This document shows, piece after piece, positions 1 to 64,000 of a stretch of 64,000 bases of DNA. Position 1 is the stretch's first letter. Every line of letters starts with the position of its first letter. Where the stretch lies: assembly GCF_022430525.1 (NCBI RefSeq), contig NZ_CP092519.1, positions 1,428,454 to 1,492,453 on the forward strand, given 5' to 3'. A model generated the notes under the pieces. The model searched no databases, was not told where the DNA came from, and saw nothing but the letters and a program-made list of their open reading frames with translations. The position numbers were made by a program, and so were the translations under genes. This stretch comes from Cetobacterium somerae. GTDB lineage: Bacteria; Fusobacteriota; Fusobacteriia; Fusobacteriales; Fusobacteriaceae.

Positions 1-1
1 T

Positions 2-346
2 CTTAATGTTTATAATTATTTTCAAAATTTAAATCCTAACGAGAACGATATTTTAATCGGAGGAGACTTTAATTTACCTGCTAATGATTCAGCTTTTGAG
101 GAGATTTTTAATCACGATGATAATATTATCTATACTTTAGATCCATCAATAAAAACAACTGTTGGAACTAAAGGTTTTGCAAACTCTTATGATAATATTT
201 TTATTTCGAAAAAATATACTCAAGAGTTTAAAGGTCAAAGTGGTGCACTAGATATTACTAGAGGAGATTTTATTAAAACAAGAAAGGAGGTTTCTGATCA
301 TCTACCAATTTTTATTGTTGTAGATACAGAATTCGATGATGACTAA
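2..346 (+). CDS. Endonuclease/exonuclease/phosphatase family protein (3' part only)
   Basis: The 5' end lies outside the window; 114 codons remain before the TAA. The visible part carries two hallmarks of the DNase I-like metal-dependent phosphoesterase fold: GGDFN near its residues 20-24 (metal/phosphate site) and SDHLP near residue 100 (catalytic Asp-His). A YDNIF segment sits between them, as expected for the conserved Asp-Asn pair. Family members act on nucleic acids, phospholipids or inositol phosphates, so the substrate cannot be named. The stop overlaps the start of the following thiamine pyrophosphokinase gene by 11 bases, suggesting translational coupling. Confidence 0.8.
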   Translation, partial: LNVYNYFQNLNPNENDILIGGDFNLPANDSAFEEIFNHDDNIIYTLDPSIKTTVGTKGFANSYDNIFISKKYTQEFKGQSGALDITRGDFIKTRKEVSDHLPIFIVVDTEFDDD

Positions 347-968
347 AGCTTTTATCTTTTTAAATGGAGATTTTCCTAATTGTGAAGATTTTTATAATAA
401 TCTAAATATTAATACTGAGCACCTTTTTTGTGCTGATGGTGGTGCTAAAAAGGCACTTGAACTAAATTATATTCCTAAAGAAGTATGGGGTGACTTTGAT
501 TCTTTAGATCAAATTTATATAGATTCATTAAAAAAAAATAATGTTATTCTAAAAAAATTTAATAAAGACAAAGATTTTACAGATGGAGAACTTTTAATAT
601 CATATGTCAAATCTTTAGATTATGATGAAATTTATATAATTGGCGGCTTTGGTGGAAGAATTGATCATACGTTAACAAATATAAATCTTATTTTCAAATA
701 TAATAACATTATTTTTATAGATAAGTATGAAAAATTATTTTTGGTGACACCAAACTTTGTTTTAAAAAACAATTTAGATAAAAGAATATCCTTCATTCCA
801 TTTTCAGATACTGTTGAAAATCTTACTTTAGAAGGATTTCTTTATCCTCTTAACAATCATACATTAAAAAGAGGCGATTCCACATGTTTAAGTAATATTA
901 TAACTAAGGATATAGCTACTATCTCTTTTAGTTCTGGCAAACTTCTTGGTGCATTAAGTTTAGATTGA
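336..968 (+). CDS. thiN: Thiamine pyrophosphokinase (thiamine diphosphokinase)
   Basis: It transfers pyrophosphate from ATP to thiamine to make thiamine diphosphate in the cytosol, the last salvage step. The 210-residue length is normal. Motifs seen in order are ADGGA (about residues 33-37), GDFDS (about 52-56, metal binding), a KDFTDGE segment (about 78-84) and GGRIDHTLTN (about 104-113), all typical of the family's catalytic domain. The gene begins ATGATG inside the end of the upstream nuclease-like gene, so the two are probably one operon. No THI-box riboswitch is visible because the true 5' end of the operon is outside the window. Confidence 0.92.
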   Translation: MMTKAFIFLNGDFPNCEDFYNNLNINTEHLFCADGGAKKALELNYIPKEVWGDFDSLDQIYIDSLKKNNVILKKFNKDKDFTDGELLISYVKSLDYDEIYIIGGFGGRIDHTLTNINLIFKYNNIIFIDKYEKLFLVTPNFVLKNNLDKRISFIPFSDTVENLTLEGFLYPLNNHTLKRGDSTCLSNIITKDIATISFSSGKLLGALSLD

Positions 969-1029
969 CAATACTCTTAAAATAATGTAGGCTATTTGAT
1001 GGTATAAAATTTTAGGGAGGATTTTAATA

Positions 1030-2262
1030 ATGACTAATTTATCAACAAAAAGTAAACTTTTACTTGGAATTCAGCACGTACTAGCTATGTTTGGAGCTAC
1101 TGTTTTAGTTCCATTTTTAACTGGTTTAAATCCATCAGTAGCTTTACTTTCAGCAGGTATAGGAACACTGCTTTTTCATCTTTGTACAAAAGGAATCGTT
1201 CCTGTTTTCTTAGGATCATCATTCGCTTTTATCGGAGCCTTAGCTCTTGTTTTAAAAGAAGAGGGAATTGCTGCTATTAAAGGTGGTGTTATCTCTGCTG
1301 GTTTCGTTTATATTTTTATGTCTTGGATGATTAAAGTTTTTGGTGTTGAGAAAATTAAATCGTTCTTTCCACCTGTTGTTGTTGGACCTATTATAATGGT
1401 TATTGGATTAAGATTAAGTCCAGTAGCTCTTTCTATGGCAGGATATTCAAATGGACACTTTGACTTAAAAAGTCTTATTGTTGCTCTTATAGTTGTAATT
1501 TCTATGATAACTATTTCAATCTTAGAAAAGTCATTTTTTAGATTAGTTCCAATTTTAATCTCTGTTATTCTTGGATATATAGTTTCTATTTTCTTAGGGT
1601 TAGTAGACTTTGGACCTATCGCTGCTGCAAATTGGATTGGTTTTTCTGGTGATGCATTAAACGATTTACTAACTTTACCTAAATTTTCTGCAACAGCTAT
1701 TTTAGCAATTGCCCCAATTGCATTAGTTGTTTTTATCGAACATATTGGAGATATTACAACGAATGGAGCTGTTGTTGGTAAAGATTTCTTTAAAAATCCA
1801 GGTATTTCAAGAACATTATTAGGAGATGGAGTTGCTACTGTTGCTGCTGGATTCTTAGGTGGACCTGCAAATACAACTTATGGAGAAAATACCGGTGTTC
1901 TTGCTGTTACTAAAGTTTATGATCCTGCTATTTTGAGAATTGCAGCTTGTTACGCAATTGTTCTAAGCTTTATTGGAAAATTTGGAGTTATTTTACAAAC
2001 TATTCCAACTCCAGTTATGGGAGGAATATCCATTATACTATTTGGTATGATTGCTTCTGTTGGAGTTAGAACTGTTATAGATGCTGAAATTGATTTTTCT
2101 CACTCTAGAAACCTTTTAATTGCATCTCTTATATTTGTTTTAGGAATTGCTATTGATAATATTATTATTTGGAAAACAGTTTCTTTATCTGGTCTTGCTA
2201 TTGCAGCTTTGATTGGAGTTTTGTTAAATAAAATATTACCTAAAGATCAACTAGATAGTTAA
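1030..2262 (+). CDS. uraA: Uracil/xanthine permease family transporter (NCS2), probable uracil permease
   Basis: A 410-residue polytopic inner-membrane protein of the nucleobase:cation symporter-2 family, expected to import uracil with protons for salvage. The sequence starts LLLGIQHVLAMFGATVLVPF, the family's first transmembrane segment, and has the conserved IEHIGDITTNGAVVGKDF segment (residues about 236-254) containing the substrate-contacting Glu, followed by GPANTTYGENTGVL. A good SD (AGGGAGG) lies 9 bases before ATG. Uracil specificity over xanthine is inferred from the close UraA-like signature and from pyr genes elsewhere in the window. No translated leader of the pyrB/carA type precedes it, as the gap to thiN is only about 60 bases. 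Confidence 0.88.
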   Translation: MTNLSTKSKLLLGIQHVLAMFGATVLVPFLTGLNPSVALLSAGIGTLLFHLCTKGIVPVFLGSSFAFIGALALVLKEEGIAAIKGGVISAGFVYIFMSWMIKVFGVEKIKSFFPPVVVGPIIMVIGLRLSPVALSMAGYSNGHFDLKSLIVALIVVISMITISILEKSFFRLVPILISVILGYIVSIFLGLVDFGPIAAANWIGFSGDALNDLLTLPKFSATAILAIAPIALVVFIEHIGDITTNGAVVGKDFFKNPGISRTLLGDGVATVAAGFLGGPANTTYGENTGVLAVTKVYDPAILRIAACYAIVLSFIGKFGVILQTIPTPVMGGISIILFGMIASVGVRTVIDAEIDFSHSRNLLIASLIFVLGIAIDNIIIWKTVSLSGLAIAALIGVLLNKILPKDQLDS

Positions 2263-2276
2263 TAAAAAAATCTATT

Positions 2277-2318
2277 AAAATAGGAAGAAGTTTGAAGCTT
2301 TTCTTCCTATTTTTTATT
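2277..2318 (+). terminator. Intrinsic terminator after uraA
   Basis: A 13-bp perfect stem (AAAATAGGAAGAA paired with TTCTTCCTATTTT), an 11-base loop and a following T-rich run separate uraA from pepF. Confidence 0.9.
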
Positions 2319-2365
2319 TTTTGTTGTAATATATAAAATATAATAAAGGAATATAGGGGGATTAG

Positions 2366-4330
2366 ATGAAGAAATTTATAGTTCTTATTCTTATGGCAAA
2401 TTTAGCTTTTGCTGGTAAATATTTTTATGAAAAAAAATCGTCACAGTCTCAAAATACTTTAATAAAACCATTACCTGAAATAAAAAAGGAGGATTTTTCT
2501 ATGCTAAAAAATAGAGATGAAATTGCACAACAATATAAATGGGATTTAAATGATATCTACCCAAATTGGAATCAATGGGAAGTTGATTTAGTAAAACTTA
2601 AAGAACTTATGGCAGAAATTCCTAAATATCAAGGAGAGATTTCTAAAAATCCAAAAACTTTTGTTGAATTTATAAATCTTGAAGAAAAAATATCTAGACT
2701 TTTAGACAAAATTTATCTATATCCATACTTACAAAGAGACTTAGATTCAACTAATGAAGTTGCTTCTGTTAAACTTCAAGAAATTGAGAGCATCTATGCT
2801 AACTATTCTATCTCTTCATCTTGGATTACACCTGAAATATTAACTATTCCTAAAGAAACTATGGTTATGTGGATTAATGAAAACCCTACTCTTGAACCTA
2901 ATAGATTCCCTTTAATGGAAATTTATAGACTTCAAGAACATGTTTTATCTGCAGATAAAGAAAAATTATTATCATACTTTGGACAATATTTAGGTGTTCC
3001 ATCTGATATATACAGCGAATTATCTACCTCAGATATCAAATGGAACGATGTTGAATTATCTGATGGAAGTAAAACTACTGTTACTAATGGAGTTTATTCT
3101 AAAGTAATTTCAACTAACAGAAATCAAGAAGATAGAAAAAAAGTTTTTGAAGCTCTTTATAACTCTTTTAATATTAATAAAAATACATATGCTTCAATTT
3201 ATAAAAGCATTTTACAAAGAGATTTTGCCACAGCTCAATCTAGAAATTATAAATCTAGTTTAGAAAAAGCTTTAAATCCTAAAAATATTCCTTTAGATGT
3301 TTATACATCTTTAATTGAATCTACAAAAGAAAATACAGCTCCTCTAAAAAGATATATAGCTTTAAGAAAGAAAGCCCTTAATTTATCTGACTATCACTAT
3401 TATGATAACTCTGTAAATATTGTAGATTACAATAAAGAATTTACATATGAGGAAGCTAAAAATACAGTTTTAGAATCTGTTAAACCTTTAGGTGAAGATT
3501 ATTATAATGGATTAAATACAGCTCTGAGTGAAGGATGGTTAGATGTATATGAAACACCTAACAAAAGAAGTGGAGCATATTCTTTAAATATATATGATGT
3601 ACATCCATATATGTTACTTAATTATAACGGAACAATGGACGCTGTCTTCACTTTAGCGCATGAACTTGGACATACTATGCATTCTATGTTATCTACTAAA
3701 AATCAACCATATCCAATTAGTAGCTACACTATCTTTGTTGCTGAAGTTGCATCAACATTTAATGAAAGATTACTACTTGATAATATGTTAAGAAATACAA
3801 CTGATCCTAAAGAGAAAATAGCTCTTATTGAACAAGCTATCGGTGGAATTGTTGGAACTTACTATATTCAATCTCTATTTGCTGATTATGAATACCAAGC
3901 ACATCAAATTGTAGAAAATGGTGGTGCTATAACTCCTGAAGTTCTAAATAATATTATGGAAAACTTATTTAAAGATTACTTTGGAACTGAATTAACTATG
4001 GATGAATTACAAAAGATTATTTGGGCAAGAATCCCTCATTTTTATAACTCTCCATATTATGTATATCAATACGCAACTAGTTTTGCTTCATCAGCAAATT
4101 TATATGACAGAATAACAAATACAAAATATACTCCTCAAGAAAGAGAAAAAGCGAAAAATGAGTATCTTACTCTTCTAAAATCTGGAGGAAATGATCATCC
4201 TATGAATCAGCTAAAAAAAGCTGGTGTTGACTTAAGTAAAAAAGATGCTTTTAATGCTGTTGCTACAGAATTTAATAGACTTTTAGATCTTTTAGAAGAG
4301 GAACTAAAAAAAGAAAAGGGAGATATCTAA
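2366..4330 (+). CDS. pepF: Oligoendopeptidase F (M3B) with N-terminal export-type extension
   Basis: A zinc metallopeptidase that cleaves short peptides. The HELGHTMHSML segment (about residues 434-444) holds the HExxH zinc motif. The canonical PepF start resembles residues 46 onward (MLKNRDEIAQQYKWDL), so this 654-residue product has about 45 extra residues. Those begin MKK, continue with a hydrophobic stretch and end LAFA before GK, which looks like a type I signal peptide. A second strong SD (AAGGAGG, 2486-2492) sits 8 bases before the internal ATG at 2501, so a 609-residue cytosolic form could also be made. The gene is followed after 1 base by sppA, suggesting coupled roles in peptide turnover. 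Confidence 0.93.
   Translation: MKKFIVLILMANLAFAGKYFYEKKSSQSQNTLIKPLPEIKKEDFSMLKNRDEIAQQYKWDLNDIYPNWNQWEVDLVKLKELMAEIPKYQGEISKNPKTFVEFINLEEKISRLLDKIYLYPYLQRDLDSTNEVASVKLQEIESIYANYSISSSWITPEILTIPKETMVMWINENPTLEPNRFPLMEIYRLQEHVLSADKEKLLSYFGQYLGVPSDIYSELSTSDIKWNDVELSDGSKTTVTNGVYSKVISTNRNQEDRKKVFEALYNSFNINKNTYASIYKSILQRDFATAQSRNYKSSLEKALNPKNIPLDVYTSLIESTKENTAPLKRYIALRKKALNLSDYHYYDNSVNIVDYNKEFTYEEAKNTVLESVKPLGEDYYNGLNTALSEGWLDVYETPNKRSGAYSLNIYDVHPYMLLNYNGTMDAVFTLAHELGHTMHSMLSTKNQPYPISSYTIFVAEVASTFNERLLLDNMLRNTTDPKEKIALIEQAIGGIVGTYYIQSLFADYEYQAHQIVENGGAITPEVLNNIMENLFKDYFGTELTMDELQKIIWARIPHFYNSPYYVYQYATSFASSANLYDRITNTKYTPQEREKAKNEYLTLLKSGGNDHPMNQLKKAGVDLSKKDAFNAVATEFNRLLDLLEEELKKEKGDI
2486..2503 (+). 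promoter_or_regulatory. Internal ribosome-binding site and alternative start inside pepF
   Basis: AAGGAGG at 2486-2492 is followed by ATG at 2501 in the pepF frame, exactly where the conserved peptidase core begins. Its complementarity to the anti-SD is better than that of the upstream start, whose SD is AGGGGGA. It may direct a shorter form without the signal-like extension. Confidence 0.6.
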
Positions 4331-4331
4331 T

Positions 4332-6050
4332 ATGTTTTTACTTAGATGGATTTTTAACTTTCTAAAATTTATCATTAGAGAAATCTCTTCAATGATAATA
4401 AAATTTGCATTCCTTTTAGTTTTAATAATTTTAGCTTTTAATTATTTTACTAAAACTAAAAAAAGTCCTATTACTAAAAAATCATACTTAAAAATAGATT
4501 TGGCTAAAGAGTTTAATGAGACTTTAATCCAAAGTCCTCTTAATTTTAGCTCTAAAAATATAAATTTTTATCAACTTTTAAATAATATAAGTATGGCTAA
4601 ACAAGATTCTAATGTTCAAGGAATTATATTATTTTTAGATGACAACTCTTTAAGTAGAAGTCAAATTGATGAGCTTGGAGAAGTTTTAAATGAATTTAAA
4701 ACTTCAACTAAACCTATATACTCATATGGAGCTATGTTAGATAACAACTCTTTATTGATAAGTAGTTATACTAATGAAATTATTATGCCTCCCGCAGCAT
4801 CCACTGCTGTAAATATTACTGGATATAATAAAGATATCCCATATTTTAAAGGTTTAACTGAAAAATTAGGAATAGATGTTAATGTTATTCATGTAGGAGA
4901 CTTTAAAACTTATGGTGAGAATTATACTCGAAGTGAAATGTCTGAAGAAAATCGTTCTGATTTAAAGAGAATCCTAGATAAAAGTTACTCTTTTTTTCTT
5001 GAAGATTTATCTAAAAACCGTTCAATTGAAATTAATAGTTTAAATTCTACAATTCTTTCAGGAGAATTAATGGGAGAATCATCAGAATCTTTAAAAAAAT
5101 ATAATTTAATAAGTACTTTAAATTATTGGGAGAATTTCAAAAAAGAGAAAAATATTGAAAATATAACTAATATAGAAGAGTATATTCCATCTTTTAAATC
5201 TACAATATCTAATAATAAAATAGCAATTGTTTATGCTGATGGTGAAATTAACTATACATCTTCTAAAAATCCTACTGCTAGCACTATAACTCCTGATAAA
5301 TTTATTTCTGCTTTGGAAAAAGCTGAAAAAGATGATAATATTAAAGGAATTGTAATCAGAGTTAATTCTCCTGGTGGATCTGCTCTAGCATCAGATATTA
5401 TTTGTAATGCTATTAAAAATGTTGAAAAGCCAATATATGTTTCTATTGGAAATGTAGCAGCCTCTGGTGGTTATTATATTTCAACCGCTGCTAAAAAAAT
5501 ATTTGCTGATAAAAATAGTATAACTGGTTCTATTGGAGTTGTTAGTCTTATTCCAAATGTTAAAGAACTTACAAATAAAATTGGTATCAATATGAATGAT
5601 ATATCTTATGGTAAATATTCAGATTTATACTCTTTAACAGCTTCAATGACTCCTGAGAGACAGGAGAAAATATATAATTCTAATCTCAAGGTTTATAAAG
5701 AGTTTTTAAATAAAGTTGCCTATGGAAGAAATTTACCATTAGAAGAAGTTGAAAAAATAGCTCAAGGAAAGGTTTGGTTAGGAGATGAAGCTATTAAAAT
5801 TGGACTTATTGATTCTATTGGTGGAATAAATGCAACTATAAAAAGTTTAGCTACAGACTTAAAAATAAATGATAATTACTCTGTTACCGAAATTTCTTAT
5901 GAAGAGGATTTAAAAACAATGTTTGAATCAACAGTATTTCCTATACAAACTTTTTTCTCTTTTAAATCTTTAACTAAAAGTGAAAATCTTAAAAACTTAA
6001 TCGAAAATGAAGATATATTCTTTAAACCAATTTTATATCTAAGCTTTTAA
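4332..6050 (+). CDS. sppA: Signal peptide peptidase SppA, 67K type
   Basis: A membrane-anchored serine protease (family S49) that degrades cleaved signal peptides. At 572 residues it has the two-domain layout of the Gram-negative 67K enzyme: an N-terminal transmembrane segment (about residues 20-38), a first S49 repeat carrying the probable general-base Lys192 (VGDFKTYGE), and a second repeat with NSPGGSA (about 345-351) and the nucleophile Ser378 in VAASGGYY. The ATG follows the pepF stop after one base, so the two peptidase genes are almost certainly co-transcribed and probably translationally coupled. Confidence 0.92.
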   Translation: MFLLRWIFNFLKFIIREISSMIIKFAFLLVLIILAFNYFTKTKKSPITKKSYLKIDLAKEFNETLIQSPLNFSSKNINFYQLLNNISMAKQDSNVQGIILFLDDNSLSRSQIDELGEVLNEFKTSTKPIYSYGAMLDNNSLLISSYTNEIIMPPAASTAVNITGYNKDIPYFKGLTEKLGIDVNVIHVGDFKTYGENYTRSEMSEENRSDLKRILDKSYSFFLEDLSKNRSIEINSLNSTILSGELMGESSESLKKYNLISTLNYWENFKKEKNIENITNIEEYIPSFKSTISNNKIAIVYADGEINYTSSKNPTASTITPDKFISALEKAEKDDNIKGIVIRVNSPGGSALASDIICNAIKNVEKPIYVSIGNVAASGGYYISTAAKKIFADKNSITGSIGVVSLIPNVKELTNKIGINMNDISYGKYSDLYSLTASMTPERQEKIYNSNLKVYKEFLNKVAYGRNLPLEEVEKIAQGKVWLGDEAIKIGLIDSIGGINATIKSLATDLKINDNYSVTEISYEEDLKTMFESTVFPIQTFFSFKSLTKSENLKNLIENEDIFFKPILYLSF

Positions 6051-6058
6051 ATCTCTAG

Positions 6059-6088
6059 TTGAAAAGTTACTCTCTATTATGATATAAT
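6059..6088 (+). promoter_or_regulatory. Sigma-70-type promoter for ybaB
   Basis: TTGAAA (6059-6064), an 18-base spacer and TATAAT (6083-6088), about 37 bases before the ybaB start. Confidence 0.7.
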
Positions 6089-6125
6089 CATAACAATTAC
6101 ACAATATATTCTAGGAGGGATTAAA

Positions 6126-6479
6126 TTGGTTAGAAAACTAAAAGGACAAAAAACTACTGGAGGAAACTCTCAATCTGATATTTTAAGACAAGCTCAAGCT
6201 ATGCAACAACAAATGCTTTCTGTTCAAGAATCATTAAAAGAAAAAGAAGTTGAGGCTTCTGTTGGTGGTGGAGCTGTTGTAGTAAAAGCTAATGGACAAA
6301 AAGATATCGTTTCTATAAAAATATCTGAAGAGACTATTAAAGATGCTGTTGAAGATAAAGAGATGTTAGAAGATCTTGTTCTTTCTGCTGTTACTGAGGC
6401 TATGAGACAAGCTGATGAGTTAGCTGAGAAAGAGATGTCTGCTGTTACTGGTGGAATCAATATCCCAGGTCTATTCTAG
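6126..6479 (+). CDS. ybaB: YbaB/EbfC family nucleoid-associated protein
   Basis: A small dimeric DNA-binding protein. The 117 residues show the family pattern: LRQAQAMQQQM helix, a central GGGAVVVKANGQKDIVSI strand region, an acidic helix with a KEMLEDLVLSAVTEA segment, and a C-terminus ending GGINIPGLF. The start is TTG at 6126, chosen because AGGAGGGA lies just upstream and no better start exists. In many bacteria the gene sits between dnaX and recR; here it is alone, with its own promoter and terminator. Confidence 0.92.
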   Translation: MVRKLKGQKTTGGNSQSDILRQAQAMQQQMLSVQESLKEKEVEASVGGGAVVVKANGQKDIVSIKISEETIKDAVEDKEMLEDLVLSAVTEAMRQADELAEKEMSAVTGGINIPGLF

Positions 6480-6489
6480 TTTGAATTTT

Positions 6490-6524
6490 AAGCACCGATA
6501 CAATAAGTATTGGTGCTTTTTTTT
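6490..6524 (+). terminator. Intrinsic terminator after ybaB
   Basis: AAGCACCGATAC pairs with GTATTGGTGCTT (one G-U pair), with a 5-base loop and eight or more Ts. Confidence 0.92.
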
Positions 6525-6580
6525 ACTTTAAATTTATGTTATAATTATTTGAAAATACTTTGATTATAGGTGGTTTTTTG

Positions 6581-7222
6581 ATGGAAAATAATAAATATAA
6601 AAGATATGGTTTAATACTTTACTACCTACTAAAAATTATTTCTAAAACAATGAAAATAGAGATTATAAAAAGTCCTAAACTTGTTGAAGGAGAAAATTAT
6701 GTATGTGGTTTTTGGCACAATAAACTTGTTGGAGCCTCTCTAGGGCTAATCAATCTATCTGAAAAAAAAGCTGTCTTAGCTAGCCCCTCTAAAGATGGAG
6801 AGTTAATATCTATTCCTTTAGAAAAAATGGGTTTTACTATGGTTAGAGGTTCTTCTGGAAAGGATTCAATTAAATCAGTTTTAAAATTAATTAAATTAGT
6901 TAAGGATGGTCACAGTGCTGGAACACCATTAGATGGCCCAAAAGGTCCTATTTATGAGGTTAAGCCCGGTATGTTATATCTTGCCCAAAAATCTGGAAAA
7001 GCTTTAGTTCCAGTTGGTGTAGCATTTAGTAATAAATGGACTTTCGAAAAAGCTTGGGATAAATTTCAAATGCCTAAACCTTTTTCTAAAATGGTTTGTT
7101 TAATTGGAGACCCCATTTTAATTCCTAGTGATGCTAATTTAGATGATTATTTAGATTTAGCAAAAGAAGCTTTATTTCAAATAGATAAAGAAGCTGAAAA
7201 AAGATTAAATGAAAAAAAATAA
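6581..7222 (+). CDS. DUF374 family lysophospholipid acyltransferase-like protein
   Basis: 213 residues. The start was set at ATG 6581, which follows an AGGTGG SD by 7 bases; an upstream in-frame TTG (6560) precedes that SD and was rejected. Recognisable elements are FWHNKL (about residues 45-50, aligned with the acyltransferase HxxxxD/E site), SPSKDGELIS, VRGSS and a DGPKGP motif, all hallmarks of the DUF374 family of membrane-associated acyltransferases. In Gram-negatives these proteins are linked to lipid A or lipid remodelling, but the acceptor is unproven. It probably shares a transcript with metG, 22 bases downstream. Confidence 0.85.
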   Translation: MENNKYKRYGLILYYLLKIISKTMKIEIIKSPKLVEGENYVCGFWHNKLVGASLGLINLSEKKAVLASPSKDGELISIPLEKMGFTMVRGSSGKDSIKSVLKLIKLVKDGHSAGTPLDGPKGPIYEVKPGMLYLAQKSGKALVPVGVAFSNKWTFEKAWDKFQMPKPFSKMVCLIGDPILIPSDANLDDYLDLAKEALFQIDKEAEKRLNEKK

Positions 7223-7244
7223 CGTTTTGAAAGGAGATTAATAG

Positions 7245-9167
7245 ATGAGTAAAAATTTTTATGTAACAACACCTATATATTATGTTAATGGAGATCCACA
7301 TGTTGGAAGTGCTTATACAACTATTGCAGCTGATGTTTTAGCTAGATATAAAAAATCAAAAGGTTTTGATGTATTCTTTTTAACAGGTACTGATGAACAT
7401 GGACAAAAGGTTGAGGAAGCTGCAAAAATGAGAGATTTAACTCCTCAAGCTTGGACAGATTCTATGGCTCCTAGATTTATTGATATGTGGAAAGCATTAG
7501 ATATCAATTATACAGATTTTATAAGAACTACAGAACCAAGACATAAAGAGGCTGTTAAAAAAATCATAAAAACAGTTTATGATAAAGGTGATATTTATAA
7601 AGGTGAATACGAAGGAAAATATTGTGTTTCTTGTGAAACATTTGTTCCTGAAAATCAAATTGTAAATGGAAACCATTGTCCTGATTGTGGTAAAGAACTT
7701 AGAATGGTTAAAGAGGAATCTTATTTCTTTAAGATGTCTAAATATCAAGATGCTTTACTTGAGCATATTGAAAGTCATCCTGACTTTATTCTTCCTCACT
7801 CTAGAAAAAATGAGGTTGTTTCATTTATAAAGCAAGGACTTCAAGATCTATCTATTTCTAGAAATACATTTGAGTGGGGAATTCCAATCGAATTTGCTCC
7901 TGGACACATAACTTATGTATGGTTTGATGCTCTAACAAACTATTTAACAGCTGTTGGATATGAAAACAATCCTGAATTGTTTGATAAATTCTGGAATAAT
8001 GGAGAAGTTGTTCATCTTTTAGGAAAAGATATTCTTAGATTCCATGCTATTATATGGCCTTGTATGCTTTTATCAGCAGGAATTAAACTTCCAAATAAAA
8101 TTGTAGCTCATGGTTGGTGGACTTCTGAAGGTGAAAAAATGTCTAAATCTAAAGGAAACGTTGTTGCACCATTAGATGAAATTGCTAAATATGGTGTAGA
8201 TGCTTTTAGATACTGTTTAATGAGAGAGGTTAACTTTGGTAATGATGGAGATTATTCAACACCTTCAATTGTTACAAGAATTAACTCAGATTTAGCTAAT
8301 GATTTAGGAAATCTTTTAAATAGAACTCTAGGAATGTATGGTAAATATTTCAATGGAACAATAGCAAAAGGAGAAGTATTCGAAGAGATTGACGACAGTG
8401 TAAAAACTCTTTGGAATGAAACTGTTGTTGCTGTTGATTATCATATGAACAGAGTAGAGTTCTCTAGAGCTTTAGAAGCTATCTGGAAATTCATCTCTAG
8501 AATGAATAAATATGTTGATGAAACTGCTCCTTGGCTACTTATAAAGGATGAAGCTAAAAATGAAAGATTAGCAACAGTTATGAACTTCTTAGTTCAATCT
8601 CTTTATAAAGTTGCGGTTTTAACAGCTCCATATATGCCAACAGCATCTCAAAAGATTTGGAACCAATTAGGTTTCTCTAATAATATTTTAGAAGCTAGTT
8701 TAGAATCTGTTGATGGATGGAATTTATTAAAGGTAGGGCATATCTTAGGTACTGCTGAACCTATATTCCCAAGACTTGAAGTTGAAAAGAAAGAAGCTAA
8801 AAAAGATCCTCTTGCTATAAATGAGGATTTAAAAATTGAAAATCCAATAGAAATCGCTGATTTTGATAAAATAGATATTCAAGTTGTTGAAATATTAGAA
8901 GCTAGTAATATTGAGGGAGCTGATAAACTTCTTAAATTTAAAGTAAAAACAGCTAATGAAATAAGACAAATTGTTTCAGGAATTGCAAAATATTATCCAA
9001 CACCTTCTGAATTAGTTGGTAAAAAAGTTTTAGCAATTTTAAATTTACCTCCTGTTACTTTAAGAGGAGTTCTTTCTCAAGGAATGTTATTAAGCTCTAC
9101 TGAAAAGAAAAGATTAAAACTTGTTGAAGTAGATTCAAGTGTTAAAATAGGATCTAAGATAAAATAG
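7245..9167 (+). CDS. metG: Methionyl-tRNA synthetase
   Basis: It charges tRNA-Met with methionine. The 640-residue protein has the class I Rossmann domain with the HIGH-type HVGS motif at residues 19-22, a zinc knuckle with CVSC and CPDC pairs (about 126-148), EKMSKSKGN as the KMSKS loop (about residues 297-305), an anticodon-binding helical domain, and a C-terminal EMAP/Trbp111-like tRNA-binding domain (about 535-640) that mediates dimerisation in this form. The SD AAGGAG lies 9 bases before ATG. It lies between the DUF374 gene and galU with short gaps. Confidence 0.97.
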   Translation: MSKNFYVTTPIYYVNGDPHVGSAYTTIAADVLARYKKSKGFDVFFLTGTDEHGQKVEEAAKMRDLTPQAWTDSMAPRFIDMWKALDINYTDFIRTTEPRHKEAVKKIIKTVYDKGDIYKGEYEGKYCVSCETFVPENQIVNGNHCPDCGKELRMVKEESYFFKMSKYQDALLEHIESHPDFILPHSRKNEVVSFIKQGLQDLSISRNTFEWGIPIEFAPGHITYVWFDALTNYLTAVGYENNPELFDKFWNNGEVVHLLGKDILRFHAIIWPCMLLSAGIKLPNKIVAHGWWTSEGEKMSKSKGNVVAPLDEIAKYGVDAFRYCLMREVNFGNDGDYSTPSIVTRINSDLANDLGNLLNRTLGMYGKYFNGTIAKGEVFEEIDDSVKTLWNETVVAVDYHMNRVEFSRALEAIWKFISRMNKYVDETAPWLLIKDEAKNERLATVMNFLVQSLYKVAVLTAPYMPTASQKIWNQLGFSNNILEASLESVDGWNLLKVGHILGTAEPIFPRLEVEKKEAKKDPLAINEDLKIENPIEIADFDKIDIQVVEILEASNIEGADKLLKFKVKTANEIRQIVSGIAKYYPTPSELVGKKVLAILNLPPVTLRGVLSQGMLLSSTEKKRLKLVEVDSSVKIGSKIK

Positions 9168-9185
9168 TTTTAGGGGGAATTATTC

Positions 9186-11692
<2,507 letters not shown>

Positions 11693-11708
11693 GGGGAGGA
11701 TTTGTAAA

Positions 11709-13400
11709 ATGGATAAATTTACATTAGAAAATTATAACAATTGGTTAACATCAGATTATATAGACTTAAAAGATAGAGAAGATTTAGAGAGTATTAAAGG
11801 AAATGAAACAGAAATAGAAGATAGATTTTATACAAATCTTTCTTTTGGAACTGGTGGAATGAGAGGAGTTAGAGGAGTTGGTATCAATAGAATTAACAAG
11901 TATACTATTAGAAAAGCAACTCAAGGGCTTGCGAACTATATTTTAGAATCTGCTGGTGAAATAGGAAAAAAAATGGGCGTTGCTATAGCTTATGATTGTA
12001 GAATTGGTTCTGAAGAATATGCATTAAATGCTGCTTTAGTTTTAGCTGGAAATGGAATTAAAGCATATCTTTTTAAATCTCTTAGATCAACTCCTGAGCT
12101 TTCATTTGCTGTAAGAGAATTAAAGTGTATTGCTGGTATAGTTGTAACAGCTTCTCATAATCCACAAGAGTATAACGGATATAAAGTTTACTGGAATGAT
12201 GGTTGTCAAATAATTGAACCTCAAGCTAGTGGAGTTGTAAATAGTGTTAATGCTATTAATTCATTTGACGAGATTAAACTTTTAACTAAAGAAATTGCTA
12301 TTCAAGAAGGACTTTTAGAATATATTTCTGATGATATGGATACTAAATTCATTGAGGCCGTTAAAAAGCAAATTATTCATAACGAAATTCCAGGGAAAGA
12401 AAATTTTAAAATTGTTTATTCACCATTACACGGAACTGGTGGAAGACCAGTTAAAAGAGTTTTTAATGAAACTGGATTTAAATCAATCTATATAGTAACT
12501 GAGCAAGAGCAACCTGATGGAAATTTTCCAACTTGTTCATATGCTAATCCAGAGGATCCAGCAGTTTTTAAATTAAGTATAGAGTTGGCAGATAAAGTTG
12601 GAGCCACACTATGTATGGCAAATGACCCTGATGCAGATAGAATTGGTGTAGCGGTAAAGGATGAAAAAGGAGAATGGATTTATCCAAATGGAAACCAGAT
12701 TGGTCTTCTTTTAATGAACTATATTTTAGAGAATAAAAAAGATATACCTAAAAATTCAGCGGTTGTATCTACTGTAGTTTCAACACCTATGCTAGATATT
12801 GTTGCTAAAGAAAAAGGAGTAAAGATTTTTAGAACTTTAACTGGATTTAAATTCATTGGAGAAAAAATCAGAGAGTTCGAAGAGAGAAAATATGACGCTA
12901 CATTCTTAATGGGATTTGAAGAGTCTTATGGGTATCTTGTAGGAACACATGCTAGAGATAAAGATGCTGTTGTATCTACTTTATTAATAGCTGAGATGGC
13001 AGCTTATTATAATAGTATTGGATCATCTATTCCAAAAGAGTTAAAAAAATTATATGAAAAATTTGGTTACTATAGAGAAGGAATAATTGCCATTACAAAA
13101 AAAGGAAAAGATGGTGTTGAAGCTATTAGTAAAATAATGTCAAATCTTAGAGCTAATGTTTCTGATTCTTTACTAGAGAAGACAATAGTATCAAAAAGAG
13201 ATTTTAGTCTTGGATATGAAGGATTACCAAAATCAGATGTTATTCAATTTGTATTAGAAGATAATACATATATTACAGCTAGACCTTCTGGAACAGAACC
13301 AAAAATAAAATATTACTTCTGTGTTGTTGGAAAAACAGAGATAGAAGCAAACGAAAAATTAATGAAAACTATGGAGGATTTCCAAGCTTTTATTGATTAA
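11709..13400 (+). CDS. Phospho-sugar mutase (phosphoglucomutase/phosphomannomutase)
   Basis: It interconverts hexose 1- and 6-phosphates. The start was set at ATG 11709, which follows GGGGAGGA; an upstream in-frame ATG (11631) lies inside groEL and lacks an SD. The 563 residues show the alpha-D-phosphohexomutase order: GTGGMRG near the N-terminus, catalytic phosphoserine loop TASHNPQEYNGYK, metal site DPDADRIGVAV, sugar-binding GFEESYGYL and the phosphate-binding RPSGTEPKIKYY close to the C-terminus. The length matches the PgcA type, which prefers glucose over mannose phosphates. It is probably functionally linked to galU upstream. Confidence 0.94.
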   Translation: MDKFTLENYNNWLTSDYIDLKDREDLESIKGNETEIEDRFYTNLSFGTGGMRGVRGVGINRINKYTIRKATQGLANYILESAGEIGKKMGVAIAYDCRIGSEEYALNAALVLAGNGIKAYLFKSLRSTPELSFAVRELKCIAGIVVTASHNPQEYNGYKVYWNDGCQIIEPQASGVVNSVNAINSFDEIKLLTKEIAIQEGLLEYISDDMDTKFIEAVKKQIIHNEIPGKENFKIVYSPLHGTGGRPVKRVFNETGFKSIYIVTEQEQPDGNFPTCSYANPEDPAVFKLSIELADKVGATLCMANDPDADRIGVAVKDEKGEWIYPNGNQIGLLLMNYILENKKDIPKNSAVVSTVVSTPMLDIVAKEKGVKIFRTLTGFKFIGEKIREFEERKYDATFLMGFEESYGYLVGTHARDKDAVVSTLLIAEMAAYYNSIGSSIPKELKKLYEKFGYYREGIIAITKKGKDGVEAISKIMSNLRANVSDSLLEKTIVSKRDFSLGYEGLPKSDVIQFVLEDNTYITARPSGTEPKIKYYFCVVGKTEIEANEKLMKTMEDFQAFID

Positions 13401-13415
13401 ATCTTGGAGGTGCTT

Positions 13416-14492
13416 ATGTTAAGCGGAATGTATATACATATTCCTTTTTGCCTTAATAAATGTAATTATTGTGATTTTTTATCTTTTAAATCTACTGATG
13501 AAGAAAGAGAGAAATACGTAAATGCACTTATTAATGAAATTAATATGTATCCCAAATTTCCACTTGAAACTGTTTATTTTGGGGGAGGTACTCCCTCTTT
13601 ATTGACTCCTGAGCAAGTTAGTAGAATTTTAAATAACTTAAATATTAAAAATAATGCTGAAATTACTCTCGAGGTTAATCCCAAAACAGTTACACTTGAG
13701 AAATTTAAACTTTTTAAAAAAGCTGGTATAAACAGAGTTAGTATTGGAATACAAAGCTTTAATGATGAACTACTTAAAACTCTAGGTAGACTCCACTCTT
13801 CTTCAGAAGGAGATGAAGCTTTTTATTTTGCTAGAAAAGCTGGATTTGATAATATCAGTTTAGACTTAATGTTTTCCCTACCAAACCAGACTCTAAATGA
13901 TTTAAAATCTGATTTAAATCATCTATTTTCATTAAGACCTGAGCACTTCTCTATATATTCTTTAATTTGGGAAGAGGGTACTGATTTCTTTACTAAACTT
14001 GAAGCTGGAATTTATAAAGAAACTGACAATGACTTAGAAGCATCTATGTATGAACTAATTATTGAGGAAGCTCAAAAAAATGGATATATTCATTATGAAA
14101 TCTCAAACTTCTGTCTTCCAGAAAAAAGAGCTATACACAATACAAAATACTGGAAAAATGAAGAGTATCTTGGAATCGGAATTGGAGCATCTGGGTATTA
14201 TCAAGATATCAGATATAAAAATGTCTTAAAAATTCCTGAATATTATGCTAAAATATCTGATAACGTTAAACCTGTTTTAGAAGAGGAGTTTGTAGATTCT
14301 AATGAAAAAGAGATTTATGAATATATTCTTGGTTTACGAATTATTCCTGATGGAATTATTCCTAAAGGAAAATATATAGATCTTTGTAATAATTTAGTTG
14401 ACGAGGGATTTCTAATAAAAAATAATTTTAGATATATTTTATCTAAAAAAGGTGTTCTCATGGCTAATGATGTTTTTAGTAAATTTATTTAA
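13416..14492 (+). CDS. hemW: Radical SAM heme chaperone HemW-like protein
   Basis: 358 residues; ATG 13416 is preferred because GGAGG lies 5 bases upstream and the earlier in-frame TTG (13404) overlaps that SD. The [4Fe-4S]/SAM site is CLNKCNYCDF; the fourth residue after the last Cys is Phe rather than the extra Cys of HemN, which separates HemW from coproporphyrinogen dehydrogenase. YFGGGTPSLL and RVSIGIQSF are further radical-SAM motifs, and a C-terminal HemN_C-like region follows. HemW is known as a heme-trafficking protein; whether it plays that role in this presumably anaerobic host is open. Confidence 0.9.
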   Translation: MLSGMYIHIPFCLNKCNYCDFLSFKSTDEEREKYVNALINEINMYPKFPLETVYFGGGTPSLLTPEQVSRILNNLNIKNNAEITLEVNPKTVTLEKFKLFKKAGINRVSIGIQSFNDELLKTLGRLHSSSEGDEAFYFARKAGFDNISLDLMFSLPNQTLNDLKSDLNHLFSLRPEHFSIYSLIWEEGTDFFTKLEAGIYKETDNDLEASMYELIIEEAQKNGYIHYEISNFCLPEKRAIHNTKYWKNEEYLGIGIGASGYYQDIRYKNVLKIPEYYAKISDNVKPVLEEEFVDSNEKEIYEYILGLRIIPDGIIPKGKYIDLCNNLVDEGFLIKNNFRYILSKKGVLMANDVFSKFI

Positions 14493-14509
14493 TTATTTAG
14501 GAGGAAATT

Positions 14510-15181
14510 GTGGGAATTTCAGAAAATATTAATGATATCTTATTAGATATAAAAAAACTCTCTCCATATCCTGAAAAAGTAAATCTTGTTGCTGTCACTA
14601 AATATGTTGATATTGAGACTATAAAAGAGGTACTTAAAGGTGGTGCCCATATTTTAGGAGAGAATAAAGTTCAAATTTTGACTAAAAAATATGAAGATCT
14701 TTCAAATTATTCTATTAATCATAAATGGCACTTTATTGGAAATCTTCAGAAAAACAAAGTTAAGTATATTGCTCGTTTCATTGACATGATTCACTCTATT
14801 AACAAACTTTCTTTAGCTGAAGAAATTAATAAAAGAGCTAAAGAACATGATAGAGTTATTGAAGTTTTAATAGAGATAAATCTCTTTCAGGAAGATAGCA
14901 AGGAGGGTTACGATTATCAAGATTTTTTAAATGATATTCCTGCTCTTTTATCTCTTGAAAATATCAAAATTAAAGGTCTTATGACAATGGCTCCGTATAC
15001 CGATAATGAAGATTTTATTAGAAATGGATTTAAAAAATTAAGAGAGTTAAAAGAGGAGTTAAATATTCTTTATTTCAATGATTCTTTAACTGAACTTTCT
15101 ATGGGAATGAGTAATGATTATAAATTAGCTCTTGAAGAGGGAGCAACTCTTATAAGAGTGGGTAGTAAAATATTCGAATAA
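14510..15181 (+). CDS. YggS-family pyridoxal phosphate homeostasis protein
   Basis: A 223-residue alanine-racemase-like barrel protein that binds PLP and buffers its pool. LVAVTKYVDI contains the PLP-binding Lys (about residue 30), followed by GENKVQ, WHFIGNLQKNK, LSMGMSNDY and the C-terminal GATLIRVGSKIF. The start is GTG at 14510, after AGGAGG. It is immediately followed by sepF, the same yggS-sepF arrangement seen in many Firmicutes division clusters, which supports both calls. Confidence 0.94.
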   Translation: MGISENINDILLDIKKLSPYPEKVNLVAVTKYVDIETIKEVLKGGAHILGENKVQILTKKYEDLSNYSINHKWHFIGNLQKNKVKYIARFIDMIHSINKLSLAEEINKRAKEHDRVIEVLIEINLFQEDSKEGYDYQDFLNDIPALLSLENIKIKGLMTMAPYTDNEDFIRNGFKKLRELKEELNILYFNDSLTELSMGMSNDYKLALEEGATLIRVGSKIFE

Positions 15182-15196
15182 AATATGGAGGTATCA

Positions 15197-15712
15197 ATGA
15201 AAATTACTAAATTTAAAAATGCTTTTAAAGATTTTACTGATAGTGTTGGACTTACTTTTGATCCTGATGAAGAAAATTATGAGGAATATCAAGAGGAAAA
15301 TGAATTGTCTGCTCCAACTCCTAAGTTTGGCTTAAATAACAGTAGTAAAGAAGATGTTGTTCCAGCTTTTACAAACTCTATTCCTAAAGCAGAAATTAAA
15401 ACACCTATTAACAATACTGTTCAAGAAGATTGTCAAACAATTTTTGTCAATCCGAAAAGTTTTGCAGAATGTAGAAAAATTGCAGATTATATAAAAAATG
15501 ATAAAGTGGTTACACTAAATCTAGAAAATGTAAATGGAAAAGATGCACAAAGAATTCTTGATTTTTTAAGTGGTGCAATCAATATAAAAGAAGCTAAATG
15601 GATTCCTATTAGTAGAAATGTATTTACTTCTGTTCCTAAAAATATCAACTTCCTATATGATGGAAAAAATGATTTAAAACAAAATACTTTTTTAGATATT
15701 GACCACGAATAA
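15197..15712 (+). CDS. sepF: Cell division protein SepF
   Basis: SepF tethers FtsZ filaments to the membrane and bundles them. ATG 15197 is preferred because GGAGG is 5 bases upstream and overlaps the alternative ATG at 15185. The 171 residues comprise an N-terminal amphipathic helix-like segment (MKITKFKNAFKDFTDS), an acidic linker (about 20-80), and the SepF core (about 85-155) with TIFVNPKSFAECRKIADYI and a RILDFLSGA motif. It lies 15 bases after the yggS homolog. A second, core-only SepF paralog is present at 55221-55541. Confidence 0.92.
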   Translation: MKITKFKNAFKDFTDSVGLTFDPDEENYEEYQEENELSAPTPKFGLNNSSKEDVVPAFTNSIPKAEIKTPINNTVQEDCQTIFVNPKSFAECRKIADYIKNDKVVTLNLENVNGKDAQRILDFLSGAINIKEAKWIPISRNVFTSVPKNINFLYDGKNDLKQNTFLDIDHE

Positions 15713-15732
15713 TTAATTTATGGAGGTTAATA

Positions 15733-16725
15733 ATGAAAGCATTAGCGCTTTTTTCTGGAGGACTTGATAGTGCTCTAGCAATTAAAATTATAAAAGATCA
15801 AGGAATTGAGGTTATCGCTCTTAACTTTGTATCACATTTCTTTGGTGGAAAAAATGAAAAAGCTGAAAATATGGCTAAACAACTTGGCGTTCAATTAGAA
15901 TACGTTAATTTTAGCAGTGTTCACACTGAAATTTTAAAAGATCCTGTTCATGGACGTGGAAAAAATATGAATCCTTGTATTGATTGTCATGCTTTAATGT
16001 TTAAAACAGCTGGTGATCTTATGGAAAAGTATGGAGCTTCATTTATTATTTCTGGTGAAGTTCTAGGACAAAGGCCTATGTCACAAAATTATCAGGCTCT
16101 AGAAAAAGTTAAAGCTCTTTCTCCTGGTCTTGAAAATCTTATTGTAAGACCTTTATCAGCAAAGCTTTTACCAGAAAGTGAACCTGAAAAATTAGGATGG
16201 ATTGACAGAAGTAAACTTTTAGATATCCAAGGAAGAAGTAGAAAAACTCAAATGGAACTAATGGATAAATTCGGTATTGTAGACTATCCAACTCCTGGTG
16301 GAGGATGTCTTCTTACTGACCCAGCTTATTCAAAGAGACTTAGAATCTTAGAAGAAGATGGATTATTAGAAGATGAAAACTCTAATCTATTCCACCTTTT
16401 AAAAATTGGAAGATTTTTTAGATTCGAAAAAGGAAAATATTTAATAGTTGGAAGAGAGCAAGAAGATAATTTAAAAATAAATGAATTTAAAGACTATGGT
16501 TCTTTATTTATTAGAGGTAAAGAAGTTCCTGGACCTCATATGGTTGGATTTGGAGATCTTACACAAGATGAAATAGATTTTGCTTTAGATTTATTTTCTA
16601 GATACTCAAAAGTAAAAGGAACTACTGAAATAACTCTTTTACTAAATGGAAAAGATATAACTATTCCTGCTGTTGATCTCGAAAATTTAAACGAAAAAAT
16701 TAAAAAGTATCAAATTACTATGTAG
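15733..16725 (+). CDS. PP-loop ATP-pyrophosphatase, MnmA/ThiI-like thiolation-type enzyme
   Basis: A 330-residue protein beginning with an ATP-binding PP-loop, SGGLDS at residues 8-13. NPCIDC (Cys82, Cys85) and GGGCLL (Cys192) resemble the cysteine set of tRNA-thiolating enzymes in which three Cys can hold an Fe-S cluster or two form the catalytic pair. The C-terminal third resembles the NFACT-R-like (DUF814) tail seen in such proteins. A tRNA sulfur-transfer role is inferred; the target nucleotide is not known. A strong SD (GGAGG) precedes ATG, and the gene follows sepF by 20 bases, so it may share that operon. Confidence 0.75.
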   Translation: MKALALFSGGLDSALAIKIIKDQGIEVIALNFVSHFFGGKNEKAENMAKQLGVQLEYVNFSSVHTEILKDPVHGRGKNMNPCIDCHALMFKTAGDLMEKYGASFIISGEVLGQRPMSQNYQALEKVKALSPGLENLIVRPLSAKLLPESEPEKLGWIDRSKLLDIQGRSRKTQMELMDKFGIVDYPTPGGGCLLTDPAYSKRLRILEEDGLLEDENSNLFHLLKIGRFFRFEKGKYLIVGREQEDNLKINEFKDYGSLFIRGKEVPGPHMVGFGDLTQDEIDFALDLFSRYSKVKGTTEITLLLNGKDITIPAVDLENLNEKIKKYQITM

Positions 16726-16731
16726 TTTTTG

Positions 16732-16764
16732 ACAGCTAAGATATTTTCTTAGCTGTTTTTTTTT
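16732..16764 (+). terminator. Intrinsic terminator closing the hemW-yggS-sepF-PP-loop run
   Basis: ACAGCTAAGA pairs with TCTTAGCTGT, with a short loop and nine Ts. Confidence 0.92.
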
Positions 16765-16848
16765 AATTTTTATTTTAATTTATTCAAAAACGTTATATAA
16801 TTATTTTGTGTTCACATATACTAAATAATGTTAAGGAGGGGACAAATT

Positions 16849-17772
16849 ATGAAGTTGTCCAGTTATCTTTCAGAAGATAAGATTATATCTAACCTAAAAG
16901 GAGAAACCTTTGAGGAACTTATTACAAATCTGCTTAAGGAACTTGCTAAGACCAATAAACAAGTTAAAGTAGAACAAGAAATTATGAAAAAGGCTATTTT
17001 AAAAAGAGAAAGTGAAGCTTCCACGTATATTGGAAATGGTGTTGCAATACCTCATGCCAGACTTGAATATTTTGATGATATTGTTGTTTCGATTGCTTTT
17101 CCTGAAAAAAATGTAACTATGAAAAATATAATGGGAGAAGACGAACCTGTTGATTTTATTGTTCTAATTGTTGCTGATGTTTTAAAAAACAAAAATATTC
17201 TTAAAATTATGTCTGGAATATCTAGACTTTGTCTTAAAAATAAGGATGTTTTCAAAGAGATTTTAAAATACAAATCTCCTGAAAAAACAATTGAAATTTT
17301 AAATAAAATGAAAATTGAAATAGATCATAATATTACCGCTGAAGACTTATTTACCACATCTATACTCCCTGCTAAAGAAAATAATACTCTTGAAGATATT
17401 GCGAAACGAATCATTATGGATAGAGTTTCTGGAATCCCAGTGGTTGATAACCATAATAACTTTTTAGGAGAAATAACAGAGCGAGAACTCATTTCTTTTG
17501 GTATGCCAAAACATACTACTATTTTAAATGATTTGAGTTTTCTTACTGTAGGAGAACCTTTCGAAAATTATTTAGTAAATGAAAAAATAACAACTATAAA
17601 AGATTTATATAGAACAGAAGGAATAATTACAATTGATAAAGATGCCTCTCTTATGGAAATATCATACATATTTATGAATAAAGGTGTTACAAGAATTTAT
17701 GTTCTTGAAAATAACAAATATATTGGTCTCATATTTAGATCTGATATAATTAAGAAAATTTTACATATATAA
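16849..17772 (+). CDS. PTS EIIA (fructose/nitrogen type) fused to a CBS-domain pair
   Basis: 307 residues; ATG 16849 follows AAGGAGGGG, while the earlier in-frame ATG (16828) lies before that SD. The N-terminal 150 residues form an EIIA type-2 domain, with the phosphoacceptor His69 in NGVAIPHARLEYFDD. Residues about 160-307 hold two CBS motifs (DRVSGIPVVDNHNNFLGEIT and MNKGVTRIYVLENNKYIGLI), which usually bind adenine nucleotides. There are no EIIB or EIIC partners nearby, so a regulatory rather than transport role is likely, perhaps sensing PTS phosphorylation together with cellular energy. It is followed after 13 bases by a MerR regulator gene. Confidence 0.85.
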   Translation: MKLSSYLSEDKIISNLKGETFEELITNLLKELAKTNKQVKVEQEIMKKAILKRESEASTYIGNGVAIPHARLEYFDDIVVSIAFPEKNVTMKNIMGEDEPVDFIVLIVADVLKNKNILKIMSGISRLCLKNKDVFKEILKYKSPEKTIEILNKMKIEIDHNITAEDLFTTSILPAKENNTLEDIAKRIIMDRVSGIPVVDNHNNFLGEITERELISFGMPKHTTILNDLSFLTVGEPFENYLVNEKITTIKDLYRTEGIITIDKDASLMEISYIFMNKGVTRIYVLENNKYIGLIFRSDIIKKILHI

Positions 17773-17785
17773 GGAGAAAGTTTTT

Positions 17786-18151
17786 ATGTATTCAATTAAA
17801 GCAGTTTCTGAAATGGTAGGTCTTTCTTCCCATACGATTAGATACTATGATAAATGTGGCTTGATGCCATATATAGCTCGAAATAAAAATGGAATTCGTT
17901 CCTTTTCTCAAGATGATATATTTTGGATTGAAATAATTAAATGTCTTAAAAATACTGGAATGACTATTGAAGACATTAAATCTATTGTCGATTTGAGTTT
18001 AAAAGGAGATCATACAAAAGAAGAAAGACTAGCTATTCTTTTAGAACACAGAAAAAAAATACTAGAACAAATTGACGAATTAAATAATAATTTAAAGAAA
18101 CTTGATTTAAAAATTGCTTGGTATGAGAATAATTCTATTTCTTGTAAATAA
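17786..18151 (+). CDS. MerR-family regulator, AdhR/NmlR-like
   Basis: 121 residues: a winged-helix DNA-binding domain (YSIKAVSEMVGLSSHTIRYY, residues 2-21, with the usual YYDKCGLMPYIAR following), then a coiled-coil dimerisation helix (about 80-120). There is no effector-binding C-terminal domain. Cys53 in KCLKNTGM lies where the single reactive Cys of the AdhR/NmlR electrophile-sensing group is found. The downstream promoter (18157-18187) has the 19-base spacer and centred palindrome that MerR proteins untwist, and drives a YqhD-type aldehyde reductase. A sensor of reactive aldehydes is therefore a reasonable inference. Confidence 0.88.
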   Translation: MYSIKAVSEMVGLSSHTIRYYDKCGLMPYIARNKNGIRSFSQDDIFWIEIIKCLKNTGMTIEDIKSIVDLSLKGDHTKEERLAILLEHRKKILEQIDELNNNLKKLDLKIAWYENNSISCK

Positions 18152-18156
18152 ATCTC

Positions 18157-18187
18157 TTGACTTAGAGTTAACTCTAAGGTTTATAAT
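18157..18187 (+). promoter_or_regulatory. MerR-type promoter with 19-bp spacer and operator palindrome
   Basis: TTGACT (18157-18162), a 19-base spacer and TATAAT (18182-18187). A perfect 18-base palindrome, CTTAGAGTTAACTCTAAG (18161-18178), fills the spacer. This over-long spacing is diagnostic of promoters activated by MerR proteins, and it lies between the merR-like gene and yqhD. Confidence 0.9.
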
Positions 18188-18217
18188 CTCACTAATTAAT
18201 AATAGGAGGTTGATTTC

Positions 18218-19375
18218 ATGTTAAATTTTAATTTTTATAATCCAACTCATATAGTTTTTGGAAAAGATACTCTTGATCAATTAAATACTTTAGTTCCTTT
18301 AAATGCTAAAGTACTAGTAACTTATGGTGGGGGATCTGTTAAAAAATTTGGAACATTAGAAAATGTTATTAAAAATCTTCCTGGAAGAAAAATTTTTGAA
18401 TTTGGTGGAATTGAACCAAATCCACAATATGAAACTTTAATGAAAGCTGTTGATATTGCTAAAAAAGAAAATATAGATTTTCTTCTTGCTGTTGGTGGTG
18501 GATCTGTTATGGATGGAACTAAATTTATAGCTCTTGCTTCTAAATATGATGGAGATTGCCTAAATCTACTAACTCCAGATTTTGATTTAGCTCCAGTTGA
18601 TTCAGCAATTCCTTTGGGAACTGTTGTTACTTTACCAGCTACTGGATCTGAAATGAATAATGGTGCTGTTATCAGTCATAAAGGATTAAAAGTTCCTGTT
18701 TTTAGTATGCATACATTTCCAAAGTTTTCTATACTTGATCCTACTTTAACATTTACTTTACCTAAAAATCAAGTTGCTAATGGTATTATTGATACTTTCA
18801 TTCATACTGTTGAGCAGTATGTTACTTATCCTGTAGACGCTAGATTTCAAGATAGAACTGCTGAAGGAATTTTAAAAACACTTATTGAAATTGGTAAAAC
18901 AACAATCGAAGAACCAACTAACTATGATGCTCGTGCTAACCTGGTTTGGTGTGCTACTATGGCATTAAACGGATTAATTGGTGCTGGAGTTCCTCAAGAT
19001 TGGACTACACATATGATTGGTCATGAAATTACTGCTATGTTTGGTGTTGACCATGGAAAAACTCTTGCTATACTTCAACCAGCTATATGGGAAGTTAGAA
19101 AAGAGAAAAAAAGAGAAAAATTAATTCAATATGCTGAACGTGTTTGGAATATTGAAGAAGTTAACAATGATTTAAAAATTAAACAAGCTATAGAAAAAAC
19201 TCGTTTATTCTTTGAAGAACTTGGAGTTAAAACTCATCTTTCAGATTATGGTATAACAAAAGATAAAATAGATGATTTAATTTTAGCTTTAGAAAAAAAT
19301 CATAGAACTTCTTTATCAGAAACTGGAGATTTATCTTTAGAAATAAGTAGAGAAATTCTTGAAAAAGCATTATAA
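18218..19375 (+). CDS. yqhD: NADPH-dependent iron-type alcohol dehydrogenase / aldehyde reductase, YqhD-like
   Basis: A 385-residue cytosolic enzyme of the metal-dependent alcohol dehydrogenase family, reducing short-chain and toxic aldehydes with NADPH. Similarity to E. coli YqhD is visible along its full length: YGGGSVKK (NADPH phosphate-side loop), EFGGIEPNP, AVGGGSVMDGTKFIA, TLPATGSEMN, GLIGAGVPQDWTTHMIGHE and HLSDYG. Metal-binding Asp/His residues are intact (DTFIHTVEQYV, HMIGHE, DHGKT). SD AGGAGG precedes ATG. Its promoter carries the MerR operator, so expression is probably induced by electrophilic aldehydes. Confidence 0.93.
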   Translation: MLNFNFYNPTHIVFGKDTLDQLNTLVPLNAKVLVTYGGGSVKKFGTLENVIKNLPGRKIFEFGGIEPNPQYETLMKAVDIAKKENIDFLLAVGGGSVMDGTKFIALASKYDGDCLNLLTPDFDLAPVDSAIPLGTVVTLPATGSEMNNGAVISHKGLKVPVFSMHTFPKFSILDPTLTFTLPKNQVANGIIDTFIHTVEQYVTYPVDARFQDRTAEGILKTLIEIGKTTIEEPTNYDARANLVWCATMALNGLIGAGVPQDWTTHMIGHEITAMFGVDHGKTLAILQPAIWEVRKEKKREKLIQYAERVWNIEEVNNDLKIKQAIEKTRLFFEELGVKTHLSDYGITKDKIDDLILALEKNHRTSLSETGDLSLEISREILEKAL

Positions 19376-19385
19376 TATTTTAAGA

Positions 19386-19415
19386 GGCTGAGAAGTTTTT
19401 CTCAGCCATTTTTTT
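19386..19415 (+). terminator. Intrinsic terminator after yqhD
   Basis: GGCTGAGAA pairs with TTCTCAGCC, followed by A and a run of seven Ts. Confidence 0.92.
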
Positions 19416-19430
19416 AAAGAGGTGATTATT

Positions 19431-20663
19431 TTGAAAATAGATTTACTACAAGAAGCTAACCGTTGCTTAAATTGCAAAAAACCACTTTGTAAAATACATT
19501 GTCCTATATCCACAGACATACCTAATATTATAACTTTATTTAAAGAAAATAAAATAGATGAAGCTGGAGAAGTTTTATTTACAAATAATCCTTTATCTAT
19601 ATTTTGTTCTATTGTATGTCCTCATGAAGAGCAATGTAAAGGTCATTGCATAAAAGGAATTAAAGAAACTCCTGTTGAGTTTCCACTTATTGAAAAAGAA
19701 ATTTCAACTGAATATCTTTCTAAGTTACCTTTAAATAAAAAAGAAAATAAAAAAATAGATATAGCTATTATTGGTGGTGGCCCTGCTGGTATTACTTCTG
19801 CTATTCTCTTAGCTAAAGAGGGATTTGATGTTACTATATTTGAAGCTTTTTCTAAATTAGGTGGTGTTTTAAGATTTGGTATTCCTGAATTTAGATTATC
19901 TAGAGAATTAATGGATACTTTTGAAAAATACCTTTTAAATTTAGGTGTTAAAATAAAATATAATACTTTAGTTGGTCCTACTCACACTATTCAAAATTTA
20001 AAAAATGATGACTTTAAGTACATTATCATTACGACTGGTGTTTGGAATCCTAAGCCTATGGATATAAAAGGAGAAACTAAGGGAAATGTTCACTATGCTA
20101 TTAACTACCTTGTTTCCCCTGAGTCATATAACCTTGGACCTAATGTTTTGGTTATTGGTGGAGGTAATGTTGCTATGGATGCTGCTAGAGTTGCCAAAAG
20201 ATTGGGTAGTTCTGTAACAGTAATGTATAGACGTGGTGAAGAAGATATGCCCGCTACTAAAGTTGAAATAGCTGAAGCAAAAGAAGATGGAGTAAATTTC
20301 AAATTTTACTATGCTCCAAAAGAGATTCTAGACGATACTATGATTTTTCTAAGAACTGAATCGCATACTGATGAAAATGGAAGAAAAAAACTTGTTACTT
20401 TAGAAGATACTGACATTGCAATACCTTACAGTTCGATTATCGTTGCTGTTAGTCAAGGACCTAAAAAAAATATTGTCTCTTCTGAAGATAGAATTAGTCT
20501 TGAAAAATGGGGAACGGTAATTGTTAATGACAATTTTGAAACAACTTTAGAAAATGTATTTTCTTGTGGTGATGTAGTCACTGGTCCTAAGACTGTTGTT
20601 GCTGCTGTTAATGATGCTAAGAAAGTAGTTGCCAATATTTTAAAAAAAGAGGAGTTGATTTAA
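19431..20663 (+). CDS. GltD-like NAD(P)H-dependent FAD/Fe-S oxidoreductase (glutamate synthase small-subunit family)
   Basis: 410 residues, started at TTG 19431, which follows AGAGGTG by about 7 bases. An N-terminal ferredoxin-like Cys cluster (CLNCKKPLCKIHCPISTDIP) is followed by an FAD-binding GGGPAGITSA motif (about residues 114-123), GGVLRFGIPEFRL, an NADPH-binding VIGGGNVAMDAARVAKRLGS and the second FAD contact SCGDVVTGPKTVVAAV. No GltB large subunit is adjacent, so it is probably a stand-alone electron-transfer partner of the type common in anaerobes rather than part of a classic glutamate synthase. The electron acceptor cannot be read from sequence. Confidence 0.85.
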   Translation: MKIDLLQEANRCLNCKKPLCKIHCPISTDIPNIITLFKENKIDEAGEVLFTNNPLSIFCSIVCPHEEQCKGHCIKGIKETPVEFPLIEKEISTEYLSKLPLNKKENKKIDIAIIGGGPAGITSAILLAKEGFDVTIFEAFSKLGGVLRFGIPEFRLSRELMDTFEKYLLNLGVKIKYNTLVGPTHTIQNLKNDDFKYIIITTGVWNPKPMDIKGETKGNVHYAINYLVSPESYNLGPNVLVIGGGNVAMDAARVAKRLGSSVTVMYRRGEEDMPATKVEIAEAKEDGVNFKFYYAPKEILDDTMIFLRTESHTDENGRKKLVTLEDTDIAIPYSSIIVAVSQGPKKNIVSSEDRISLEKWGTVIVNDNFETTLENVFSCGDVVTGPKTVVAAVNDAKKVVANILKKEELI

Positions 20664-20684
20664 TCAACTCCTTTTTCTTATCTC
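20649..20684. terminator. Bidirectional terminator between convergent genes
   Basis: GGAGTTGAT and ATCAACTCC form a stem around TTAA-type loop bases. Ts follow on the + strand, and a CTCTTTTTTT run follows on the - strand, so it can serve both the GltD-like gene and the convergent aminotransferase gene. Confidence 0.85.
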
Positions 20685-21874
20685 TCTATTCTATTGTATT
20701 CTTCTAATGCTCTTCTTAAAATTATCATTGAATTTTCTATATCATCAACACTTGTACAGAAAGAAAATCTCACTTCATTCTCTCCCTTTCCTTCACTTTG
20801 ATAAAATCCAGGACCTGGAGCTAATAACAGTGTTTGATTCTCATATGAGTAATCTGTTAATAACCATTTCGCGAATTTTTCTGCATTATCTATTGGTAAT
20901 TTTGCAAAAGCATAAAATGCTCCATGAGGTTTATAACATACCACTCCTGGTATTCTATTTAAATATGAAAACAATAAATCTCTTCTATTCTGATATTTTA
21001 TTCTTACATCTTCTAAATAGTTATCCATTGTATTTATTAAATTCGATGCTGCATGTTGTTCAATTGTTGAAACACAAAGTCTAGCTTGGCTAAATTTCAT
21101 TATACAACTCATTAGCTCTTTATTTTTACTAGCTATTAAACCTATTCTTGCTCCACACGCACTATAATGTTTAGATATACTATCTACTAGTATTACTCTA
21201 TCTTTCACATCATCTAATTGCATAAAAGATGTATAAGGAATGTCATCATAAACAAATTGTCTGTATACCTCATCCGCTATTATATATATATCTTTTTCCT
21301 TAGCTATTTGTGCTATCATTTCTATCTCATCTTTTGTATAAACAGTTCCTGTTGGATTAACTGGATTTGATAACATTATAGCTCTTGTTTTGTCTGTTAT
21401 CAAAGACTCAATTTTTTCCTTTGATGGTAAATGGAAACTAGTTTCTATTGTTGTTTCAATAGGTACTACCTCTGCCCCTGCAAACTGGCAAAAACTTGTA
21501 TAGTTTGAATAAAAAGGCTCTGGTATTAATATATTATCTCCCTCATTACATATAGCCATTAAGACAAACATAATAGCCTCACTACCACCTTGAGTTATTA
21601 ATAAATCCTCTTCTTTTACATTAATTCCCATCTTTTGGTAGCTTTTAGCAAAACTTTCCAATAATTGTGGTATTCCTTGTGAATGAGAGTATTTAACTAT
21701 TTTCTCTTTATAGTTATGTAATCCTTCAAAAAATGAATCTGGTGTCACTACATTTGGTTGTCCTATATTTAATTTATAAACTTTTATTCCCTTTGCTTCT
21801 GCTGCATCGGCCAGAGGAATCAACTTTCTTATTGGTGAAAAATTCATTTCTAATGCTCTTTTTGATAATTTCAT
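20678..21874 (-). CDS. Class I/II PLP-dependent aminotransferase (aspartate aminotransferase fold type I)
   Basis: 398 residues. The start was taken at 21874 because TAGGAGG lies just upstream and MKLSKRALEMNFSPIRKL is a typical N-terminus; an upstream extension to 21964 reaches into the promoter and was rejected. Motifs seen are NIGQPNV, TQGGSEAIM, NPVNPTGTVY, IADEVYRQF and the PLP Lys in SISKHYSACGARIGLI, plus a C-terminal Arg segment EVRFSFCTS. The amino donor is not determinable; relatives include aspartate and aromatic aminotransferases. It is a single-gene unit with its own promoter. Confidence 0.9.
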   Translation of the reverse strand: MKLSKRALEMNFSPIRKLIPLADAAEAKGIKVYKLNIGQPNVVTPDSFFEGLHNYKEKIVKYSHSQGIPQLLESFAKSYQKMGINVKEEDLLITQGGSEAIMFVLMAICNEGDNILIPEPFYSNYTSFCQFAGAEVVPIETTIETSFHLPSKEKIESLITDKTRAIMLSNPVNPTGTVYTKDEIEMIAQIAKEKDIYIIADEVYRQFVYDDIPYTSFMQLDDVKDRVILVDSISKHYSACGARIGLIASKNKELMSCIMKFSQARLCVSTIEQHAASNLINTMDNYLEDVRIKYQNRRDLLFSYLNRIPGVVCYKPHGAFYAFAKLPIDNAEKFAKWLLTDYSYENQTLLLAPGPGFYQSEGKGENEVRFSFCTSVDDIENSMIILRRALEEYNRIER

Positions 21875-21935
21875 TTTGTTCCTCCTAGCTTTATATTTGT
21901 ATATTATTTTAAAAATTTTTTTTAATTTTCTAAAT

Positions 21936-21964
21936 ATGATACGATATTTTTTAAATAAAGTCAA
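21936..21964 (-). promoter_or_regulatory. Promoter for the aminotransferase gene
   Basis: On the - strand: TTGACT (21964-21959), a 17-base spacer, TATCAT (21941-21936). Confidence 0.7.
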
Positions 21965-21974
21965 CTATTCCTTT

Positions 21975-22004
21975 ATAAAAAAGAAGCAGAATTAATCTGC
22001 TTCA
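21975..22004 (-). terminator. Intrinsic terminator of the pyr operon
   Basis: On the - strand GAAGCAGA pairs with TCTGCTTC and is followed by six Ts, just after the pyrE stop. Confidence 0.9.
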
Positions 22005-22017
22005 CATCTCTTATCTA

Positions 22018-22641
22018 TTATTTTCCCCAAGTATCAGGAGTTTTATTCCACTTTAAAGCTATTTCAGCTTCTTCTGAATCTATATAGTTCTCCTCTGTTG
22101 CAACATTAATTAATGAAGCGAAGTTTGAAAGTGTAACCCAAGGAATATGGTCTTGTTCAAAATTCTTATATGCTTTTTCAAACTCATATGAGAATATTGC
22201 TAATACTTCAACATCAATAGCTCCTGCTTCTCTTGCAGCTGCTACAGCCTTTATCGAGCTTCCTCCTGTTGATATTAAGTCTTCTATTATTATTACTTTT
22301 TTCCCTTCAAATTCAGCTCCTTCAATTTGTCTTCCTGCACCATGAGCCTTCTTTTCTCCTCTAATATAAGCCATTGGTACATTCATCTCTTGAGCTATAA
22401 ATGCTGCCCATGGAATTCCTGCTGTTGCTGTTCCTGCTACAATATCAAAGTCTTTTTCTTTTAAAACTTCTATAAAAGCATCTACTACAACTTGTCTCTC
22501 TTTAGGGAATCCTATCATTTTTCTATTGTCACAATAGATTGGACTTTTTATTCCTGATACAAAAGTAAATGGATCCTTTACACTCAATCTAACTGCCTCT
22601 GTTCCTAATAATGATTTTGCTATATTTTTTTCTCTAGACAT
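22018..22641 (-). CDS. pyrE: Orotate phosphoribosyltransferase
   Basis: It converts orotate and PRPP to OMP, the fifth step of UMP synthesis. The 207-residue protein has the PRPP-binding loop VIIIEDLISTGGSSIKA (about residues 116-132) and the flexible-loop region YIRGEKKAHGAGRQIEG. The ATG overlaps the end of pyrC by 8 bases, indicating coupled translation. It is the last gene of pyrBKDFCE and is followed by an intrinsic terminator. Confidence 0.96.
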   Translation of the reverse strand: MSREKNIAKSLLGTEAVRLSVKDPFTFVSGIKSPIYCDNRKMIGFPKERQVVVDAFIEVLKEKDFDIVAGTATAGIPWAAFIAQEMNVPMAYIRGEKKAHGAGRQIEGAEFEGKKVIIIEDLISTGGSSIKAVAAAREAGAIDVEVLAIFSYEFEKAYKNFEQDHIPWVTLSNFASLINVATEENYIDSEEAEIALKWNKTPDTWGK

Positions 22642-23839
22642 TTTTATAATTCACTCCTTCTCCAATTTTTTCTATAAAATTTTTACCATCATAAACAATA
22701 TGACCTCTTACCATAGTTAATAGTACTTTTCCCCCTCCTACTATCCCACTATAAGGTGTCCATCCACATTTTGAGATTACATCTTCATTTTTTATAATCT
22801 CTTTATTATTTAAATCTACTACAACTAAATCTGCATCATACCCAACTTCTATCTTTCCTTTTCCAGCAATCCCAAATATTTTAGCTGGATTTTCTGACAT
22901 AACTTTCTGTAAAGTTTTCATGTCTATTTTTTTATTTAATTCTTTTAACATCATCTCTAAAGAATTCTCCACCCCTGGTATTCCATATGTTGTTTTAGAA
23001 TTTTTTTCCTCTAAAGTATGTGGTGCATGATCAGTTCCTATTGTATCAATAGTCCCATCCTCTATTCCTAACCAAAGAGCATCATTATCCTCTTTGCTTT
23101 TTAGCTCTGGTTTCATTATAAGTAATGAGTTTGCCATACTTGAATCTAAAAATAAGTGGTGTGGTGCTACTTCTCCATATATTTTTAATCCCTCTTTTTT
23201 TGCAGCTCTTAACTTTTCTACCTCACTCTTTTTAGAAAGATGACATAAATATAGTGGTTTTCTAAATTTTCTAGCTAAATCTATAGCTTTATCTACCATC
23301 TCTTCCTCTGCATGAACTGATATTATTTTAGATTCTTTAAATAAATTTTCTAAAACTTTCTCCTCTTCAACTAACATATCACCTGTTGACATATTCAGAA
23401 ATATTTTAGTTGAAGCTACTCTATCTCTTACCTTTTTTATCTCTTCACTATTATCTAATTTACTTCCCCCAAAGTGAAATCCATAATCTACATAACTTCT
23501 ATTTTTAGAATTGCTCTCTTTAGCATCTAAAATCTCTTTTGTTGTTGTATTTGGAACTGTGTTTGGCATATCTATAAATGTTGTTACTCCACCCTTAGCA
23601 CATGCTTTACTTCCTGTTTCAAAATCCTCTTTATAAGATAATCCTGGATCTCTCATATGAGTATGCACATCTATTACTCCAGGTAAAACCCAGTTTCCAT
23701 CCATATCTACAATTTCATCTATGTCTAACTCTTCTACTTCTGAGCATCTATATATTTTAACAATCTTTCCTTTTTCTACTAAAATATCCTTTATATCTTC
23801 TTCTCCATGATATAAAACTCTACAGTTTTTTAGCAACAT
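22634..23839 (-). CDS. pyrC: Dihydroorotase
   Basis: A zinc amidohydrolase that cyclises carbamoyl aspartate to dihydroorotate. The 401 residues match the class I (Bacillus-type) enzyme rather than the shorter E. coli type. DVHTHMRDPG (about residues 58-67) supplies the first metal ligands and substrate Arg; SVHAEEEM and HLSKKSEV contain further metal-binding His residues, and GTDHAPHT (about 268-275) has the catalytic Asp. It overlaps pyrF by 10 bases and pyrE by 8 bases in the operon. Confidence 0.95.
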   Translation of the reverse strand: MLLKNCRVLYHGEEDIKDILVEKGKIVKIYRCSEVEELDIDEIVDMDGNWVLPGVIDVHTHMRDPGLSYKEDFETGSKACAKGGVTTFIDMPNTVPNTTTKEILDAKESNSKNRSYVDYGFHFGGSKLDNSEEIKKVRDRVASTKIFLNMSTGDMLVEEEKVLENLFKESKIISVHAEEEMVDKAIDLARKFRKPLYLCHLSKKSEVEKLRAAKKEGLKIYGEVAPHHLFLDSSMANSLLIMKPELKSKEDNDALWLGIEDGTIDTIGTDHAPHTLEEKNSKTTYGIPGVENSLEMMLKELNKKIDMKTLQKVMSENPAKIFGIAGKGKIEVGYDADLVVVDLNNKEIIKNEDVISKCGWTPYSGIVGGGKVLLTMVRGHIVYDGKNFIEKIGEGVNYKNV

Positions 23840-24558
23840 AGACTTCCCTCTTTTACTCCCTCCTCTATTTCAGCTAATACTTTTTTAGCTGCTTCTACAG
23901 GATTCTCATTTTTAGTTACTGGTCTTCCTACAACTAGATAATCACATCCATTTAGTATTGCATCTTTAGGAGTCATTATTCTCTCTTGATCATTAGCAAC
24001 TGACCATTTAGGTCTTACTCCAGGACATACTGTTTTAAAGTTTTCTCCACATAGTTCTTTAATAGCTTTTGCTTCCCACGGCGAACATACAATTCCATCC
24101 ATTCCAGCTTCTTTTGTTAATTTAGCTAAATTTAAAGCTAACTCTTTTAATGTTAATTCACTTTTAAAAGTCTCTTTTAATCCCTCTTCTGAAAAACTTG
24201 TTAAAATTGTTACAGCAATTGATAGTATTTCCGGATTTACCTCTTTTACTCTTTTTGCAACTGATTCCATCATAGCTCTTCCACCACTTGCATGCACATT
24301 AAACATAAATACATCTTGTTTAGCTGCAAATAATGATGCCATTGTTGTTGTATTTGGAATATCATGGAATTTTAAATCTAAAAATACTTTTTTACCTTTT
24401 TGAGTAAGATATTCTACCATCTCTCCCTTTGAGTTTAAAAATAGCTCTAATCCCACTTTATAAAAAGAAACTGTTTCTCCTAAAATTTCAACTATATTCT
24501 TAGCATCCTCCATATTTGAATAATCCAATGCTATTATTAATCTATCTTTAATATTCAT
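23830..24558 (-). CDS. pyrF: Orotidine 5'-phosphate decarboxylase
   Basis: It decarboxylates OMP to UMP, the last step of the pathway. The 242-residue TIM barrel begins with LIIALDYSN and carries the catalytic charged network FLDLKFHDIPNTT (Asp-Lys-Asp, about residues 59-71). PGVRPKW and the phosphate-gripping VVGRPVT follow near the C-terminus. A GGAGG SD lies before ATG. It is followed by overlapping pyrC. Confidence 0.95.
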   Translation of the reverse strand: MNIKDRLIIALDYSNMEDAKNIVEILGETVSFYKVGLELFLNSKGEMVEYLTQKGKKVFLDLKFHDIPNTTTMASLFAAKQDVFMFNVHASGGRAMMESVAKRVKEVNPEILSIAVTILTSFSEEGLKETFKSELTLKELALNLAKLTKEAGMDGIVCSPWEAKAIKELCGENFKTVCPGVRPKWSVANDQERIMTPKDAILNGCDYLVVGRPVTKNENPVEAAKKVLAEIEEGVKEGSLCC

Positions 24559-24581
24559 TTTTCCTCCGTTATTTTTATCTA

Positions 24582-25499
24582 TTAGTTGTGTGCTGCTCCT
24601 ACAATCTCTTGTATATTTTCTAATCCATTCTCTTCACAAAATTTTTCTAATCCATCTTTTATCTCAACTGGTAAAATTGGATTTGAGAATAATCCTGTTC
24701 CTAATGAAACCATTGTTGCTCCTGCCATCATAAATTCTATTGCATCCTCAGTAGAAGAAATTCCTCCCATTCCAACTATTGGTATATTTACATTTTTATA
24801 TACTTGATATACCATTCTTAAGGCTACTGGTTTTACTGCAGGTCCTGAGAACCCACCAAAAGTATTTCCTAATACAGGTTTCCTCTTTTTAATATCTATT
24901 GCCATTCCTAGTAAAGTATTTATTAAAGATACCGCATCTGCACCATTCTCTTCTACAACTTTTGCTATATGAACTATATCCGTTACATTAGGTGATAGCT
25001 TTACAATCAAAGGTTTTGTTGTTACTTCTCTAACAGCCTTTGTTACAGCTCCAGCTACTTCTGGCTTAGCACCAAATGCCATTCCTCCATCTTTTACATT
25101 TGGACATGATATATTTAATTCTATCATATCAACTTCTGGAATATTTTCTACTCTTTTAGCTATTTCAACATACTCCTCTATTACTTTTCCATTTATGTTA
25201 ACGATTATTGGAGACTCAATTCCTGATGATTTTATATTTTTTACAATTACATTTTCAAAGTAATCAATCCCTGGATTTTCAAGTCCAACACAGTTTAGCA
25301 TTCCTCCTGGAGTCTCTGCTATTCTAGTTCCATAGTTACCATCTCTAGGTTCCATTGTTATTCCTTTTACTACAATTCCTCCCAAAACATTTGGATCAAA
25401 ATAATCCTTATACTCTAATCCAAAACCAAAACATCCTGATGATGTTACCATTGGATTTTTAAATTCTTTTCCTAAAAAATTTGTTTTTAATCTATTCAT
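24582..25499 (-). CDS. pyrD: Dihydroorotate dehydrogenase B, catalytic subunit
   Basis: An FMN enzyme oxidising dihydroorotate to orotate, working with PyrK to pass electrons to NAD+. 305 residues; ATG 25499 is preferred since AAGGGAG lies 8 bases upstream, over a GTG at 25523 that overlaps pyrK. TSSGCFGFG, NCVGLENPG, the class 1 active-site segment ELNISCPNVKDGG (catalytic Cys, about residues 130-142) and GMGGISSTEDA are present. Type 1B is supported by the adjacent pyrK. Confidence 0.95.
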   Translation of the reverse strand: MNRLKTNFLGKEFKNPMVTSSGCFGFGLEYKDYFDPNVLGGIVVKGITMEPRDGNYGTRIAETPGGMLNCVGLENPGIDYFENVIVKNIKSSGIESPIIVNINGKVIEEYVEIAKRVENIPEVDMIELNISCPNVKDGGMAFGAKPEVAGAVTKAVREVTTKPLIVKLSPNVTDIVHIAKVVEENGADAVSLINTLLGMAIDIKKRKPVLGNTFGGFSGPAVKPVALRMVYQVYKNVNIPIVGMGGISSTEDAIEFMMAGATMVSLGTGLFSNPILPVEIKDGLEKFCEENGLENIQEIVGAAHN

Positions 25500-25512
25500 C
25501 TTTTCCACTCCC

Positions 25513-26316
25513 TTAGTTTCCACAGCTACACCCTGTATTTTCTTTAGGATTTACATCCACTATTATTTTTGAATCAAAAACCGGTCCATCATGACAAACT
25601 TTTTTCATCCCATCTAATGTTTTTATTGAACATCCAACACATGCTTTAACTCCACATGCCATTCTTTCTTCTAAAGATACTTCACAAAACACATCTGCTT
25701 TTAGCGTTGTTTCTGCTACTGCTTCCATCATTTTATGAGGTCCACAAGTTTGAACCATATCTATCTTTTCATCAGATAAAACTCTACTTAAAACAGATAT
25801 TACATTTCCTTTTTCTCCTAAAGAACCATCATCTGTTGTTATATATGTTTTTATTCCATCTAAATTTAAATTTTCTAATATATTTAAAGCTTCTTTCCCT
25901 CTTCCGCCAGCTATAAATATAACTTCATTTTCTTTTTTTAACTCATCTATTAGTAGCTTTGTTGGAGCGATTCCCATTCCTCCACCAACAACAACACACT
26001 TTTTATTTTTTACTTCTGTTGTAAATCCTCTTCCTAAAGGTCCTTGAATATTTAAAATTTCTCCAACTTCAAGTGTAGCAAACTCCTTTGTCCCTCCACC
26101 TTTTACTTCATAATAAAACTCTAAAATATTTTTATCTTTATCTACATAATGAAGACTGATTGGTCTTCTTAAAATTCTTATTTCATTTTTTAATTTTAAC
26201 ATAAAAAACTGCCCAGCTTTTGAATATTGAGAAGCCTTCTCAGATTCTATTTTCATTAAGTAGTAGTCTTCTCCAACTTTATAATTTTCTAATACTTTAC
26301 AATCCTCTAAAAACAT
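25513..26316 (-). CDS. pyrK: Dihydroorotate dehydrogenase B, electron transfer subunit
   Basis: 267 residues. It holds FAD and a [2Fe-2S] cluster and moves electrons from PyrD to NAD+. The FAD-binding LRRPISLHYV (about residues 53-62), NAD-binding GGGMGIAPTKLL (about 112-123), and the cluster ligands CEVSLEERMACGVKACVGC with a later CHDGPVF are all visible. It sits between pyrB and pyrD, as expected for a 1B-type system. Confidence 0.95.
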   Translation of the reverse strand: MFLEDCKVLENYKVGEDYYLMKIESEKASQYSKAGQFFMLKLKNEIRILRRPISLHYVDKDKNILEFYYEVKGGGTKEFATLEVGEILNIQGPLGRGFTTEVKNKKCVVVGGGMGIAPTKLLIDELKKENEVIFIAGGRGKEALNILENLNLDGIKTYITTDDGSLGEKGNVISVLSRVLSDEKIDMVQTCGPHKMMEAVAETTLKADVFCEVSLEERMACGVKACVGCSIKTLDGMKKVCHDGPVFDSKIIVDVNPKENTGCSCGN

Positions 26317-26346
26317 TTTTTCCTCCCAAATCTATCTTAAAATATT

Positions 26347-27411
26347 TTATTTTTTTATATCTCTATTACAGTAATAACAATATTCATGTTCTTTATCTAA
26401 AACATATTTGTTTTCTGTTTCCTCAAACTTTGTGATACATTTTTCATTACTACAAATAATTTCAGTTGATTTTCTAATATCTTTTTCTAGCCTCTCATAC
26501 TTTAATGTTTCTATTAATCCTAAAGCTATTGAAAAAATCGCTTCTCTTGTTGGAACTCCATTTGCTGCTTGCTCAAAATATTTAGCGTGTTTTGTTTCAT
26601 CCAAATCTATTTTTATTTCATCTACTCTAGGCAACGGATGTAAAATTATCATATCTTCTTTACATTTACCTACAATACTTTCTTTATCTATAATATAAAC
26701 TCCAGCTACTTTTTCATAATCTTCTTGATTATCAAATCTTTCCTTTTGAATTCTTGTCATATATAATACATCTATCTCTTTTAATACATCTTTATAATCA
26801 TTTAATATATGATATTTTATATTTTTTTTCTCAAGCTCTCTTGCAATATACTCTGGTATTTGGATTACTTCTGGTGCTATAAAGTAAAACTCACAGTTGA
26901 ACATCTCTAATGCTTTTGTTAATGAATGAACTGTTCTTCCATATTTTAAATCCCCTACAAAAGCCACCTTTTTTCCTTCTATACTTCCAAATTCTTTTTC
27001 AATTGTATATAGATCTAAAAGGGTTTGGCTTGGATGCTCATTAGCTCCATCCCCTGCATTTATTACTGGCACTTTTGCTATATCTGCTGCAAAACGAGCC
27101 GCTCCATCTCTATTATGTCTCATAACAATTACATCCGAATAAGCTTCTGTCATCTTTATCGTATCTCTTAACGATTCCCCTTTTTTTAAAGAAGTAGCAT
27201 CTGGTGAATCAAATCCTAAAACTTTAGCTCCTAATCTATAAGCAGCTGATGTGAATGATAACCTTGTTCTTGTTGAAGGTTCGAAAAATAAGCTTCCAAC
27301 TATTTTATTTTTCAAAAGTTCTTCATTTTTTTTCTCTAACTCTTTTGCTACTCTTAAAACCTCTAAAATATCACCTTTTGTAAAATCTTTCATTGAAATA
27401 AAATCTCTCAT
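26347..27411 (-). CDS. pyrB: Aspartate carbamoyltransferase catalytic chain with a C-terminal PyrI-like zinc tail
   Basis: It makes carbamoyl aspartate from carbamoyl phosphate and aspartate. Residues 1 to about 305 are close in pattern to E. coli PyrB: FFEPSTRTRLSF (carbamoyl-phosphate loop), VMRHNRDGAAR, GANEHPSQTLLDL, VGDLKYGRTVHSL and HPLPRVDEI. A further tail of about 45 residues holds Cys320-x4-Cys325-x19-Cys345-x2-Cys348, the pattern of the PyrI zinc domain (C-x4-C-x~23-C-x2-C). No PyrI allosteric domain and no separate pyrI gene are present in the window. First gene of pyrBKDFCE, behind a translated-leader attenuator. Confidence 0.95.
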   Translation of the reverse strand: MRDFISMKDFTKGDILEVLRVAKELEKKNEELLKNKIVGSLFFEPSTRTRLSFTSAAYRLGAKVLGFDSPDATSLKKGESLRDTIKMTEAYSDVIVMRHNRDGAARFAADIAKVPVINAGDGANEHPSQTLLDLYTIEKEFGSIEGKKVAFVGDLKYGRTVHSLTKALEMFNCEFYFIAPEVIQIPEYIARELEKKNIKYHILNDYKDVLKEIDVLYMTRIQKERFDNQEDYEKVAGVYIIDKESIVGKCKEDMIILHPLPRVDEIKIDLDETKHAKYFEQAANGVPTREAIFSIALGLIETLKYERLEKDIRKSTEIICSNEKCITKFEETENKYVLDKEHEYCYYCNRDIKK

Positions 27412-27435
27412 TTTTCCTCCTTAATAATTTTAGTT

Positions 27436-27480
27436 AAAAAAAAAGGAATAGAAATTACAAATTAATGTAACTTCTATTCC
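27436..27480 (-). terminator. pyrB attenuator (intrinsic terminator inside the leader gene)
   Basis: On the - strand GGAATAGAAGTTAC pairs with GTAATTTCTATTCC (14 bp, one G-U) across an 8-base loop, followed by nine Ts. The leader reading frame covers the whole 5' arm and loop and stops at the first bases of the 3' arm. pyrB starts 25 bases beyond the T run. Confidence 0.93.
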
Positions 27481-27577
27481 ATATATTAAAATCAAAATTA
27501 AAAGATAAAAATAATGAAAATAGTATTTTTTTCTTTTTTTCTTTTTTTAATCCAAAAATACTTAACAACTTTTTCAC
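27455..27577 (-). CDS. pyrB leader peptide (PyrL-like, 40 residues)
   Basis: A short reading frame with GTG start at 27577 preceded by GGGAGGA at an 8-base distance. The peptide begins with V/M-KKLLSIFGL, then a Lys-rich run (KKEKKKK, residues 11-17), then a Phe/Leu/Asn/Ser stretch encoded almost wholly by U-rich codons, and ends NRSYINL with TAA in the attenuator hairpin. The layout equals that of the E. coli pyrBI leader: U-rich transcript where low UTP would pause RNA polymerase, and a ribosome that must be close behind to block hairpin formation. The function is inferred; the frame, SD and hairpin are directly visible. Confidence 0.85.
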   Translation of the reverse strand: MKKLLSIFGLKKEKKKKILFSLFLSFNFDFNIWNRSYINL

Positions 27578-27611
27578 TTTTTATCCTCCCTGCTTTTTTT
27601 ACGCTTTGAAA

Positions 27612-27640
27612 AGTATATCATACCTTTTTAAATTTGTAAA
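27612..27640 (-). promoter_or_regulatory. Promoter of the pyrBKDFCE operon
   Basis: On the - strand: TTTACA (27640-27635), 17-base spacer, TATACT (27617-27612). The -35 overlaps the last codons of the upstream cysteine desulfurase gene. Confidence 0.85.
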
Positions 27641-28755
27641 GCAATATTTTCCAGTGTAGATAAGGCAAATTCAATCTCTTCATCTGTATTAAAATATCCA
27701 AAAGAAAATCTTACTGTTCCTGTTTCATAAGTTCCAATAACTTTATGAGCTAATGGTGCACAATGAAATCCCGGTCTTACAAAAATACCAAATTCTTCAT
27801 CTAAAATTTGTGCTAAATCTCCGCTATCAACACCATCTATATTTAAACTTACTACAGGTCCTTGTTCTCCTGTTAAACTTTTATAAATTTTTATTTTTTC
27901 TATATCTTTTAATCCATCTATAAATCTTTTAGTTAATCGATTTTCATGTTCTCTTATTTCATCCAATCCTATCTCATTTATAAAGTCTATTCCAGCTCCT
28001 AAACTTATTACTCCTGGAGTATTTATAGTTCCGGCTTCTAAAAGTTCTGGCATCTCTTTTGGTTGTCTCGAAAGTTTTGAAAAACTTCCAGTTCCTCCTT
28101 CTAAAAGAGGTTCTATTTTTACATTATCTCTCAAGCAAATTGCACCTATTCCTTGTATTCCAAAAAGTGATTTATGTCCTGTTAAACACAATATAGATAT
28201 GTTGTGTTTTTCCATATCTATATACGAATACCCTGCACTCTGTGAAGCATCTAATATAAATAAAAGATTATGTTTTTTGCATATTTTTCCTATCTCTTCT
28301 ATATTTTGAATAGTACCATTTACATTAGATATATGATTGATTACAACTGCTTTTGTTTCTGAAGTAATATTTTTTTCAATTTCATCATATGTATTAACAA
28401 AAGTCAATTTTATATTTTTTTCATCTTGCATATAAAATAATGGTCTTAAAACAGAATTATGCTCAAAATTTGTTGTTATAACATGTGAATTTTGAGGAAT
28501 ACCACCCTTTATTGCAAAATTTAATGACTCTGTTGCATTAGCTGTAAATGCTATATTTAAACTATTTTTCACATTAAAAAACTTTGCTATTTTCTCTCTC
28601 ACTTCATATATTTTTCTTCCAGTTTCTACAGCTTTTCTATGCCCTGCTCTTCCTGGATTTGCATTATACTCTCTTACACCAATCTCTAAAGCTTTATAAA
28701 CTGCCTCTGGTTTTGGTGAACTTGTTGCTGAATTATCAAAATAATAGTTCTTCAT
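27628..28755 (-). CDS. Cysteine desulfurase family protein (class V aminotransferase fold)
   Basis: 375 residues, PLP-dependent. MKNYYFDNSATSSPKPEAV is the usual N-terminus of this group. FTANATESLNFAI, LDASQSAG, the PLP Lys in LTGHKSLFGIQGIGAI, EAGTINTPGV and the sulfur-accepting Cys in GFHCAPLAHK (about residues 332-341) are all present. Conserved TGTVRFSFGYFN near the end matches the selenocysteine lyase/cysteine desulfurase subgroup of Firmicutes. No Fe-S scaffold or tRNA-thiolation gene adjoins it, so the sulfur acceptor is unknown. It probably reads from the Na/Pi transporter side or from its own weak promoter. Confidence 0.88.
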   Translation of the reverse strand: MKNYYFDNSATSSPKPEAVYKALEIGVREYNANPGRAGHRKAVETGRKIYEVREKIAKFFNVKNSLNIAFTANATESLNFAIKGGIPQNSHVITTNFEHNSVLRPLFYMQDEKNIKLTFVNTYDEIEKNITSETKAVVINHISNVNGTIQNIEEIGKICKKHNLLFILDASQSAGYSYIDMEKHNISILCLTGHKSLFGIQGIGAICLRDNVKIEPLLEGGTGSFSKLSRQPKEMPELLEAGTINTPGVISLGAGIDFINEIGLDEIREHENRLTKRFIDGLKDIEKIKIYKSLTGEQGPVVSLNIDGVDSGDLAQILDEEFGIFVRPGFHCAPLAHKVIGTYETGTVRFSFGYFNTDEEIEFALSTLENIALQI

Positions 28756-28779
28756 ACTTTTCTCCTCTTAAAAAATAAT

Positions 28780-28804
28780 AAAGAGAGGATTTCTCCTCTC
28801 TTTT
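28780..28804 (-). terminator. Terminator after the Na/Pi cotransporter gene
   Basis: On the - strand AAGAGAGGA pairs with TCCTCTCTT around GAAA, followed by a T-rich tract. Confidence 0.8.
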
Positions 28805-28807
28805 ATC

Positions 28808-30439
28808 TTAGTTTATTTTTGCAAAAACTTCAACTATATTGTATAAGTGATCCTTTATTCTTCTATAGTTATTTAAAATATCCATATATCCTGTACTTAA
28901 CATTGCCGGCATTACATTTTCTGAAACATGCTCTAAATGCTCTGCTCTTGCTCTTTTATACTCTTCTTTTATAAAGTTACATTTTTTTATTGTTCCTATA
29001 AATAAATCTCTATCTCTTAATTCATAAGCTCTATTTATATCATCAAATAAATCTTCAACATTAGCATGTAATTGATTTAAAGTAGCTCTTTTATACTCAC
29101 TTAATTCAATTCCATTATCTTGCATTTTTTTCATTGTCTTTGCAATTCTTAATAAGTAATCACTTACAGTTTCATACTCATCACAAGTTTGTAAATTTTC
29201 TCTAGTATCTTCAGTATTCGCATGATCTAATGTTCCATTTAAAATATGGAAGTTTACATCTGAAATCTCTTTTTGGAATAAATCTAAAGTATCTTCTAAC
29301 TTCTCTATTTTTCCAACTTGATTATCTATCTTTTCTCTACCTGAAAGAACATTATCTAATTTCATAAATATCTCTTTTATATGTGTACCCATAGTTAAAA
29401 TTTCTTTTTGTGTTTGTTCAACTACTACTGATGGTGTATCTGCCATTAAAATATCTAAATGAGTTACTCTCTCTTTTGCAACTGGTGAGTCTGATTTTAC
29501 TACTTTACATAAGAAATCAGCTAAATATCCAGTAAATGGTATAAATAAACATACGTTTATTATGTTAAACATTGTATGAGCTGTTGCAATAGCTGCTGTT
29601 AAATTATTATCTGGATCTAAAATATGCTCTAAGAATCCTAAATAAAATCTAAATATTGTTGTTGCCCATAAAACTCCAGCAATATTAATTATTGTGTGTG
29701 CATAAGCTGCTCTTTTTGCATTTGCTGTAGCATTTAAAGATGCTAATAAAGCTGTTATTGTTGTTCCTACATTTTCTCCTAGAACTAATGCTACTGCTGT
29801 TGGATAATCAATTAATCCTTGTACAGCTAGTGTTATTGTAATACCTAACGTTGCTGAAGATGACTGAACAACTGCTGTTAATAACGCTCCTACCGCTGCT
29901 GCCTTTAATACTCCAAAATATGTATCTGCTGTAAACGCATGGAAAAGTGATACGAACTCTGGTAGTGATCTTAATGGTTTTAATCCATCACTCATTAATT
30001 CTAATCCAAAGAATATAAGTCCTAATCCCATAATTGCCATTGCTCTTGTTCTAGCTTTTTCACTAGTGAAGAACATTGTTGAAATAGCTGCTGCTCCAGC
30101 CATTGGAAGTCCATATTTTCCTATTTTTAAAACTAGTATCCATCCAGTTATTGTCGTTCCTATATTAGCTCCTAGTATTACTCCTAGTGCTTGCTTTAAT
30201 GTTAATAATGATGCATTAACAAATCCTATTGTCATTACAGTACTTACAGATGAAGATTGAACTAGCGCTGTTACGAACACTCCCATTCCTATTGCCATAA
30301 AACGGTTTGTTGTAAGCATAGCAAGAATTTTTTTCAATCTCTCTCCTGCCATTTTTTGCATTCCTTTAGACATATTTTCCATTCCATATAAGAATAGACC
30401 TAGTCCTCCTAGAACCTTAAAAAAGATATCTAAGTACAT
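28808..30439 (-). CDS. Na+/phosphate cotransporter family protein with PhoU-like domain
   Basis: 543 residues. The N-terminal about 310 residues contain two Na/Pi-cotransporter repeats, each with the QSSS signature (VQSSSVSTVMTIGF near residue 60 and VQSSSATLGITI near residue 190), plus GANIGTTITGW and GENVGTTITALL. The C-terminal about 200 residues are helical and PhoU-like. Family members import or export phosphate with Na+; the PhoU-like part suggests control by phosphate status. The gene has its own promoter, about 60 bases upstream. Confidence 0.9.
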   Translation of the reverse strand: MYLDIFFKVLGGLGLFLYGMENMSKGMQKMAGERLKKILAMLTTNRFMAIGMGVFVTALVQSSSVSTVMTIGFVNASLLTLKQALGVILGANIGTTITGWILVLKIGKYGLPMAGAAAISTMFFTSEKARTRAMAIMGLGLIFFGLELMSDGLKPLRSLPEFVSLFHAFTADTYFGVLKAAAVGALLTAVVQSSSATLGITITLAVQGLIDYPTAVALVLGENVGTTITALLASLNATANAKRAAYAHTIINIAGVLWATTIFRFYLGFLEHILDPDNNLTAAIATAHTMFNIINVCLFIPFTGYLADFLCKVVKSDSPVAKERVTHLDILMADTPSVVVEQTQKEILTMGTHIKEIFMKLDNVLSGREKIDNQVGKIEKLEDTLDLFQKEISDVNFHILNGTLDHANTEDTRENLQTCDEYETVSDYLLRIAKTMKKMQDNGIELSEYKRATLNQLHANVEDLFDDINRAYELRDRDLFIGTIKKCNFIKEEYKRARAEHLEHVSENVMPAMLSTGYMDILNNYRRIKDHLYNIVEVFAKIN

Positions 30440-30500
30440 TTTTCCTCCTAAATTTTACTTTTTTATTTTAATTTTTTTGGTTAAATAGTCAATCTGGTAA

Positions 30501-30529
30501 ATTTTAACATGTATTTTAATAAATGTAAA
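30501..30529 (-). promoter_or_regulatory. Promoter of the Na/Pi cotransporter gene
   Basis: On the - strand: TTTACA (30529-30524), 17-base spacer, TAAAAT (30506-30501). Confidence 0.65.
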
Positions 30530-30593
30530 ATAAAAAACCATTTTTTAACTTAAATTTTACACGTTTTTAACATTAAAATAATTTTTCATAAAA

Positions 30594-30626
30594 TAAAAAA
30601 AGAGGTGTTTTTTTTCAACACCTCAT
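30594..30626 (-). terminator. Terminator after the DAACS symporter gene
   Basis: On the - strand GAGGTGTT pairs with AACACCTC, followed by seven Ts. Confidence 0.9.
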
Positions 30627-30665
30627 TTAACCCTTGTTTTTATTGATATCTACCCTTAGATATTC

Positions 30666-31862
30666 CTATATATTATCAAAAAATTCTTTTGAATTTTTTT
30701 CAAGTTTAAATCCTGCTATTTTATTTACAATAATCGCTATTGCTCCATCTCCAGTTACATTACAAGCAGTTCCAAAACTATCTTGTGCTAAGTAAAGGGC
30801 AATCATTATTGATGTTAATGTTGGAGGGAATCCTAACATTGTTTCAATAATTCCTAACGCTGCCATAACTGCTCCTCCAGGAACTCCTGGTGCTGCAACC
30901 ATTGTAACTCCTAACATTAGTATAAATCCAAACATTGTTCCAAAAGTTATACTCATTCCATTTAACATCATTATTGCCATTGCACAACTTACTAATGTTA
31001 TTGTACTTCCTGATAAATGTATCGTTGCACAAAGAGGTACAACAAACTCAGCAATACCTGTATTTACACCATTTTCTTTTGTTTGATTCAGTGTTACTGG
31101 TATCGTAGCTGCTGATGATTGAGTTCCTATTGCTGTAAAATACGCTGGTAACATTGTTTTTAATAATCTAATTGGGTTTGCTCCTGCCATACCTCCAGCT
31201 ATAAAATAAAGTATTAAAAGTATTGTTATATGTAATAAAATAATTACAGCAAATACTTTAGAGAATACTGTTAATATTGTAGCAACTTGTCCAGCATAAG
31301 TCATATTTGCAAAAATTCCAGCTATATGTAGTGGTAAAAATGGAATAATTATATTTCTTATAATTCCTTCTACAACTTTTTGGAATTCATTCATTACATC
31401 TTTTATTGCATGCCCTTTTACTATTGCAATTCCTATTCCCAAAATAAAAGCCATTAATAATGCTGTCATTACATCCATTATTGGCGGCATATTTATTGTT
31501 AAATATCCTGATAATAATGCATGTTCCGGATTATCTGCTGTTTCTAGCATTGATCCTGTTTTTAAAATCATTTTAAATACTGCCGTATTTACAAAATATG
31601 TAAATGAACCTGCTAAAACTGTTGAAATATATGCTATTGCTGTCGTTACTCCCAACAACTTACCTGCTCCAGTTCCTAAATCACCAATTCCAGGTGCAAC
31701 GAATCCGATTATGATAAGCGGTATTGAGAATTTTAAAAAGTTTCCAAAAATACCATTAAATGTTGCTAATAATCTTATAGGTACCTCCATTCCTAACATA
31801 CCTACTCCAATACCAATTATAATTGCCAAAATCAGTTTTGGTAAAAGACCTATTTTTTTCAT
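30666..31862 (-). CDS. Dicarboxylate/amino acid:cation symporter (DAACS family)
   Basis: 398 residues with many hydrophobic segments from the N-terminus onward (KLILAIIIGIGVGML). GTQSSAATIPVTL (about residues 240-252) is the serine-rich re-entrant loop of the glutamate-transporter fold, followed by a FVVPLCATIHLSGST segment and the substrate-binding region with GVPGGAVMAALGI and ALYLAQDSFGTACNVTGDGA. It couples uptake of an amino acid or C4-dicarboxylate to Na+ or H+. The exact substrate is not predictable, though the sequence resembles the SstT/Glt group. It is divergent from hflX. Confidence 0.9.
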   Translation of the reverse strand: MKKIGLLPKLILAIIIGIGVGMLGMEVPIRLLATFNGIFGNFLKFSIPLIIIGFVAPGIGDLGTGAGKLLGVTTAIAYISTVLAGSFTYFVNTAVFKMILKTGSMLETADNPEHALLSGYLTINMPPIMDVMTALLMAFILGIGIAIVKGHAIKDVMNEFQKVVEGIIRNIIIPFLPLHIAGIFANMTYAGQVATILTVFSKVFAVIILLHITILLILYFIAGGMAGANPIRLLKTMLPAYFTAIGTQSSAATIPVTLNQTKENGVNTGIAEFVVPLCATIHLSGSTITLVSCAMAIMMLNGMSITFGTMFGFILMLGVTMVAAPGVPGGAVMAALGIIETMLGFPPTLTSIMIALYLAQDSFGTACNVTGDGAIAIIVNKIAGFKLEKNSKEFFDNI

Positions 31863-31913
31863 TTTTTCTCCTCCCAGTATTTAACTTTGTTTATAAAAGA
31901 ATCAATAATATAT

Positions 31914-31942
31914 GTAATACTACATTTTTTTCGGATTTGCAA
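31914..31942 (-). promoter_or_regulatory. Promoter of the DAACS symporter gene
   Basis: On the - strand: TTGCAA (31942-31937), 17-base spacer, TATTAC (31919-31914). Confidence 0.55.
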
Positions 31943-31969
31943 ATATTTTTTATGTAAGTATCATTAAAT

Positions 31970-31998
31970 TTGTATTTTTTATATATATGTAGTAAAAT
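31970..31998 (+). promoter_or_regulatory. Promoter of hflX
   Basis: TTGTAT (31970-31975), 17-base spacer, TAAAAT (31993-31998), about 43 bases before the start. Confidence 0.55.
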
Positions 31999-32040
31999 TA
32001 ATATAAAAACTTAATTATATTAAGGTCAAGGATGTGAAAT

Positions 32041-33834
32041 ATGATAAAAGGTAATGTTGAAGGAGTTAGAGATTCTATTTTAGCAGAATTAGATACTATT
32101 TATAGTATGAGTGTTGAAAAAGGAAAACTTGTTAGTCCTGAAATTGTTGCACTTATAACTGATATAACTCGAGTTATAAATCGTGAAATTAGTGTTTCAA
32201 TTGATAGAAAAGGAAAAATATTAGAAGTAGCTATTGGAGATAGCAATAGTGTTGAACTACCTATTTTAGAAATTTCTAGTAAAAAATTAAGTGGAGTTAA
32301 AGTTATTCATACTCATCCCAATGGATATTCTAAACTTTCTATGATTGATATTTCAGCTTTATTAAAGTTAAAATTAGATGCTATATTGGCTATTGGTGTA
32401 GGAGAAACTGAAATAACTGGTGTTAATATAGGATACTGCAAAATAGAAAATCAAGAACTAACTTATGAAGAAATTGAAAATTTATCTTTAGATAAAGTTA
32501 TGTCTACAGATTATTTAGATAAAGTTTTAGAAATTGAATCTGAACTTAGAAAAAGTGATGTTGTTGAAGATGATAGCGAATATGCCATAGTTGTTGGTGT
32601 AGATTCTGAAGAGAGCTTAGATGAATTAGAAGAATTAGCTAGAGCATGTGATGTTAATGTTGCAGGAAGAATTTTTCAAAAGATAAAAAGAATTGACAAT
32701 ATCTTCTATATTGGTAGTGGAAAAGTTAGAGAATTAGCTTTACTAAGACAGATTAAAAATGCTAACTTAATAATTTTTGATGAAGAGTTAAGTGGAGTTC
32801 AGATTAAAAACTTAGAAGCTGTTACGGGATGTAAAGTTATTGATAGAACAATACTTATTCTTGAAATTTTCGCTAGAAGAGCTAGAACTAGAGAAGCTAA
32901 GATACAAGTTGAATTAGCACAACTTAAATATAGAAGCCAAAGACTTATTGGTTTAGGTAGTATTATGTCTAGAACTGGTGGAGGAATTGGAACTAAAGGT
33001 CCTGGAGAAAAAAAGTTAGAGATAGATAGAAGAAGAATTAAAGATGAAATCTTTGCTCTTAGACAAGAGTTAGAAAAAATAAAAAAAATTAGAGCTCTTC
33101 AAAGAACTAAAAGAGAAAGTTCAGGTATTCCTAGAGTTTCTTTAGTTGGATATACTAACGTAGGAAAATCAACACTTAGAAATCTTCTTGTTGAAATGTA
33201 TCCAAGTGATAATACTGTTAAAAAAGAAGCTGTTTTTGCAGAAAATATGCTTTTTGCAACTTTAGATGCTACTACTAGAACTATGGTTCTTCCAGATAAA
33301 AGAGTTACTGCTTTAACTGATACTGTTGGATTTGTTAGAAAACTTCCTCATGATTTAATTGAAGCTTTCAAATCTACATTAGAAGAAGTTATTTTTTCTG
33401 ATTTACTTGTTCACTTAGTTGACGCTTCAAGTGATACTGTTGTTCAACAAATTAAATCTGTTGAAAATGTTTTAACAGAATTAGGTGCAATTGATAAACC
33501 GACTATACTTGCTTTAAATAAATGCGATGTAGCTACTGATGAGCAAATTGAAAAATTAAAAGAATTATATAACCATATGGATATCGTTGAAATTAGTGCT
33601 AAAAATGAAATTAATATCGATTTATTAATGGATAAAATTACAACGTCTTTACCTAGAACAATGAAAAGAGTAGAGCTTTTAATTCCATATTCAGATAGTT
33701 CGATTAATGCTTACTTACATAGAAATGCTATTATCGAAAGTGAATCTTATGAAGCTGAAGGAACATTAATTATTGCTACTGTTAGTGATGAAGTTTACAA
33801 TAAATGTTCTAATTTCATTATAAAAGAAATTTAA
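32041..33834 (+). CDS. hflX: GTPase HflX with long N-terminal JAMM-like extension
   Basis: HflX binds ribosomes and splits stalled or heat-damaged 70S particles. Residues about 180-597 are the usual protein: the N-terminal HflX domain, a coiled segment containing GSIMSRTGGGIGTKGPGE, G1 motif GYTNVGKS (370-377), switch regions (FATLDATTR, DTVGFVRKLP) and NKCD. The first about 180 residues are additional. They contain His90-x-His92-Pro-x6-Ser100-x2-Asp103, the spacing of the JAMM/MPN metal site, within a beta-rich context. A strong SD is lacking (AAGGATGTGAAAT before ATG). The function of the extension is not known. Confidence 0.93.
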   Translation: MIKGNVEGVRDSILAELDTIYSMSVEKGKLVSPEIVALITDITRVINREISVSIDRKGKILEVAIGDSNSVELPILEISSKKLSGVKVIHTHPNGYSKLSMIDISALLKLKLDAILAIGVGETEITGVNIGYCKIENQELTYEEIENLSLDKVMSTDYLDKVLEIESELRKSDVVEDDSEYAIVVGVDSEESLDELEELARACDVNVAGRIFQKIKRIDNIFYIGSGKVRELALLRQIKNANLIIFDEELSGVQIKNLEAVTGCKVIDRTILILEIFARRARTREAKIQVELAQLKYRSQRLIGLGSIMSRTGGGIGTKGPGEKKLEIDRRRIKDEIFALRQELEKIKKIRALQRTKRESSGIPRVSLVGYTNVGKSTLRNLLVEMYPSDNTVKKEAVFAENMLFATLDATTRTMVLPDKRVTALTDTVGFVRKLPHDLIEAFKSTLEEVIFSDLLVHLVDASSDTVVQQIKSVENVLTELGAIDKPTILALNKCDVATDEQIEKLKELYNHMDIVEISAKNEINIDLLMDKITTSLPRTMKRVELLIPYSDSSINAYLHRNAIIESESYEAEGTLIIATVSDEVYNKCSNFIIKEI

Positions 33835-33851
33835 GCCACTAAATTTTAAAT

Positions 33852-33884
33852 AAAAAGCCAAAATTTTTGGCTTTTTATTTTTAA
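33852..33884 (+). terminator. Terminator after hflX
   Basis: AAAAGCCAAAA pairs with TTTTGGCTTTT, followed by a T-rich tract. Confidence 0.88.
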
Positions 33885-33904
33885 AATTTTTTTAAAAAAT
33901 TGCA

Positions 33905-33933
33905 TTGACATTTTTTTTATATTATGATACTAT
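33905..33933 (+). promoter_or_regulatory. Promoter of the tRNA cluster
   Basis: TTGACA (33905-33910), 17-base T-rich spacer, TACTAT (33928-33933), 12 bases before the first tRNA. Confidence 0.85.
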
Positions 33934-33945
33934 ATTTTTGTGATT

Positions 33946-34021
33946 GCGGGAGTAGCTCAGTTGGTAGAGCGTCAGCCTTCCAAGCTGAATGTCGCGAGTT
34001 CGACCCTCGTCTCCCGCTCCA
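33946..34021 (+). tRNA. tRNA-Gly (anticodon TCC)
   Basis: 76 bases with encoded CCA. Acceptor arm GCGGGAG/CTCCCGC, D-arm with AGCTCAGTTGGTAGAGC, anticodon loop CTTCCAA, T-loop GTTCGAC. First of a four-gene cluster covering the 530-base gap between hflX and the convergent P-type ATPase gene. Confidence 0.97.
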
Positions 34022-34040
34022 ACAAAATATTTGGTACACC

Positions 34041-34116
34041 TGCCCCGTTCGTTCAGTGGTAAGGACAATAGATTTTCACTCTATAAACAGGGGTTCGATT
34101 CCCCTACGGGGTACCA
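34041..34116 (+). tRNA. tRNA-Glu (anticodon TTC)
   Basis: 76 bases with encoded CCA. Acceptor arm TGCCCCG/CGGGGTA, including one G-U pair; anticodon stem ATAGA/TCTAT with loop TTTTCAC; T-loop GTTCGATTC. Confidence 0.95.
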
Positions 34117-34118
34117 TT

Positions 34119-34194
34119 GGGGATATAGCTCAGTTGGGAGAGCGACGCACTTGCACTGCGTAGGTCAGCGGTTCGACTCCGCTTATCTCCACCA
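34119..34194 (+). tRNA. tRNA-Ala (anticodon TGC)
   Basis: 76 bases with encoded CCA. Acceptor arm GGGGATA/TATCTCC with one G-U pair at the third position, the G-U identity element of tRNA-Ala; anticodon stem ACGCA/TGCGT with loop CTTGCAC. Starts 2 bases after the previous tRNA. Confidence 0.97.
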
Positions 34195-34197
34195 TTT

Positions 34198-34274
34198 GCC
34201 TAGATAGCTCAGTTGGCTAGAGCACCCGGTTCATACCCGGGCGGTCGAAGGTTCGAATCCTTTTCTAGGCACCA
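34198..34274 (+). tRNA. tRNA with CAT anticodon (probably elongator Met)
   Basis: 77 bases with encoded CCA. Acceptor arm GCCTAGA/TCTAGGC is fully paired, so it is not the initiator tRNA, which has an unpaired first position. Anticodon stem CCCGG/CCGGG with loop TTCATAC. Elongator Met is the simplest reading; an Ile species with lysidine-modified CAT cannot be excluded from sequence alone. Confidence 0.88.
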
Positions 34275-34285
34275 TTTGAAACTTT

Positions 34286-34312
34286 ACACTCTTAATAAGA
34301 GTGTTTTTTTTT
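34286..34312 (+). terminator. Terminator of the tRNA cluster
   Basis: ACACTCTT pairs with AAGAGTGT, loop AAT-type, then a run of eight or more Ts. Confidence 0.9.
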
Positions 34313-34340
34313 ACTTTATTTTTTCTGTATAATTGGTATT

Positions 34341-34368
34341 AAAAAAAGCTGCTTTAAGCAGCTTTTTT
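34341..34368 (-). terminator. Terminator after the P-type ATPase gene
   Basis: On the - strand AAGCTGCTT pairs with AAGCAGCTT, followed by seven Ts, directly after the stop codon. The stem is symmetrical and has Ts on both sides. Confidence 0.88.
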
Positions 34369-36974
34369 TATCTATCATACTTTATATATTTTAATACTTG
34401 AATTATTAATGTTGGTATAAATGCTAATATTGTCATTTCTCCAAAATTCATTACACTCAAATCAGATACTGCAAACATTTCATGGAATGACGGAACTAAT
34501 AAAACCATATATAATAATGCTGCTCCTAATAAAAATGCATATATACTAAACATATTTTTTGTTATTCCTAATTTTATTATAGAACCGTTTCCTCTACAAT
34601 TAAACCCGTGAAATAATCTTCCTAAACATAGTGTTGAAAATGCCATTGTACTTCCTAAACCAACATCTCCTTTAGCATATCCTAAATAAAATGCAATCAT
34701 TGTTACAATTGCAATCAGCATCCCTTCCATCAAAATTCTTCCTGATAATTTTTTATCTAATAATGGTGAATTAGCTTCTCTTGGTTTTTCATCTAATACA
34801 TCTCCATGAGAAGGTTCCATTCCTATAGCAATTGCAGGTAAACTATCTGTCAATAAATTTATAAATAAAAGATGTACTGGTGCAAATATTACAGGTAAAC
34901 CCATTAAAGAAGCATAAAATACCGCTAAAATTCCCGCTGTATTTCCAGATAATAAAAATCTTATTGAATTTTTTATATTCGCATATAAATTTCTTCCAGT
35001 TACAACTGATTTTATTATCGTAGAGAAATTATCATCAGTAAGTATCATCGATGCTGCATCTTTCGAAACTTCTGTTCCTGTTATCCCCATAGCTATTCCT
35101 ACATCTGCCTTCTTAAGTGCTGGGGCATCATTTACTCCGTCTCCTGTCATAGCACAAATTTTACCTAATTTTTGCCATGCTGAAACAATCCTAATTTTAT
35201 GCTCTGGTGAAACTCTTGCATAAACAGATATTCTTTCTACATGCTTCATAAGTTCATCATCACTCATTTTTTCAATTTCAACACCGTTTAAAGTTTCATC
35301 TCCATCTTTATATATACCTATCTCTTTTGCGATAGCCTTAGCTGTAACTTTATAATCTCCTGTTATCATAACTGGTTTTATTCCAGCTCTTATACAATTT
35401 TTTACAGCTTCTTTAGATTCTTCTCTTGGAGGATCAATCATACTAATTAATCCTATAAAGATAAAACTATCTTCATCTGAAAACTCTAATTCTCTTATTC
35501 CTTCTATCTCTTTCATTGCAAAAGCTAAAACTCTTAAACCATGTTCTGCAAAATTTATATTTGCTTTTTTTATTTTTTCTACATCTGCTTCTGATATTTT
35601 TTCAATATTCCCATCTTCTCTCAATATGTATTTAGCTTTTTCTACAACAACATCTGGAGCACCCTTAGTTATTAAATAATTTTTACCTTCAATCTCATTT
35701 AAAGTACTCATCATTTTTCTATCTGAATCAAACGGTAACTCTTTTAATCTAGGGTATTTATTTCTAATTTCAACTTCTGCTAAGTTATATTTATGCCCCA
35801 CATTTACTAAAGCTATTTCAGTTGGATCACCAATTTCTTGACCATTGTTATTTACTGCATCACTACATAAAATAGCGCTTCTTAAGAGTCCAATTTCAAT
35901 TTTTGAGTTTAAATCAATTTTTTCAGATTCTACTACTTTACCATCTACATAAAGGTGTTGAACTGTCATCTTATTTTGTGTTAACGTTCCTGTTTTATCA
36001 GAGCAAATTACAGAAACACACCCTAAAGATTCTACTGAGTGAAGCTTTTTTATAATAGCATTCTCTTTGGCCATCTTTTGAGTACCAATTGCTAAAACTA
36101 TTGTTACTATAGATCCTAAAGCTTCTGGTATTGCAGCTACCGCTAAAGCTACAGCAAACATTAATGAATCCAATATATTTATTCCTCTAGCCACACTCAT
36201 AAAAAATACAACTATACATAAAACTATTATAGCAATTGATAGTTTTTTTCCAAATTTCTCCAATGATTTTTGTAGTGGTGTCATCGCATCTTCTGTTTCA
36301 TCCAATAATGATGCAATCTTTCCTAGCTCTGTTTTCATACCTATTGTTGTCACCAATATCTTTGCTCTTCCATAAGTTACTAAACTTCCTGAAAAAACCA
36401 TATTTTTTTGGTCCCCAACTGTTAAACCTGTTGTATCTATAGTTTGAGATATTTTCTCTACACTTTCAGACTCTCCTGTTAATGAACTCTCGTTTACCAT
36501 TAAAGAATGAGTTTCTAAGACTCTACCATCACTAGGAACAACATCCCCAGCTTCTATTAAAACTATGTCTCCAGGAAGCAATTCTGATGAGTTTATCTCT
36601 TGCTTTTGACCGTCTCTTATAACTTTAGCTTTAGGAGAAGACATTTTCTTTAAACTTTCCAACGATTTCTCTGCTTTTAAATGTTGAACAGTACCTAAAA
36701 TTGAGTTCATTATAATTACTGCTAAAATTACTATTGTACTTTCTTTATTTCCAGAAACAAATGAAATTGCTGCTGCAACTAATAAAATTATTACTAAAAA
36801 ATCCTTAAATTGCTCTAAAAAAATCGCTATTGCTGTTTTCTTTTCTTTACTGTTTAGTACATTTTCTCCATATTCCTCCTTCAGTTTTTCTAAATCCTGT
36901 TTTTTTAATCCTTCTTCAGAAGTGTCAAAATATCCTAACAACTCCTCTTTACTTTTCGAATAAAAATCCTTCAT
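34368..36974 (-). CDS. P2-type cation ATPase (Ca2+/Mn2+ class), riboswitch controlled
   Basis: An 868-residue ion pump. Visible features are an N-terminal cation-ATPase domain, actuator motif TGES, the M4 motif IPEALGSIV, phosphorylation site ICSDKTGTLTQNKMTV, hinge TGDGVNDAPALKKADVG, and M5/M6 ion-site segments SGNTAGI and NLLTDSLPAIAIG. Compared with SERCA, the M5 Glu of site I is replaced (N-T-A-G where SERCA has N-V-G-E), while the site II Asn/Thr/Asp of M6 and the M4 Glu remain. This is the single-site pattern of PMR1-type Ca2+/Mn2+ pumps. The leader carries a yybP-ykoY Mn2+ riboswitch, so Mn2+ efflux is the favoured role. Confidence 0.93.
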   Translation of the reverse strand: MKDFYSKSKEELLGYFDTSEEGLKKQDLEKLKEEYGENVLNSKEKKTAIAIFLEQFKDFLVIILLVAAAISFVSGNKESTIVILAVIIMNSILGTVQHLKAEKSLESLKKMSSPKAKVIRDGQKQEINSSELLPGDIVLIEAGDVVPSDGRVLETHSLMVNESSLTGESESVEKISQTIDTTGLTVGDQKNMVFSGSLVTYGRAKILVTTIGMKTELGKIASLLDETEDAMTPLQKSLEKFGKKLSIAIIVLCIVVFFMSVARGINILDSLMFAVALAVAAIPEALGSIVTIVLAIGTQKMAKENAIIKKLHSVESLGCVSVICSDKTGTLTQNKMTVQHLYVDGKVVESEKIDLNSKIEIGLLRSAILCSDAVNNNGQEIGDPTEIALVNVGHKYNLAEVEIRNKYPRLKELPFDSDRKMMSTLNEIEGKNYLITKGAPDVVVEKAKYILREDGNIEKISEADVEKIKKANINFAEHGLRVLAFAMKEIEGIRELEFSDEDSFIFIGLISMIDPPREESKEAVKNCIRAGIKPVMITGDYKVTAKAIAKEIGIYKDGDETLNGVEIEKMSDDELMKHVERISVYARVSPEHKIRIVSAWQKLGKICAMTGDGVNDAPALKKADVGIAMGITGTEVSKDAASMILTDDNFSTIIKSVVTGRNLYANIKNSIRFLLSGNTAGILAVFYASLMGLPVIFAPVHLLFINLLTDSLPAIAIGMEPSHGDVLDEKPREANSPLLDKKLSGRILMEGMLIAIVTMIAFYLGYAKGDVGLGSTMAFSTLCLGRLFHGFNCRGNGSIIKLGITKNMFSIYAFLLGAALLYMVLLVPSFHEMFAVSDLSVMNFGEMTILAFIPTLIIQVLKYIKYDR

Positions 36975-37045
36975 AGATTTCCCTCCATATAATTTTATAT
37001 TTTTAATTATTTACCGACTTAATAGATATTTTCATTTTTCAAAAA

Positions 37046-37091
37046 TAAAAAAAGACTTTCAGTGTAGGTTAAAACCTACACTAAAAGTCTT
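37046..37091 (-). terminator. Riboswitch-controlled terminator upstream of the P-type ATPase
   Basis: On the - strand, a 19-bp stem runs from AAGACTTTTAG through TGTAGGTT and back (one G-U), with a 2-base TT gap in the apex and seven Ts after. Its 5' arm shares bases 37091-37081 with the 3' half of aptamer helix P1, so ligand-stabilised P1 should prevent termination. Confidence 0.92.
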
Positions 37092-37171
37092 GTCACCTTT
37101 TTTAGGTGTATAGTACCAGATTTTTTCAAATCGAGATGTTGACACTATACTTTTGACTACTCCCTTTGAGT
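37080..37171 (-). ncRNA. yybP-ykoY (Mn2+-sensing) riboswitch aptamer
   Basis: On the - strand the leader contains the conserved loop elements AAAGGGAGTAG and GACAAGACTTT. Helices that can be drawn are P1 (ACTCAAAG with CTTTTAGT, one mismatch), P2 (GTATAGT with ACTATAC), a small internal hairpin (GATTT/AAATC) and P3 (CACCT with AGGTG). This agrees with the known four-way architecture in which the two conserved loops dock and bind Mn2+. In Lactococcus the same aptamer class controls a P-type ATPase gene (yoaB). Mn2+ binding is expected to turn the gene on here by antitermination. Confidence 0.88.
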
Positions 37172-37200
37172 ATATCTTTATCTTTAATATTACTTAATGA

Positions 37201-37229
37201 AGTTTATACTTTTTTTTTATATTTGTCAA
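37201..37229 (-). promoter_or_regulatory. Promoter of the riboswitch-ATPase unit
   Basis: On the - strand: TTGACA (37229-37224) and TAAACT (37206-37201) with a 17-base spacer; TATAAA at 37208-37203 (15-base spacer) is an alternative -10. Confidence 0.7.
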
Positions 37230-37235
37230 CTTTTT

Positions 37236-40200
37236 TTATATTTGTGCTATATCAAATACATCTAAATCCATCTTATCAACATTTAATTCTTGAACTTTTA
37301 TTATTGCATTTAAAGTATCTATCGAAGTTAATACCTCTACCCCATATTCAATAGCCGTTCTTCTTATTTTAAATCCATCTCTTTGAGCATCATTTGCCTT
37401 AGTTGGAGTATTTATTAATAAATCTACTTCTCTATTTTTTAATAAATCTAAAATATTTGGTGATTCTTCATTTATTTTTCTTACTGCTGTTGCTTCAATT
37501 CCTTTTTCTGCTAAATATTTCTGAGTTCCCTCTGTTGCAAACAGTTGACAACCTAAGCTTTTAAGTGATTTTGCAACTGGTAAAAATTCATCTTTGTCCT
37601 TATCTCTTATTGTTAAAAGAACTTTTCTATTTCTTACATTTTGAACTCTTCCACCACCTAAAAGACCTTTAAATATAGCTTCATCTGCTGTATGTCCAAC
37701 TCCTAAAACCTCTCCTGTAGATTTCATCTCAGGTCCTAATGATACTTCTACTCCTGATAATTTCTCTGTTGAAAATACTGGAACTTTAACTGCAACTACA
37801 GATGGCTTTTTATAAATACCAGTTCCAAATCCTAAGTTTTGAAGTTTTTCTCCCATTATTACTTTTGTTGCTATATCAATTACTGGAACTCCAGATATTT
37901 TTGCTATATAAGGTACTGTTCTTGATGATCTAGGGTTTACCTCAATTACATATAACTCATTCTCATATGCTATAAACTGAATATTCATCATACCTTTTAT
38001 TTTTAATTCTTTTGCTATTTTTCTTGTAATCTCTTCAATTTTCTTTTCTGTACCCTCGTATAAATTTTGTGGTGGATATATTGTTATTGAATCTCCCGAA
38101 TGTATTCCAGCTCTTTCTAAGTGCTCCATAACTCCTGGTATTAAAATATCCTCACCATCACATATCGCATCTACTTCTACTTCAATTCCATTTAAATATT
38201 TATCTATTAAAACTGGATTTTCAGGATCTCTTTCAAATGAAGCTTTTAGATAATTTACAAGATTATATTCATCATGACAAATCTCCATTCCTTGTCCACC
38301 TAGAACATATGAAGGTCTTACTAAAACTGGATATTGTACTTCTGCTGCTATTTTCTTTCCAAGCTCAACATCCCATACAGCTTTACCTTTTGGTCTTTTT
38401 ATATCTAATTTTTCCATTATATCTTCAAACTTTTCTCTATCTTCTGCAGCATCAACCATCTCTGCTGAAGTTCCAAGGATTGTAACTCCTCTATCTCTTA
38501 AGTCATTAGCTAATTTTATTGCTGTTTGACCTCCAAATTGAATGATTACTCCTGCTGGTTTTTCCTTATCAATGATATTCATAACATCCTCTGTTACTAA
38601 TGGCTCAAAGTAAAGTCTATCTGCAGTTGAGAAGTCTGTAGATACTGTTTCTGGATTGTTATTTATAATAATACTTTCTATTCCCATATTTCTTAAAGTT
38701 TTTATCGAATGAACTGTACAGTAGTCAAACTCTATTCCTTGCCCTATTCTTATTGGACCAGATCCTATTACTATAACTTTCTTTTTATCTGTTACATCAA
38801 CTTCATCAAATTGATCGTATGTTGAATAAAAGTATGATGAATCTGCAGCAAACTCTCCTGCACATGTATCAACCATTTTATAAACTGGTTTAATTCCATA
38901 ATCTCTTCTTTTTCTAGCGATATCTTGTTCCGTTACATTTAGCAACTGAGCTATTCCTTTATCTGAGAATCCTTTTTTCTTAGCATTTTTTAAGAATTTT
39001 TCATCTAAATCTTTAAGCTCCATCTTTTTCATTAACTCTTCTTGTTTTACAAGCCACTCTAATTTCTCCATAAAGAACTTATCTATTCCAGTTAATTTCT
39101 GTAACTTTTCTTTTACATATCCTCTTCTTAACATCTCAGCAACAACGAAAATTCTTTCATCATCTGGTCTTACAACTATCTCTTTTAATTCTTCCATAGT
39201 CATTTTCTCTACCACAGGATGCTCTAAATTATATCTTCCAATTTCTAATGATCTTAGTCCTTTTAAAAATGCAGCTTCAAAGTTATTTCCAATAGCCATA
39301 ACCTCTCCAGTTGCCATCATTTTCGTACCTAGTCTTTTATTAGCTTTCTTAAATTTATCAAATGGCCACTTTGGAATTTTTACTACTATATAATCCAATG
39401 CTGGTTCAAAACATGCAAAAGTTTTTCCAGTTACTTCATTTACAACTTCATCTAATGTATATCCTAAAGATAATCTTGTTGCAACTCTTGCTATAGGATA
39501 TCCTGTAGCTTTTGAAGCTAACGCAGATGATCTAGAAACTCTTGGATTTATTTCAATAATTGCATATTCAAATGATTTTGGATGAAGAGCAAACTGAACG
39601 TTACAACCTCCAACTACCCCTATCTCATTTATTATTTTCAATGCTGATGTTCTTAACATTTGATACTCTCTATCTGAAAGCGTTTGAGATGGTGCTACAA
39701 CTATAGAGTCTCCTGTATGGATACCAACTGGATCTATATTCTCCATATTACAAACAGTTATACAGTTTCCATCTTTATCTCTGATTACTTCGTATTCAAC
39801 TTCTTTCCATCCTAAGATTGATTTTTCAATTAATACTTGTCCAACTCTTGACAGCTTTAATCCTTTTAATAAAATATCCTCTAATTCTTGAGGGTTATCT
39901 GCAATTCCCCCTCCTGTTCCTCCTAGAGTATATGCTGGTCTTACAACAACTGGATATCCGATTTCTTTTGCAACTCTAAATCCATCTTCTAAAGTCTCAA
40001 CTATTTTACTCTCTATTGTAGGCTCTCCAATTTTATCCATAGCCTCTCTAAATAATTCTCTATCTTCTCCTCTTTTTATAGATTCAATAGATGTTCCTAT
40101 AACTCTTACATTATACTTCTCAAGTATTCCTTTATCGTTTAATTCAACTGCCATGTTTAGAGCTGTTTGTCCACCCATTCCAGCTAAAATAGAATCTGGT

Positions 40201-40442
40201 CTTTCTTTTGCAATTACTTTTTCCACAAATTCTGCTGTAATTGGCTCTATATATATTTTATCTGCAACTGCCTTATCCGTCATTATTGTTGCTGGGTTAG
40301 AGTTTATTAATACAACTTCTATCCCCTCTTTTTTTAATGTTTCACATGCTTGAGTTCCTGAATAATCAAACTCTGCCGCTTGTCCTATTATAATTGGTCC
40401 CGATCCTATTACCAGTGTCTTTTTTATCGATTTATCTAACAT
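37236..40442 (-). CDS. carB: Carbamoyl-phosphate synthase large subunit
   Basis: It makes carbamoyl phosphate from bicarbonate, ammonia (from CarA) and two ATP. At 1068 residues it has the standard layout: two homologous ATP-grasp halves ([19 protein letters not shown] near residue 12 and [18 protein letters not shown] near 560), an oligomerisation domain between them, and a C-terminal MGS-like allosteric domain (about 935-1068), where UMP normally inhibits. [10 protein letters not shown] and GGQGMEI are the ATP lids. No SD-distant gap: carB follows carA by 40 bases. The stop lies just upstream of the promoter for the P-type ATPase. Confidence 0.97.
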
Positions 40443-40482
40443 TATACGCCTCCTACAAACTCTACTTAAATAGCCTCAAAAA

Positions 40483-41535
40483 TTATCCCTCTATTACTTT
40501 TAAAAAATCATCAAACAGATATTCTGAATCAGCTGGTCCTGGCCATGCTTCTGGGTGATACTGTACACATAAAATTCTATGCTCTTCACTTCTCATTCCT
40601 TCAATAGAGTTATCATTTAAATTTATATGTGTTACTTTCATTGATTCAGGCACTTTATCTACAACGTAACCATGATTTTGTGATGTTATAAATATTCTAT
40701 TTTTTTCTAAATCTTTAACTGGATGATTACACCCTCTATGTCCATACTTTAACTTTGTTGTTGTTCCACCTAAAGCCCAAGCTAATAACTGATGTCCTAA
40801 ACATATTCCAACAATAGGTAATTTTCCAACTAATTTTTTTATTTCGTTTATTACTCCAGTTAACTCTGCTGGATCTCCTGGTCCATTTGATAAAAACACT
40901 GCATCTAAATCATGTGATAATAACTCTTCTGCAGTTACATTCCAAGGAAATACAATTTGATGAACTCCTCTTTTTTCAAATGATCTTAATATATTTCTTT
41001 TAACACCGAAATCTATCACTCCTATTCTTTTTCCAGGTCCAGGAATTTCATAAATCTCTTTTGTGCTAACTTTTTCTACAGCATCACTATTATTAAATTT
41101 TGCAAAATGCTCATCTATCTCTTTTTGAGTTAAATCTTTTGAAGTTATTAGAGCTTTCATCGCTCCTTCTTCTCTTATTATTTTAGTTAAATGTCTTGTA
41201 TCTACACCTTTAAATCCAACTACATTATATTGTCTTAAAAATCCATCTAATGTCATTTCACATCTAAAGTTATTTGGAAGCTTTGCGTCCTCTTTAATTA
41301 TAAATCCTTTTAACTTTATTCCGCTAGATTCCATATCCTCTAAGTTTATTCCATAGTTTCCAACCATTGGATAAGTCATAACAACAATTTGACCATAATA
41401 TGATGGATCCGTAAGTAACTCTTGGTACCCTGTCATTCCTGTATTAAATACAAGCTCTCCAACGCTTTCACCTAATTCTCCAAAAATTTTTCCATCAAAA
41501 CTCATTCCGTTTTCAAGAATTAACTTCCCCTTCAT
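40483..41535 (-). CDS. carA: Carbamoyl-phosphate synthase small subunit (glutaminase)
   Basis: It hydrolyses glutamine and channels ammonia to CarB. The 350-residue protein has the N-terminal CPSase small-chain domain (GYQELLTDPSYYGQIVVMTY) and a C-terminal class I amidotransferase triad: Cys in GICLGHQLLAWALGG (about residues 241-255), His and Glu in VQYHPEAWPGP. Its SD, AGGAGG, overlaps the stop codon (TAG) of the leader gene, so leader termination and carA initiation may be linked. Expression probably serves both pyrimidines and arginine. Confidence 0.96.
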   Translation of the reverse strand: MKGKLILENGMSFDGKIFGELGESVGELVFNTGMTGYQELLTDPSYYGQIVVMTYPMVGNYGINLEDMESSGIKLKGFIIKEDAKLPNNFRCEMTLDGFLRQYNVVGFKGVDTRHLTKIIREEGAMKALITSKDLTQKEIDEHFAKFNNSDAVEKVSTKEIYEIPGPGKRIGVIDFGVKRNILRSFEKRGVHQIVFPWNVTAEELLSHDLDAVFLSNGPGDPAELTGVINEIKKLVGKLPIVGICLGHQLLAWALGGTTTKLKYGHRGCNHPVKDLEKNRIFITSQNHGYVVDKVPESMKVTHINLNDNSIEGMRSEEHRILCVQYHPEAWPGPADSEYLFDDFLKVIEG

Positions 41536-41544
41536 CTAAACCTC

Positions 41545-41727
41545 CTAAATTTTTTGCATAAAAAAAGGAATATGAAAATCATATTCCTTGTCTATATAAA
41601 TATTAAAATTAAAAACTAATAAATTTAAAAACATAAATAAATTATTAATAAATGAAATAAATAAATTTAAAAACGACAAATAGTTTTTCTTTTTTTTCTT
41701 AATTTTTGTGCCATTTTTAAAAAACAT
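41545..41727 (-). CDS. carA leader peptide (PyrL-like, 60 residues)
   Basis: An ATG at 41727 follows AAGGAGG by 8 bases. The 60-codon frame shows the pattern seen before pyrB: a short start, a Lys-rich stretch (residues 8-14, KIKKKKK), then a long Phe/Leu/Asn/Ile tract encoded by U-rich codons. It reads straight through the attenuator hairpin (codons 47-54) and its T run, ending at TAG only 9 bases before the carA ATG. The peptide itself has no recognisable domain and is unlikely to matter; what counts is ribosome position. It was not translated by shadowing of any other gene. Confidence 0.82.
   Translation of the reverse strand: MFFKNGTKIKKKKKNYLSFLNLFISFINNLFMFLNLLVFNFNIYIDKEYDFHIPFFMQKI
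41559..41588 (-). terminator. carA attenuator (intrinsic terminator inside the leader gene)
   Basis: On the - strand AGGAATATGA pairs with TCATATTCCT (10 bp) across a 3-base loop, followed by seven Ts. The leader frame is open across the whole structure. Confidence 0.88.
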
Positions 41728-41759
41728 ATTCCATCCTCCTTTTTTTTGCTCTGAGAAAG

Positions 41760-41788
41760 AGTATATACTAATTTTAAAAAGTTGTCAA
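41760..41788 (-). promoter_or_regulatory. Promoter of the carAB unit
   Basis: On the - strand: TTGACA (41788-41783), 17-base spacer, TATACT (41765-41760), a near-consensus match. Confidence 0.88.
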
Positions 41789-41805
41789 TTTTTATTTTTT
41801 TACTC

Positions 41806-41834
41806 TTGATATATTATGATTTACGTTGTAATAT
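41806..41834 (+). promoter_or_regulatory. Promoter of the GrdX-like gene
   Basis: TTGATA (41806-41811), 17-base spacer, TAATAT (41829-41834); divergent from the carA promoter with 17 bases between the two -35 boxes. Confidence 0.65.
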
Positions 41835-41874
41835 TACTACTGAAAAATCATACACATAAAACGGGAGGTTTTTT

Positions 41875-42258
41875 ATGGATTATAAAATCGTTACCAATAA
41901 TAATAAAGTTTTCAATTTTTTCAAAGAAACAGATAATGTAGTTTATTTAGAAGGATATAATATTGAAAAAGTTCTAAATTTTATCGAACAAAAATGTTTA
42001 GAAGGACATAGATTATTAAGTGACCCTATTTTATATAATTTAGAAAATCTAGATAATCCTTTTAAATCAATTTTAATAACAGATAAACAAATTGAGGACA
42101 ATACTCACTCAATTAAAATAATTGTTGGTGTTTTAGATATTATTAAAAAAGTTAATTTTACACCTAAAGAAGTTCAAGACGAAATCTCTTTAGAAGAATT
42201 TAGATTTGTTGATTTAAATTTAATTAGAGATAGTATCACAAAAATTAGTTTACTTTAA
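41875..42258 (+). CDS. GrdX-family-like protein
   Basis: 127 residues. The segment EGHRLLSDPILYN-LENLDNPFKSILIT (residues about 42-69) resembles the conserved GH-LL-HP-----PYKS block of GrdX, a small protein of unknown activity first seen in glycine reductase operons. TNNNKVFNFF at the start also agrees. No glycine, sarcosine or betaine reductase genes are near. The gene is a single-gene unit with an excellent SD (GGGAGG) and its own promoter and terminator. The call is made by memory of the motif pattern and needs a profile search. Confidence 0.55.
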   Translation: MDYKIVTNNNKVFNFFKETDNVVYLEGYNIEKVLNFIEQKCLEGHRLLSDPILYNLENLDNPFKSILITDKQIEDNTHSIKIIVGVLDIIKKVNFTPKEVQDEISLEEFRFVDLNLIRDSITKISLL

Positions 42259-42270
42259 ATTACATTATTT

Positions 42271-42300
42271 TGGATAGGATTAAGTCCTATCCATTTTTTA
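42271..42300 (+). terminator. Terminator after the GrdX-like gene
   Basis: GGATAGGA pairs with TCCTATCC across a 5-base loop, followed by A and six Ts. Confidence 0.9.
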
Positions 42301-42367
42301 TTTTTTTATATAATTTTAATCTTTATTATTGTATAATAAAGTAAAACATATTTGGAGGAAATATATC

Positions 42368-43237
42368 ATGGAGCTAATCATTTTAACTGGACTTAGCGGC
42401 TCTGGAAAGTCCACTGGTTTAAAAACTTTAGAAGATTTAGGTTTTTTTACAATGGACAATATTCCATTTCGATTTGCAGGAGTAATTTTAAAAGATTTAA
42501 AGAATTCTACTAAGGGAAACGGTGTAAAGCGAATTGCTTTAGGTTTAGATATTAGAACAATTATCAACGAAAATGATTTTAATACTTTTTTTAACGAAAT
42601 CGATAATCTAAATATCGATTATAAAATAATCTTTTTAGAAGCATCTACACAATCTATTTTAAATAGATATAATTTAACTCGAAGAAAACATCCTTTAACA
42701 AAAGAAACTCTTTTACAAAGCATCGAGGATGAAATTTTTCTTATGGAGGATATTAAAGATAAAGCTAATCTTATTATAGATACTAGTTTTTTAAGTGCTA
42801 AAGAACTTTCTAGAAAAATCGAACTTGCTGTAGCATCTTTTTCAAAAAATATTCTTTTAAATATTCATTTACAATCATTTGGTTTTAAACATGGAGTTCC
42901 CATTGACGCTGATATGATTTTTGATGTTAGAACTCTTCCAAATCCATATTACTTAGAAGAACTAAGAGAAAAAACTGGCTTAAATGATGAGGTTTACGAT
43001 TATGTTATGAGTTTTGAAACTTCAAGAATTCTTTATGATAAAATTTTAGATTTAATTACTTTTTTAATTCCAGGTTATATAAAGGATGAAAAAAGACACT
43101 TAACAATAGGAATTGGTTGTAGTGGTGGAAAACATAGATCTGTTTCATTTGTTAGAAAACTTGAAAAAGATTTAAAAAATATTAATGAAGTTAACATTTT
43201 TTCTATTCATAGAGAAAATGAGAGAGGAAATTGGTAA
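42368..43237 (+). CDS. rapZ: RNase adapter / nucleotide-binding protein RapZ (YvcJ)
   Basis: 289 residues. ATG 42368 follows TTGGAGGAAA; an upstream in-frame ATG (42329) is before that SD. The N-terminal P-loop is GLSGSGKST (about residues 7-15), with TMDNIPF, a Walker B-like region and the C-terminal domain signature RTLPNPYY and IGIGCSGGKHRSVSF that binds a phosphosugar or RNA in studied homologs. In E. coli RapZ controls GlcN6P synthase mRNA; in Firmicutes the role is less clear. uvrC follows after 6 bases. Confidence 0.94.
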   Translation: MELIILTGLSGSGKSTGLKTLEDLGFFTMDNIPFRFAGVILKDLKNSTKGNGVKRIALGLDIRTIINENDFNTFFNEIDNLNIDYKIIFLEASTQSILNRYNLTRRKHPLTKETLLQSIEDEIFLMEDIKDKANLIIDTSFLSAKELSRKIELAVASFSKNILLNIHLQSFGFKHGVPIDADMIFDVRTLPNPYYLEELREKTGLNDEVYDYVMSFETSRILYDKILDLITFLIPGYIKDEKRHLTIGIGCSGGKHRSVSFVRKLEKDLKNINEVNIFSIHRENERGNW

Positions 43238-43243
43238 GATGAT

Positions 43244-45013
43244 ATGATAACTATTTTTAATAAAGAGATTCCAGCTAATCCTGGAGTTTACTTGATGAAA
43301 AATAACTCCAAAGTCATATATGTTGGTAAAGCTAAGAACTTATCTAAAAGGGTTTCTTCTTATTTCAATAGAGATCATCAAGATGAAAAAACCAAAGAGC
43401 TTGTCAAACATATTGATGACTTAGATTTTATAATCTGCAATACAGAAATCGATGCTCTAATTTTAGAAAATAATCTGATAAAAAAATATTCTCCCAAATA
43501 TAATATTAGTTTAAAAGATGAAAAAACTTATCCATATTTGTTAATTACAAATGAAATTTTTCCTAAAATATCCATCGTTAGAACTACTAAAAAATTAAAT
43601 CTTAACTCAGGTGATTATTTTGGACCATACCCTTATGGTGCGTGGAATTTAAAAAAAACGCTTTCAAAATTTTATCAAATTAGAGATTGTAATCGAGATA
43701 TGGAAAAAATTTATCCTCGACCTTGTTTAAAATTTTATATGAAACTTTGCAGTGGCCCTTGTATAGATAAATCTATCATCTCTAAGTACCAGGAAAATAT
43801 AAAAGATATAAAAGAAATTTTAAAGGGAAATACTAAAACTATTTTAGAAAAACTTCAAATTCAAATGACTCATGCTGCTGAAAATATGGAGTTTGAAAAA
43901 GCTATTTTTCTTAGAGAACAAAAAAAAGAAATTGAAACAAATATTCAAACTCAAATAAGTGATGCTAATAACTCTATTGACGAAGATATTTTTACATTTA
44001 GCCTTGAGGATAATAAGATTTTTTTATGTGTTTTAAATATTCGAGATGGAAAAATTTTAGGTAAAAATTTCCATGTAATTAATTTAGAATATAAATTCTA
44101 CGATGATATTTTAGAAGAGATTCTTATGACTTATTACTCTAAATTTCCTATTCCCAAAAATATTATTTTCCAAGAAAATTTAGAAAATTCTCAAGATAAA
44201 ATTAACACTTTATTTCAAAATATTTTTAGTAAGAAACTCTCTTTCTTCTTCCCTAAAATTAAATCTAGGAGAAAAGAGTTATTAGATATGGGATTACTTA
44301 ATTTAAAAAAAGATACTGATAATTTTTATAATAAAAAATCTATTATCGAAAAAGGATTAAATGATCTATATATAAAATTAAAATTAAAAAGATTTCCATT
44401 TAAAATTGAATGTTTTGATATTTCTAATATTCAAGGTAAGGATGCTGTAGCCTCAATGAGTGTCTCTGTAGAAGGACGTAAAGCTAAGAAATTTTATAGA
44501 AAATTCAAAATTACAACTAAGGATACTCCTGACGATTTTCAAATGATGAGAGAAGTTATTGAAAGAAGATATAGTAAACTTCCTATTAATGAATTTCCTG
44601 ATGTTATTTTAATTGATGGTGGACTTGGACAAATTAATGCTGTTGGTGAAATTTTAAAAGGAATTGGTAGGGATGGAATATCCGAACTTCTAAGTATCGC
44701 AAAAAAAGAAGAGGAAATTTATAAATATACAGAAAATACGCCATATGTATTTTCTAAAAGTGATGAAGCATTAAAAATTTTACAAAGAGTTCGAGATGAA
44801 GCTCATCGATTTGGAGTTACTTATCATAGATTACTTAGAAATAAAAGAGTTATCTCTAGCGAACTAGATAACATCCCTGGAATTGGTCCTAAAAGGAAAG
44901 AACTTCTCTTAAAAACTTTTGGATCTGTTAAACAAATAAAAAATGCTACTTTAGGTGAACTCGAAGAAATAATTCCAAGACACCTAGCCTTAAAAATAAA
45001 GGAGATGATTTAA
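43244..45013 (+). CDS. uvrC: Excinuclease ABC subunit C
   Basis: It makes both incisions around lesions in nucleotide excision repair. The 589-residue protein has the N-terminal GIY-YIG nuclease (GVYLMKNNSKVIYVGKAKNL, residues about 11-30), a Cys-bearing segment (RPCLKFYMKLCSGPC), a UVR domain (about 200-235), the C-terminal RNase H-like nuclease with FDISNIQGKDAVASM and DGGLGQINA, and tandem helix-hairpin-helix motifs (SSELDNIPGIGPKRKELLL). It is downstream of rapZ with a 6-base gap. Confidence 0.97.
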   Translation: MITIFNKEIPANPGVYLMKNNSKVIYVGKAKNLSKRVSSYFNRDHQDEKTKELVKHIDDLDFIICNTEIDALILENNLIKKYSPKYNISLKDEKTYPYLLITNEIFPKISIVRTTKKLNLNSGDYFGPYPYGAWNLKKTLSKFYQIRDCNRDMEKIYPRPCLKFYMKLCSGPCIDKSIISKYQENIKDIKEILKGNTKTILEKLQIQMTHAAENMEFEKAIFLREQKKEIETNIQTQISDANNSIDEDIFTFSLEDNKIFLCVLNIRDGKILGKNFHVINLEYKFYDDILEEILMTYYSKFPIPKNIIFQENLENSQDKINTLFQNIFSKKLSFFFPKIKSRRKELLDMGLLNLKKDTDNFYNKKSIIEKGLNDLYIKLKLKRFPFKIECFDISNIQGKDAVASMSVSVEGRKAKKFYRKFKITTKDTPDDFQMMREVIERRYSKLPINEFPDVILIDGGLGQINAVGEILKGIGRDGISELLSIAKKEEEIYKYTENTPYVFSKSDEALKILQRVRDEAHRFGVTYHRLLRNKRVISSELDNIPGIGPKRKELLLKTFGSVKQIKNATLGELEEIIPRHLALKIKEMI

Positions 45014-45017
45014 TATT

Positions 45018-45950
45018 ATGAAAAAAATTATTTTACTTTTTTCTTTAATTACTCTTGTCGGTTGTTCTCAATTCTCTAGTAGAAAAGATCAAAGCCAAAA
45101 CATTGTATTTCAAAATTCTGTTCCTCAAGGAAAATATAACTTCACAATAATTTCCTTAAATTATCCTCAAAGTTATAGCGATAAAATATCTTTTTACAAA
45201 ACTTTAGATTCAAATTTATCTAATTTAAATGATGTTCAAGCGAATGGAATTAATCTTCTTATTTCAAATGAAATGAATAAAGATTTTTCTTCTCTTTTAA
45301 ATACTGGATGGTTTGATAAAGAAATTTTAGGTATGAAAGTTGTTGAAGATCTTACAAATGATGATGTTAATTATTTAAATACAATTACTGTTTCAACACC
45401 TGAAAATGCTGGTAATTTACAAAAACTTTTAAACAGACAATATTACTTATTACTACAACTTACTGATAACGAATACATGTATAACTCAGAATTTTTATAT
45501 ACTGAGCTTGATAAAAGTCTTCTTATGGAAAGCGTCTTATTAAATAGGAAATCTTTAATTGATAACTTAAATAAAATTAAAAAGAATTTTGTTTATTCTA
45601 TGCATAATGATATAGCTAATGCTCCTTTGTACTCTTCAAGCGAAAATATTAACTTGAAAAACTTTCCCAATAATCCTGTTATTTTTGAGAAGTCAGTTAA
45701 TAATTCTGGATTTAAAGTTCTTTCTGACAATTTAATTATTTTTGTTGGAAATGGAAAGAATATTTATTCAACTGAAAATTATGATTTTACAGCTAATATA
45801 GTAACTCCAAATTCTTTAGATGAACTAAAAAATATCTCTAAAGACTCTACTGGAGTATCTAGAATTTTAAAATGGAAAAGAAAAGAATGGAGAAAAAATT
45901 CAACTAATGAAAATTTAGAAAAAAAATTCTCTGCTTGGGAGGAGAATTAA
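45018..45950 (+). CDS. Predicted lipoprotein of unknown function
   Basis: 310 residues with a clear lipoprotein signal peptide: MKKIILLFSLITLVGCS, with lipobox LVGC (Cys16). The rest is polar, rich in Asn, Ser and Lys, with a helical middle part and no recognised motif; a tryptophan-containing basic tail (LKWKRKEWRKN) is near the end. It follows uvrC by 4 bases and abuts the RsbU-like phosphatase gene, so the two may act together at the envelope. I do not recognise the family. Confidence 0.8.
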   Translation: MKKIILLFSLITLVGCSQFSSRKDQSQNIVFQNSVPQGKYNFTIISLNYPQSYSDKISFYKTLDSNLSNLNDVQANGINLLISNEMNKDFSSLLNTGWFDKEILGMKVVEDLTNDDVNYLNTITVSTPENAGNLQKLLNRQYYLLLQLTDNEYMYNSEFLYTELDKSLLMESVLLNRKSLIDNLNKIKKNFVYSMHNDIANAPLYSSSENINLKNFPNNPVIFEKSVNNSGFKVLSDNLIIFVGNGKNIYSTENYDFTANIVTPNSLDELKNISKDSTGVSRILKWKRKEWRKNSTNENLEKKFSAWEEN

Positions 45951-47462
45951 TTGATTACATATTTTTCTTTTATTATTTTATTTTTTATATTCTTTTTAAT
46001 TTTAAAAAAGCAAGAGAAAAAAAACTTTGAAGAGACAAGTAAAATTTTAAAAAGTTTTGTCAGTAAAGAATTTTTAAATGATATATCAGAAGATTTAAAA
46101 AATGACTATGAAAGAGCTACTACAGCTATTACAAAACAAGATTTAGAATTAGATAACTCTATTGAAGAACTTAGAGAATATAAAAAAGAACTTGAAGTTA
46201 CCTATGAATCTCTTTTAACTAAATCTAAACAACTTGAATATAGTAACCAAGTTCTAGAGCAAAGAGTTGCTAGTTTATCCAATATCAACTCGCTTTCGAG
46301 AACTGTTTTATCCATAATGGAATTAGATAAAATTATCTCTACTATTTTGGATGCTTACTTTGTTCTAACTGGAGCTAAAAGAATTTCTCTTTATTTATGG
46401 GAAGATGGTAAACTAATCAACAAAAGGATTAAAGGAGAGATTCATTTTAGAGGAGAATTAAGTTATCCTCAAGAAGTTCTATCACAATTTACACGAAAAG
46501 ATTATAAAAAAATATATAACGAAATGCTAAAAGGATTTTCTATTACACCAGATGAAAAAATAATAGCTTCTCCTCTTACAGTTAAAGGAAAAGAGCTTGG
46601 AGTTATTTTTATAATTGAGGATAAATCAAAACTTATTAAAAGTGATGAAGAAACTATCTCAGCTTTAACTATTCAAGTTGCTATAGCTATCAATAACGCA
46701 CAGATTTACTCTGATCTAGTTATTAAAGAAAGAATGTCTCAAGAACTTGAAGTAGCATCAAGAATTCAAAAAAGAATTATCCCTAAGAAAATTAAAAAAG
46801 TTTTAGGACTTGATGTAGCAACATTTTTTGAACCAGCGAAAGAAATCGGTGGAGATTACTATGACTACTCTCTTTTAGATAGTAATACTTTTAGCATTAC
46901 TATCGCTGATGTAAGCGGAAAAGGAGTTCCAGCAGCTTTCCTGATGGCATTAGGTCGATCTGTTTTAAAAACTTTAGAGCTTCAAGGAGAACAACCTTCT
47001 TGTAATGTAAGAAAACTTAATAAGCTTATCTATCCTGATATTACAGAAGATATGTTCATTACAATGATGCATAGTAAATATGATTATAATACCAAAACTA
47101 TTACATATTCAAATGCTGGTCATAATCCTTTAGTTGTATATAATAGTATTACTCAACAAATTGAAACTCATTCTGTTAAGGGAGTAGCAATTGGATTTTT
47201 AGATGATTATAGCTATAAACAAGATAAAATTCACCTTAATATTGGTGATATCGTTATCTATTATACTGATGGAATTAGTGAAGCTGAAAATCAAGATAAA
47301 GAACTATTTGGAATAGAGAGACTTAAAAATGTTCTGTTAGAAAGCTCTCATCTTTCTTCAAAAGAGATAAAACAAAATTTACTGTCTGAAATTAATAAAT
47401 TTCAAAACGGTTGTGAACAAAATGATGATATTACATTTGTTATAATAAAAAGAGAAGAATAA
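45951..47462 (+). CDS. Membrane-anchored GAF-PP2C (SpoIIE/RsbU-type) serine phosphatase
   Basis: 503 residues, start TTG at 45951 after GGGAGGAG. Domains in order: one transmembrane segment (residues about 3-18), a coiled coil (about 60-108), a GAF-like sensor domain (about 112-255), a linker helix QELEVASRIQKRIIP typical of RsbU phosphatases, and a SpoIIE-type PP2C domain (about 285-503) with EIGGDYYDY, ADVSGKGVPAAFLMAL, SNAGHNPL and YYTDGISEAEN. Metal-binding Asp residues are intact. Such enzymes dephosphorylate anti-sigma antagonist proteins, but no STAS or anti-sigma partner is nearby. Confidence 0.88.
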   Translation: MITYFSFIILFFIFFLILKKQEKKNFEETSKILKSFVSKEFLNDISEDLKNDYERATTAITKQDLELDNSIEELREYKKELEVTYESLLTKSKQLEYSNQVLEQRVASLSNINSLSRTVLSIMELDKIISTILDAYFVLTGAKRISLYLWEDGKLINKRIKGEIHFRGELSYPQEVLSQFTRKDYKKIYNEMLKGFSITPDEKIIASPLTVKGKELGVIFIIEDKSKLIKSDEETISALTIQVAIAINNAQIYSDLVIKERMSQELEVASRIQKRIIPKKIKKVLGLDVATFFEPAKEIGGDYYDYSLLDSNTFSITIADVSGKGVPAAFLMALGRSVLKTLELQGEQPSCNVRKLNKLIYPDITEDMFITMMHSKYDYNTKTITYSNAGHNPLVVYNSITQQIETHSVKGVAIGFLDDYSYKQDKIHLNIGDIVIYYTDGISEAENQDKELFGIERLKNVLLESSHLSSKEIKQNLLSEINKFQNGCEQNDDITFVIIKREE

Positions 47463-47468
47463 AAAAAG

Positions 47469-47497
47469 TTGACTACTTTAATATAACATAATATAAT
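47469..47497 (+). promoter_or_regulatory. Promoter of the nucleoside-type ABC transporter operon
   Basis: TTGACT (47469-47474), 17-base spacer, TATAAT (47492-47497). A possible operator or hairpin, AAGGTTA...TAACCTT, follows at 47503-47526 in the leader. Confidence 0.8.
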
Positions 47498-47502
47498 TTT
47501 AT

Positions 47503-47526
47503 AAGGTTATTTTTTAAATTAACCTT
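47503..47526 (+). repeat. Inverted repeat in the ABC transporter leader
   Basis: AAGGTTA and TAACCTT arms of 7 bp around a 10-base A/T-only centre, lying just past the expected transcription start. It could be an operator or a weak hairpin; no regulator can be named. Confidence 0.45.
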
Positions 47527-47550
47527 GAATAAATTTAGGGAGGATTCTAA

Positions 47551-49071
47551 GTGAATAATTATATCTTAGAAATGCAACACATCAGAAAAACTTTCTTAGA
47601 TGGAAAAGTTATCGCAAACGACGATATTACTTTGAAAATCTTAAAAGGTGAAAAACACGCTATTGTTGGTGAAAATGGAGCAGGAAAATCAACACTTATG
47701 AAAATGTTAAACGGTCTTTATACTCCTACTTCTGGTAAAATTTTTTATCACGGAGAAGAAGTGCAAATAGATTCACCTAGTAAAGCTGCTGAATTAGGAA
47801 TTGGTATGGTTTATCAACACTTTATGTTAGTTCCTACTTTAACTGTTGCTGAAAATATGATTTTAGGTGTTGAACCTAAAAAAGGTTTATCTTTAGACAT
47901 CAATAAAGCTAGACAAGATGTTATTGATGTTTCAAAAAAATATGGACTTGCTATTAATCCTGATGCATTAGTATCAGATTTATCAATCGGTATGCAGCAA
48001 AGAGTGGAGATTTTGAAAATACTTTTTAAAGGAGCAAATCTATTAGTATTTGATGAACCTACTGCTGTTTTAACTCCACAAGAGATTAAAGAACTTTATA
48101 AGATTATGGATAATCTTATTGCTGAAGGGAAAACTATTATCTTTATATCACATAAACTTCAAGAAGTTTTAGATATTTCAGATAATATCACAGTTATTAG
48201 AAGGGGTAAAGATATTGCAAATTTCCCTACTAAAGAAGCTACTAAAGAGAAAATTGCAAATGCTATGGTTGGAAGAGCTGTACTTTTCACTACAGAAAGA
48301 CCTGAGGTTGAAATCGGTGAAGTTGTTCTTTCTGTAAAAGATGTCAGTGTTAAAGATCATCACGATGTAATAAAAGTTAATAACGCCTCTTTTGAAATAA
48401 GAAAAGGAGAAGTTTTAGGAATTGCTGGAGTTGAGGGTAGTGGACAAACTGAACTTGTTGAAGCTCTTACTGGACTTAAAGAAATCTACTCTGGTGAAAT
48501 GATCCTTGATAATGTTATCTTAAAAAAGAAAACACCTAGAAAAATATCTCAACTGGGATTAGCTCATATTCCAGAAGATAGACATAAAAGAGCTGCGGTA
48601 TCACAATTTAGTGTTATGGAAAATTTTGCTCTTGGTCTTGAAAGAGATGAGTATTCTAAATTTGGACTTTTAAATTTTTCTAAATTGAGAAAAGATGCAG
48701 AAATGTTTATGGAAAAATATGATGTTAGACCTAGAAGTGTTGATACTGAGTTTGGTAGACTTTCTGGTGGAAATCAGCAAAAAATTATAGTTGCTAGAGA
48801 GCTAGAAAAGAAAAACAATAACCTTATTATTGCTGGACAACCTACTAGAGGAGTTGATATCGGTGCTATCGAATCAATCCATAAACTAATTTTAAATGAA
48901 AAAGCAAAAGGGAAAGCTGTTATGGTTGTTTCCTCTGAATTATCTGAAATTCTGAATCTTTCAGATAAAATTGCAGTTATGTGTGCTGGAAAGATAACGG
49001 GAATTCTTTCTAGAGAAGAAGCAAATGAAGAAAAAATTGGAATACTTATGGCGGGTGGTAAACTTGATTAA
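47551..49071 (+). CDS. ABC transporter ATP-binding protein, nucleoside type (YufO/NupO-like)
   Basis: 506 residues with two ABC cassettes, the layout of sugar and BMP-family nucleoside importers. Cassette 1 has an intact Walker A GENGAGKST (about residues 39-47), signature LSIGMQQRVEIL and Walker B LLVFDEPT; cassette 2 has GVEGSGQTEL instead of a standard Walker A and signature LSGGNQQKIIVA, as normal for this class. Start GTG at 47551 after AGGGAGG. The two permease genes follow with overlaps. Confidence 0.92.
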   Translation: MNNYILEMQHIRKTFLDGKVIANDDITLKILKGEKHAIVGENGAGKSTLMKMLNGLYTPTSGKIFYHGEEVQIDSPSKAAELGIGMVYQHFMLVPTLTVAENMILGVEPKKGLSLDINKARQDVIDVSKKYGLAINPDALVSDLSIGMQQRVEILKILFKGANLLVFDEPTAVLTPQEIKELYKIMDNLIAEGKTIIFISHKLQEVLDISDNITVIRRGKDIANFPTKEATKEKIANAMVGRAVLFTTERPEVEIGEVVLSVKDVSVKDHHDVIKVNNASFEIRKGEVLGIAGVEGSGQTELVEALTGLKEIYSGEMILDNVILKKKTPRKISQLGLAHIPEDRHKRAAVSQFSVMENFALGLERDEYSKFGLLNFSKLRKDAEMFMEKYDVRPRSVDTEFGRLSGGNQQKIIVARELEKKNNNLIIAGQPTRGVDIGAIESIHKLILNEKAKGKAVMVVSSELSEILNLSDKIAVMCAGKITGILSREEANEEKIGILMAGGKLD

Positions 49072-50113
49072 AAACAAAAAAGTTTTAAATATTCTTGTAC
49101 CTATTATAGCAGTTTTATTAGCTCTATTAATTGGTGCAGGTATTATTCTGTATATGGGTGAAAATCCTGTAAAAGCTTATTATTATTTATTTACTGGAGC
49201 ATTTGATGGACTTACTCCTATTGCAAGAACACTTTTAGAAGCAACTCCACTTATCTTTACAGGACTTGGAGTTTTAGTTGCATTTAAAGGTGGTATGTTT
49301 AACATTGGTGCTCAAGGACAGATGACTATGGCAGGACTTACTGCTGCTGCTCTTGGTGGTTTTGTTGCTAATATTTTTATAAGCAATGTTTTTGTTATAT
49401 TACTAATAGGTGGCTTAGCTGGTTTCCTTTGGGCTGCAATTGCCGGTTGGTTAAAAGCTGAACTTGGAGTTCATGAGGTTATATCTACAATTATGCTAAA
49501 CTATATCGCAGTTAGTTTTGAGCAATACTGTTTAAACTATCCACTAAAGGCTCCTGGATTTAATCCTCAAACTCCTGCAGTTGCTGAAGCTGCAAGACTA
49601 GGAAAATTATTAGATGTTAGAGTTCCTTTAAATTATGGATTTATTCTTGCCTTAGTTGCAGTATTTTTAGTTTGGTTTATTTTAGAAAAAACAGTTTTAG
49701 GATATCATATTAAAGCTGTTGGTTTTAATCCTACTGCTGCTGAAAATAATGGAATAAATGTAAAAAAAATCATCATTTTAACTCTTGGTATATCAGGATT
49801 CCTTGCTGGTCTTGGTGGTGTTGAAAGAGTTCTTGGTGGTGTTGGTCAATATGCTTATAAGACAGGATTAACTGCTACTTATGGATTTGATGGAATTGCA
49901 GTTGCCCTTCTTGGAAAAAATACTCCTATCGGTGCTTTATTGGCTGCTATTTTATTTGCTGCTCTTAGAGTTGGTGGTAGAGCTATGCAATTTAATACAA
50001 GTATTCCAAGCCAGATGGTTATAATGATTCAAGCTATTATTATTTTATTAATTGCTGCTGAAAATATGATTAGATCTTGGTTAGAAAAAGGTTCAAAAGG
50101 AGGAGCTGAGTAA
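49064..50113 (+). CDS. ABC transporter permease, nucleoside type (YufP-like)
   Basis: 349 residues, start set at TTG 49064, just after a GGGTGG SD-like run at the end of the ATPase gene; the longer frame from ATG 49025 would add 13 residues and is less likely. It has eight to ten hydrophobic segments, GAQGQMTMAG, and the EAA-like cytoplasmic loop RAVGFNP-type sequence IKAVGFNPTAAENNGI. It overlaps the ATPase gene by 8 bases and abuts the second permease gene (TAATG). Confidence 0.9.
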   Translation: MIKNKKVLNILVPIIAVLLALLIGAGIILYMGENPVKAYYYLFTGAFDGLTPIARTLLEATPLIFTGLGVLVAFKGGMFNIGAQGQMTMAGLTAAALGGFVANIFISNVFVILLIGGLAGFLWAAIAGWLKAELGVHEVISTIMLNYIAVSFEQYCLNYPLKAPGFNPQTPAVAEAARLGKLLDVRVPLNYGFILALVAVFLVWFILEKTVLGYHIKAVGFNPTAAENNGINVKKIIILTLGISGFLAGLGGVERVLGGVGQYAYKTGLTATYGFDGIAVALLGKNTPIGALLAAILFAALRVGGRAMQFNTSIPSQMVIMIQAIIILLIAAENMIRSWLEKGSKGGAE

Positions 50114-50994
50114 TGGTAAGTATTATTATAAGTTTAATTTTAGCCACAATCAGACAAGCTGCTCCAATTCTTATAACAGCTATTGGTGGAATGTTTTCTG
50201 AAGTTTGTGGAGTTGTTAATATTGGTCTTGAGGGAATGATGCTTATTGGTGCTTTCTCTTCAGCTGTTGTTTCTTATTATACAGGAAGTTGGGTTCTAGG
50301 AATTTTAGCTGGTGCTATATCTGGTGGATTAATTGCTCTAGTTCATGCTATAATAAGTATTAAATATAGAGGTAATCAAACTGTATCTGGTGTTGCTATC
50401 AACCTTTTTGCATCTGGATTCACTATTTTCATGCTAAGAGTTCTATTTGAACAGGCATCTAATAGTCCATCTGCAACTAGAATTCCATTACTATTTGACT
50501 TCTCTTTATTAATTTATATTATTTACGGATTAGCTATTTGGTCTGGTTACTTTTTATATAAAACAGTTACTGGTCTTAGAATGAGAGCCGTTGGAGAGTA
50601 TCCTTTAGCTGCTGATACTGTTGGTATTAGTGTTGCTAAAGTTAGATATTTTGGTGTTGTTATGTCTGGTGTTTTTGCTGGTCTTGGTGGAACATATTTA
50701 GCTATTGGAGCTCTTAGTCAGTTTTCAAAAGAGATGTCAGCTGGAAGAGGATTTATTGCCCTTGCTGCTCTTGTTTTTGGAAAGTGGAAACCAAAAGGTG
50801 TTCTATTTGCTAGTTTATTATTTGGATTTGCAGATGCAGCTCAAACTGTTATTCAACAATATGTAACATTTATTCCTCCACAGTTCATCCAAATGATTCC
50901 ATACTTATTAACTCTTCTAGCTCTTGCTGGAGTAGTTGGAAAAGCAGTTGCACCAAGTGCTTCTGGAAAACCTTATGACAAAAATACAATCTAA
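50113..50994 (+). CDS. ABC transporter permease, nucleoside type (YufQ-like)
   Basis: 293 residues, with NIGLEGMMLIGAF near the N-terminus (a conserved segment of these permeases), the coupling loop MRAVGEYPLAADTVGIS, and seven or more membrane segments. Its ATG overlaps the stop of the first permease by one base (TAATG). Together with the two preceding genes it makes the membrane core of an importer; the BMP-type binding lipoprotein expected with such a system is not in the window on either side. Confidence 0.9.
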   Translation: MVSIIISLILATIRQAAPILITAIGGMFSEVCGVVNIGLEGMMLIGAFSSAVVSYYTGSWVLGILAGAISGGLIALVHAIISIKYRGNQTVSGVAINLFASGFTIFMLRVLFEQASNSPSATRIPLLFDFSLLIYIIYGLAIWSGYFLYKTVTGLRMRAVGEYPLAADTVGISVAKVRYFGVVMSGVFAGLGGTYLAIGALSQFSKEMSAGRGFIALAALVFGKWKPKGVLFASLLFGFADAAQTVIQQYVTFIPPQFIQMIPYLLTLLALAGVVGKAVAPSASGKPYDKNTI

Positions 50995-51015
50995 TTAAAT
51001 TTATGGATGGTGACA

Positions 51016-51924
51016 ATGAGTAAAGAAAAATTTTCAAGCGTAGGTGGACAAGCAGTTATAGAGGGAGTTATGATGAGAAATGCAGATCTTCTTGCTACAG
51101 CTGTTAGAAAACCCAATGGTGATATAGTTTATAAAAAAACAAAAATATCGAAGAGTAGAAATAAACTTTCTACTATCCCTTTTATCAGAGGTGCAATAAC
51201 TCTATTTGACTCTTTAGTACTAGGAGTTAAGGAGCTTACTTTTTCAGCTAATCAAGCTGAAGTAGAAGAAGAGCAATTATCTCAAAAAGAGGCTGTTATG
51301 ACTACCATTGTTTCTTTAGCTTTGGGAATTGGTCTTTTTATTGTTCTTCCCTCTGTTATAAGTAGTTTTTTATTTAGAGATAATAAAATTCATAGTAATC
51401 TTTTAGAAGCTGGTTTAAGACTTTCTTTCTTTGTGCTATATATATTTTTGATTTCTTTTTCAAAAGATATTCAAAGAGTTTTTCAATATCATGGTGCTGA
51501 GCATAAATCAATTTATGCATATGAGCAGCATTTAGAGTTAACTCCTGAAAATGCAAAGAAATTTACAACACTACACCCTAGATGTGGTACTAGTTTCTTA
51601 TTAATTGTTATGTTTATTGCAATTATCGTTTTTACTGGTCTTGATTTTATACTACCTCCTCCAACTAGTTTTGTAACAAAACTTTTTACTAAAGTTATTT
51701 TAAGAGTTCTTTTTATGCCTCTAATAGCAGGTATATCTTATGAACTTCAAAGATACACTAGTAATCATTTGGATAACTGGTTAGTTAAATTAATTGCTGC
51801 ACCTGGAATGGCTCTTCAAAGAATAACAACAAAAGAACCTGATCTTCAGCAATTAGAAGTAGCTATTGTTGCTATTAAGGTAGTTTTAAATGAACCCGTT
51901 GAAAATGCTATAGAAGTGTATTAA
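51016..51924 (+). CDS. DUF1385 / YqhQ-like membrane protein
   Basis: 302 residues; start taken at ATG 51016, since the upstream ATG at 51007 lies in the SD-like GGATGGTG. The N-terminus GGQAVIEGVMMRN is the DUF1385 signature; four or so transmembrane segments follow (about 95-115, 130-150, 195-215, 225-245), plus the conserved QYHGAEHKSIYAYE and HPRCGTSFLLIV motifs, rich in possible metal or catalytic residues. The family is widespread in low-GC Gram-positives and Fusobacteria. Its function is not known to me. Confidence 0.88.
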   Translation: MSKEKFSSVGGQAVIEGVMMRNADLLATAVRKPNGDIVYKKTKISKSRNKLSTIPFIRGAITLFDSLVLGVKELTFSANQAEVEEEQLSQKEAVMTTIVSLALGIGLFIVLPSVISSFLFRDNKIHSNLLEAGLRLSFFVLYIFLISFSKDIQRVFQYHGAEHKSIYAYEQHLELTPENAKKFTTLHPRCGTSFLLIVMFIAIIVFTGLDFILPPPTSFVTKLFTKVILRVLFMPLIAGISYELQRYTSNHLDNWLVKLIAAPGMALQRITTKEPDLQQLEVAIVAIKVVLNEPVENAIEVY

Positions 51925-51945
51925 TATAATATATTAAACATTTAA

Positions 51946-51980
51946 AAACAGTCTAAATTTTTTATTTAGACTGTTTTTTT
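51946..51980 (+). terminator. Terminator after the YqhQ-like gene
   Basis: AACAGTCTAAA pairs with TTTAGACTGTT, followed by a T run. Confidence 0.9.
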
Positions 51981-51991
51981 GTTTATTTCTC

Positions 51992-52020
51992 TTGATTTAA
52001 TTATTCAAGAGTAGTATATT
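51992..52020 (+). promoter_or_regulatory. Promoter of the Cys-rich protein and clpB unit
   Basis: TTGATT (51992-51997), 17-base spacer, TATATT (52015-52020). Confidence 0.65.
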
Positions 52021-52055
52021 TTAGATATAGATTTTTTATTTATTTGGGAGGGATT

Positions 52056-52358
52056 ATGAACTATAAATTTAATCAAAATAAAAATTGTGAATTTTTTCCA
52101 TGTCATAAAATGGAGAATACTGAGAACTTTAACTGTTTATTTTGTTATTGTCCACTTTATATGCTAGGAAATGAGTGCGGAGGTAAGTATAAATATACAG
52201 CTGGTGGAATTAAAGATTGTTCTGACTGCATTCTTCCTCATATAAAAGATGTTGGTTACGATCATATACAAAAGAAAATGATGGAAGTCATTGAAATTGT
52301 TAGAAATGAACATCTAAAAGAGATTGGAGAAGAGGACAAAATAATCAGCTTAAAATAA
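52056..52358 (+). CDS. Cysteine-rich small domain protein
   Basis: 100 residues; ATG 52056 follows GGGAGGG, and the earlier in-frame ATG (52044) precedes it. The layout FFPCHK...NCLFCYCPLY...CGG...DCSDCILPH, with seven or more Cys and a terminal His, matches the Cys-rich small domain that is found alone or joined to cobalamin-pathway proteins, where it probably binds a metal or cofactor. No cobalamin genes are near. clpB follows after 31 bases. Confidence 0.75.
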   Translation: MNYKFNQNKNCEFFPCHKMENTENFNCLFCYCPLYMLGNECGGKYKYTAGGIKDCSDCILPHIKDVGYDHIQKKMMEVIEIVRNEHLKEIGEEDKIISLK

Positions 52359-52389
52359 TTTAATTATCTTTTATTAAGAGGTGATATTT

Positions 52390-54960
52390 ATGAATCCGAA
52401 TAATTTTACAGAAAACTCGATGCTTGCATTAACTGATGCACAAACTATTGCTCAAACTTATATGCAGCAAAGCATTAAACCCGAAATTTTAGCACTAGCT
52501 TTAGTTGCTCATAAAGAGGGATTAATTGTTAGAGTTTTAACAAAAATGGGAGTTAATACAAATTCTTTACAAAATAGTTTAGAAGATCTTTGTAATAAAC
52601 TTCCAAAAATTCAAGGAGCTACTAATACTTCAATTGGATTAGACTCTAAAACAAATGAAATTTTAATGGAAGCTCAAAAGCTTATGCAATTAATGGGAGA
52701 TTCATATATTAGTGTAGAACATATATTTCTCTCTTTACTTGACAACACTAGTTTTTTAGCAAAATTAGGAATTGACCGTATTCTATTTGAAAAAACTATT
52801 TTAGAGATTAGAGGAAATAAAAAAGTTGATTCTCCTAATCCTGAAGTTAAATATGAAGTTTTAGAAAAATATGGTCGAGATTTAGTTGAGTTAGCTCGTC
52901 AAGGTAAAATTGACCCTATTATAGGTCGTGATAGTGAAATTAGAAGAACTATCCAAATTATTTCTAGAAGAACTAAGAACAATCCCGTATTAATTGGTGA
53001 ACCTGGAGTAGGTAAAACTGCTATTGCTGAAGGTTTTGCACAAAGAATATTAAATGGAGACGTTCCAGACTCTTTAAAAAATAAAAAGGTTTTCTCTTTA
53101 GATATGGGTTCACTAATTGCTGGTGCTAAATTTAGAGGAGAATTTGAAGAGCGTTTAAAAGCTGTTTTAAAAGAAGTTGAAGATTCTAACGGTGAAATTA
53201 TTCTATTTATAGATGAAATACATACAATCGTTGGAGCTGGAAAATCTGATGGTGCCATGGATGCTGGTAACTTACTAAAACCTATGTTAGCAAGAGGAGA
53301 AATAAAAGTTATTGGAGCAACAACATTAGATGAATATAGAAAATATATTGAAAAAGATCCAGCTTTAGAGAGACGTTTCCAAGTAGTTATGGTTAATGAA
53401 CCAACTGTTGAAGATACAATCTCTATTTTAAGAGGTATCAAAGAGAAATTTGAAGTTTATCATGGTATAAGAATAACTGATGGTGCTATTGTTGAGGCTG
53501 CTGTTCTTAGTCATAGATATATTCCTGATAGACAATTGCCTGATAAAGCAATTGACCTTATAGATGAAGCTGCAGCTATGATTAGAACAGAGATGGACTC
53601 TATGCCAGAAGAGTTAGATCAATTAACAAGAAAAGTTATGCAATTGGAAATTGAAAAGGAAGCTCTAAAAAAAGAAACTGATCCGTATTCTAAAGAAAGA
53701 CTAGAAATTTTAGAAAAAGAACTTTCTAGCTTAACAGAACAGAAATCACTTTTAAAAGCACAATGGGAAAACGAAAAACAAGATTTAAATAAAGTTAAAG
53801 ATATTAAAGCTGAAATTGAAAAAGTTAAACTTGAAATTTTAGAAGCTGAAAGAAAATACGATTTAAATAGATTAGCTGAATTGAAATATGGTAAATTAGC
53901 TACTCTTGAAAAAGAACTTATAAAAGAGCAAGAGCGCCTTGAAGAAGTTCCAATTAATAAACTTGTTAAACAAGAAGTTGGAGTTGAAGAAATTTCAGAA
54001 GTTATATCTAAATGGACAGGTATTCCACTTTCTAAACTTATGGAAAGTGAAAAGGAGAAACTTTTAAAATTAGAAGATAACTTAAATGCTAGAGTTATTG
54101 GACAAGAAGAAGCTGTTAAAGCCGTATCTGAAACTATTTTAAGAGCTCGTGCTGGACTTAAAGACCCTAATAGACCAATTGGATCTTTCGTATTTTTAGG
54201 ACCTACTGGTGTTGGTAAAACTTACTTAGCTAAATCTCTAGCTTACTTCCTATTTGATGATGAAGAAAATGTAATAAGAATAGATATGAGTGAATATATG
54301 GATAAATTTTCGGTTACTAGATTAATTGGTGCCCCTCCAGGATATGTTGGTTATGAAGAGGGTGGACAGTTAACTGAAGTAGTTAGAAGAAAACCATACT
54401 CTGTTATTCTTTTCGATGAAATTGAAAAAGCTCATCCTGATACTTTCAATATACTTTTACAGGTTTTAGATGATGGTAGATTAACTGATGGCCAAGGAAA
54501 AGTTGTTGACTTTAAAAATACTTTAATTATTATGACATCTAATATTGGAAGTCATTTAATTTTAGAAGACCCTAGTTTAAAAGAGGAAACTAGATTTAAT
54601 ATTAATCAAATGCTCCTTTCTAATTTTAGACCTGAATTTTTAAATAGAATAGATGAAACTATAATATTTAGAGGTCTTGGACTTAAAGAGATTAAAAATA
54701 TTGTTCGTCAACTTTTAAAAGCTTTAGAAAATAAATTAAAAGATAGAAAAATCAATTTTAAAATTACTGATAATGCTGCTGAATTTTTAGCTAAAACTGC
54801 ATATGATCCTCAATTTGGTGCTAGACCATTAAGAAGATATATTCAAAAATATATTGAAACTGAAATAGCTAAAATTATCTTAAAAGGAGATGTTAAAGAA
54901 AGAGAAACTGTCGAAGTTGACTATAAAGATGAAGAACTTATCTTTAATATTATTCATTAG
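52390..54960 (+). CDS. clpB: ATP-dependent disaggregase ClpB
   Basis: A hexameric AAA+ chaperone that rescues aggregated protein with DnaK. 856 residues; ATG 52390 follows AAGAGGTG. It has the N-terminal Clp repeat domain (1-140), AAA-1 with Walker [10 protein letters not shown] (about 203-211) and Walker [10 protein letters not shown], the long coiled-coil middle domain (about 405-520), AAA-2 with GPTGVGKTY and [13 protein letters not shown], and a C-terminal D2-small domain. The middle domain separates it from ClpA and ClpC. No heat-shock operator is visible. Confidence 0.96.
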
Positions 54961-54961
54961 A

Positions 54962-54989
54962 AAAAATGGACTTCGGTCCATTTTTTTTG
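54962..54989 (+). terminator. Terminator after clpB
   Basis: AAAAATGGAC pairs with GTCCATTTTT around a TTCG tetraloop, followed by Ts. Confidence 0.93.
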
Positions 54990-55018
54990 TTGACATTTTA
55001 TAAAAAAAATGGTATTAT
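54990..55018 (+). promoter_or_regulatory. Promoter of the isolated 5S rRNA gene
   Basis: TTGACA (54990-54995), 17-base spacer, TATTAT (55013-55018); the gene begins about 8 bases further on. Confidence 0.85.
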
Positions 55019-55025
55019 TATATAG

Positions 55026-55141
55026 CTTGGCAACGATAGCTACGGAGGTACACCCAGTAACATTTCGAACCTGGAAGTTAAGCCCGTAAACGCCGAAAGT
55101 ACTTGGGGGGCAGCCCCCTGGGAGGATAGGTAGTTGCCAAG
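55026..55141 (+). rRNA. rrf: 5S ribosomal RNA, isolated copy
   Basis: About 116 bases bounded by the complementary ends GCTTGGCAAC and GTTGCCAAGC (helix I). Internal conserved blocks include ACACCCAGTAACATTTCGAA-like loop B/C sequence, CCTGGAAGTTAAG and the loop E/helix IV region with GGATAGG. No 16S or 23S sequence is in the flanks: clpB ends 65 bases before and the sepF-like gene follows convergently. It has its own strong promoter, and the 3' helix followed by six Ts serves as terminator. Confidence 0.93.
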
Positions 55142-55187
55142 CTTTTTTATTGGCTGATTAAATAAAAAACTAAAAATATCTTAGTGT

Positions 55188-55219
55188 AAAAAAAGGGACT
55201 TTAAAAAGTCCCTTTTTTA
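55188..55219. terminator. Bidirectional terminator between the 5S gene and the sepF paralog
   Basis: GGGACTT and AAGTCCC flank a short A/T loop with A runs upstream and T runs downstream, so it works on both strands. Confidence 0.85.
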
Positions 55220-55220
55220 T

Positions 55221-55541
55221 TTATCTTCTATGGTATCTTGGAATAATCTCTTCCTCTTCATCAAATCTTGGATTTGTTATATTATTTGATAAATCTTTAT
55301 AATCTAACTCATATGACTTATTTTTTGGAATTGAACAATATATTTTATCTCCTGGATTAATTATTTGTCCCTCTTGTATATGTACAGCCCCGCTAATAAA
55401 ATCTAGAACTCTCTGAGATTTCTCAGAATCTAAATCACATAAATTTATATGAACTATCTTTTCAGACTTTATATGCTCTACGCATTTTAAACAATCCTCG
55501 AATCTAGTGGGCTTTAAAAAAATTATATCAAAATCTGCCAT
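55221..55541 (-). CDS. Short SepF-domain protein (core only)
   Basis: 106 residues. It begins immediately with the SepF core (DIIFLKPTRFEDCLKCVEHI) and carries KSQRVLDFISGAVHIQEG, matching the same positions of the full-length SepF at 15197-15712. The N-terminal amphipathic helix and linker are absent. A charged tail (about residues 85-106) ends RYHRR. Without the membrane-binding helix it could be a soluble FtsZ-associated or SepF-associated partner. It follows nrnA by 37 bases and ends at a bidirectional terminator. Confidence 0.8.
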   Translation of the reverse strand: MADFDIIFLKPTRFEDCLKCVEHIKSEKIVHINLCDLDSEKSQRVLDFISGAVHIQEGQIINPGDKIYCSIPKNKSYELDYKDLSNNITNPRFDEEEEIIPRYHRR

Positions 55542-55578
55542 TTACATACCCTCCTTTTTTTATAAAATTATACACTAT

Positions 55579-56520
55579 TTATAAGTTTTCTACTACTTTT
55601 TTTATAATTTCCTCTAGTGAAAGCTCTGTTGTAAATCCAGCTGCTTTTATATGTCCTCCACCACCAAAAATTCCTGCTATTTTATTTACATCTACATCAT
55701 GTTTACTTCTTAAACTTCCTTTTATTTTTCCACTTTCCTCTTCTCTTAAAAATAAAGAAACTTCACTACCACTATAGTTAATTAATTCTTCTACAATGCC
55801 TTCTGTATCATCTTTTATAGCATTTAAATTTTTTAATGCTTCATACGATAAATAAAAATACATTAATTTCTTTTCCTCTACAAAGACCATTTCACTTAAT
55901 GCTTTTCCTAGAACCCTCATTCTTTCATAAGATTTTGTTTTAAAAAAATCATTTACAATTTTATTGTTGTTTACACCTATTCTCATTAATTCAGAAGCTA
56001 CCAAAAATGTTTTATCTGTTACATTACTATGAGCAAAGTTTCCTGTATCATTTACTAATCCTAAATAAATTGCTTCACCCATTTCTAAAGTAATCTCTAT
56101 ATTCAAGTCTTTTAAAATTGAATACATAATTTCCGAAGTTGAAGAAATATCTTTCACTACATTTATATCTCCATACTTTGGATTACTTATGTGGTGATCT
56201 ATATTTATTTTAAATATATCTCCTATTAATTTCGCAACTTTCCCAACTCTTTCCACTGTAGCAGAATCTACAAAAATAGCTAAATCATAATTTGGATTTA
56301 TGACATCCTCTGTTTTTTTTATTTTGTCACATCCCTTTAAAAATGCTATATTCTTTGGAACATCATCTTGTAAAACAAAATCTATTTGTTTCTCTGGATA
56401 TTTTTTTTCAAGTCCTAATAAAAGAGCTAATCCAGCCCCTACTGTATCTCCATCTGGGTTTACATGGCCTACAATAATTATATTATTGCTTTGCTCTATC
56501 TTTTCCTTTATTTCTTTCAT
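55579..56520 (-). CDS. DHH-family phosphoesterase NrnA-like (oligoribonuclease / pAp phosphatase)
   Basis: 313 residues. GHVNPDGDTVGAGLAL (about residues 18-33) is the first metal motif, DSATVERVG the second, DHHISNPKYGDIN (about 111-123) the DHH motif, and GGGGHIKAAGF (about 285-295) the DHHA1 substrate-binding signature. Such proteins degrade short RNA oligomers and 3'-phosphoadenosine 5'-phosphate. It overlaps the preceding yitT-like gene by one base (TAATG). Confidence 0.92.
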   Translation of the reverse strand: MKEIKEKIEQSNNIIIVGHVNPDGDTVGAGLALLLGLEKKYPEKQIDFVLQDDVPKNIAFLKGCDKIKKTEDVINPNYDLAIFVDSATVERVGKVAKLIGDIFKINIDHHISNPKYGDINVVKDISSTSEIMYSILKDLNIEITLEMGEAIYLGLVNDTGNFAHSNVTDKTFLVASELMRIGVNNNKIVNDFFKTKSYERMRVLGKALSEMVFVEEKKLMYFYLSYEALKNLNAIKDDTEGIVEELINYSGSEVSLFLREEESGKIKGSLRSKHDVDVNKIAGIFGGGGHIKAAGFTTELSLEEIIKKVVENL

Positions 56521-57422
56521 TATTTTTCCTTTCTATTTTTTAAAGCACTATCTATATCGAAAGTATAACCTCTGCCTAATACTTCATGAACATCTGAAAC
56601 AACAACAAAAGCCTCTTTATCAACCTCTGTTATAAGTTCTTTTAATAAAAATATTTCTCTATTTCTAAGAACTGTTGTTACAACATCTCTTCTATTTTTT
56701 GAATATAATGCTTCTGCTTGATAATAGTTTCCTGTTTTTCCTAAATCCTCAACAATTATTTTTCGCACTTTTTCAACTTCAGAAGTCACTATATAGGCCA
56801 TTTTTGCGTTACCTAAACCATTAATTAACTTATTTATAACTATTCCTGTTGCATATAAATTTATTAATGCATACAATGCTTTTTCTGCACCAAAAATATA
56901 TGCAGCTAGTAAAACTACTGTTGAATCTATTAGTATTAATGCTTGACCTATTGGAATTCTAAAAAATTTATTTAAAATTCCTGAAATTATGTCACTCCCA
57001 CCTGTTGTTCCACCATTTTTTATAACTGTTCCTAATCCAATTCCCATTAAAAGTCCTCCATATAGAGTTCCTAGAAAAATATTACTGGGATTAGTAAAAT
57101 CTATAATCTTATCTATTTCAGGTATAATCTTTTTTATTAATTCAACATTCAAAGATAAAAATGAAATTCCAGCTAAAGTTTTAGCTCCATAAGATTTTCC
57201 AAAAATTTTAACTCCTATTATAAATAGTGGTATATTTATAACAAATATTAATGTCCCTACAGGTATTCCTGTTATATAGTTTATTAAGATTGAAAGACCT
57301 GTTGCTCCACCTGGTGCCAAATTAGATGGGACTAAGAATGCATTTATAGCTATTGAAGCAATTAATGTCCCTATATAAATATAAATATACTCTCTCAAAA
57401 TCTTAAATTTATTTCTTTTCAA
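56520..57422 (-). CDS. YitT/DUF161-DUF2179 family membrane protein
   Basis: 300 residues with five or six membrane segments: NAFLVPSNLAPGGATGLSILI near the N-terminus is the family's first repeat signature, with a second GGLLMGIGLGTVIKNGGTTGGSDIISG. The C-terminal about 80 residues form the soluble DUF2179 domain. The transport substrate is unknown. It is between the tandem HPr kinase gene and nrnA. Confidence 0.88.
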   Translation of the reverse strand: MKRNKFKILREYIYIYIGTLIASIAINAFLVPSNLAPGGATGLSILINYITGIPVGTLIFVINIPLFIIGVKIFGKSYGAKTLAGISFLSLNVELIKKIIPEIDKIIDFTNPSNIFLGTLYGGLLMGIGLGTVIKNGGTTGGSDIISGILNKFFRIPIGQALILIDSTVVLLAAYIFGAEKALYALINLYATGIVINKLINGLGNAKMAYIVTSEVEKVRKIIVEDLGKTGNYYQAEALYSKNRRDVVTTVLRNREIFLLKELITEVDKEAFVVVSDVHEVLGRGYTFDIDSALKNRKEK

Positions 57423-57439
57423 TTTAAATCCCCCGATTC

Positions 57440-59362
57440 TTAATCATTATAATTTTTATTTTTTAATTCTTTCAAGTAAACTTCTTCTGAGTTATACCCC
57501 ATTCTCTTAGCCATAAGATTCATTACAGCTATCTCCACCATTGCAGCTGCATTTCTTCCAGAAGAGATATAAAGTTTTATTTTAGGAATTTCATTTCCTA
57601 ATAAGACCTCTGTTGACTCTTGATAATCCATAGCTGTTAAATAATCTTCACTTTTTAATTCTTGAAGCTCAATTATCATATCAAGTCTTTTGCTAATTCT
57701 TACTGCCCCAACACCGTATAATGCTTTAACATCTATAATTCCTAATCCACGTATCTCCATAAAATATGGTAACTTTGATGCTCTTCCTGTTATATCACCT
57801 ATCACACCTTTTTCAAATCTAACTGAATCATCTGCTATTAACCTATGCCCTCTATGAATAAGTTCTAAAGCAGTTTCACTTTTTCCAATTCCACTTTTTC
57901 CAGTTAACAAAACACCAAAACCATATAACTCTACAAAAACTCCATGAACTGATGTTGAAGGTGCAAAGTAATTTTCTAAATAAGCACTAAATGTAGCCAC
58001 AACATGACTTGGTCTATCTAATTTTGTTTCTAATAATATAATTTTCTTTTCAATAATTTTATTTAAAAAATAATCGGGAATATTTTTTACTCCAGAAATT
58101 ATAATAGCTGGAAAATCTTCATCTAAATATCTTTCTAAATTTTTTTCTTTATCTATTGTTGGTATACTATCTAAATATTTAAATTCAGTTTCTGTAAATA
58201 ATTGCAATCCTTTATATCCGTCCTCACCATACATATCGAAATAACCAGTAAGAGCTAAAGATGGTCTGTAAACTCCTGTTGTTGTTATGTACTTATTATC
58301 TAAAAACTCTTCTCCATTTAAAACATTTAAATTAAATCTAGATTTTATATATCTAACTGGCATACTTGTTTTATCATTCACAACTAAACCTCTCTTTTTA
58401 TTTTCTCTGTTTTCTTCAATTAACTTTTTAGATTCTTTCCAAAAATACTCTGCTGAATTTACTCCTGTTTTTTTCAATCGATAATTTATTGCTGCTGTTT
58501 CAATTATAATAGCTAAATTTCTCCCTTTTCTTACAGGTAATGTTACTTTCGGTATTTTAAATCCTAAGAATTCTTCATATACTTCATCTAATCCTAGCCT
58601 ATCATAAAATTTTCTCTCATCCCACTTTTCAAGTTCAATTAATAAAGTAATTTTTTTTCTTTTTCTTGTGCTTTTTATTCCAAAATGTGTCGTAACATCT
58701 ATATCATTACCATCTTTTCCAAAAAGATAGAAGTGACTATCACCATTTTCTTTATCTGCTGTATTAGATCCTAATATAAATCTATTAGCTATATTTTGAA
58801 CTTTTAATCTAGTATCTGTTATAAATTTATGTCCTCTTTCTAAAAGTTCAACTGTTGCACCAAGTCTAGCATCTTCATATCCTTTTAAAAGTATTCCAAC
58901 ACCATATATATCAAGTAGTATACAATTATCAATTATAATCTCTTCAGCTAATACTTTTTGTAAATAAAATTTAGCATTCCTTATAAACTCTATAGTTTTA
59001 TTATTTGATTTTAATACAGGTTTTTTATATCTCTTAGCTATTTCTACTATTTCATCCACTATATTATTTTCTACAGTTACGATTAATGCCGGAAAAGGAT
59101 AACTTAAATATTTTTCAAGAATCTCTTTTCTTTTTTGTTTTTCCACTCTTTCTAAATACCCAATCTCTTTTCTACCTAAAACATTTATATTACTTTGTAG
59201 CTCTTCTCCTTCTGAAAAAAAACCACTTAATTCATAACCAACTCTATAGACACTTTGAGTTTTTATTTCTTTTTCCATATTTACATCTAATAGTGGAATC
59301 AACCCCAAAACATTTGCTAAATCATTAACTTTTGGAAATATTCTTGCTCTAATTCTTTCCAT
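57440..59362 (-). CDS. hprK: Tandem-duplicated HPr kinase/phosphorylase (N-terminal copy degenerate)
   Basis: HPr kinase phosphorylates HPr at Ser46 in carbon catabolite control. At 640 residues this is twice the usual length of about 310. Residues about 325-640 form an intact enzyme: SVHG (His473), Walker A TGKSGIGKSE (487-496), IADDSVRF (Asp511-512) and MEIRGLGIIDV (Glu536, Arg538). Residues about 1-320 align as a second copy, but the P-loop is KGYEDARLGA (160-169), the Asp pair is TDT (182-184) and the EIRG motif is lost, while LPVRKGRNLAIIIETAAINY (275-294) is well kept. Its N-terminal half is probably a structural or regulatory pseudokinase. Confidence 0.9.
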   Translation of the reverse strand: MERIRARIFPKVNDLANVLGLIPLLDVNMEKEIKTQSVYRVGYELSGFFSEGEELQSNINVLGRKEIGYLERVEKQKRKEILEKYLSYPFPALIVTVENNIVDEIVEIAKRYKKPVLKSNNKTIEFIRNAKFYLQKVLAEEIIIDNCILLDIYGVGILLKGYEDARLGATVELLERGHKFITDTRLKVQNIANRFILGSNTADKENGDSHFYLFGKDGNDIDVTTHFGIKSTRKRKKITLLIELEKWDERKFYDRLGLDEVYEEFLGFKIPKVTLPVRKGRNLAIIIETAAINYRLKKTGVNSAEYFWKESKKLIEENRENKKRGLVVNDKTSMPVRYIKSRFNLNVLNGEEFLDNKYITTTGVYRPSLALTGYFDMYGEDGYKGLQLFTETEFKYLDSIPTIDKEKNLERYLDEDFPAIIISGVKNIPDYFLNKIIEKKIILLETKLDRPSHVVATFSAYLENYFAPSTSVHGVFVELYGFGVLLTGKSGIGKSETALELIHRGHRLIADDSVRFEKGVIGDITGRASKLPYFMEIRGLGIIDVKALYGVGAVRISKRLDMIIELQELKSEDYLTAMDYQESTEVLLGNEIPKIKLYISSGRNAAAMVEIAVMNLMAKRMGYNSEEVYLKELKNKNYND

Positions 59363-59373
59363 TCTAAGCTCCT

Positions 59374-59562
59374 CTAGTTATTTTTATAGAAATCTTTCTC
59401 TCTCTCTTTATATGTTCCATTGATTTTTTCTAAAAACATGTTTTTGTGTTGCTCTCTTTTTATGTATTCATTTCTTAAAATAATTATGTGCTCATATAAA
59501 AAATACCCAATCGCCATAACTACTACGAATGTAAAAATCTTAAAAAAAAATCTACCTCTCAT
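59374..59562 (-). CDS. Small membrane protein, DivIC/FtsB-like layout
   Basis: 62 residues: a short basic start (MRGRFFFK), one transmembrane helix (about 8-24), then a charged helix rich in Glu, Lys and Arg (about 28-60) that may form a coiled coil. This is the layout of septum-formation initiator proteins, but there is no conserved residue that proves it. The ATG overlaps the folC stop (TAATG), and hprK follows after 11 bases, which supports a real gene. Confidence 0.65.
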   Translation of the reverse strand: MRGRFFFKIFTFVVVMAIGYFLYEHIIILRNEYIKREQHKNMFLEKINGTYKEREKDFYKNN

Positions 59563-60797
59563 TATTTCAATACTTCCTCTTTAAATTTACTCAATAAATA
59601 AAATGACCCACAAAGTAAAATGATTTTTTTATTTTCTACTTTAGATAAATTAAATGCTTCAACGATATTCTCTCTATAATCCTTATTTTGTTTATTAGAT
59701 TTTTCAAATAACTCTAGAGCACTTTGGCCTCGAGGATTTTCAGATAATGATGTAAATATAATTTTACTTACATTTTCTTCTAAAATTTCTAATATTTTTT
59801 TAGAATCTTTATCCTTTAATATTGAAACTATTGCCACAATCTCATTTTTTTTAAATCCTTTTTTTAAAGTATCACAAAGTGTTTTCATACCATCTTCATT
59901 ATGAGCTCCATCTAGTACAATAACATTTTTATCAGTAGATATTATTTCAAATCTACACTGCCATTTTACATTTTCTATACCTTTTTGTATTACATCTGGC
60001 TTTATTCCTAACTCACTTAAGACTTCATAAGCACATAAAAAGTTTTTATATTGATAATCTCCAAATAATGAAAAATTATACAATGTATTATTTATTTCAA
60101 TAACCGTTTTATATTTTGTAAAATCTAAAAAATATTTAAAGTTTTTATATTTCTCAATTACATTTACATATATTTTAGTTTTTTCTTCGATTCCTTTTAG
60201 AAATTCTAAATCAGAACTTCCTACAATAACTTTAGAGTTTTTCTTTATTATTCCAGCTTTTTCACAAGCTATTTCATATATATTTTTTCCTAAAAAATCA
60301 GTATGATCTAGACTAACATTTGTAATTACACAAATATCTCCCTCAATAACATTAGTTGCATCAAATCGTCCACCCATACCAACTTCTATTACTGCATACT
60401 CTACTTTTTTATCAGAAAAATATTTAAACATCATCGCTGTGGTAACTTCAAAAAATGTTGGAGTTAATTTTAAATTTTCAACTATTGATTTTACATAGGC
60501 ATAATAATATGCTATATCTTTATCGCTTATTTCAATACCATTAATTGATATTCTTTCATTAAATTTTAAAATATGGGGGGATGTATATTTCCCAACTTTT
60601 TTTCCATCTTCTATTAATACCTGCTCTATTGTTGTCGATGTTGAGCCTTTTCCATTTGTTCCTGCTACATGAATAGTCTTATAATCTTTTTGAGGATTTC
60701 CCATAGCTTCGCAAATATCTTCAATATTTTTCAAACCTAGTTTTATTCCATGCAGTGAATAGGAATATAACTCGTTCAATAGTTTTTCAATATCCAT
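59562..60797 (-). CDS. folC: Folylpolyglutamate synthase / dihydrofolate synthase
   Basis: It adds glutamate to folates. The 411-residue Mur-ligase-type protein has P-loop VAGTNGKGSTSTTIEQ (about residues 44-59), SPHILKFNERISING, EVGMGGRFDATNV, SLDHTDFLG and VLDGAHNEDGM. SD AAGGGGG precedes ATG. It is downstream of mtnN and overlaps the small DivIC-like gene. Confidence 0.95.
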   Translation of the reverse strand: MDIEKLLNELYSYSLHGIKLGLKNIEDICEAMGNPQKDYKTIHVAGTNGKGSTSTTIEQVLIEDGKKVGKYTSPHILKFNERISINGIEISDKDIAYYYAYVKSIVENLKLTPTFFEVTTAMMFKYFSDKKVEYAVIEVGMGGRFDATNVIEGDICVITNVSLDHTDFLGKNIYEIACEKAGIIKKNSKVIVGSSDLEFLKGIEEKTKIYVNVIEKYKNFKYFLDFTKYKTVIEINNTLYNFSLFGDYQYKNFLCAYEVLSELGIKPDVIQKGIENVKWQCRFEIISTDKNVIVLDGAHNEDGMKTLCDTLKKGFKKNEIVAIVSILKDKDSKKILEILEENVSKIIFTSLSENPRGQSALELFEKSNKQNKDYRENIVEAFNLSKVENKKIILLCGSFYLLSKFKEEVLK

Positions 60798-60820
60798 ACA
60801 TTTCCCCCTTAATATACAAT

Positions 60821-61516
60821 TTATATTAGTTCTAACATTCCTTCTATTATTATTTTTGAATTTTGTGCTGCTAATTTCACAAATTCATCAAAATTCATAT
60901 TTGCATCGTGATTAGCTTTATCTGATATTGATCTTATTATTACAAAAGGTTTGTTTAAAACATAACATACATGAGCTACTGAAGCTCCTTCCATCTCTGT
61001 ACACTCACCTACAAATGTATCTCTTAACCATTTTATTTTATCGTTTGATGCTACAAATTCATCTCCACTTACAATTGTTCCTGTAAATACTCTTTCTTTT
61101 CCAAAATTCTTTTCAGCAACTTTTTTAGCTAATTCTATTAACTCTTTATCAGCTTTAAATTTAGAGTTCTCCATTCTAGGTATTACTCCATAATCATATC
61201 CAAATGCTGTACAGTTAAAATCATGCTCTATTAAATCTGTTGATACAACTATATCTCCAATATTTATATCTGGATTCAAGCCTCCAGCTACACCAGTAAA
61301 TAAAACTTTATCAACTTTAAACTCCTGTATTAATAGTGTTGAACATATTGCTGCATTTACTTTTCCTATTCCACACTCAACCAATACAATCTCTTTTCCT
61401 AATAAAGTTCCTCTATAAAACTTATATCCTCCTAGCTCCCTAGTTTCATTTAAAACCATAGCTTCTTTTAATTGAATTACCTCTTCATTCATTGCACCAA
61501 TTATCCCTAATAACAT
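60821..61516 (-). CDS. mtnN: 5'-Methylthioadenosine/S-adenosylhomocysteine nucleosidase
   Basis: It cleaves MTA and SAH to adenine and the thioribose sugar, for methionine salvage and removal of methylation product. The 231-residue length is standard. MLLGIIGAMNEEVIQLKE carries the catalytic Glu near residue 12, EFVASNDKIKWL and ECTEMEGASVAHVC contain substrate residues, and IRSISDKANHDA has the catalytic Asp (about residue 201). Confidence 0.95.
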   Translation of the reverse strand: MLLGIIGAMNEEVIQLKEAMVLNETRELGGYKFYRGTLLGKEIVLVECGIGKVNAAICSTLLIQEFKVDKVLFTGVAGGLNPDINIGDIVVSTDLIEHDFNCTAFGYDYGVIPRMENSKFKADKELIELAKKVAEKNFGKERVFTGTIVSGDEFVASNDKIKWLRDTFVGECTEMEGASVAHVCYVLNKPFVIIRSISDKANHDANMNFDEFVKLAAQNSKIIIEGMLELI

Positions 61517-61524
61517 TTTTCCTC

Positions 61525-62400
61525 CTAGCCTTTTATATTCTCATTTTTTATTTTTTTATAAAGTTTCCATCTATCATGAAACCACATCCATTGATTTGGA
61601 TGATTTTTTATTATATTTTCTATTATATTCATCATAAGTTGAGTATTAACTTTAACATCATTTTTAAATGAGTTTGTTCTAACTAACTCTAACTCTTTTG
61701 TAAAATATGTTGTGCAAGTGTTATTCTCATGCATTACATTATAACCTATAACTATTGGTAAATTATGTTTTAATGCTATATTTATAGCCCCTGTTGGTGA
61801 AACTGTCTCTTCTCCAAAAAAATTTACTGTTGCTCCTTTATCTCTGTGATCTGAAAATAATGCTATTATATTTTTCTCTTCTATCTGTTCCAATAATTCT
61901 CTAGATGTTTGCTTAGATTTTTTTAGTAATATTACATTTAATTTTCTTCTTGCTTCTGTTATAAAATTATCTATATATGGATTTCTTTGAGCTTTCGCTA
62001 CAGTTACACTTTTATATTTCTCACCAGCTTTTAAGGTAGCTTCCATATTTCCCATATGTATAAGAGCAACAACAATTCCATTCCCGTCTTCTTTTACAGA
62101 AGATACTCGATTAAAATCCTCTAACTCTACATTTGTTTTTAAATAATCCTCAAACCATAATGTTGAAATAAAGGCTTTTGCCATTATTTTATACGATTCT
62201 TTTGCTATTTTTTTTCTTTCTTTATATGTCTTATCTGGAAAAGCCAGCTTTAAATTTGCCAAAGCTATTAATCTTCTCTTTTTTATAAGATAATAACCTA
62301 GAATTCCTAACCTCTCAGCAAATTTAAACCTTGTTTTTTCTGGAAATAGAAGTAAAATATAACGAAAAATTTTAAATATTAAATACTGAATTTTATACAT
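61525..62400 (-). CDS. LpxL/HtrB-family lysophospholipid acyltransferase
   Basis: 291 residues, with an N-terminal membrane-association segment. HMGNME (about residues 113-118) is the HxxxxE catalytic motif; DHRDKGATVNFFGEETVSPTGA and PNQWMWFHDRWK further match secondary acyltransferases of lipid A assembly. The enzyme would add an acyl chain to the lipid A precursor at the inner membrane, which implies an LPS- or LOS-bearing outer membrane. mtnN follows 8 bases later. An extended -10 promoter lies upstream. Confidence 0.9.
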   Translation of the reverse strand: MYKIQYLIFKIFRYILLLFPEKTRFKFAERLGILGYYLIKKRRLIALANLKLAFPDKTYKERKKIAKESYKIMAKAFISTLWFEDYLKTNVELEDFNRVSSVKEDGNGIVVALIHMGNMEATLKAGEKYKSVTVAKAQRNPYIDNFITEARRKLNVILLKKSKQTSRELLEQIEEKNIIALFSDHRDKGATVNFFGEETVSPTGAINIALKHNLPIVIGYNVMHENNTCTTYFTKELELVRTNSFKNDVKVNTQLMMNIIENIIKNHPNQWMWFHDRWKLYKKIKNENIKG

Positions 62401-62436
62401 TTTTTTATCACCTATCTCTATTAATTTAACAAATTT

Positions 62437-62445
62437 ATTATATCA
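62437..62445 (-). promoter_or_regulatory. Extended -10 promoter of the LPLAT-mtnN-folC-hprK run
   Basis: On the - strand TGA immediately precedes TATAAT, giving a TGnTATAAT extended -10; no good -35 box was seen. Confidence 0.55.
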
Positions 62446-62475
62446 TAGAATAGAAAGTTATGCTATTTTTATAAG

Positions 62476-62500
62476 AAAGGGTGAGCTTTCGCTCACCCTT
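62476..62500 (-). terminator. Terminator after the L,D-transpeptidase gene
   Basis: GGGTGAGC and GCTCACCC form a strong stem with a 4-base loop; the following tract (TTTCTTATAAA on the - strand) is only partly T-rich. Confidence 0.65.
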
Positions 62501-62502
62501 CA

Positions 62503-63687
62503 TTAAAATACTATAACCATTACATTCTCATCCGGTCTTTGTTCATTAGATTTTCTATTAACTTTTCCATTTGTTACCCAATCAAAAAGAAATTTAATGT
62601 GTGATTCCATATTTCTAATACATTTTCTAGTTCCCTCAACGGTTCCTAATGTTCCATCTTTTTCTCTTAAGAAAAAGTCTCTATTTATATTTTCTTCAAA
62701 ATTAATTGGTGTTCCATGAATATATCCTCCACCTGAAAAACGTATTGCATATTTTGCCATTCCAGCTGCATTATTATATTCATCTCTATAACCCATCTCA
62801 TATTTCAAGGCAGGAACTATAAAGTATCCTTTAGGAGTATCAAATCCTAAAGTACTTTCCATACCTGTTTTGTTTAATGTATAAGAGATTAACTCCCACT
62901 GACCTTCAGAATTTTTTTGAAAAATACCTTGATTTTCATTTTCTAAGTCAATTACAATAGCTTTTCTAAAGTTTGCATTTACTGCTGGATATCTTGTTAT
63001 AACATTTTTACTTACTTTTAATGGCTTTTCAGCTATTGAAAGTGCATTTACATATACATCATTTCCACTTGTAGATTCTATTGACATCAATGATCTATCA
63101 GGTATAAATATTGTTTCTCCATTATAACTTGCTCTAGCATTTTGATCTGCTGAAACTCCATATTTATCCTTAACTCTACTCATATTTTGATTACTAGGAT
63201 TTGGAACATACGTATTTATTGATACCAGTTCTTTTCCTTTTGCTGATTCTGATTGTAAAAATTGTGATAACTTATGTAATCTATTGTTCATCTCTTCGAA
63301 TTTAAATCTTCTTAATGTAACTAACATTGCTGAAATATATCCCTGAACTCTATTTCCATTTTTATCTTTTAACTCTACTTTATACCACTCATTTCCACTC
63401 GATTCAACTTTTTCTAAAACTTTTAATTTTGTATTAAATGGAAATCTTACAATCTCTTTAGAATATATTGATGAATCTTGTCTAATTGGTGCATCTACAC
63501 TTTTTATAAAAACATAGTTTAAATATTCTGGCTCAGCCTCATTATTCATTATATTTACGTGAACACTCATTGGTATTACATTTTCGTACTTCTCTTTTAA
63601 CGTTTTAGTAACAGCATGAAGTGGTTTTGATAAAAAAGTAAGTCCTAAAATCATAATCCCTAAAGAGATTAATTTGCTTTTTTTCAT
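62503..63687 (-). CDS. L,D-transpeptidase (YkuD) with SH3b domain, exported
   Basis: 394 residues. A signal peptide ends near KPLHA (about residue 25). Residues about 60-128 resemble an SH3b domain (PIRQDSSIYSKEIVRFPF, WYKVELKD, GYISAMLV). The YkuD catalytic part lies in the last about 170 residues, with IHGTPINFE carrying the conserved His and the nucleophile Cys in GTRKCIRN, a variant of the usual S-x-GC-x-R motif. Such enzymes crosslink peptidoglycan or attach proteins to it. Ordinary SD, and its transcription may come from the upstream gat gene 10 bases away. Confidence 0.85.
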   Translation of the reverse strand: MKKSKLISLGIMILGLTFLSKPLHAVTKTLKEKYENVIPMSVHVNIMNNEAEPEYLNYVFIKSVDAPIRQDSSIYSKEIVRFPFNTKLKVLEKVESSGNEWYKVELKDKNGNRVQGYISAMLVTLRRFKFEEMNNRLHKLSQFLQSESAKGKELVSINTYVPNPSNQNMSRVKDKYGVSADQNARASYNGETIFIPDRSLMSIESTSGNDVYVNALSIAEKPLKVSKNVITRYPAVNANFRKAIVIDLENENQGIFQKNSEGQWELISYTLNKTGMESTLGFDTPKGYFIVPALKYEMGYRDEYNNAAGMAKYAIRFSGGGYIHGTPINFEENINRDFFLREKDGTLGTVEGTRKCIRNMESHIKFLFDWVTNGKVNRKSNEQRPDENVMVIVF

Positions 63688-63697
63688 TATAACCCAC

Positions 63698-64000
63698 CTA
63701 TTTTAATTTCGATTCCATTAGTTCTGTAACTATCTTTGGATTTGCCTTACCTTTTGATAATTTCATAACTTGTCCAATTAATCCTTTTAAAACTCTTGGC
63801 TTTCTACCTTCATCAGAGTTTTTAAAGTCTTCTACCATCTTAGGATTTTCAGCTAACACTTGATCTACTATTCCTTCAATCTCTCCTAAGTCAACAACCT
63901 GTATCATCCCTTCTTCCTTTACTATAATTTCTGGATCTCTAGCATCATTTAATTTTATAGTAAATAACTCTTTCGCTATTTTAGAAGAGATAACTTCTTT
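63698..64000 (-). CDS. gatB: Aspartyl/glutamyl-tRNA amidotransferase subunit B (C-terminal part)
   Basis: The 5' part lies outside the window; 100 codons remain. The C-terminal GatB/YqeY-type domain is recognisable from ISSKIAKELF, DPEIIVKEEGMIQV, a NPKMVEDFKN-like helix and the terminal VLKGLIGQVMKLSKGKANPK, which contacts tRNA. GatCAB amidates mischarged Glu-tRNA-Gln or Asp-tRNA-Asn. The frame is open to the window edge. Confidence 0.92.
   Translation of the reverse strand, partial: KEVISSKIAKELFTIKLNDARDPEIIVKEEGMIQVVDLGEIEGIVDQVLAENPKMVEDFKNSDEGRKPRVLKGLIGQVMKLSKGKANPKIVTELMESKLK

What the first reader, a model, noticed from the sequence alone, without database searches (positions are those of the whole stretch)
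27436..27640. Translated-leader attenuator of the E. coli pyrBI type ahead of the fusobacterial pyrBKDFCE operon
Seen: promoter TTTACA-17-TATACT; a 40-codon leader gene with good SD; a Lys-rich run then U-rich codons; an intrinsic terminator (14-bp stem, nine Ts) whose 5' arm and loop lie inside the leader frame and whose 3' arm contains the leader stop. Known: in enterobacterial pyrBI, UTP shortage pauses RNA polymerase in U tracts so that the ribosome translating PyrL blocks the terminator. Inference: the same UTP control works here. No PyrR-type binding loop was seen. I am not aware of a description in this phylum.
Basis: partly seen in the sequence, partly recalled or inferred. Interest (0 to 1): 0.8.

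Follow-up and report, generated by a model that had tools for sequence, protein, structure and literature searches.

The report
Ribosome-gated pyrimidine attenuators in Fusobacteriales
Ahead of its genes for making pyrimidines, this bacterium has a tiny gene that runs into a transcription stop signal, so that a ribosome close behind the polymerase can cancel the stop; the same device stands before a second pyrimidine operon and in many relatives, and it probably switches the genes on when UTP is scarce.

Summary
Upstream of pyrB are a promoter, a strong Shine-Dalgarno site, a 40-codon leader gene, a U-rich tract and an intrinsic terminator whose 5' arm and loop are leader codons and whose 3' arm holds the leader stop. 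I found the arrangement in 93 leaders from 15 genera of two families. In the 76 scored automatically, the leader frame is open to the hairpin in 76, the other two frames in 0 and 3. Of 237 terminators in 464 kb of this genome, only five overlap such an ORF; two are the pyrB and carA leaders. U rises from about 0.25 to 0.6 just before the hairpin. No antiterminator, riboswitch or PyrR site was found; PyrR passes its cut-off only in one other genus. Best explanation: translation-coupled attenuation of the E. coli pyrBI type sensing UTP. The anatomy is shown; UTP as signal and actual readthrough are inferred. The peptide is not similar to PyrL. This is a new, order-wide variant of a known kind.

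The parts
27612..27640 (-). promoter of pyrB leader: TTTACA-17-TATACT
27585..27590 (-). Shine-Dalgarno GGGAGG of the pyrB leader gene
27455..27577 (-). leader gene, GTG start, 40 codons, stop inside the terminator 3' arm
27481..27540 (-). U-rich last 60 nt before the hairpin (48% U), the proposed UTP-sensitive pause tract
27445..27480 (-). attenuator hairpin, 15 pairs, -18.7 kcal/mol
27436..27444 (-). nine-T termination tract
26347..27411 (-). pyrB, first gene of the controlled operon
22018..26316 (-). pyrK, pyrD, pyrF, pyrC, pyrE
41760..41788 (-). promoter of carA leader: TTGACA-17-TATACT
41735..41740 (-). Shine-Dalgarno AGGAGG of the carA leader gene
41545..41727 (-). carA leader gene, 60 codons, runs through the terminator and stops at the carA ribosome-binding site
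41565..41589 (-). carA attenuator hairpin (AAGGAATATGATTTTCATATTCCTT), followed by a T run
40489..41535 (-). carA (3' end approximate: last base of the family match)

Best explanation
It is a translation-coupled transcription attenuator ahead of pyrBKDFCE, with a twin ahead of carA. Transcription starts at the leader promoter and a ribosome loads on the leader gene. When UTP is plentiful, RNA polymerase runs quickly through the U-rich tract, leaves the ribosome behind, the hairpin forms and transcription ends in the T run before the structural genes. When UTP is scarce, polymerase pauses in the U tract, the ribosome closes up, and as it moves to the stop codon it covers the 5' arm of the hairpin, so polymerase reads on into the operon. 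Shown here: promoter, SD, frame, overlap of frame and terminator, U enrichment, conservation, absence of PyrR, of known RNA elements and of an antiterminator. Inferred: translation of the leader, premature termination, the coupling, and UTP as the signal.
For: (1) Two non-similar copies in one window, on the two operons that carry the de novo UMP genes. (2) In 76 automatically scored leaders from 9 genera the SD-led frame is open to the hairpin in 76, the other frames in 0 and 3; mean shuffle probability 0.046 per leader, combined about 1e-25 over 17 genus-by-gene groups. (3) 17 further leaders, start chosen by eye, add g7, g9, g14 and three genera of a second family. (4) A ribosome at the leader stop would cover at least 9 nt of the 5' arm in 75 of 76. 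(5) Indels in the leader frame are mostly multiples of three where sequences still align: 51/59 pyrB g1 and 88/111 carA g4, against 5/27 and 28/86 between terminator and gene. (6) U rises from 0.21-0.29 at 140-100 nt before the hairpin to 0.55-0.63 in the last 40 nt, C about 0.06; coding mean 0.32; UUU is 24% of the last 18 codons against 3.7% in the window's genes. (7) Only 5 of 237 background terminators overlap such an ORF. (8) PyrR passes its cut-off in 3 of 96 genomes, all one genus, two of which show the Rfam PyrR site. (9) E. coli pyrL has the same order of parts; a ribosome prevents its terminator (PMC5021804).
Against: No expression, Term-seq or uracil-response data were available. 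In the g1 pyrB leaders the tract has interrupted runs of four to five U. Fusobacterial transcription-translation coupling is assumed. The U content could partly follow from a need for hydrophobic or Phe/Ile/Leu codons, though the peptides are not conserved.
Confidence: 0.8

Rival explanations
1. Translation-coupled attenuation that senses supply of an amino acid (for example Phe, Leu, Ile or Lys through charged tRNA) or general translation rate instead of UTP.
For: The leaders are rich in Phe (20%), Ile, Leu and Lys.
Against: In amino-acid attenuators a stalled ribosome frees an antiterminator; pairing of the terminator 5' arm with upstream leader is no better than in codon shuffles (mean rank 0.60 for pyrB, 0.40 for carA). 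A ribosome stalled in the U-rich codons would stand upstream of the hairpin and let it form. No single control codon is placed consistently and peptides are not conserved. The genes make pyrimidines.
Confidence: 0.08
2. A riboswitch or protein-bound attenuator (PyrR type) in which the short frame is incidental.
For: PyrR attenuators control pyr operons elsewhere and occur in one genus of this order.
Against: PyrR best score in this genome is 22.9 bits against a cut-off of 138; no Rfam match even at E up to 10; no conserved structure other than the terminator; frame kept far above chance.
Confidence: 0.04
3. The hairpin is only the terminator of the upstream gene and the frame a chance ORF.
For: In genus g12 a hairpin stands directly behind the upstream gene, without a leader gene.
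Against: Here a promoter and about 150 nt separate the upstream gene from the hairpin; upstream neighbours differ between genera; frame and background statistics.
Confidence: 0.02
4. Same attenuator, but regulated chiefly at leader translation initiation: the U tract, once made, pairs back on the SD and start codon and stops later ribosomes from loading, so that only slow polymerase lets a ribosome in.
For: Predicted pairing of SD and start exceeds local codon shuffles in pyrB leaders (mean rank 0.25; 2 of 60 in the window copy).
Against: Weaker in carA leaders (mean rank 0.38) and absent in g6, g13 pyrB and g10; A-rich and U-rich halves pair easily, so part of the signal may be composition.
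Confidence: 0.06

Closest known systems
E. coli / Salmonella pyrBI attenuator with leader gene pyrL
   Same: SD-led leader gene overlapping an intrinsic terminator, U-rich stretch before the hairpin, pyrB downstream, ribosome position decides termination
   Different: No similarity of the peptide to PyrL; in most copies the stop lies inside the hairpin, not beyond it; a longer U-rich tract; no U run just after the start site for UTP slippage; carA has the same device, whereas E. coli carAB uses tandem promoters, repressors and UTP slippage (PMC6245113)
E. coli rph-pyrE attenuator (from own knowledge)
   Same: Upstream translation ending next to the hairpin suppresses termination
   Different: There the translated frame is a full gene; only genus g12 here looks like that (not tested further)
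PyrR-regulated attenuators (Rfam RF00515)
   Same: Transcription attenuation of pyr operons
   Different: PyrR gene and site found only in genus g3 of the order, absent here
trp/his-type amino-acid attenuators
   Same: Translated leader peptide and terminator
   Different: No antiterminator signal, no consistent control codon, leader frame runs into the terminator

Membership tests
pyrBI-type translation-coupled UTP attenuator (mechanism class) | Intrinsic terminator between promoter and first pyr gene | tested here: met
pyrBI-type translation-coupled UTP attenuator (mechanism class) | Leader gene with ribosome-binding site whose translation reaches the terminator hairpin | tested here: met
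   sequence test: frame open to the hairpin in 76 of 76 scored leaders, other frames 0 and 3; actual translation not tested
pyrBI-type translation-coupled UTP attenuator (mechanism class) | U-rich tract just before the terminator | tested here: met
pyrBI-type translation-coupled UTP attenuator (mechanism class) | No antiterminator and no dedicated regulator needed | tested here: met
   (no sign of either; absence cannot be proved)
pyrBI-type translation-coupled UTP attenuator (mechanism class) | UTP-dependent pausing and UTP-dependent readthrough | not testable with these tools
   needs in vitro transcription or expression data
enterobacterial pyrL leader (homologous family) | Sequence similarity to PyrL | tested here: not met
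   no local alignment at E up to 100
enterobacterial pyrL leader (homologous family) | Run of three or more T just after the start site (UTP slippage) | tested here: not met
   by reading: transcripts should begin near AAAGCG (pyrB) and AGAGC (carA), no T run there; start sites not mapped
PyrR attenuator | pyrR gene and PyrR binding site | tested here: not met
amino-acid (trp/his) attenuator | Antiterminator pairing with the terminator 5' arm | tested here: not met
   over the set no better than codon shuffles; two g1 pyrB leaders, the window's among them, rank high singly (1 of 40)

The most novel reading that the evidence does not exclude
An order-wide pyrimidine regulon run only by the race between ribosome and polymerase, evolved independently of the enterobacterial one, in which the U-rich tract does two jobs: it pauses polymerase when UTP is low, and once transcribed it folds back on the leader ribosome-binding site and shuts the window for loading.
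Probability: 0.12. Interest if true: 0.78.

Novelty: new variant of a known kind. Interest (0 to 1): 0.62.

Why it matters
If right, UTP control by ribosome-polymerase coupling is not an enterobacterial peculiarity but the usual control of pyrimidine synthesis in much of another phylum, probably arisen separately. It implies that transcription and translation are tightly coupled in Fusobacteriota, something that differs between bacteria and is seldom tested outside model species, and it gives a natural reporter for that coupling. It also assigns a function to many unannotated short genes.

Tried and rejected
Rfam at gathering and at E up to 10: nothing in the leader. PyrR in this genome: rejected. 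Antiterminator: no signal over the set. SD sequestration: suggestive in pyrB leaders, not general. Other pyrimidine genes of this genome (pyrG, upp, NCS2 permeases) do not show the device by eye; two permeases carry purine riboswitches. The pyrB terminator pattern occurs once more in the genome but not as a hairpin of this kind. 78 pyrB loci outside Fusobacteriota: three weak overlaps of the kind (L182, L227, L232), and most Vibrio and Photobacterium loci were not picked up, so the scan says little about other phyla. Paper searches found no description in Fusobacteriota; the library lacks most subscription journals, and the supplements of the F. nucleatum Term-seq paper (PMC11005410) could not be read. 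A first run of the SD test timed out.

Full report
Observation. The minus strand from 27640 to 27436 holds, in order, a promoter, a Shine-Dalgarno site, a 40-codon leader gene, a U-rich stretch and an intrinsic terminator, then pyrB at 27411. The leader stop codon lies in the 3' arm of the hairpin, so the whole 5' arm and loop are leader codons. The downstream genes are pyrB, pyrK, pyrD, pyrF, pyrC and pyrE by NCBIfam models; pyrK scores just under its nearest curated cut-off, pyrC and pyrE pass their general models.

A second copy. carA lies in the same window on the same strand. Its upstream region has TTGACA-17-TATACT, AGGAGG, and an ORF of 60 codons with a Lys-rich start and a U-rich second half that runs right through a hairpin plus T run and stops at the carA ribosome-binding site, the layout of E. 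coli pyrL. The two peptides share no meaningful similarity.

Spread. pyrB was found in 92 and carA-like genes in all of 96 genomes of the order (carA over its cut-off in 76). I took upstream regions of 45 pyrB and 45 carA genes and scored them automatically: best hairpin before a T run, then the ORF with the best SD regardless of where it ends. 79 regions had both; in 76 (38 pyrB, 38 carA) the ORF ends at, in or beyond the hairpin. The three others are L025, where the next ATG gives a 40-codon ORF ending in the hairpin, and L138 and L144, whose hairpins are too weak to be terminators. In 11 leaders the stop is at the hairpin base, in 30 in the 5' arm or loop, in 24 in the 3' arm, in 11 beyond. 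Seventeen more, with start codons chosen by eye, add genera with a joint carA-pyrB operon and three genera of a second family. Together: 93 leaders, 15 of 27 genera. The species of the window is not established. Genera g3, g12, g21 and some others of the second family show no such leader ahead of the genes examined.

Chance. With start and hairpin fixed and the rest shuffled by dinucleotides, the frame stays open to the hairpin with mean probability 0.046; the real frame does in 76 of 76, the two other frames of the same sequences in 0 and 3. Multiplying one value per genus and gene gives about 1e-25; genera are not fully independent, so this is an order of magnitude only. In 464 kb of this genome 237 terminators were found and five overlap an SD-led ORF of 20-70 codons; two are the pyrB and carA leaders, the other three have ordinary U content and two look like ends of longer frames. 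Length differences in the leader frame are mostly multiples of three among aligned relatives, unlike those between terminator and gene; for the most diverged sets (pyrB g4, carA g5) the alignment was too poor to tell.

Sensor. U content climbs towards the hairpin in both sets, with C staying low, and UUU dominates the last codons. The nucleotide feature is kept while the peptide is not, which points to the RNA and not the amino acids as the thing selected. With the pathway controlled, UTP is the natural signal. This is inference.

Alternatives. No PyrR over cut-off, no Rfam element, no antiterminator signal over the set. The one genus with PyrR (g3) has Rfam PyrR sites in two of the loci examined, as if the two controls replace each other.

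Possible extra layer. The SD and start of pyrB leaders are predicted to pair with the U-rich stretch more than in shuffled leaders. The effect shrinks with a stricter control and is not general, so I do not claim it.

Known and new. In E. coli, coupling across pyrL prevents the terminator (PMC5021804). The reading here is the same mechanism class without sequence similarity, in another phylum, on two operons. I found no description in the open-access library, which is not proof that none exists.

Noticed in passing
window 26347-27411: PyrB carries a C-terminal CX4C...CX2C segment resembling the zinc domain of PyrI, fused to the catalytic chain and apparently without the PyrI nucleotide-binding domain (read from the sequence; Pfam gave no PyrI hit).
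   Followed up: no
L069, L071, L072 (genus g3, G014-G016): The only genus of the order with PyrR over cut-off; Rfam PyrR sites in L069 and L072, pyrB of a more distant kind.
   Followed up: partly
L149:1286-1387, L148:2920-3017: Purine riboswitches ahead of two NCS2 permease genes of this genome.
   Followed up: partly
L150: pyrG of this genome has its own promoter-like sequence and a hairpin GGCGAAATTTTTTTTTTCGCC with a long T run but no leader gene; perhaps a different nucleotide-controlled attenuator.
   Followed up: no
L028, L033, L034 (genus g12): Hairpin and T run a few bases behind the stop of an upstream gene ending VVNPD, directly before pyrB, recalling E. coli rph-pyrE.
   Followed up: no
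L127, L128, L100, L141, L124, L135: Genomes with two carA genes (G024, G025, G036) have a separate leader of this kind ahead of each.
   Followed up: partly

What the first reader, a model, noticed from the sequence alone, without database searches (positions are those of the whole stretch)
41545..41788. A second, independent pyrL-like attenuator in front of carAB
Seen: the same device as at pyrB but with unrelated sequence: near-consensus promoter, 60-codon leader with a KIKKKKK run and a U-rich tract, and a terminator read through by the leader frame. The leader stop lies within the carA SD, adding possible translational coupling. Known: E. coli carAB is not controlled in this way but by tandem promoters and several DNA-binding proteins. 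Inference: two convergent or duplicated leaders make a UTP-responsive regulon in this organism.
Basis: partly seen in the sequence, partly recalled or inferred. Interest (0 to 1): 0.75.

Follow-up and report, generated by a model that had tools for sequence, protein, structure and literature searches.

The report
UTP-type attenuator before carAB
In this bacterium (Cetobacterium) the genes that start pyrimidine synthesis appear to sit behind an RNA off-switch that a ribosome keeps open only when the polymerase slows for lack of UTP, a device known from E. coli pyrB but here also at carAB and repeated across much of a different phylum.

Summary
On the minus strand a near-consensus promoter, an SD-led 60-codon leader with a lysine run, a U-rich stretch and an intrinsic terminator lie directly before carA. 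The pyrB operon has the same anatomy with an unrelated sequence.

Comparison shows the design is selected. With one strict detector, 57 of 87 Fusobacteriota genomes examined carry at least one such leader at carA or pyrB; in the window's own family it is 50 of 59. The controls argF and guaA give 0 of 19 and 0 of 20, shuffles 20 of 4680. No antiterminator pairing is detectable. PyrR occurs in 3 of 98 genomes, a single genus, which lacks the leaders.

Best explanation: UTP-sensitive, translation-coupled attenuation that works like E. coli pyrL. UTP response and dependence on translation are inferred, not shown. One result blurs specificity: 24 of 62 clostridial carA loci also have leader frames entering hairpins, though less U-rich.

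The parts
41760..41788 (-). promoter TTGACA-17-TATACT of the carAB operon
   Evidence: 11 of 12 matches; conserved in the genus
41735..41740 (-). Shine-Dalgarno AGGAGG of the leader
41545..41727 (-). 60-codon leader frame, runs through the terminator and stops in the carA SD
   Evidence: frame and start kept in the genus
41686..41706 (-). KIKKKKK codons: A-rich stretch with few U
   Evidence: an A-rich 5' end is general in the leaders
41590..41681 (-). U-rich stretch (0.58 T in the last 60 nt before the hairpin), presumed UTP-sensitive pause zone
41558..41589 (-). intrinsic terminator: hairpin 41589-41565 plus U run (attenuator)
41541..41546 (-). carA Shine-Dalgarno AGGAGG overlapping the leader stop TAG (41547-41545)
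40483..41535 (-). carA, carbamoyl-phosphate synthase small subunit
   Evidence: NF009475, TIGR01368 over cut-off
37236..40442 (-). carB, carbamoyl-phosphate synthase large subunit
   Evidence: NF003671 over cut-off
27612..27640 (-). promoter TTTACA-17-TATACT of the pyrB operon
   Evidence: 10 of 12
27455..27577 (-). 40-codon GTG-start leader of the pyrB operon, stop inside the hairpin
27445..27480 (-). terminator hairpin of the pyrB leader, U run follows
   Evidence: -18.7 kcal/mol
26347..27411 (-). pyrB, aspartate carbamoyltransferase
22018..26316 (-). rest of the pyr operon: pyrDII, pyrD, pyrF, pyrC, pyrE

Best explanation
It is a UTP-sensitive, translation-coupled transcription attenuator of the carAB operon. 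Transcription starts about 41753; a ribosome loads at the strong SD and translates the A-rich, lysine-coding start of the leader. The polymerase then enters a stretch that is over half U. When UTP is plentiful it crosses quickly, outruns the ribosome, the hairpin at 41589-41565 forms and transcription stops before carA. When UTP is short it pauses, the ribosome catches up, covers the 5' arm of the hairpin (here the frame even reads through it) and transcription runs into carAB, which restores UTP. The pyrB-pyrDII-pyrD-pyrF-pyrC-pyrE operon in the same window is under its own copy of this design, so all steps to UMP are covered. In this species the leader stop overlaps the carA SD, which may add reinitiation. 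Shown: the anatomy, its conservation, lack of PyrR and of a detectable antiterminator. Inferred: the start site, translation of the leader, UTP as the signal, direction of the response.
For: Anatomy. Strict detector: carA 49 of 77 places, pyrB 39 of 83; argF 0 of 19, guaA 0 of 20 although 15 guaA have a terminator, which in 3 of 3 guaA loci tested goes with a purine riboswitch. Two loci misplaced also have leaders. Per genome 57 of 87, own family 50 of 59. Named relatives: 14 of 17 by the strict detector, 16 of 17 by a looser one, including Fusobacterium mortiferum, Propionigenium maris and Psychrilyobacter MAGs. Shuffles: 20 of 4680. Own-genome background: 9 of 537 genes, two of them carA and pyrB. 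U content before the hairpin 0.54 (52 representatives) against 0.32 at guaA terminators and 0.32 in ordinary genes. In 45 of 52 representatives the frame stops inside the hairpin, in 5 beyond it, in 2 at most 10 nt before. Antiterminator search: mean z 0.10, 1 of 88 below -2. Frame conserved, pN/pS 0.48-0.89 in five groups, peptide not conserved between genera. PyrR in 3 of 98 genomes, none of them with a leader. The same functions, with a looser SD rule, find E. coli pyrL.
Against: No expression data. 30 of 87 genomes have no strict leader, among them all 13 of one large genus (g21), so other controls exist in the phylum. 24 of 62 clostridial carA loci also have strict leader frames into hairpins, 11 of them with T at least 0.42, so the leader-into-terminator layout at carA is not unique to this device. 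An A/T-rich genome makes U-rich stretches cheap; the claim rests on strand asymmetry (T 0.54, A 0.33). pN/pS of 0.6 is only mild constraint. A weak promoter-like match lies inside the leader (41606-41578, 9 of 12) and could bypass the terminator. Uracil permease, upp and pyrG lack the device.
Confidence: 0.82

Rival explanations
1. Amino-acid attenuation of the trp type: ribosome stalling at lysine or arginine codons of the leader switches between antiterminator and terminator.
For: The KIKKKKK run; carbamoyl phosphate also feeds arginine synthesis; leaders have more K+R in the first 20 residues than ordinary genes, 4.7 against 2.8.
Against: No alternative pairing of the hairpin 5' arm (mean z 0.10). 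The stop lies in or after the hairpin, so a ribosome that finishes the leader blocks the terminator, the opposite of the trp logic. Arg is scarce near the hairpin (0.36 per last 14 residues). The lysine run lies about 95 nt before the hairpin.
Confidence: 0.06
2. A PyrR site, a riboswitch or another RNA-binding regulator controls the terminator, and the frame is incidental.
For: Terminators before pyr genes are often of this kind in Firmicutes (recalled); RF00515 occurs in the one fusobacterial genus with PyrR (2 of 3 loci).
Against: No Rfam match at the leader or in 17 named fusobacterial carA loci except a purine riboswitch elsewhere in L010. No PyrR over cut-off in this genome. The leader without its terminator is no more folded than shuffles here (z 0.34). 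The frame is kept while the sequence is not.
Confidence: 0.05
3. The leader senses transcription-translation coupling in general (ribosome availability, another nucleotide, translation stress) and not UTP in particular.
For: A translational stall upstream of pyrL increases termination at its hairpin in E. coli when EF-P is missing (PMC5021804, passages). A is also high in the leaders (0.33).
Against: The U bias on the RNA strand, and the restriction of U-rich short leaders to the two pyr operons among 537 sampled genes, point to UTP.
Confidence: 0.1
4. The frame only raises translation of carA by coupling or reinitiation at its SD, and the hairpin is an ordinary terminator of an upstream small RNA.
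For: Stop/SD overlap; reinitiation at close leaders has been proposed (PMC4833913, passages).
Against: The overlap is absent in 3 of 10 strict genus leaders and in most other genera, where the stop lies inside the hairpin.
Confidence: 0.04

Closest known systems
E. coli pyrBI attenuator with leader pyrL (UTP-sensitive, translation-coupled attenuation)
   Same: Promoter, strong SD, short leader frame with a short lysine patch before a U-rich stretch, terminator crossed by the frame, stop just before the first gene; mechanism described in PMC10135430 (passages).
   Different: No sequence relation; different phylum; here at carAB as well as pyrB; leader longer and much richer in A/U; stem not GC-rich.
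E. coli carAB control
   Same: Same genes, and a UTP-dependent layer exists (reiterative initiation at P1; PMC6245113, passages).
   Different: E. coli uses two promoters, ArgR and other DNA-binding proteins, and attenuation is reported as not involved at P2; here one promoter, a leader and a terminator.
PyrR-dependent attenuation of pyr operons (RF00515)
   Same: Terminator-based control of pyrimidine operons.
   Different: No PyrR gene and no PyrR site here; within the phylum PyrR is confined to one genus that lacks the leaders.
carA motif of beta-proteobacteria (PMC8632094, passages)
   Same: RNA element directly before carA, proposed to replace protein control.
   Different: That motif is an extended hairpin proposed as a riboswitch, with no leader frame mentioned in the passages seen.

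Membership tests
UTP-sensitive translation-coupled attenuator (pyrBI/pyrL kind) | SD-led leader frame that runs into or through the terminator | tested here: met
UTP-sensitive translation-coupled attenuator (pyrBI/pyrL kind) | intrinsic terminator directly before a pyrimidine operon | tested here: met
UTP-sensitive translation-coupled attenuator (pyrBI/pyrL kind) | U-rich stretch between leader start and hairpin | tested here: met
   0.58 T in 60 nt here; group mean 0.54 against 0.32 in controls
UTP-sensitive translation-coupled attenuator (pyrBI/pyrL kind) | no antiterminator needed | tested here: met
   a negative result of one kind of search
UTP-sensitive translation-coupled attenuator (pyrBI/pyrL kind) | readthrough rises when UTP falls | not testable with these tools
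   needs expression or in vitro data
UTP-sensitive translation-coupled attenuator (pyrBI/pyrL kind) | regulation depends on translation of the leader | not testable with these tools
   frame conservation only
homologue of E. coli pyrL | common descent shown by sequence | tested here: not met
   no alignment; so it works like pyrL but is not shown to be its homologue
PyrR-dependent attenuator | pyrR gene in the genome | tested here: not met
   best 22.9 bits against cut-off 138
PyrR-dependent attenuator | PyrR binding site RF00515 | tested here: not met
trp-type amino-acid attenuator | antiterminator that excludes the terminator | tested here: not met

The most novel reading that the evidence does not exclude
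Translation-coupled UTP sensing is the default control of de novo pyrimidine synthesis in the window's family and parts of its phylum. It sits at carAB and pyrB as separate devices whose sequences turn over while the A-rich start, U-rich middle and blocked hairpin stay, is absent from the one genus that carries a PyrR operon, and arose independently of E. coli pyrL.
Probability: 0.62. Interest if true: 0.66.

Novelty: new member of a known kind. Interest (0 to 1): 0.52.

Why it matters
If true, control without a regulator protein, known mainly from E. coli pyrBI, is the main way a whole family of bacteria sets its pyrimidine supply, and at carAB it stands where E. coli uses a set of proteins and promoters. 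It gives dozens of natural variants (52 leaders at below 60% identity within a gene) of one design, which lets the rules of ribosome-polymerase timing be read from sequence, and a ready prediction: uracil should repress carAB and pyrB in these bacteria without any repressor.

Tried and rejected
Trp-type attenuation, PyrR, riboswitch and plain translational coupling were tested and set aside (see rivals). A family link between the two leaders was not found; the DNA alignment is dominated by A and T. A second match of the carA leader in this genome (L002) lies inside a sensor-kinase-like gene by eye and is taken as chance. A first hairpin finder without bulges missed several pyrB hairpins and was replaced; one search read minus-strand loci in the wrong orientation and was redone. 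In one search the loci L126 and L156 were misplaced because their contigs end early; one search gives leaders for both. L144 starts beyond its contig and cannot be judged. Rescue with a looser SD rule adds 5 pyrB and 8 carA leaders; made after the fact, it is not in the counts.

Rows left out: of the full-length CarA matches, 10 from genus g21 were not fetched (3 of that genus were); of the PyrB matches, ornithine-carbamoyltransferase-like rows were used only as controls (20 fetched, 1 too short), and truncated rows of G058 and G063 and a marginal G047 row were not used. For guaA 20 rows were taken as controls. pyrG: 6 loci found in 12 genus genomes. The permease set mixes uracil and other permeases, and the start of L178 was not placed.

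Literature: ten searches listed no paper on attenuation of carAB or pyrB in Fusobacteria in the held open library; of the F. nucleatum transcriptome paper PMC11005410 only passages were seen, with no occurrence of pyrB, carA, leader or attenuat- in the main text; its tables were not available. Two main reviews (PMC2415746, PMC6710462) are not held, so novelty is judged against this library and recall.

Full report
What is there. The window lies in a 2.97-Mb genome whose CarA is 99% identical to that of an uncultured Cetobacterium, phylum Fusobacteriota. On the minus strand carA (40483-41535) and carB (37236-40442) are preceded by a promoter of 11 of 12 consensus bases, an SD AGGAGG, a 60-codon frame and a terminator. 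The frame holds KIKKKKK, then codons for F, L, I, N, Y that make a U-rich RNA, crosses the hairpin and ends with a TAG that overlaps the carA SD. The hairpin is strong for this DNA (-11.8 kcal/mol, z -6.46). The pyrB operon (pyrB-pyrDII-pyrD-pyrF-pyrC-pyrE) has a 40-codon GTG-start leader of the same design with a stop inside a -18.7 kcal/mol hairpin. The two leader peptides are unrelated.

Is it more than chance. I wrote one strict detector: terminator of at most -5 kcal/mol within 150 nt of the gene, and an SD-led frame of at least 20 codons that starts 40-260 nt before the hairpin and stops no earlier than 10 nt before it. In Fusobacteriota it finds leaders at 49 of 77 carA places and 39 of 83 pyrB places, at 0 of 19 argF and 0 of 20 guaA places. 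guaA is a good control, because 15 of the 20 have a terminator; 3 of 3 guaA loci tested carry a purine riboswitch. Two further leaders come from loci that were misplaced. If the region before the hairpin is shuffled, 20 of 4680 trials pass. In about 28% of the own genome, 9 of 537 genes pass: carA, pyrB and seven others; most of the seven show ordinary small proteins before them, such as an ATP synthase c-like and a YggT-like protein (names by eye, recalled), and only one of the seven is as U-rich. The other two frames of the 88 leaders are open to the hairpin in 4 of 176 cases.

Where it occurs. Per genome, 57 of 87 examined have at least one strict leader: 50 of 59 in the family of the window (Fusobacteriaceae, judged from the named relatives), 6 of 26 in a second family, 1 of 1 in another, 0 of 1 in another. 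All 12 genomes of the own genus have one. Of the nine negatives in the family, three have PyrR, two have a leader under a looser SD rule (G042, G044), three (genus g12) have a terminator before pyrB without a U-rich leader, and one (G039) was examined only at a distant carA copy. Where carA and pyrB are close on one contig in the same direction, as in g14, the leader sits at carA. Named relatives: 14 of 17 strict, 16 of 17 by the first, looser detector; one (L017) has none. A PyrR search gives 3 of 98 genomes, one genus, with pyrR next to pyrB and RF00515 in 2 of 3 loci; none has the leader. This is one event in one genus and suggests exchange of one control for another; it is not a statistical law.

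How it works. Three points fix the logic. First, the stop lies inside the hairpin in 45 of 52 distinct leaders, beyond it in 5, at most 10 nt before it in 2; so a ribosome that keeps up blocks the terminator. Second, there is no sign of an antiterminator (mean z 0.10 over 88), which excludes the trp logic as far as folding can. Third, the RNA between start and hairpin is A-rich and then U-rich: 0.46 A in the first 15 nt, 0.62 T at 60-75 nt; the last 60 nt have 0.54 T against 0.32 at guaA terminators and in ordinary genes. This is what a UTP sensor needs: little U while the ribosome loads, much U while it catches up. The lysine run is best read as that A-rich part, though K+R is above ordinary gene starts (4.7 against 2.8 of 20). 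E. coli pyrL shows the same order with a lysine patch before its U-rich part, and its mechanism is described in PMC10135430 (passages).

Selection. Within five groups the frame is kept in protein-guided alignments, and pN/pS is 0.48-0.89: the frame matters, the peptide little. Between genera the peptides are not recognisably alike.

What does not fit or is open. All 13 genomes of g21 lack the device at pyrB, and the 3 of its carA places examined lack it too. 24 of 62 clostridial carA loci have strict leader frames into hairpins (false positives 3 of 1760 shuffles); these are less U-rich (mean 0.39) and often carry Arg codons near the hairpin. So carA leaders that enter terminators exist in a second phylum and may serve another signal. 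Uracil permease (0 of 30 permease loci), upp (0 of 12) and pyrG (0 of 6) in the genus lack leaders. Stop/SD overlap occurs in 7 of 10 strict genus carA leaders and is an extra. UTP response, leader translation and the start site are not shown.

Judgement. It works like the E. coli pyrBI attenuator; it is not shown to be its homologue. I found no report of it in Fusobacteria in the searches named, but the key reviews could not be read. I rate it a new member of a known kind, of more than routine interest because it covers carAB and most of a family of bacteria.

Noticed in passing
window 1030-2262 (+) and loci L168-L182: The uracil permease gene has no leader but a very conserved promoter and first transcribed stretch (TTGAC, then TGTAGGCTATTTAATAG or close to it) in 11 of 12 genus loci printed. 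It could be a UTP-dependent start (stuttering or start-site choice).
   Followed up: partly
L027-L081 (clostridial carA loci): 24 of 62 clostridial carA loci have SD-led frames running into terminators, often ending with Arg pairs (RIVRR, LRRIT) at the hairpin; no antiterminator seen. Possibly an arginine-responsive leader.
   Followed up: partly
window 41740-41765 and 27595-27617: Behind the -10 boxes of carA and pyrB lies a similar stretch (TATACT, a few pyrimidine-rich bases, AGAGC or AAGYGT, then an A run), conserved in the genus; function unknown.
   Followed up: no
window 41875-42258 (+): A GrdX-family gene is divergent from the carA leader; the two share a short intergenic space.
   Followed up: no
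G015-G017, L165-L167: One fusobacterial genus carries pyrR next to a divergent pyrB (37-41% identity to this PyrB), with PyrR sites in 2 of 3 loci; it looks acquired as a block.
   Followed up: partly
L289, L291, L292 (genus g4): Second carA copies (61% identity) in G025, G026 and G028 have their own U-rich leaders.
   Followed up: no
L266, L269-L273, L277, L278 (genus g14): carA leaders of the Psychrilyobacter-like genus share a conserved peptide core (LFLKDVPYITYG, then FLNFNN), more conserved than elsewhere, pN/pS 0.48.
   Followed up: no
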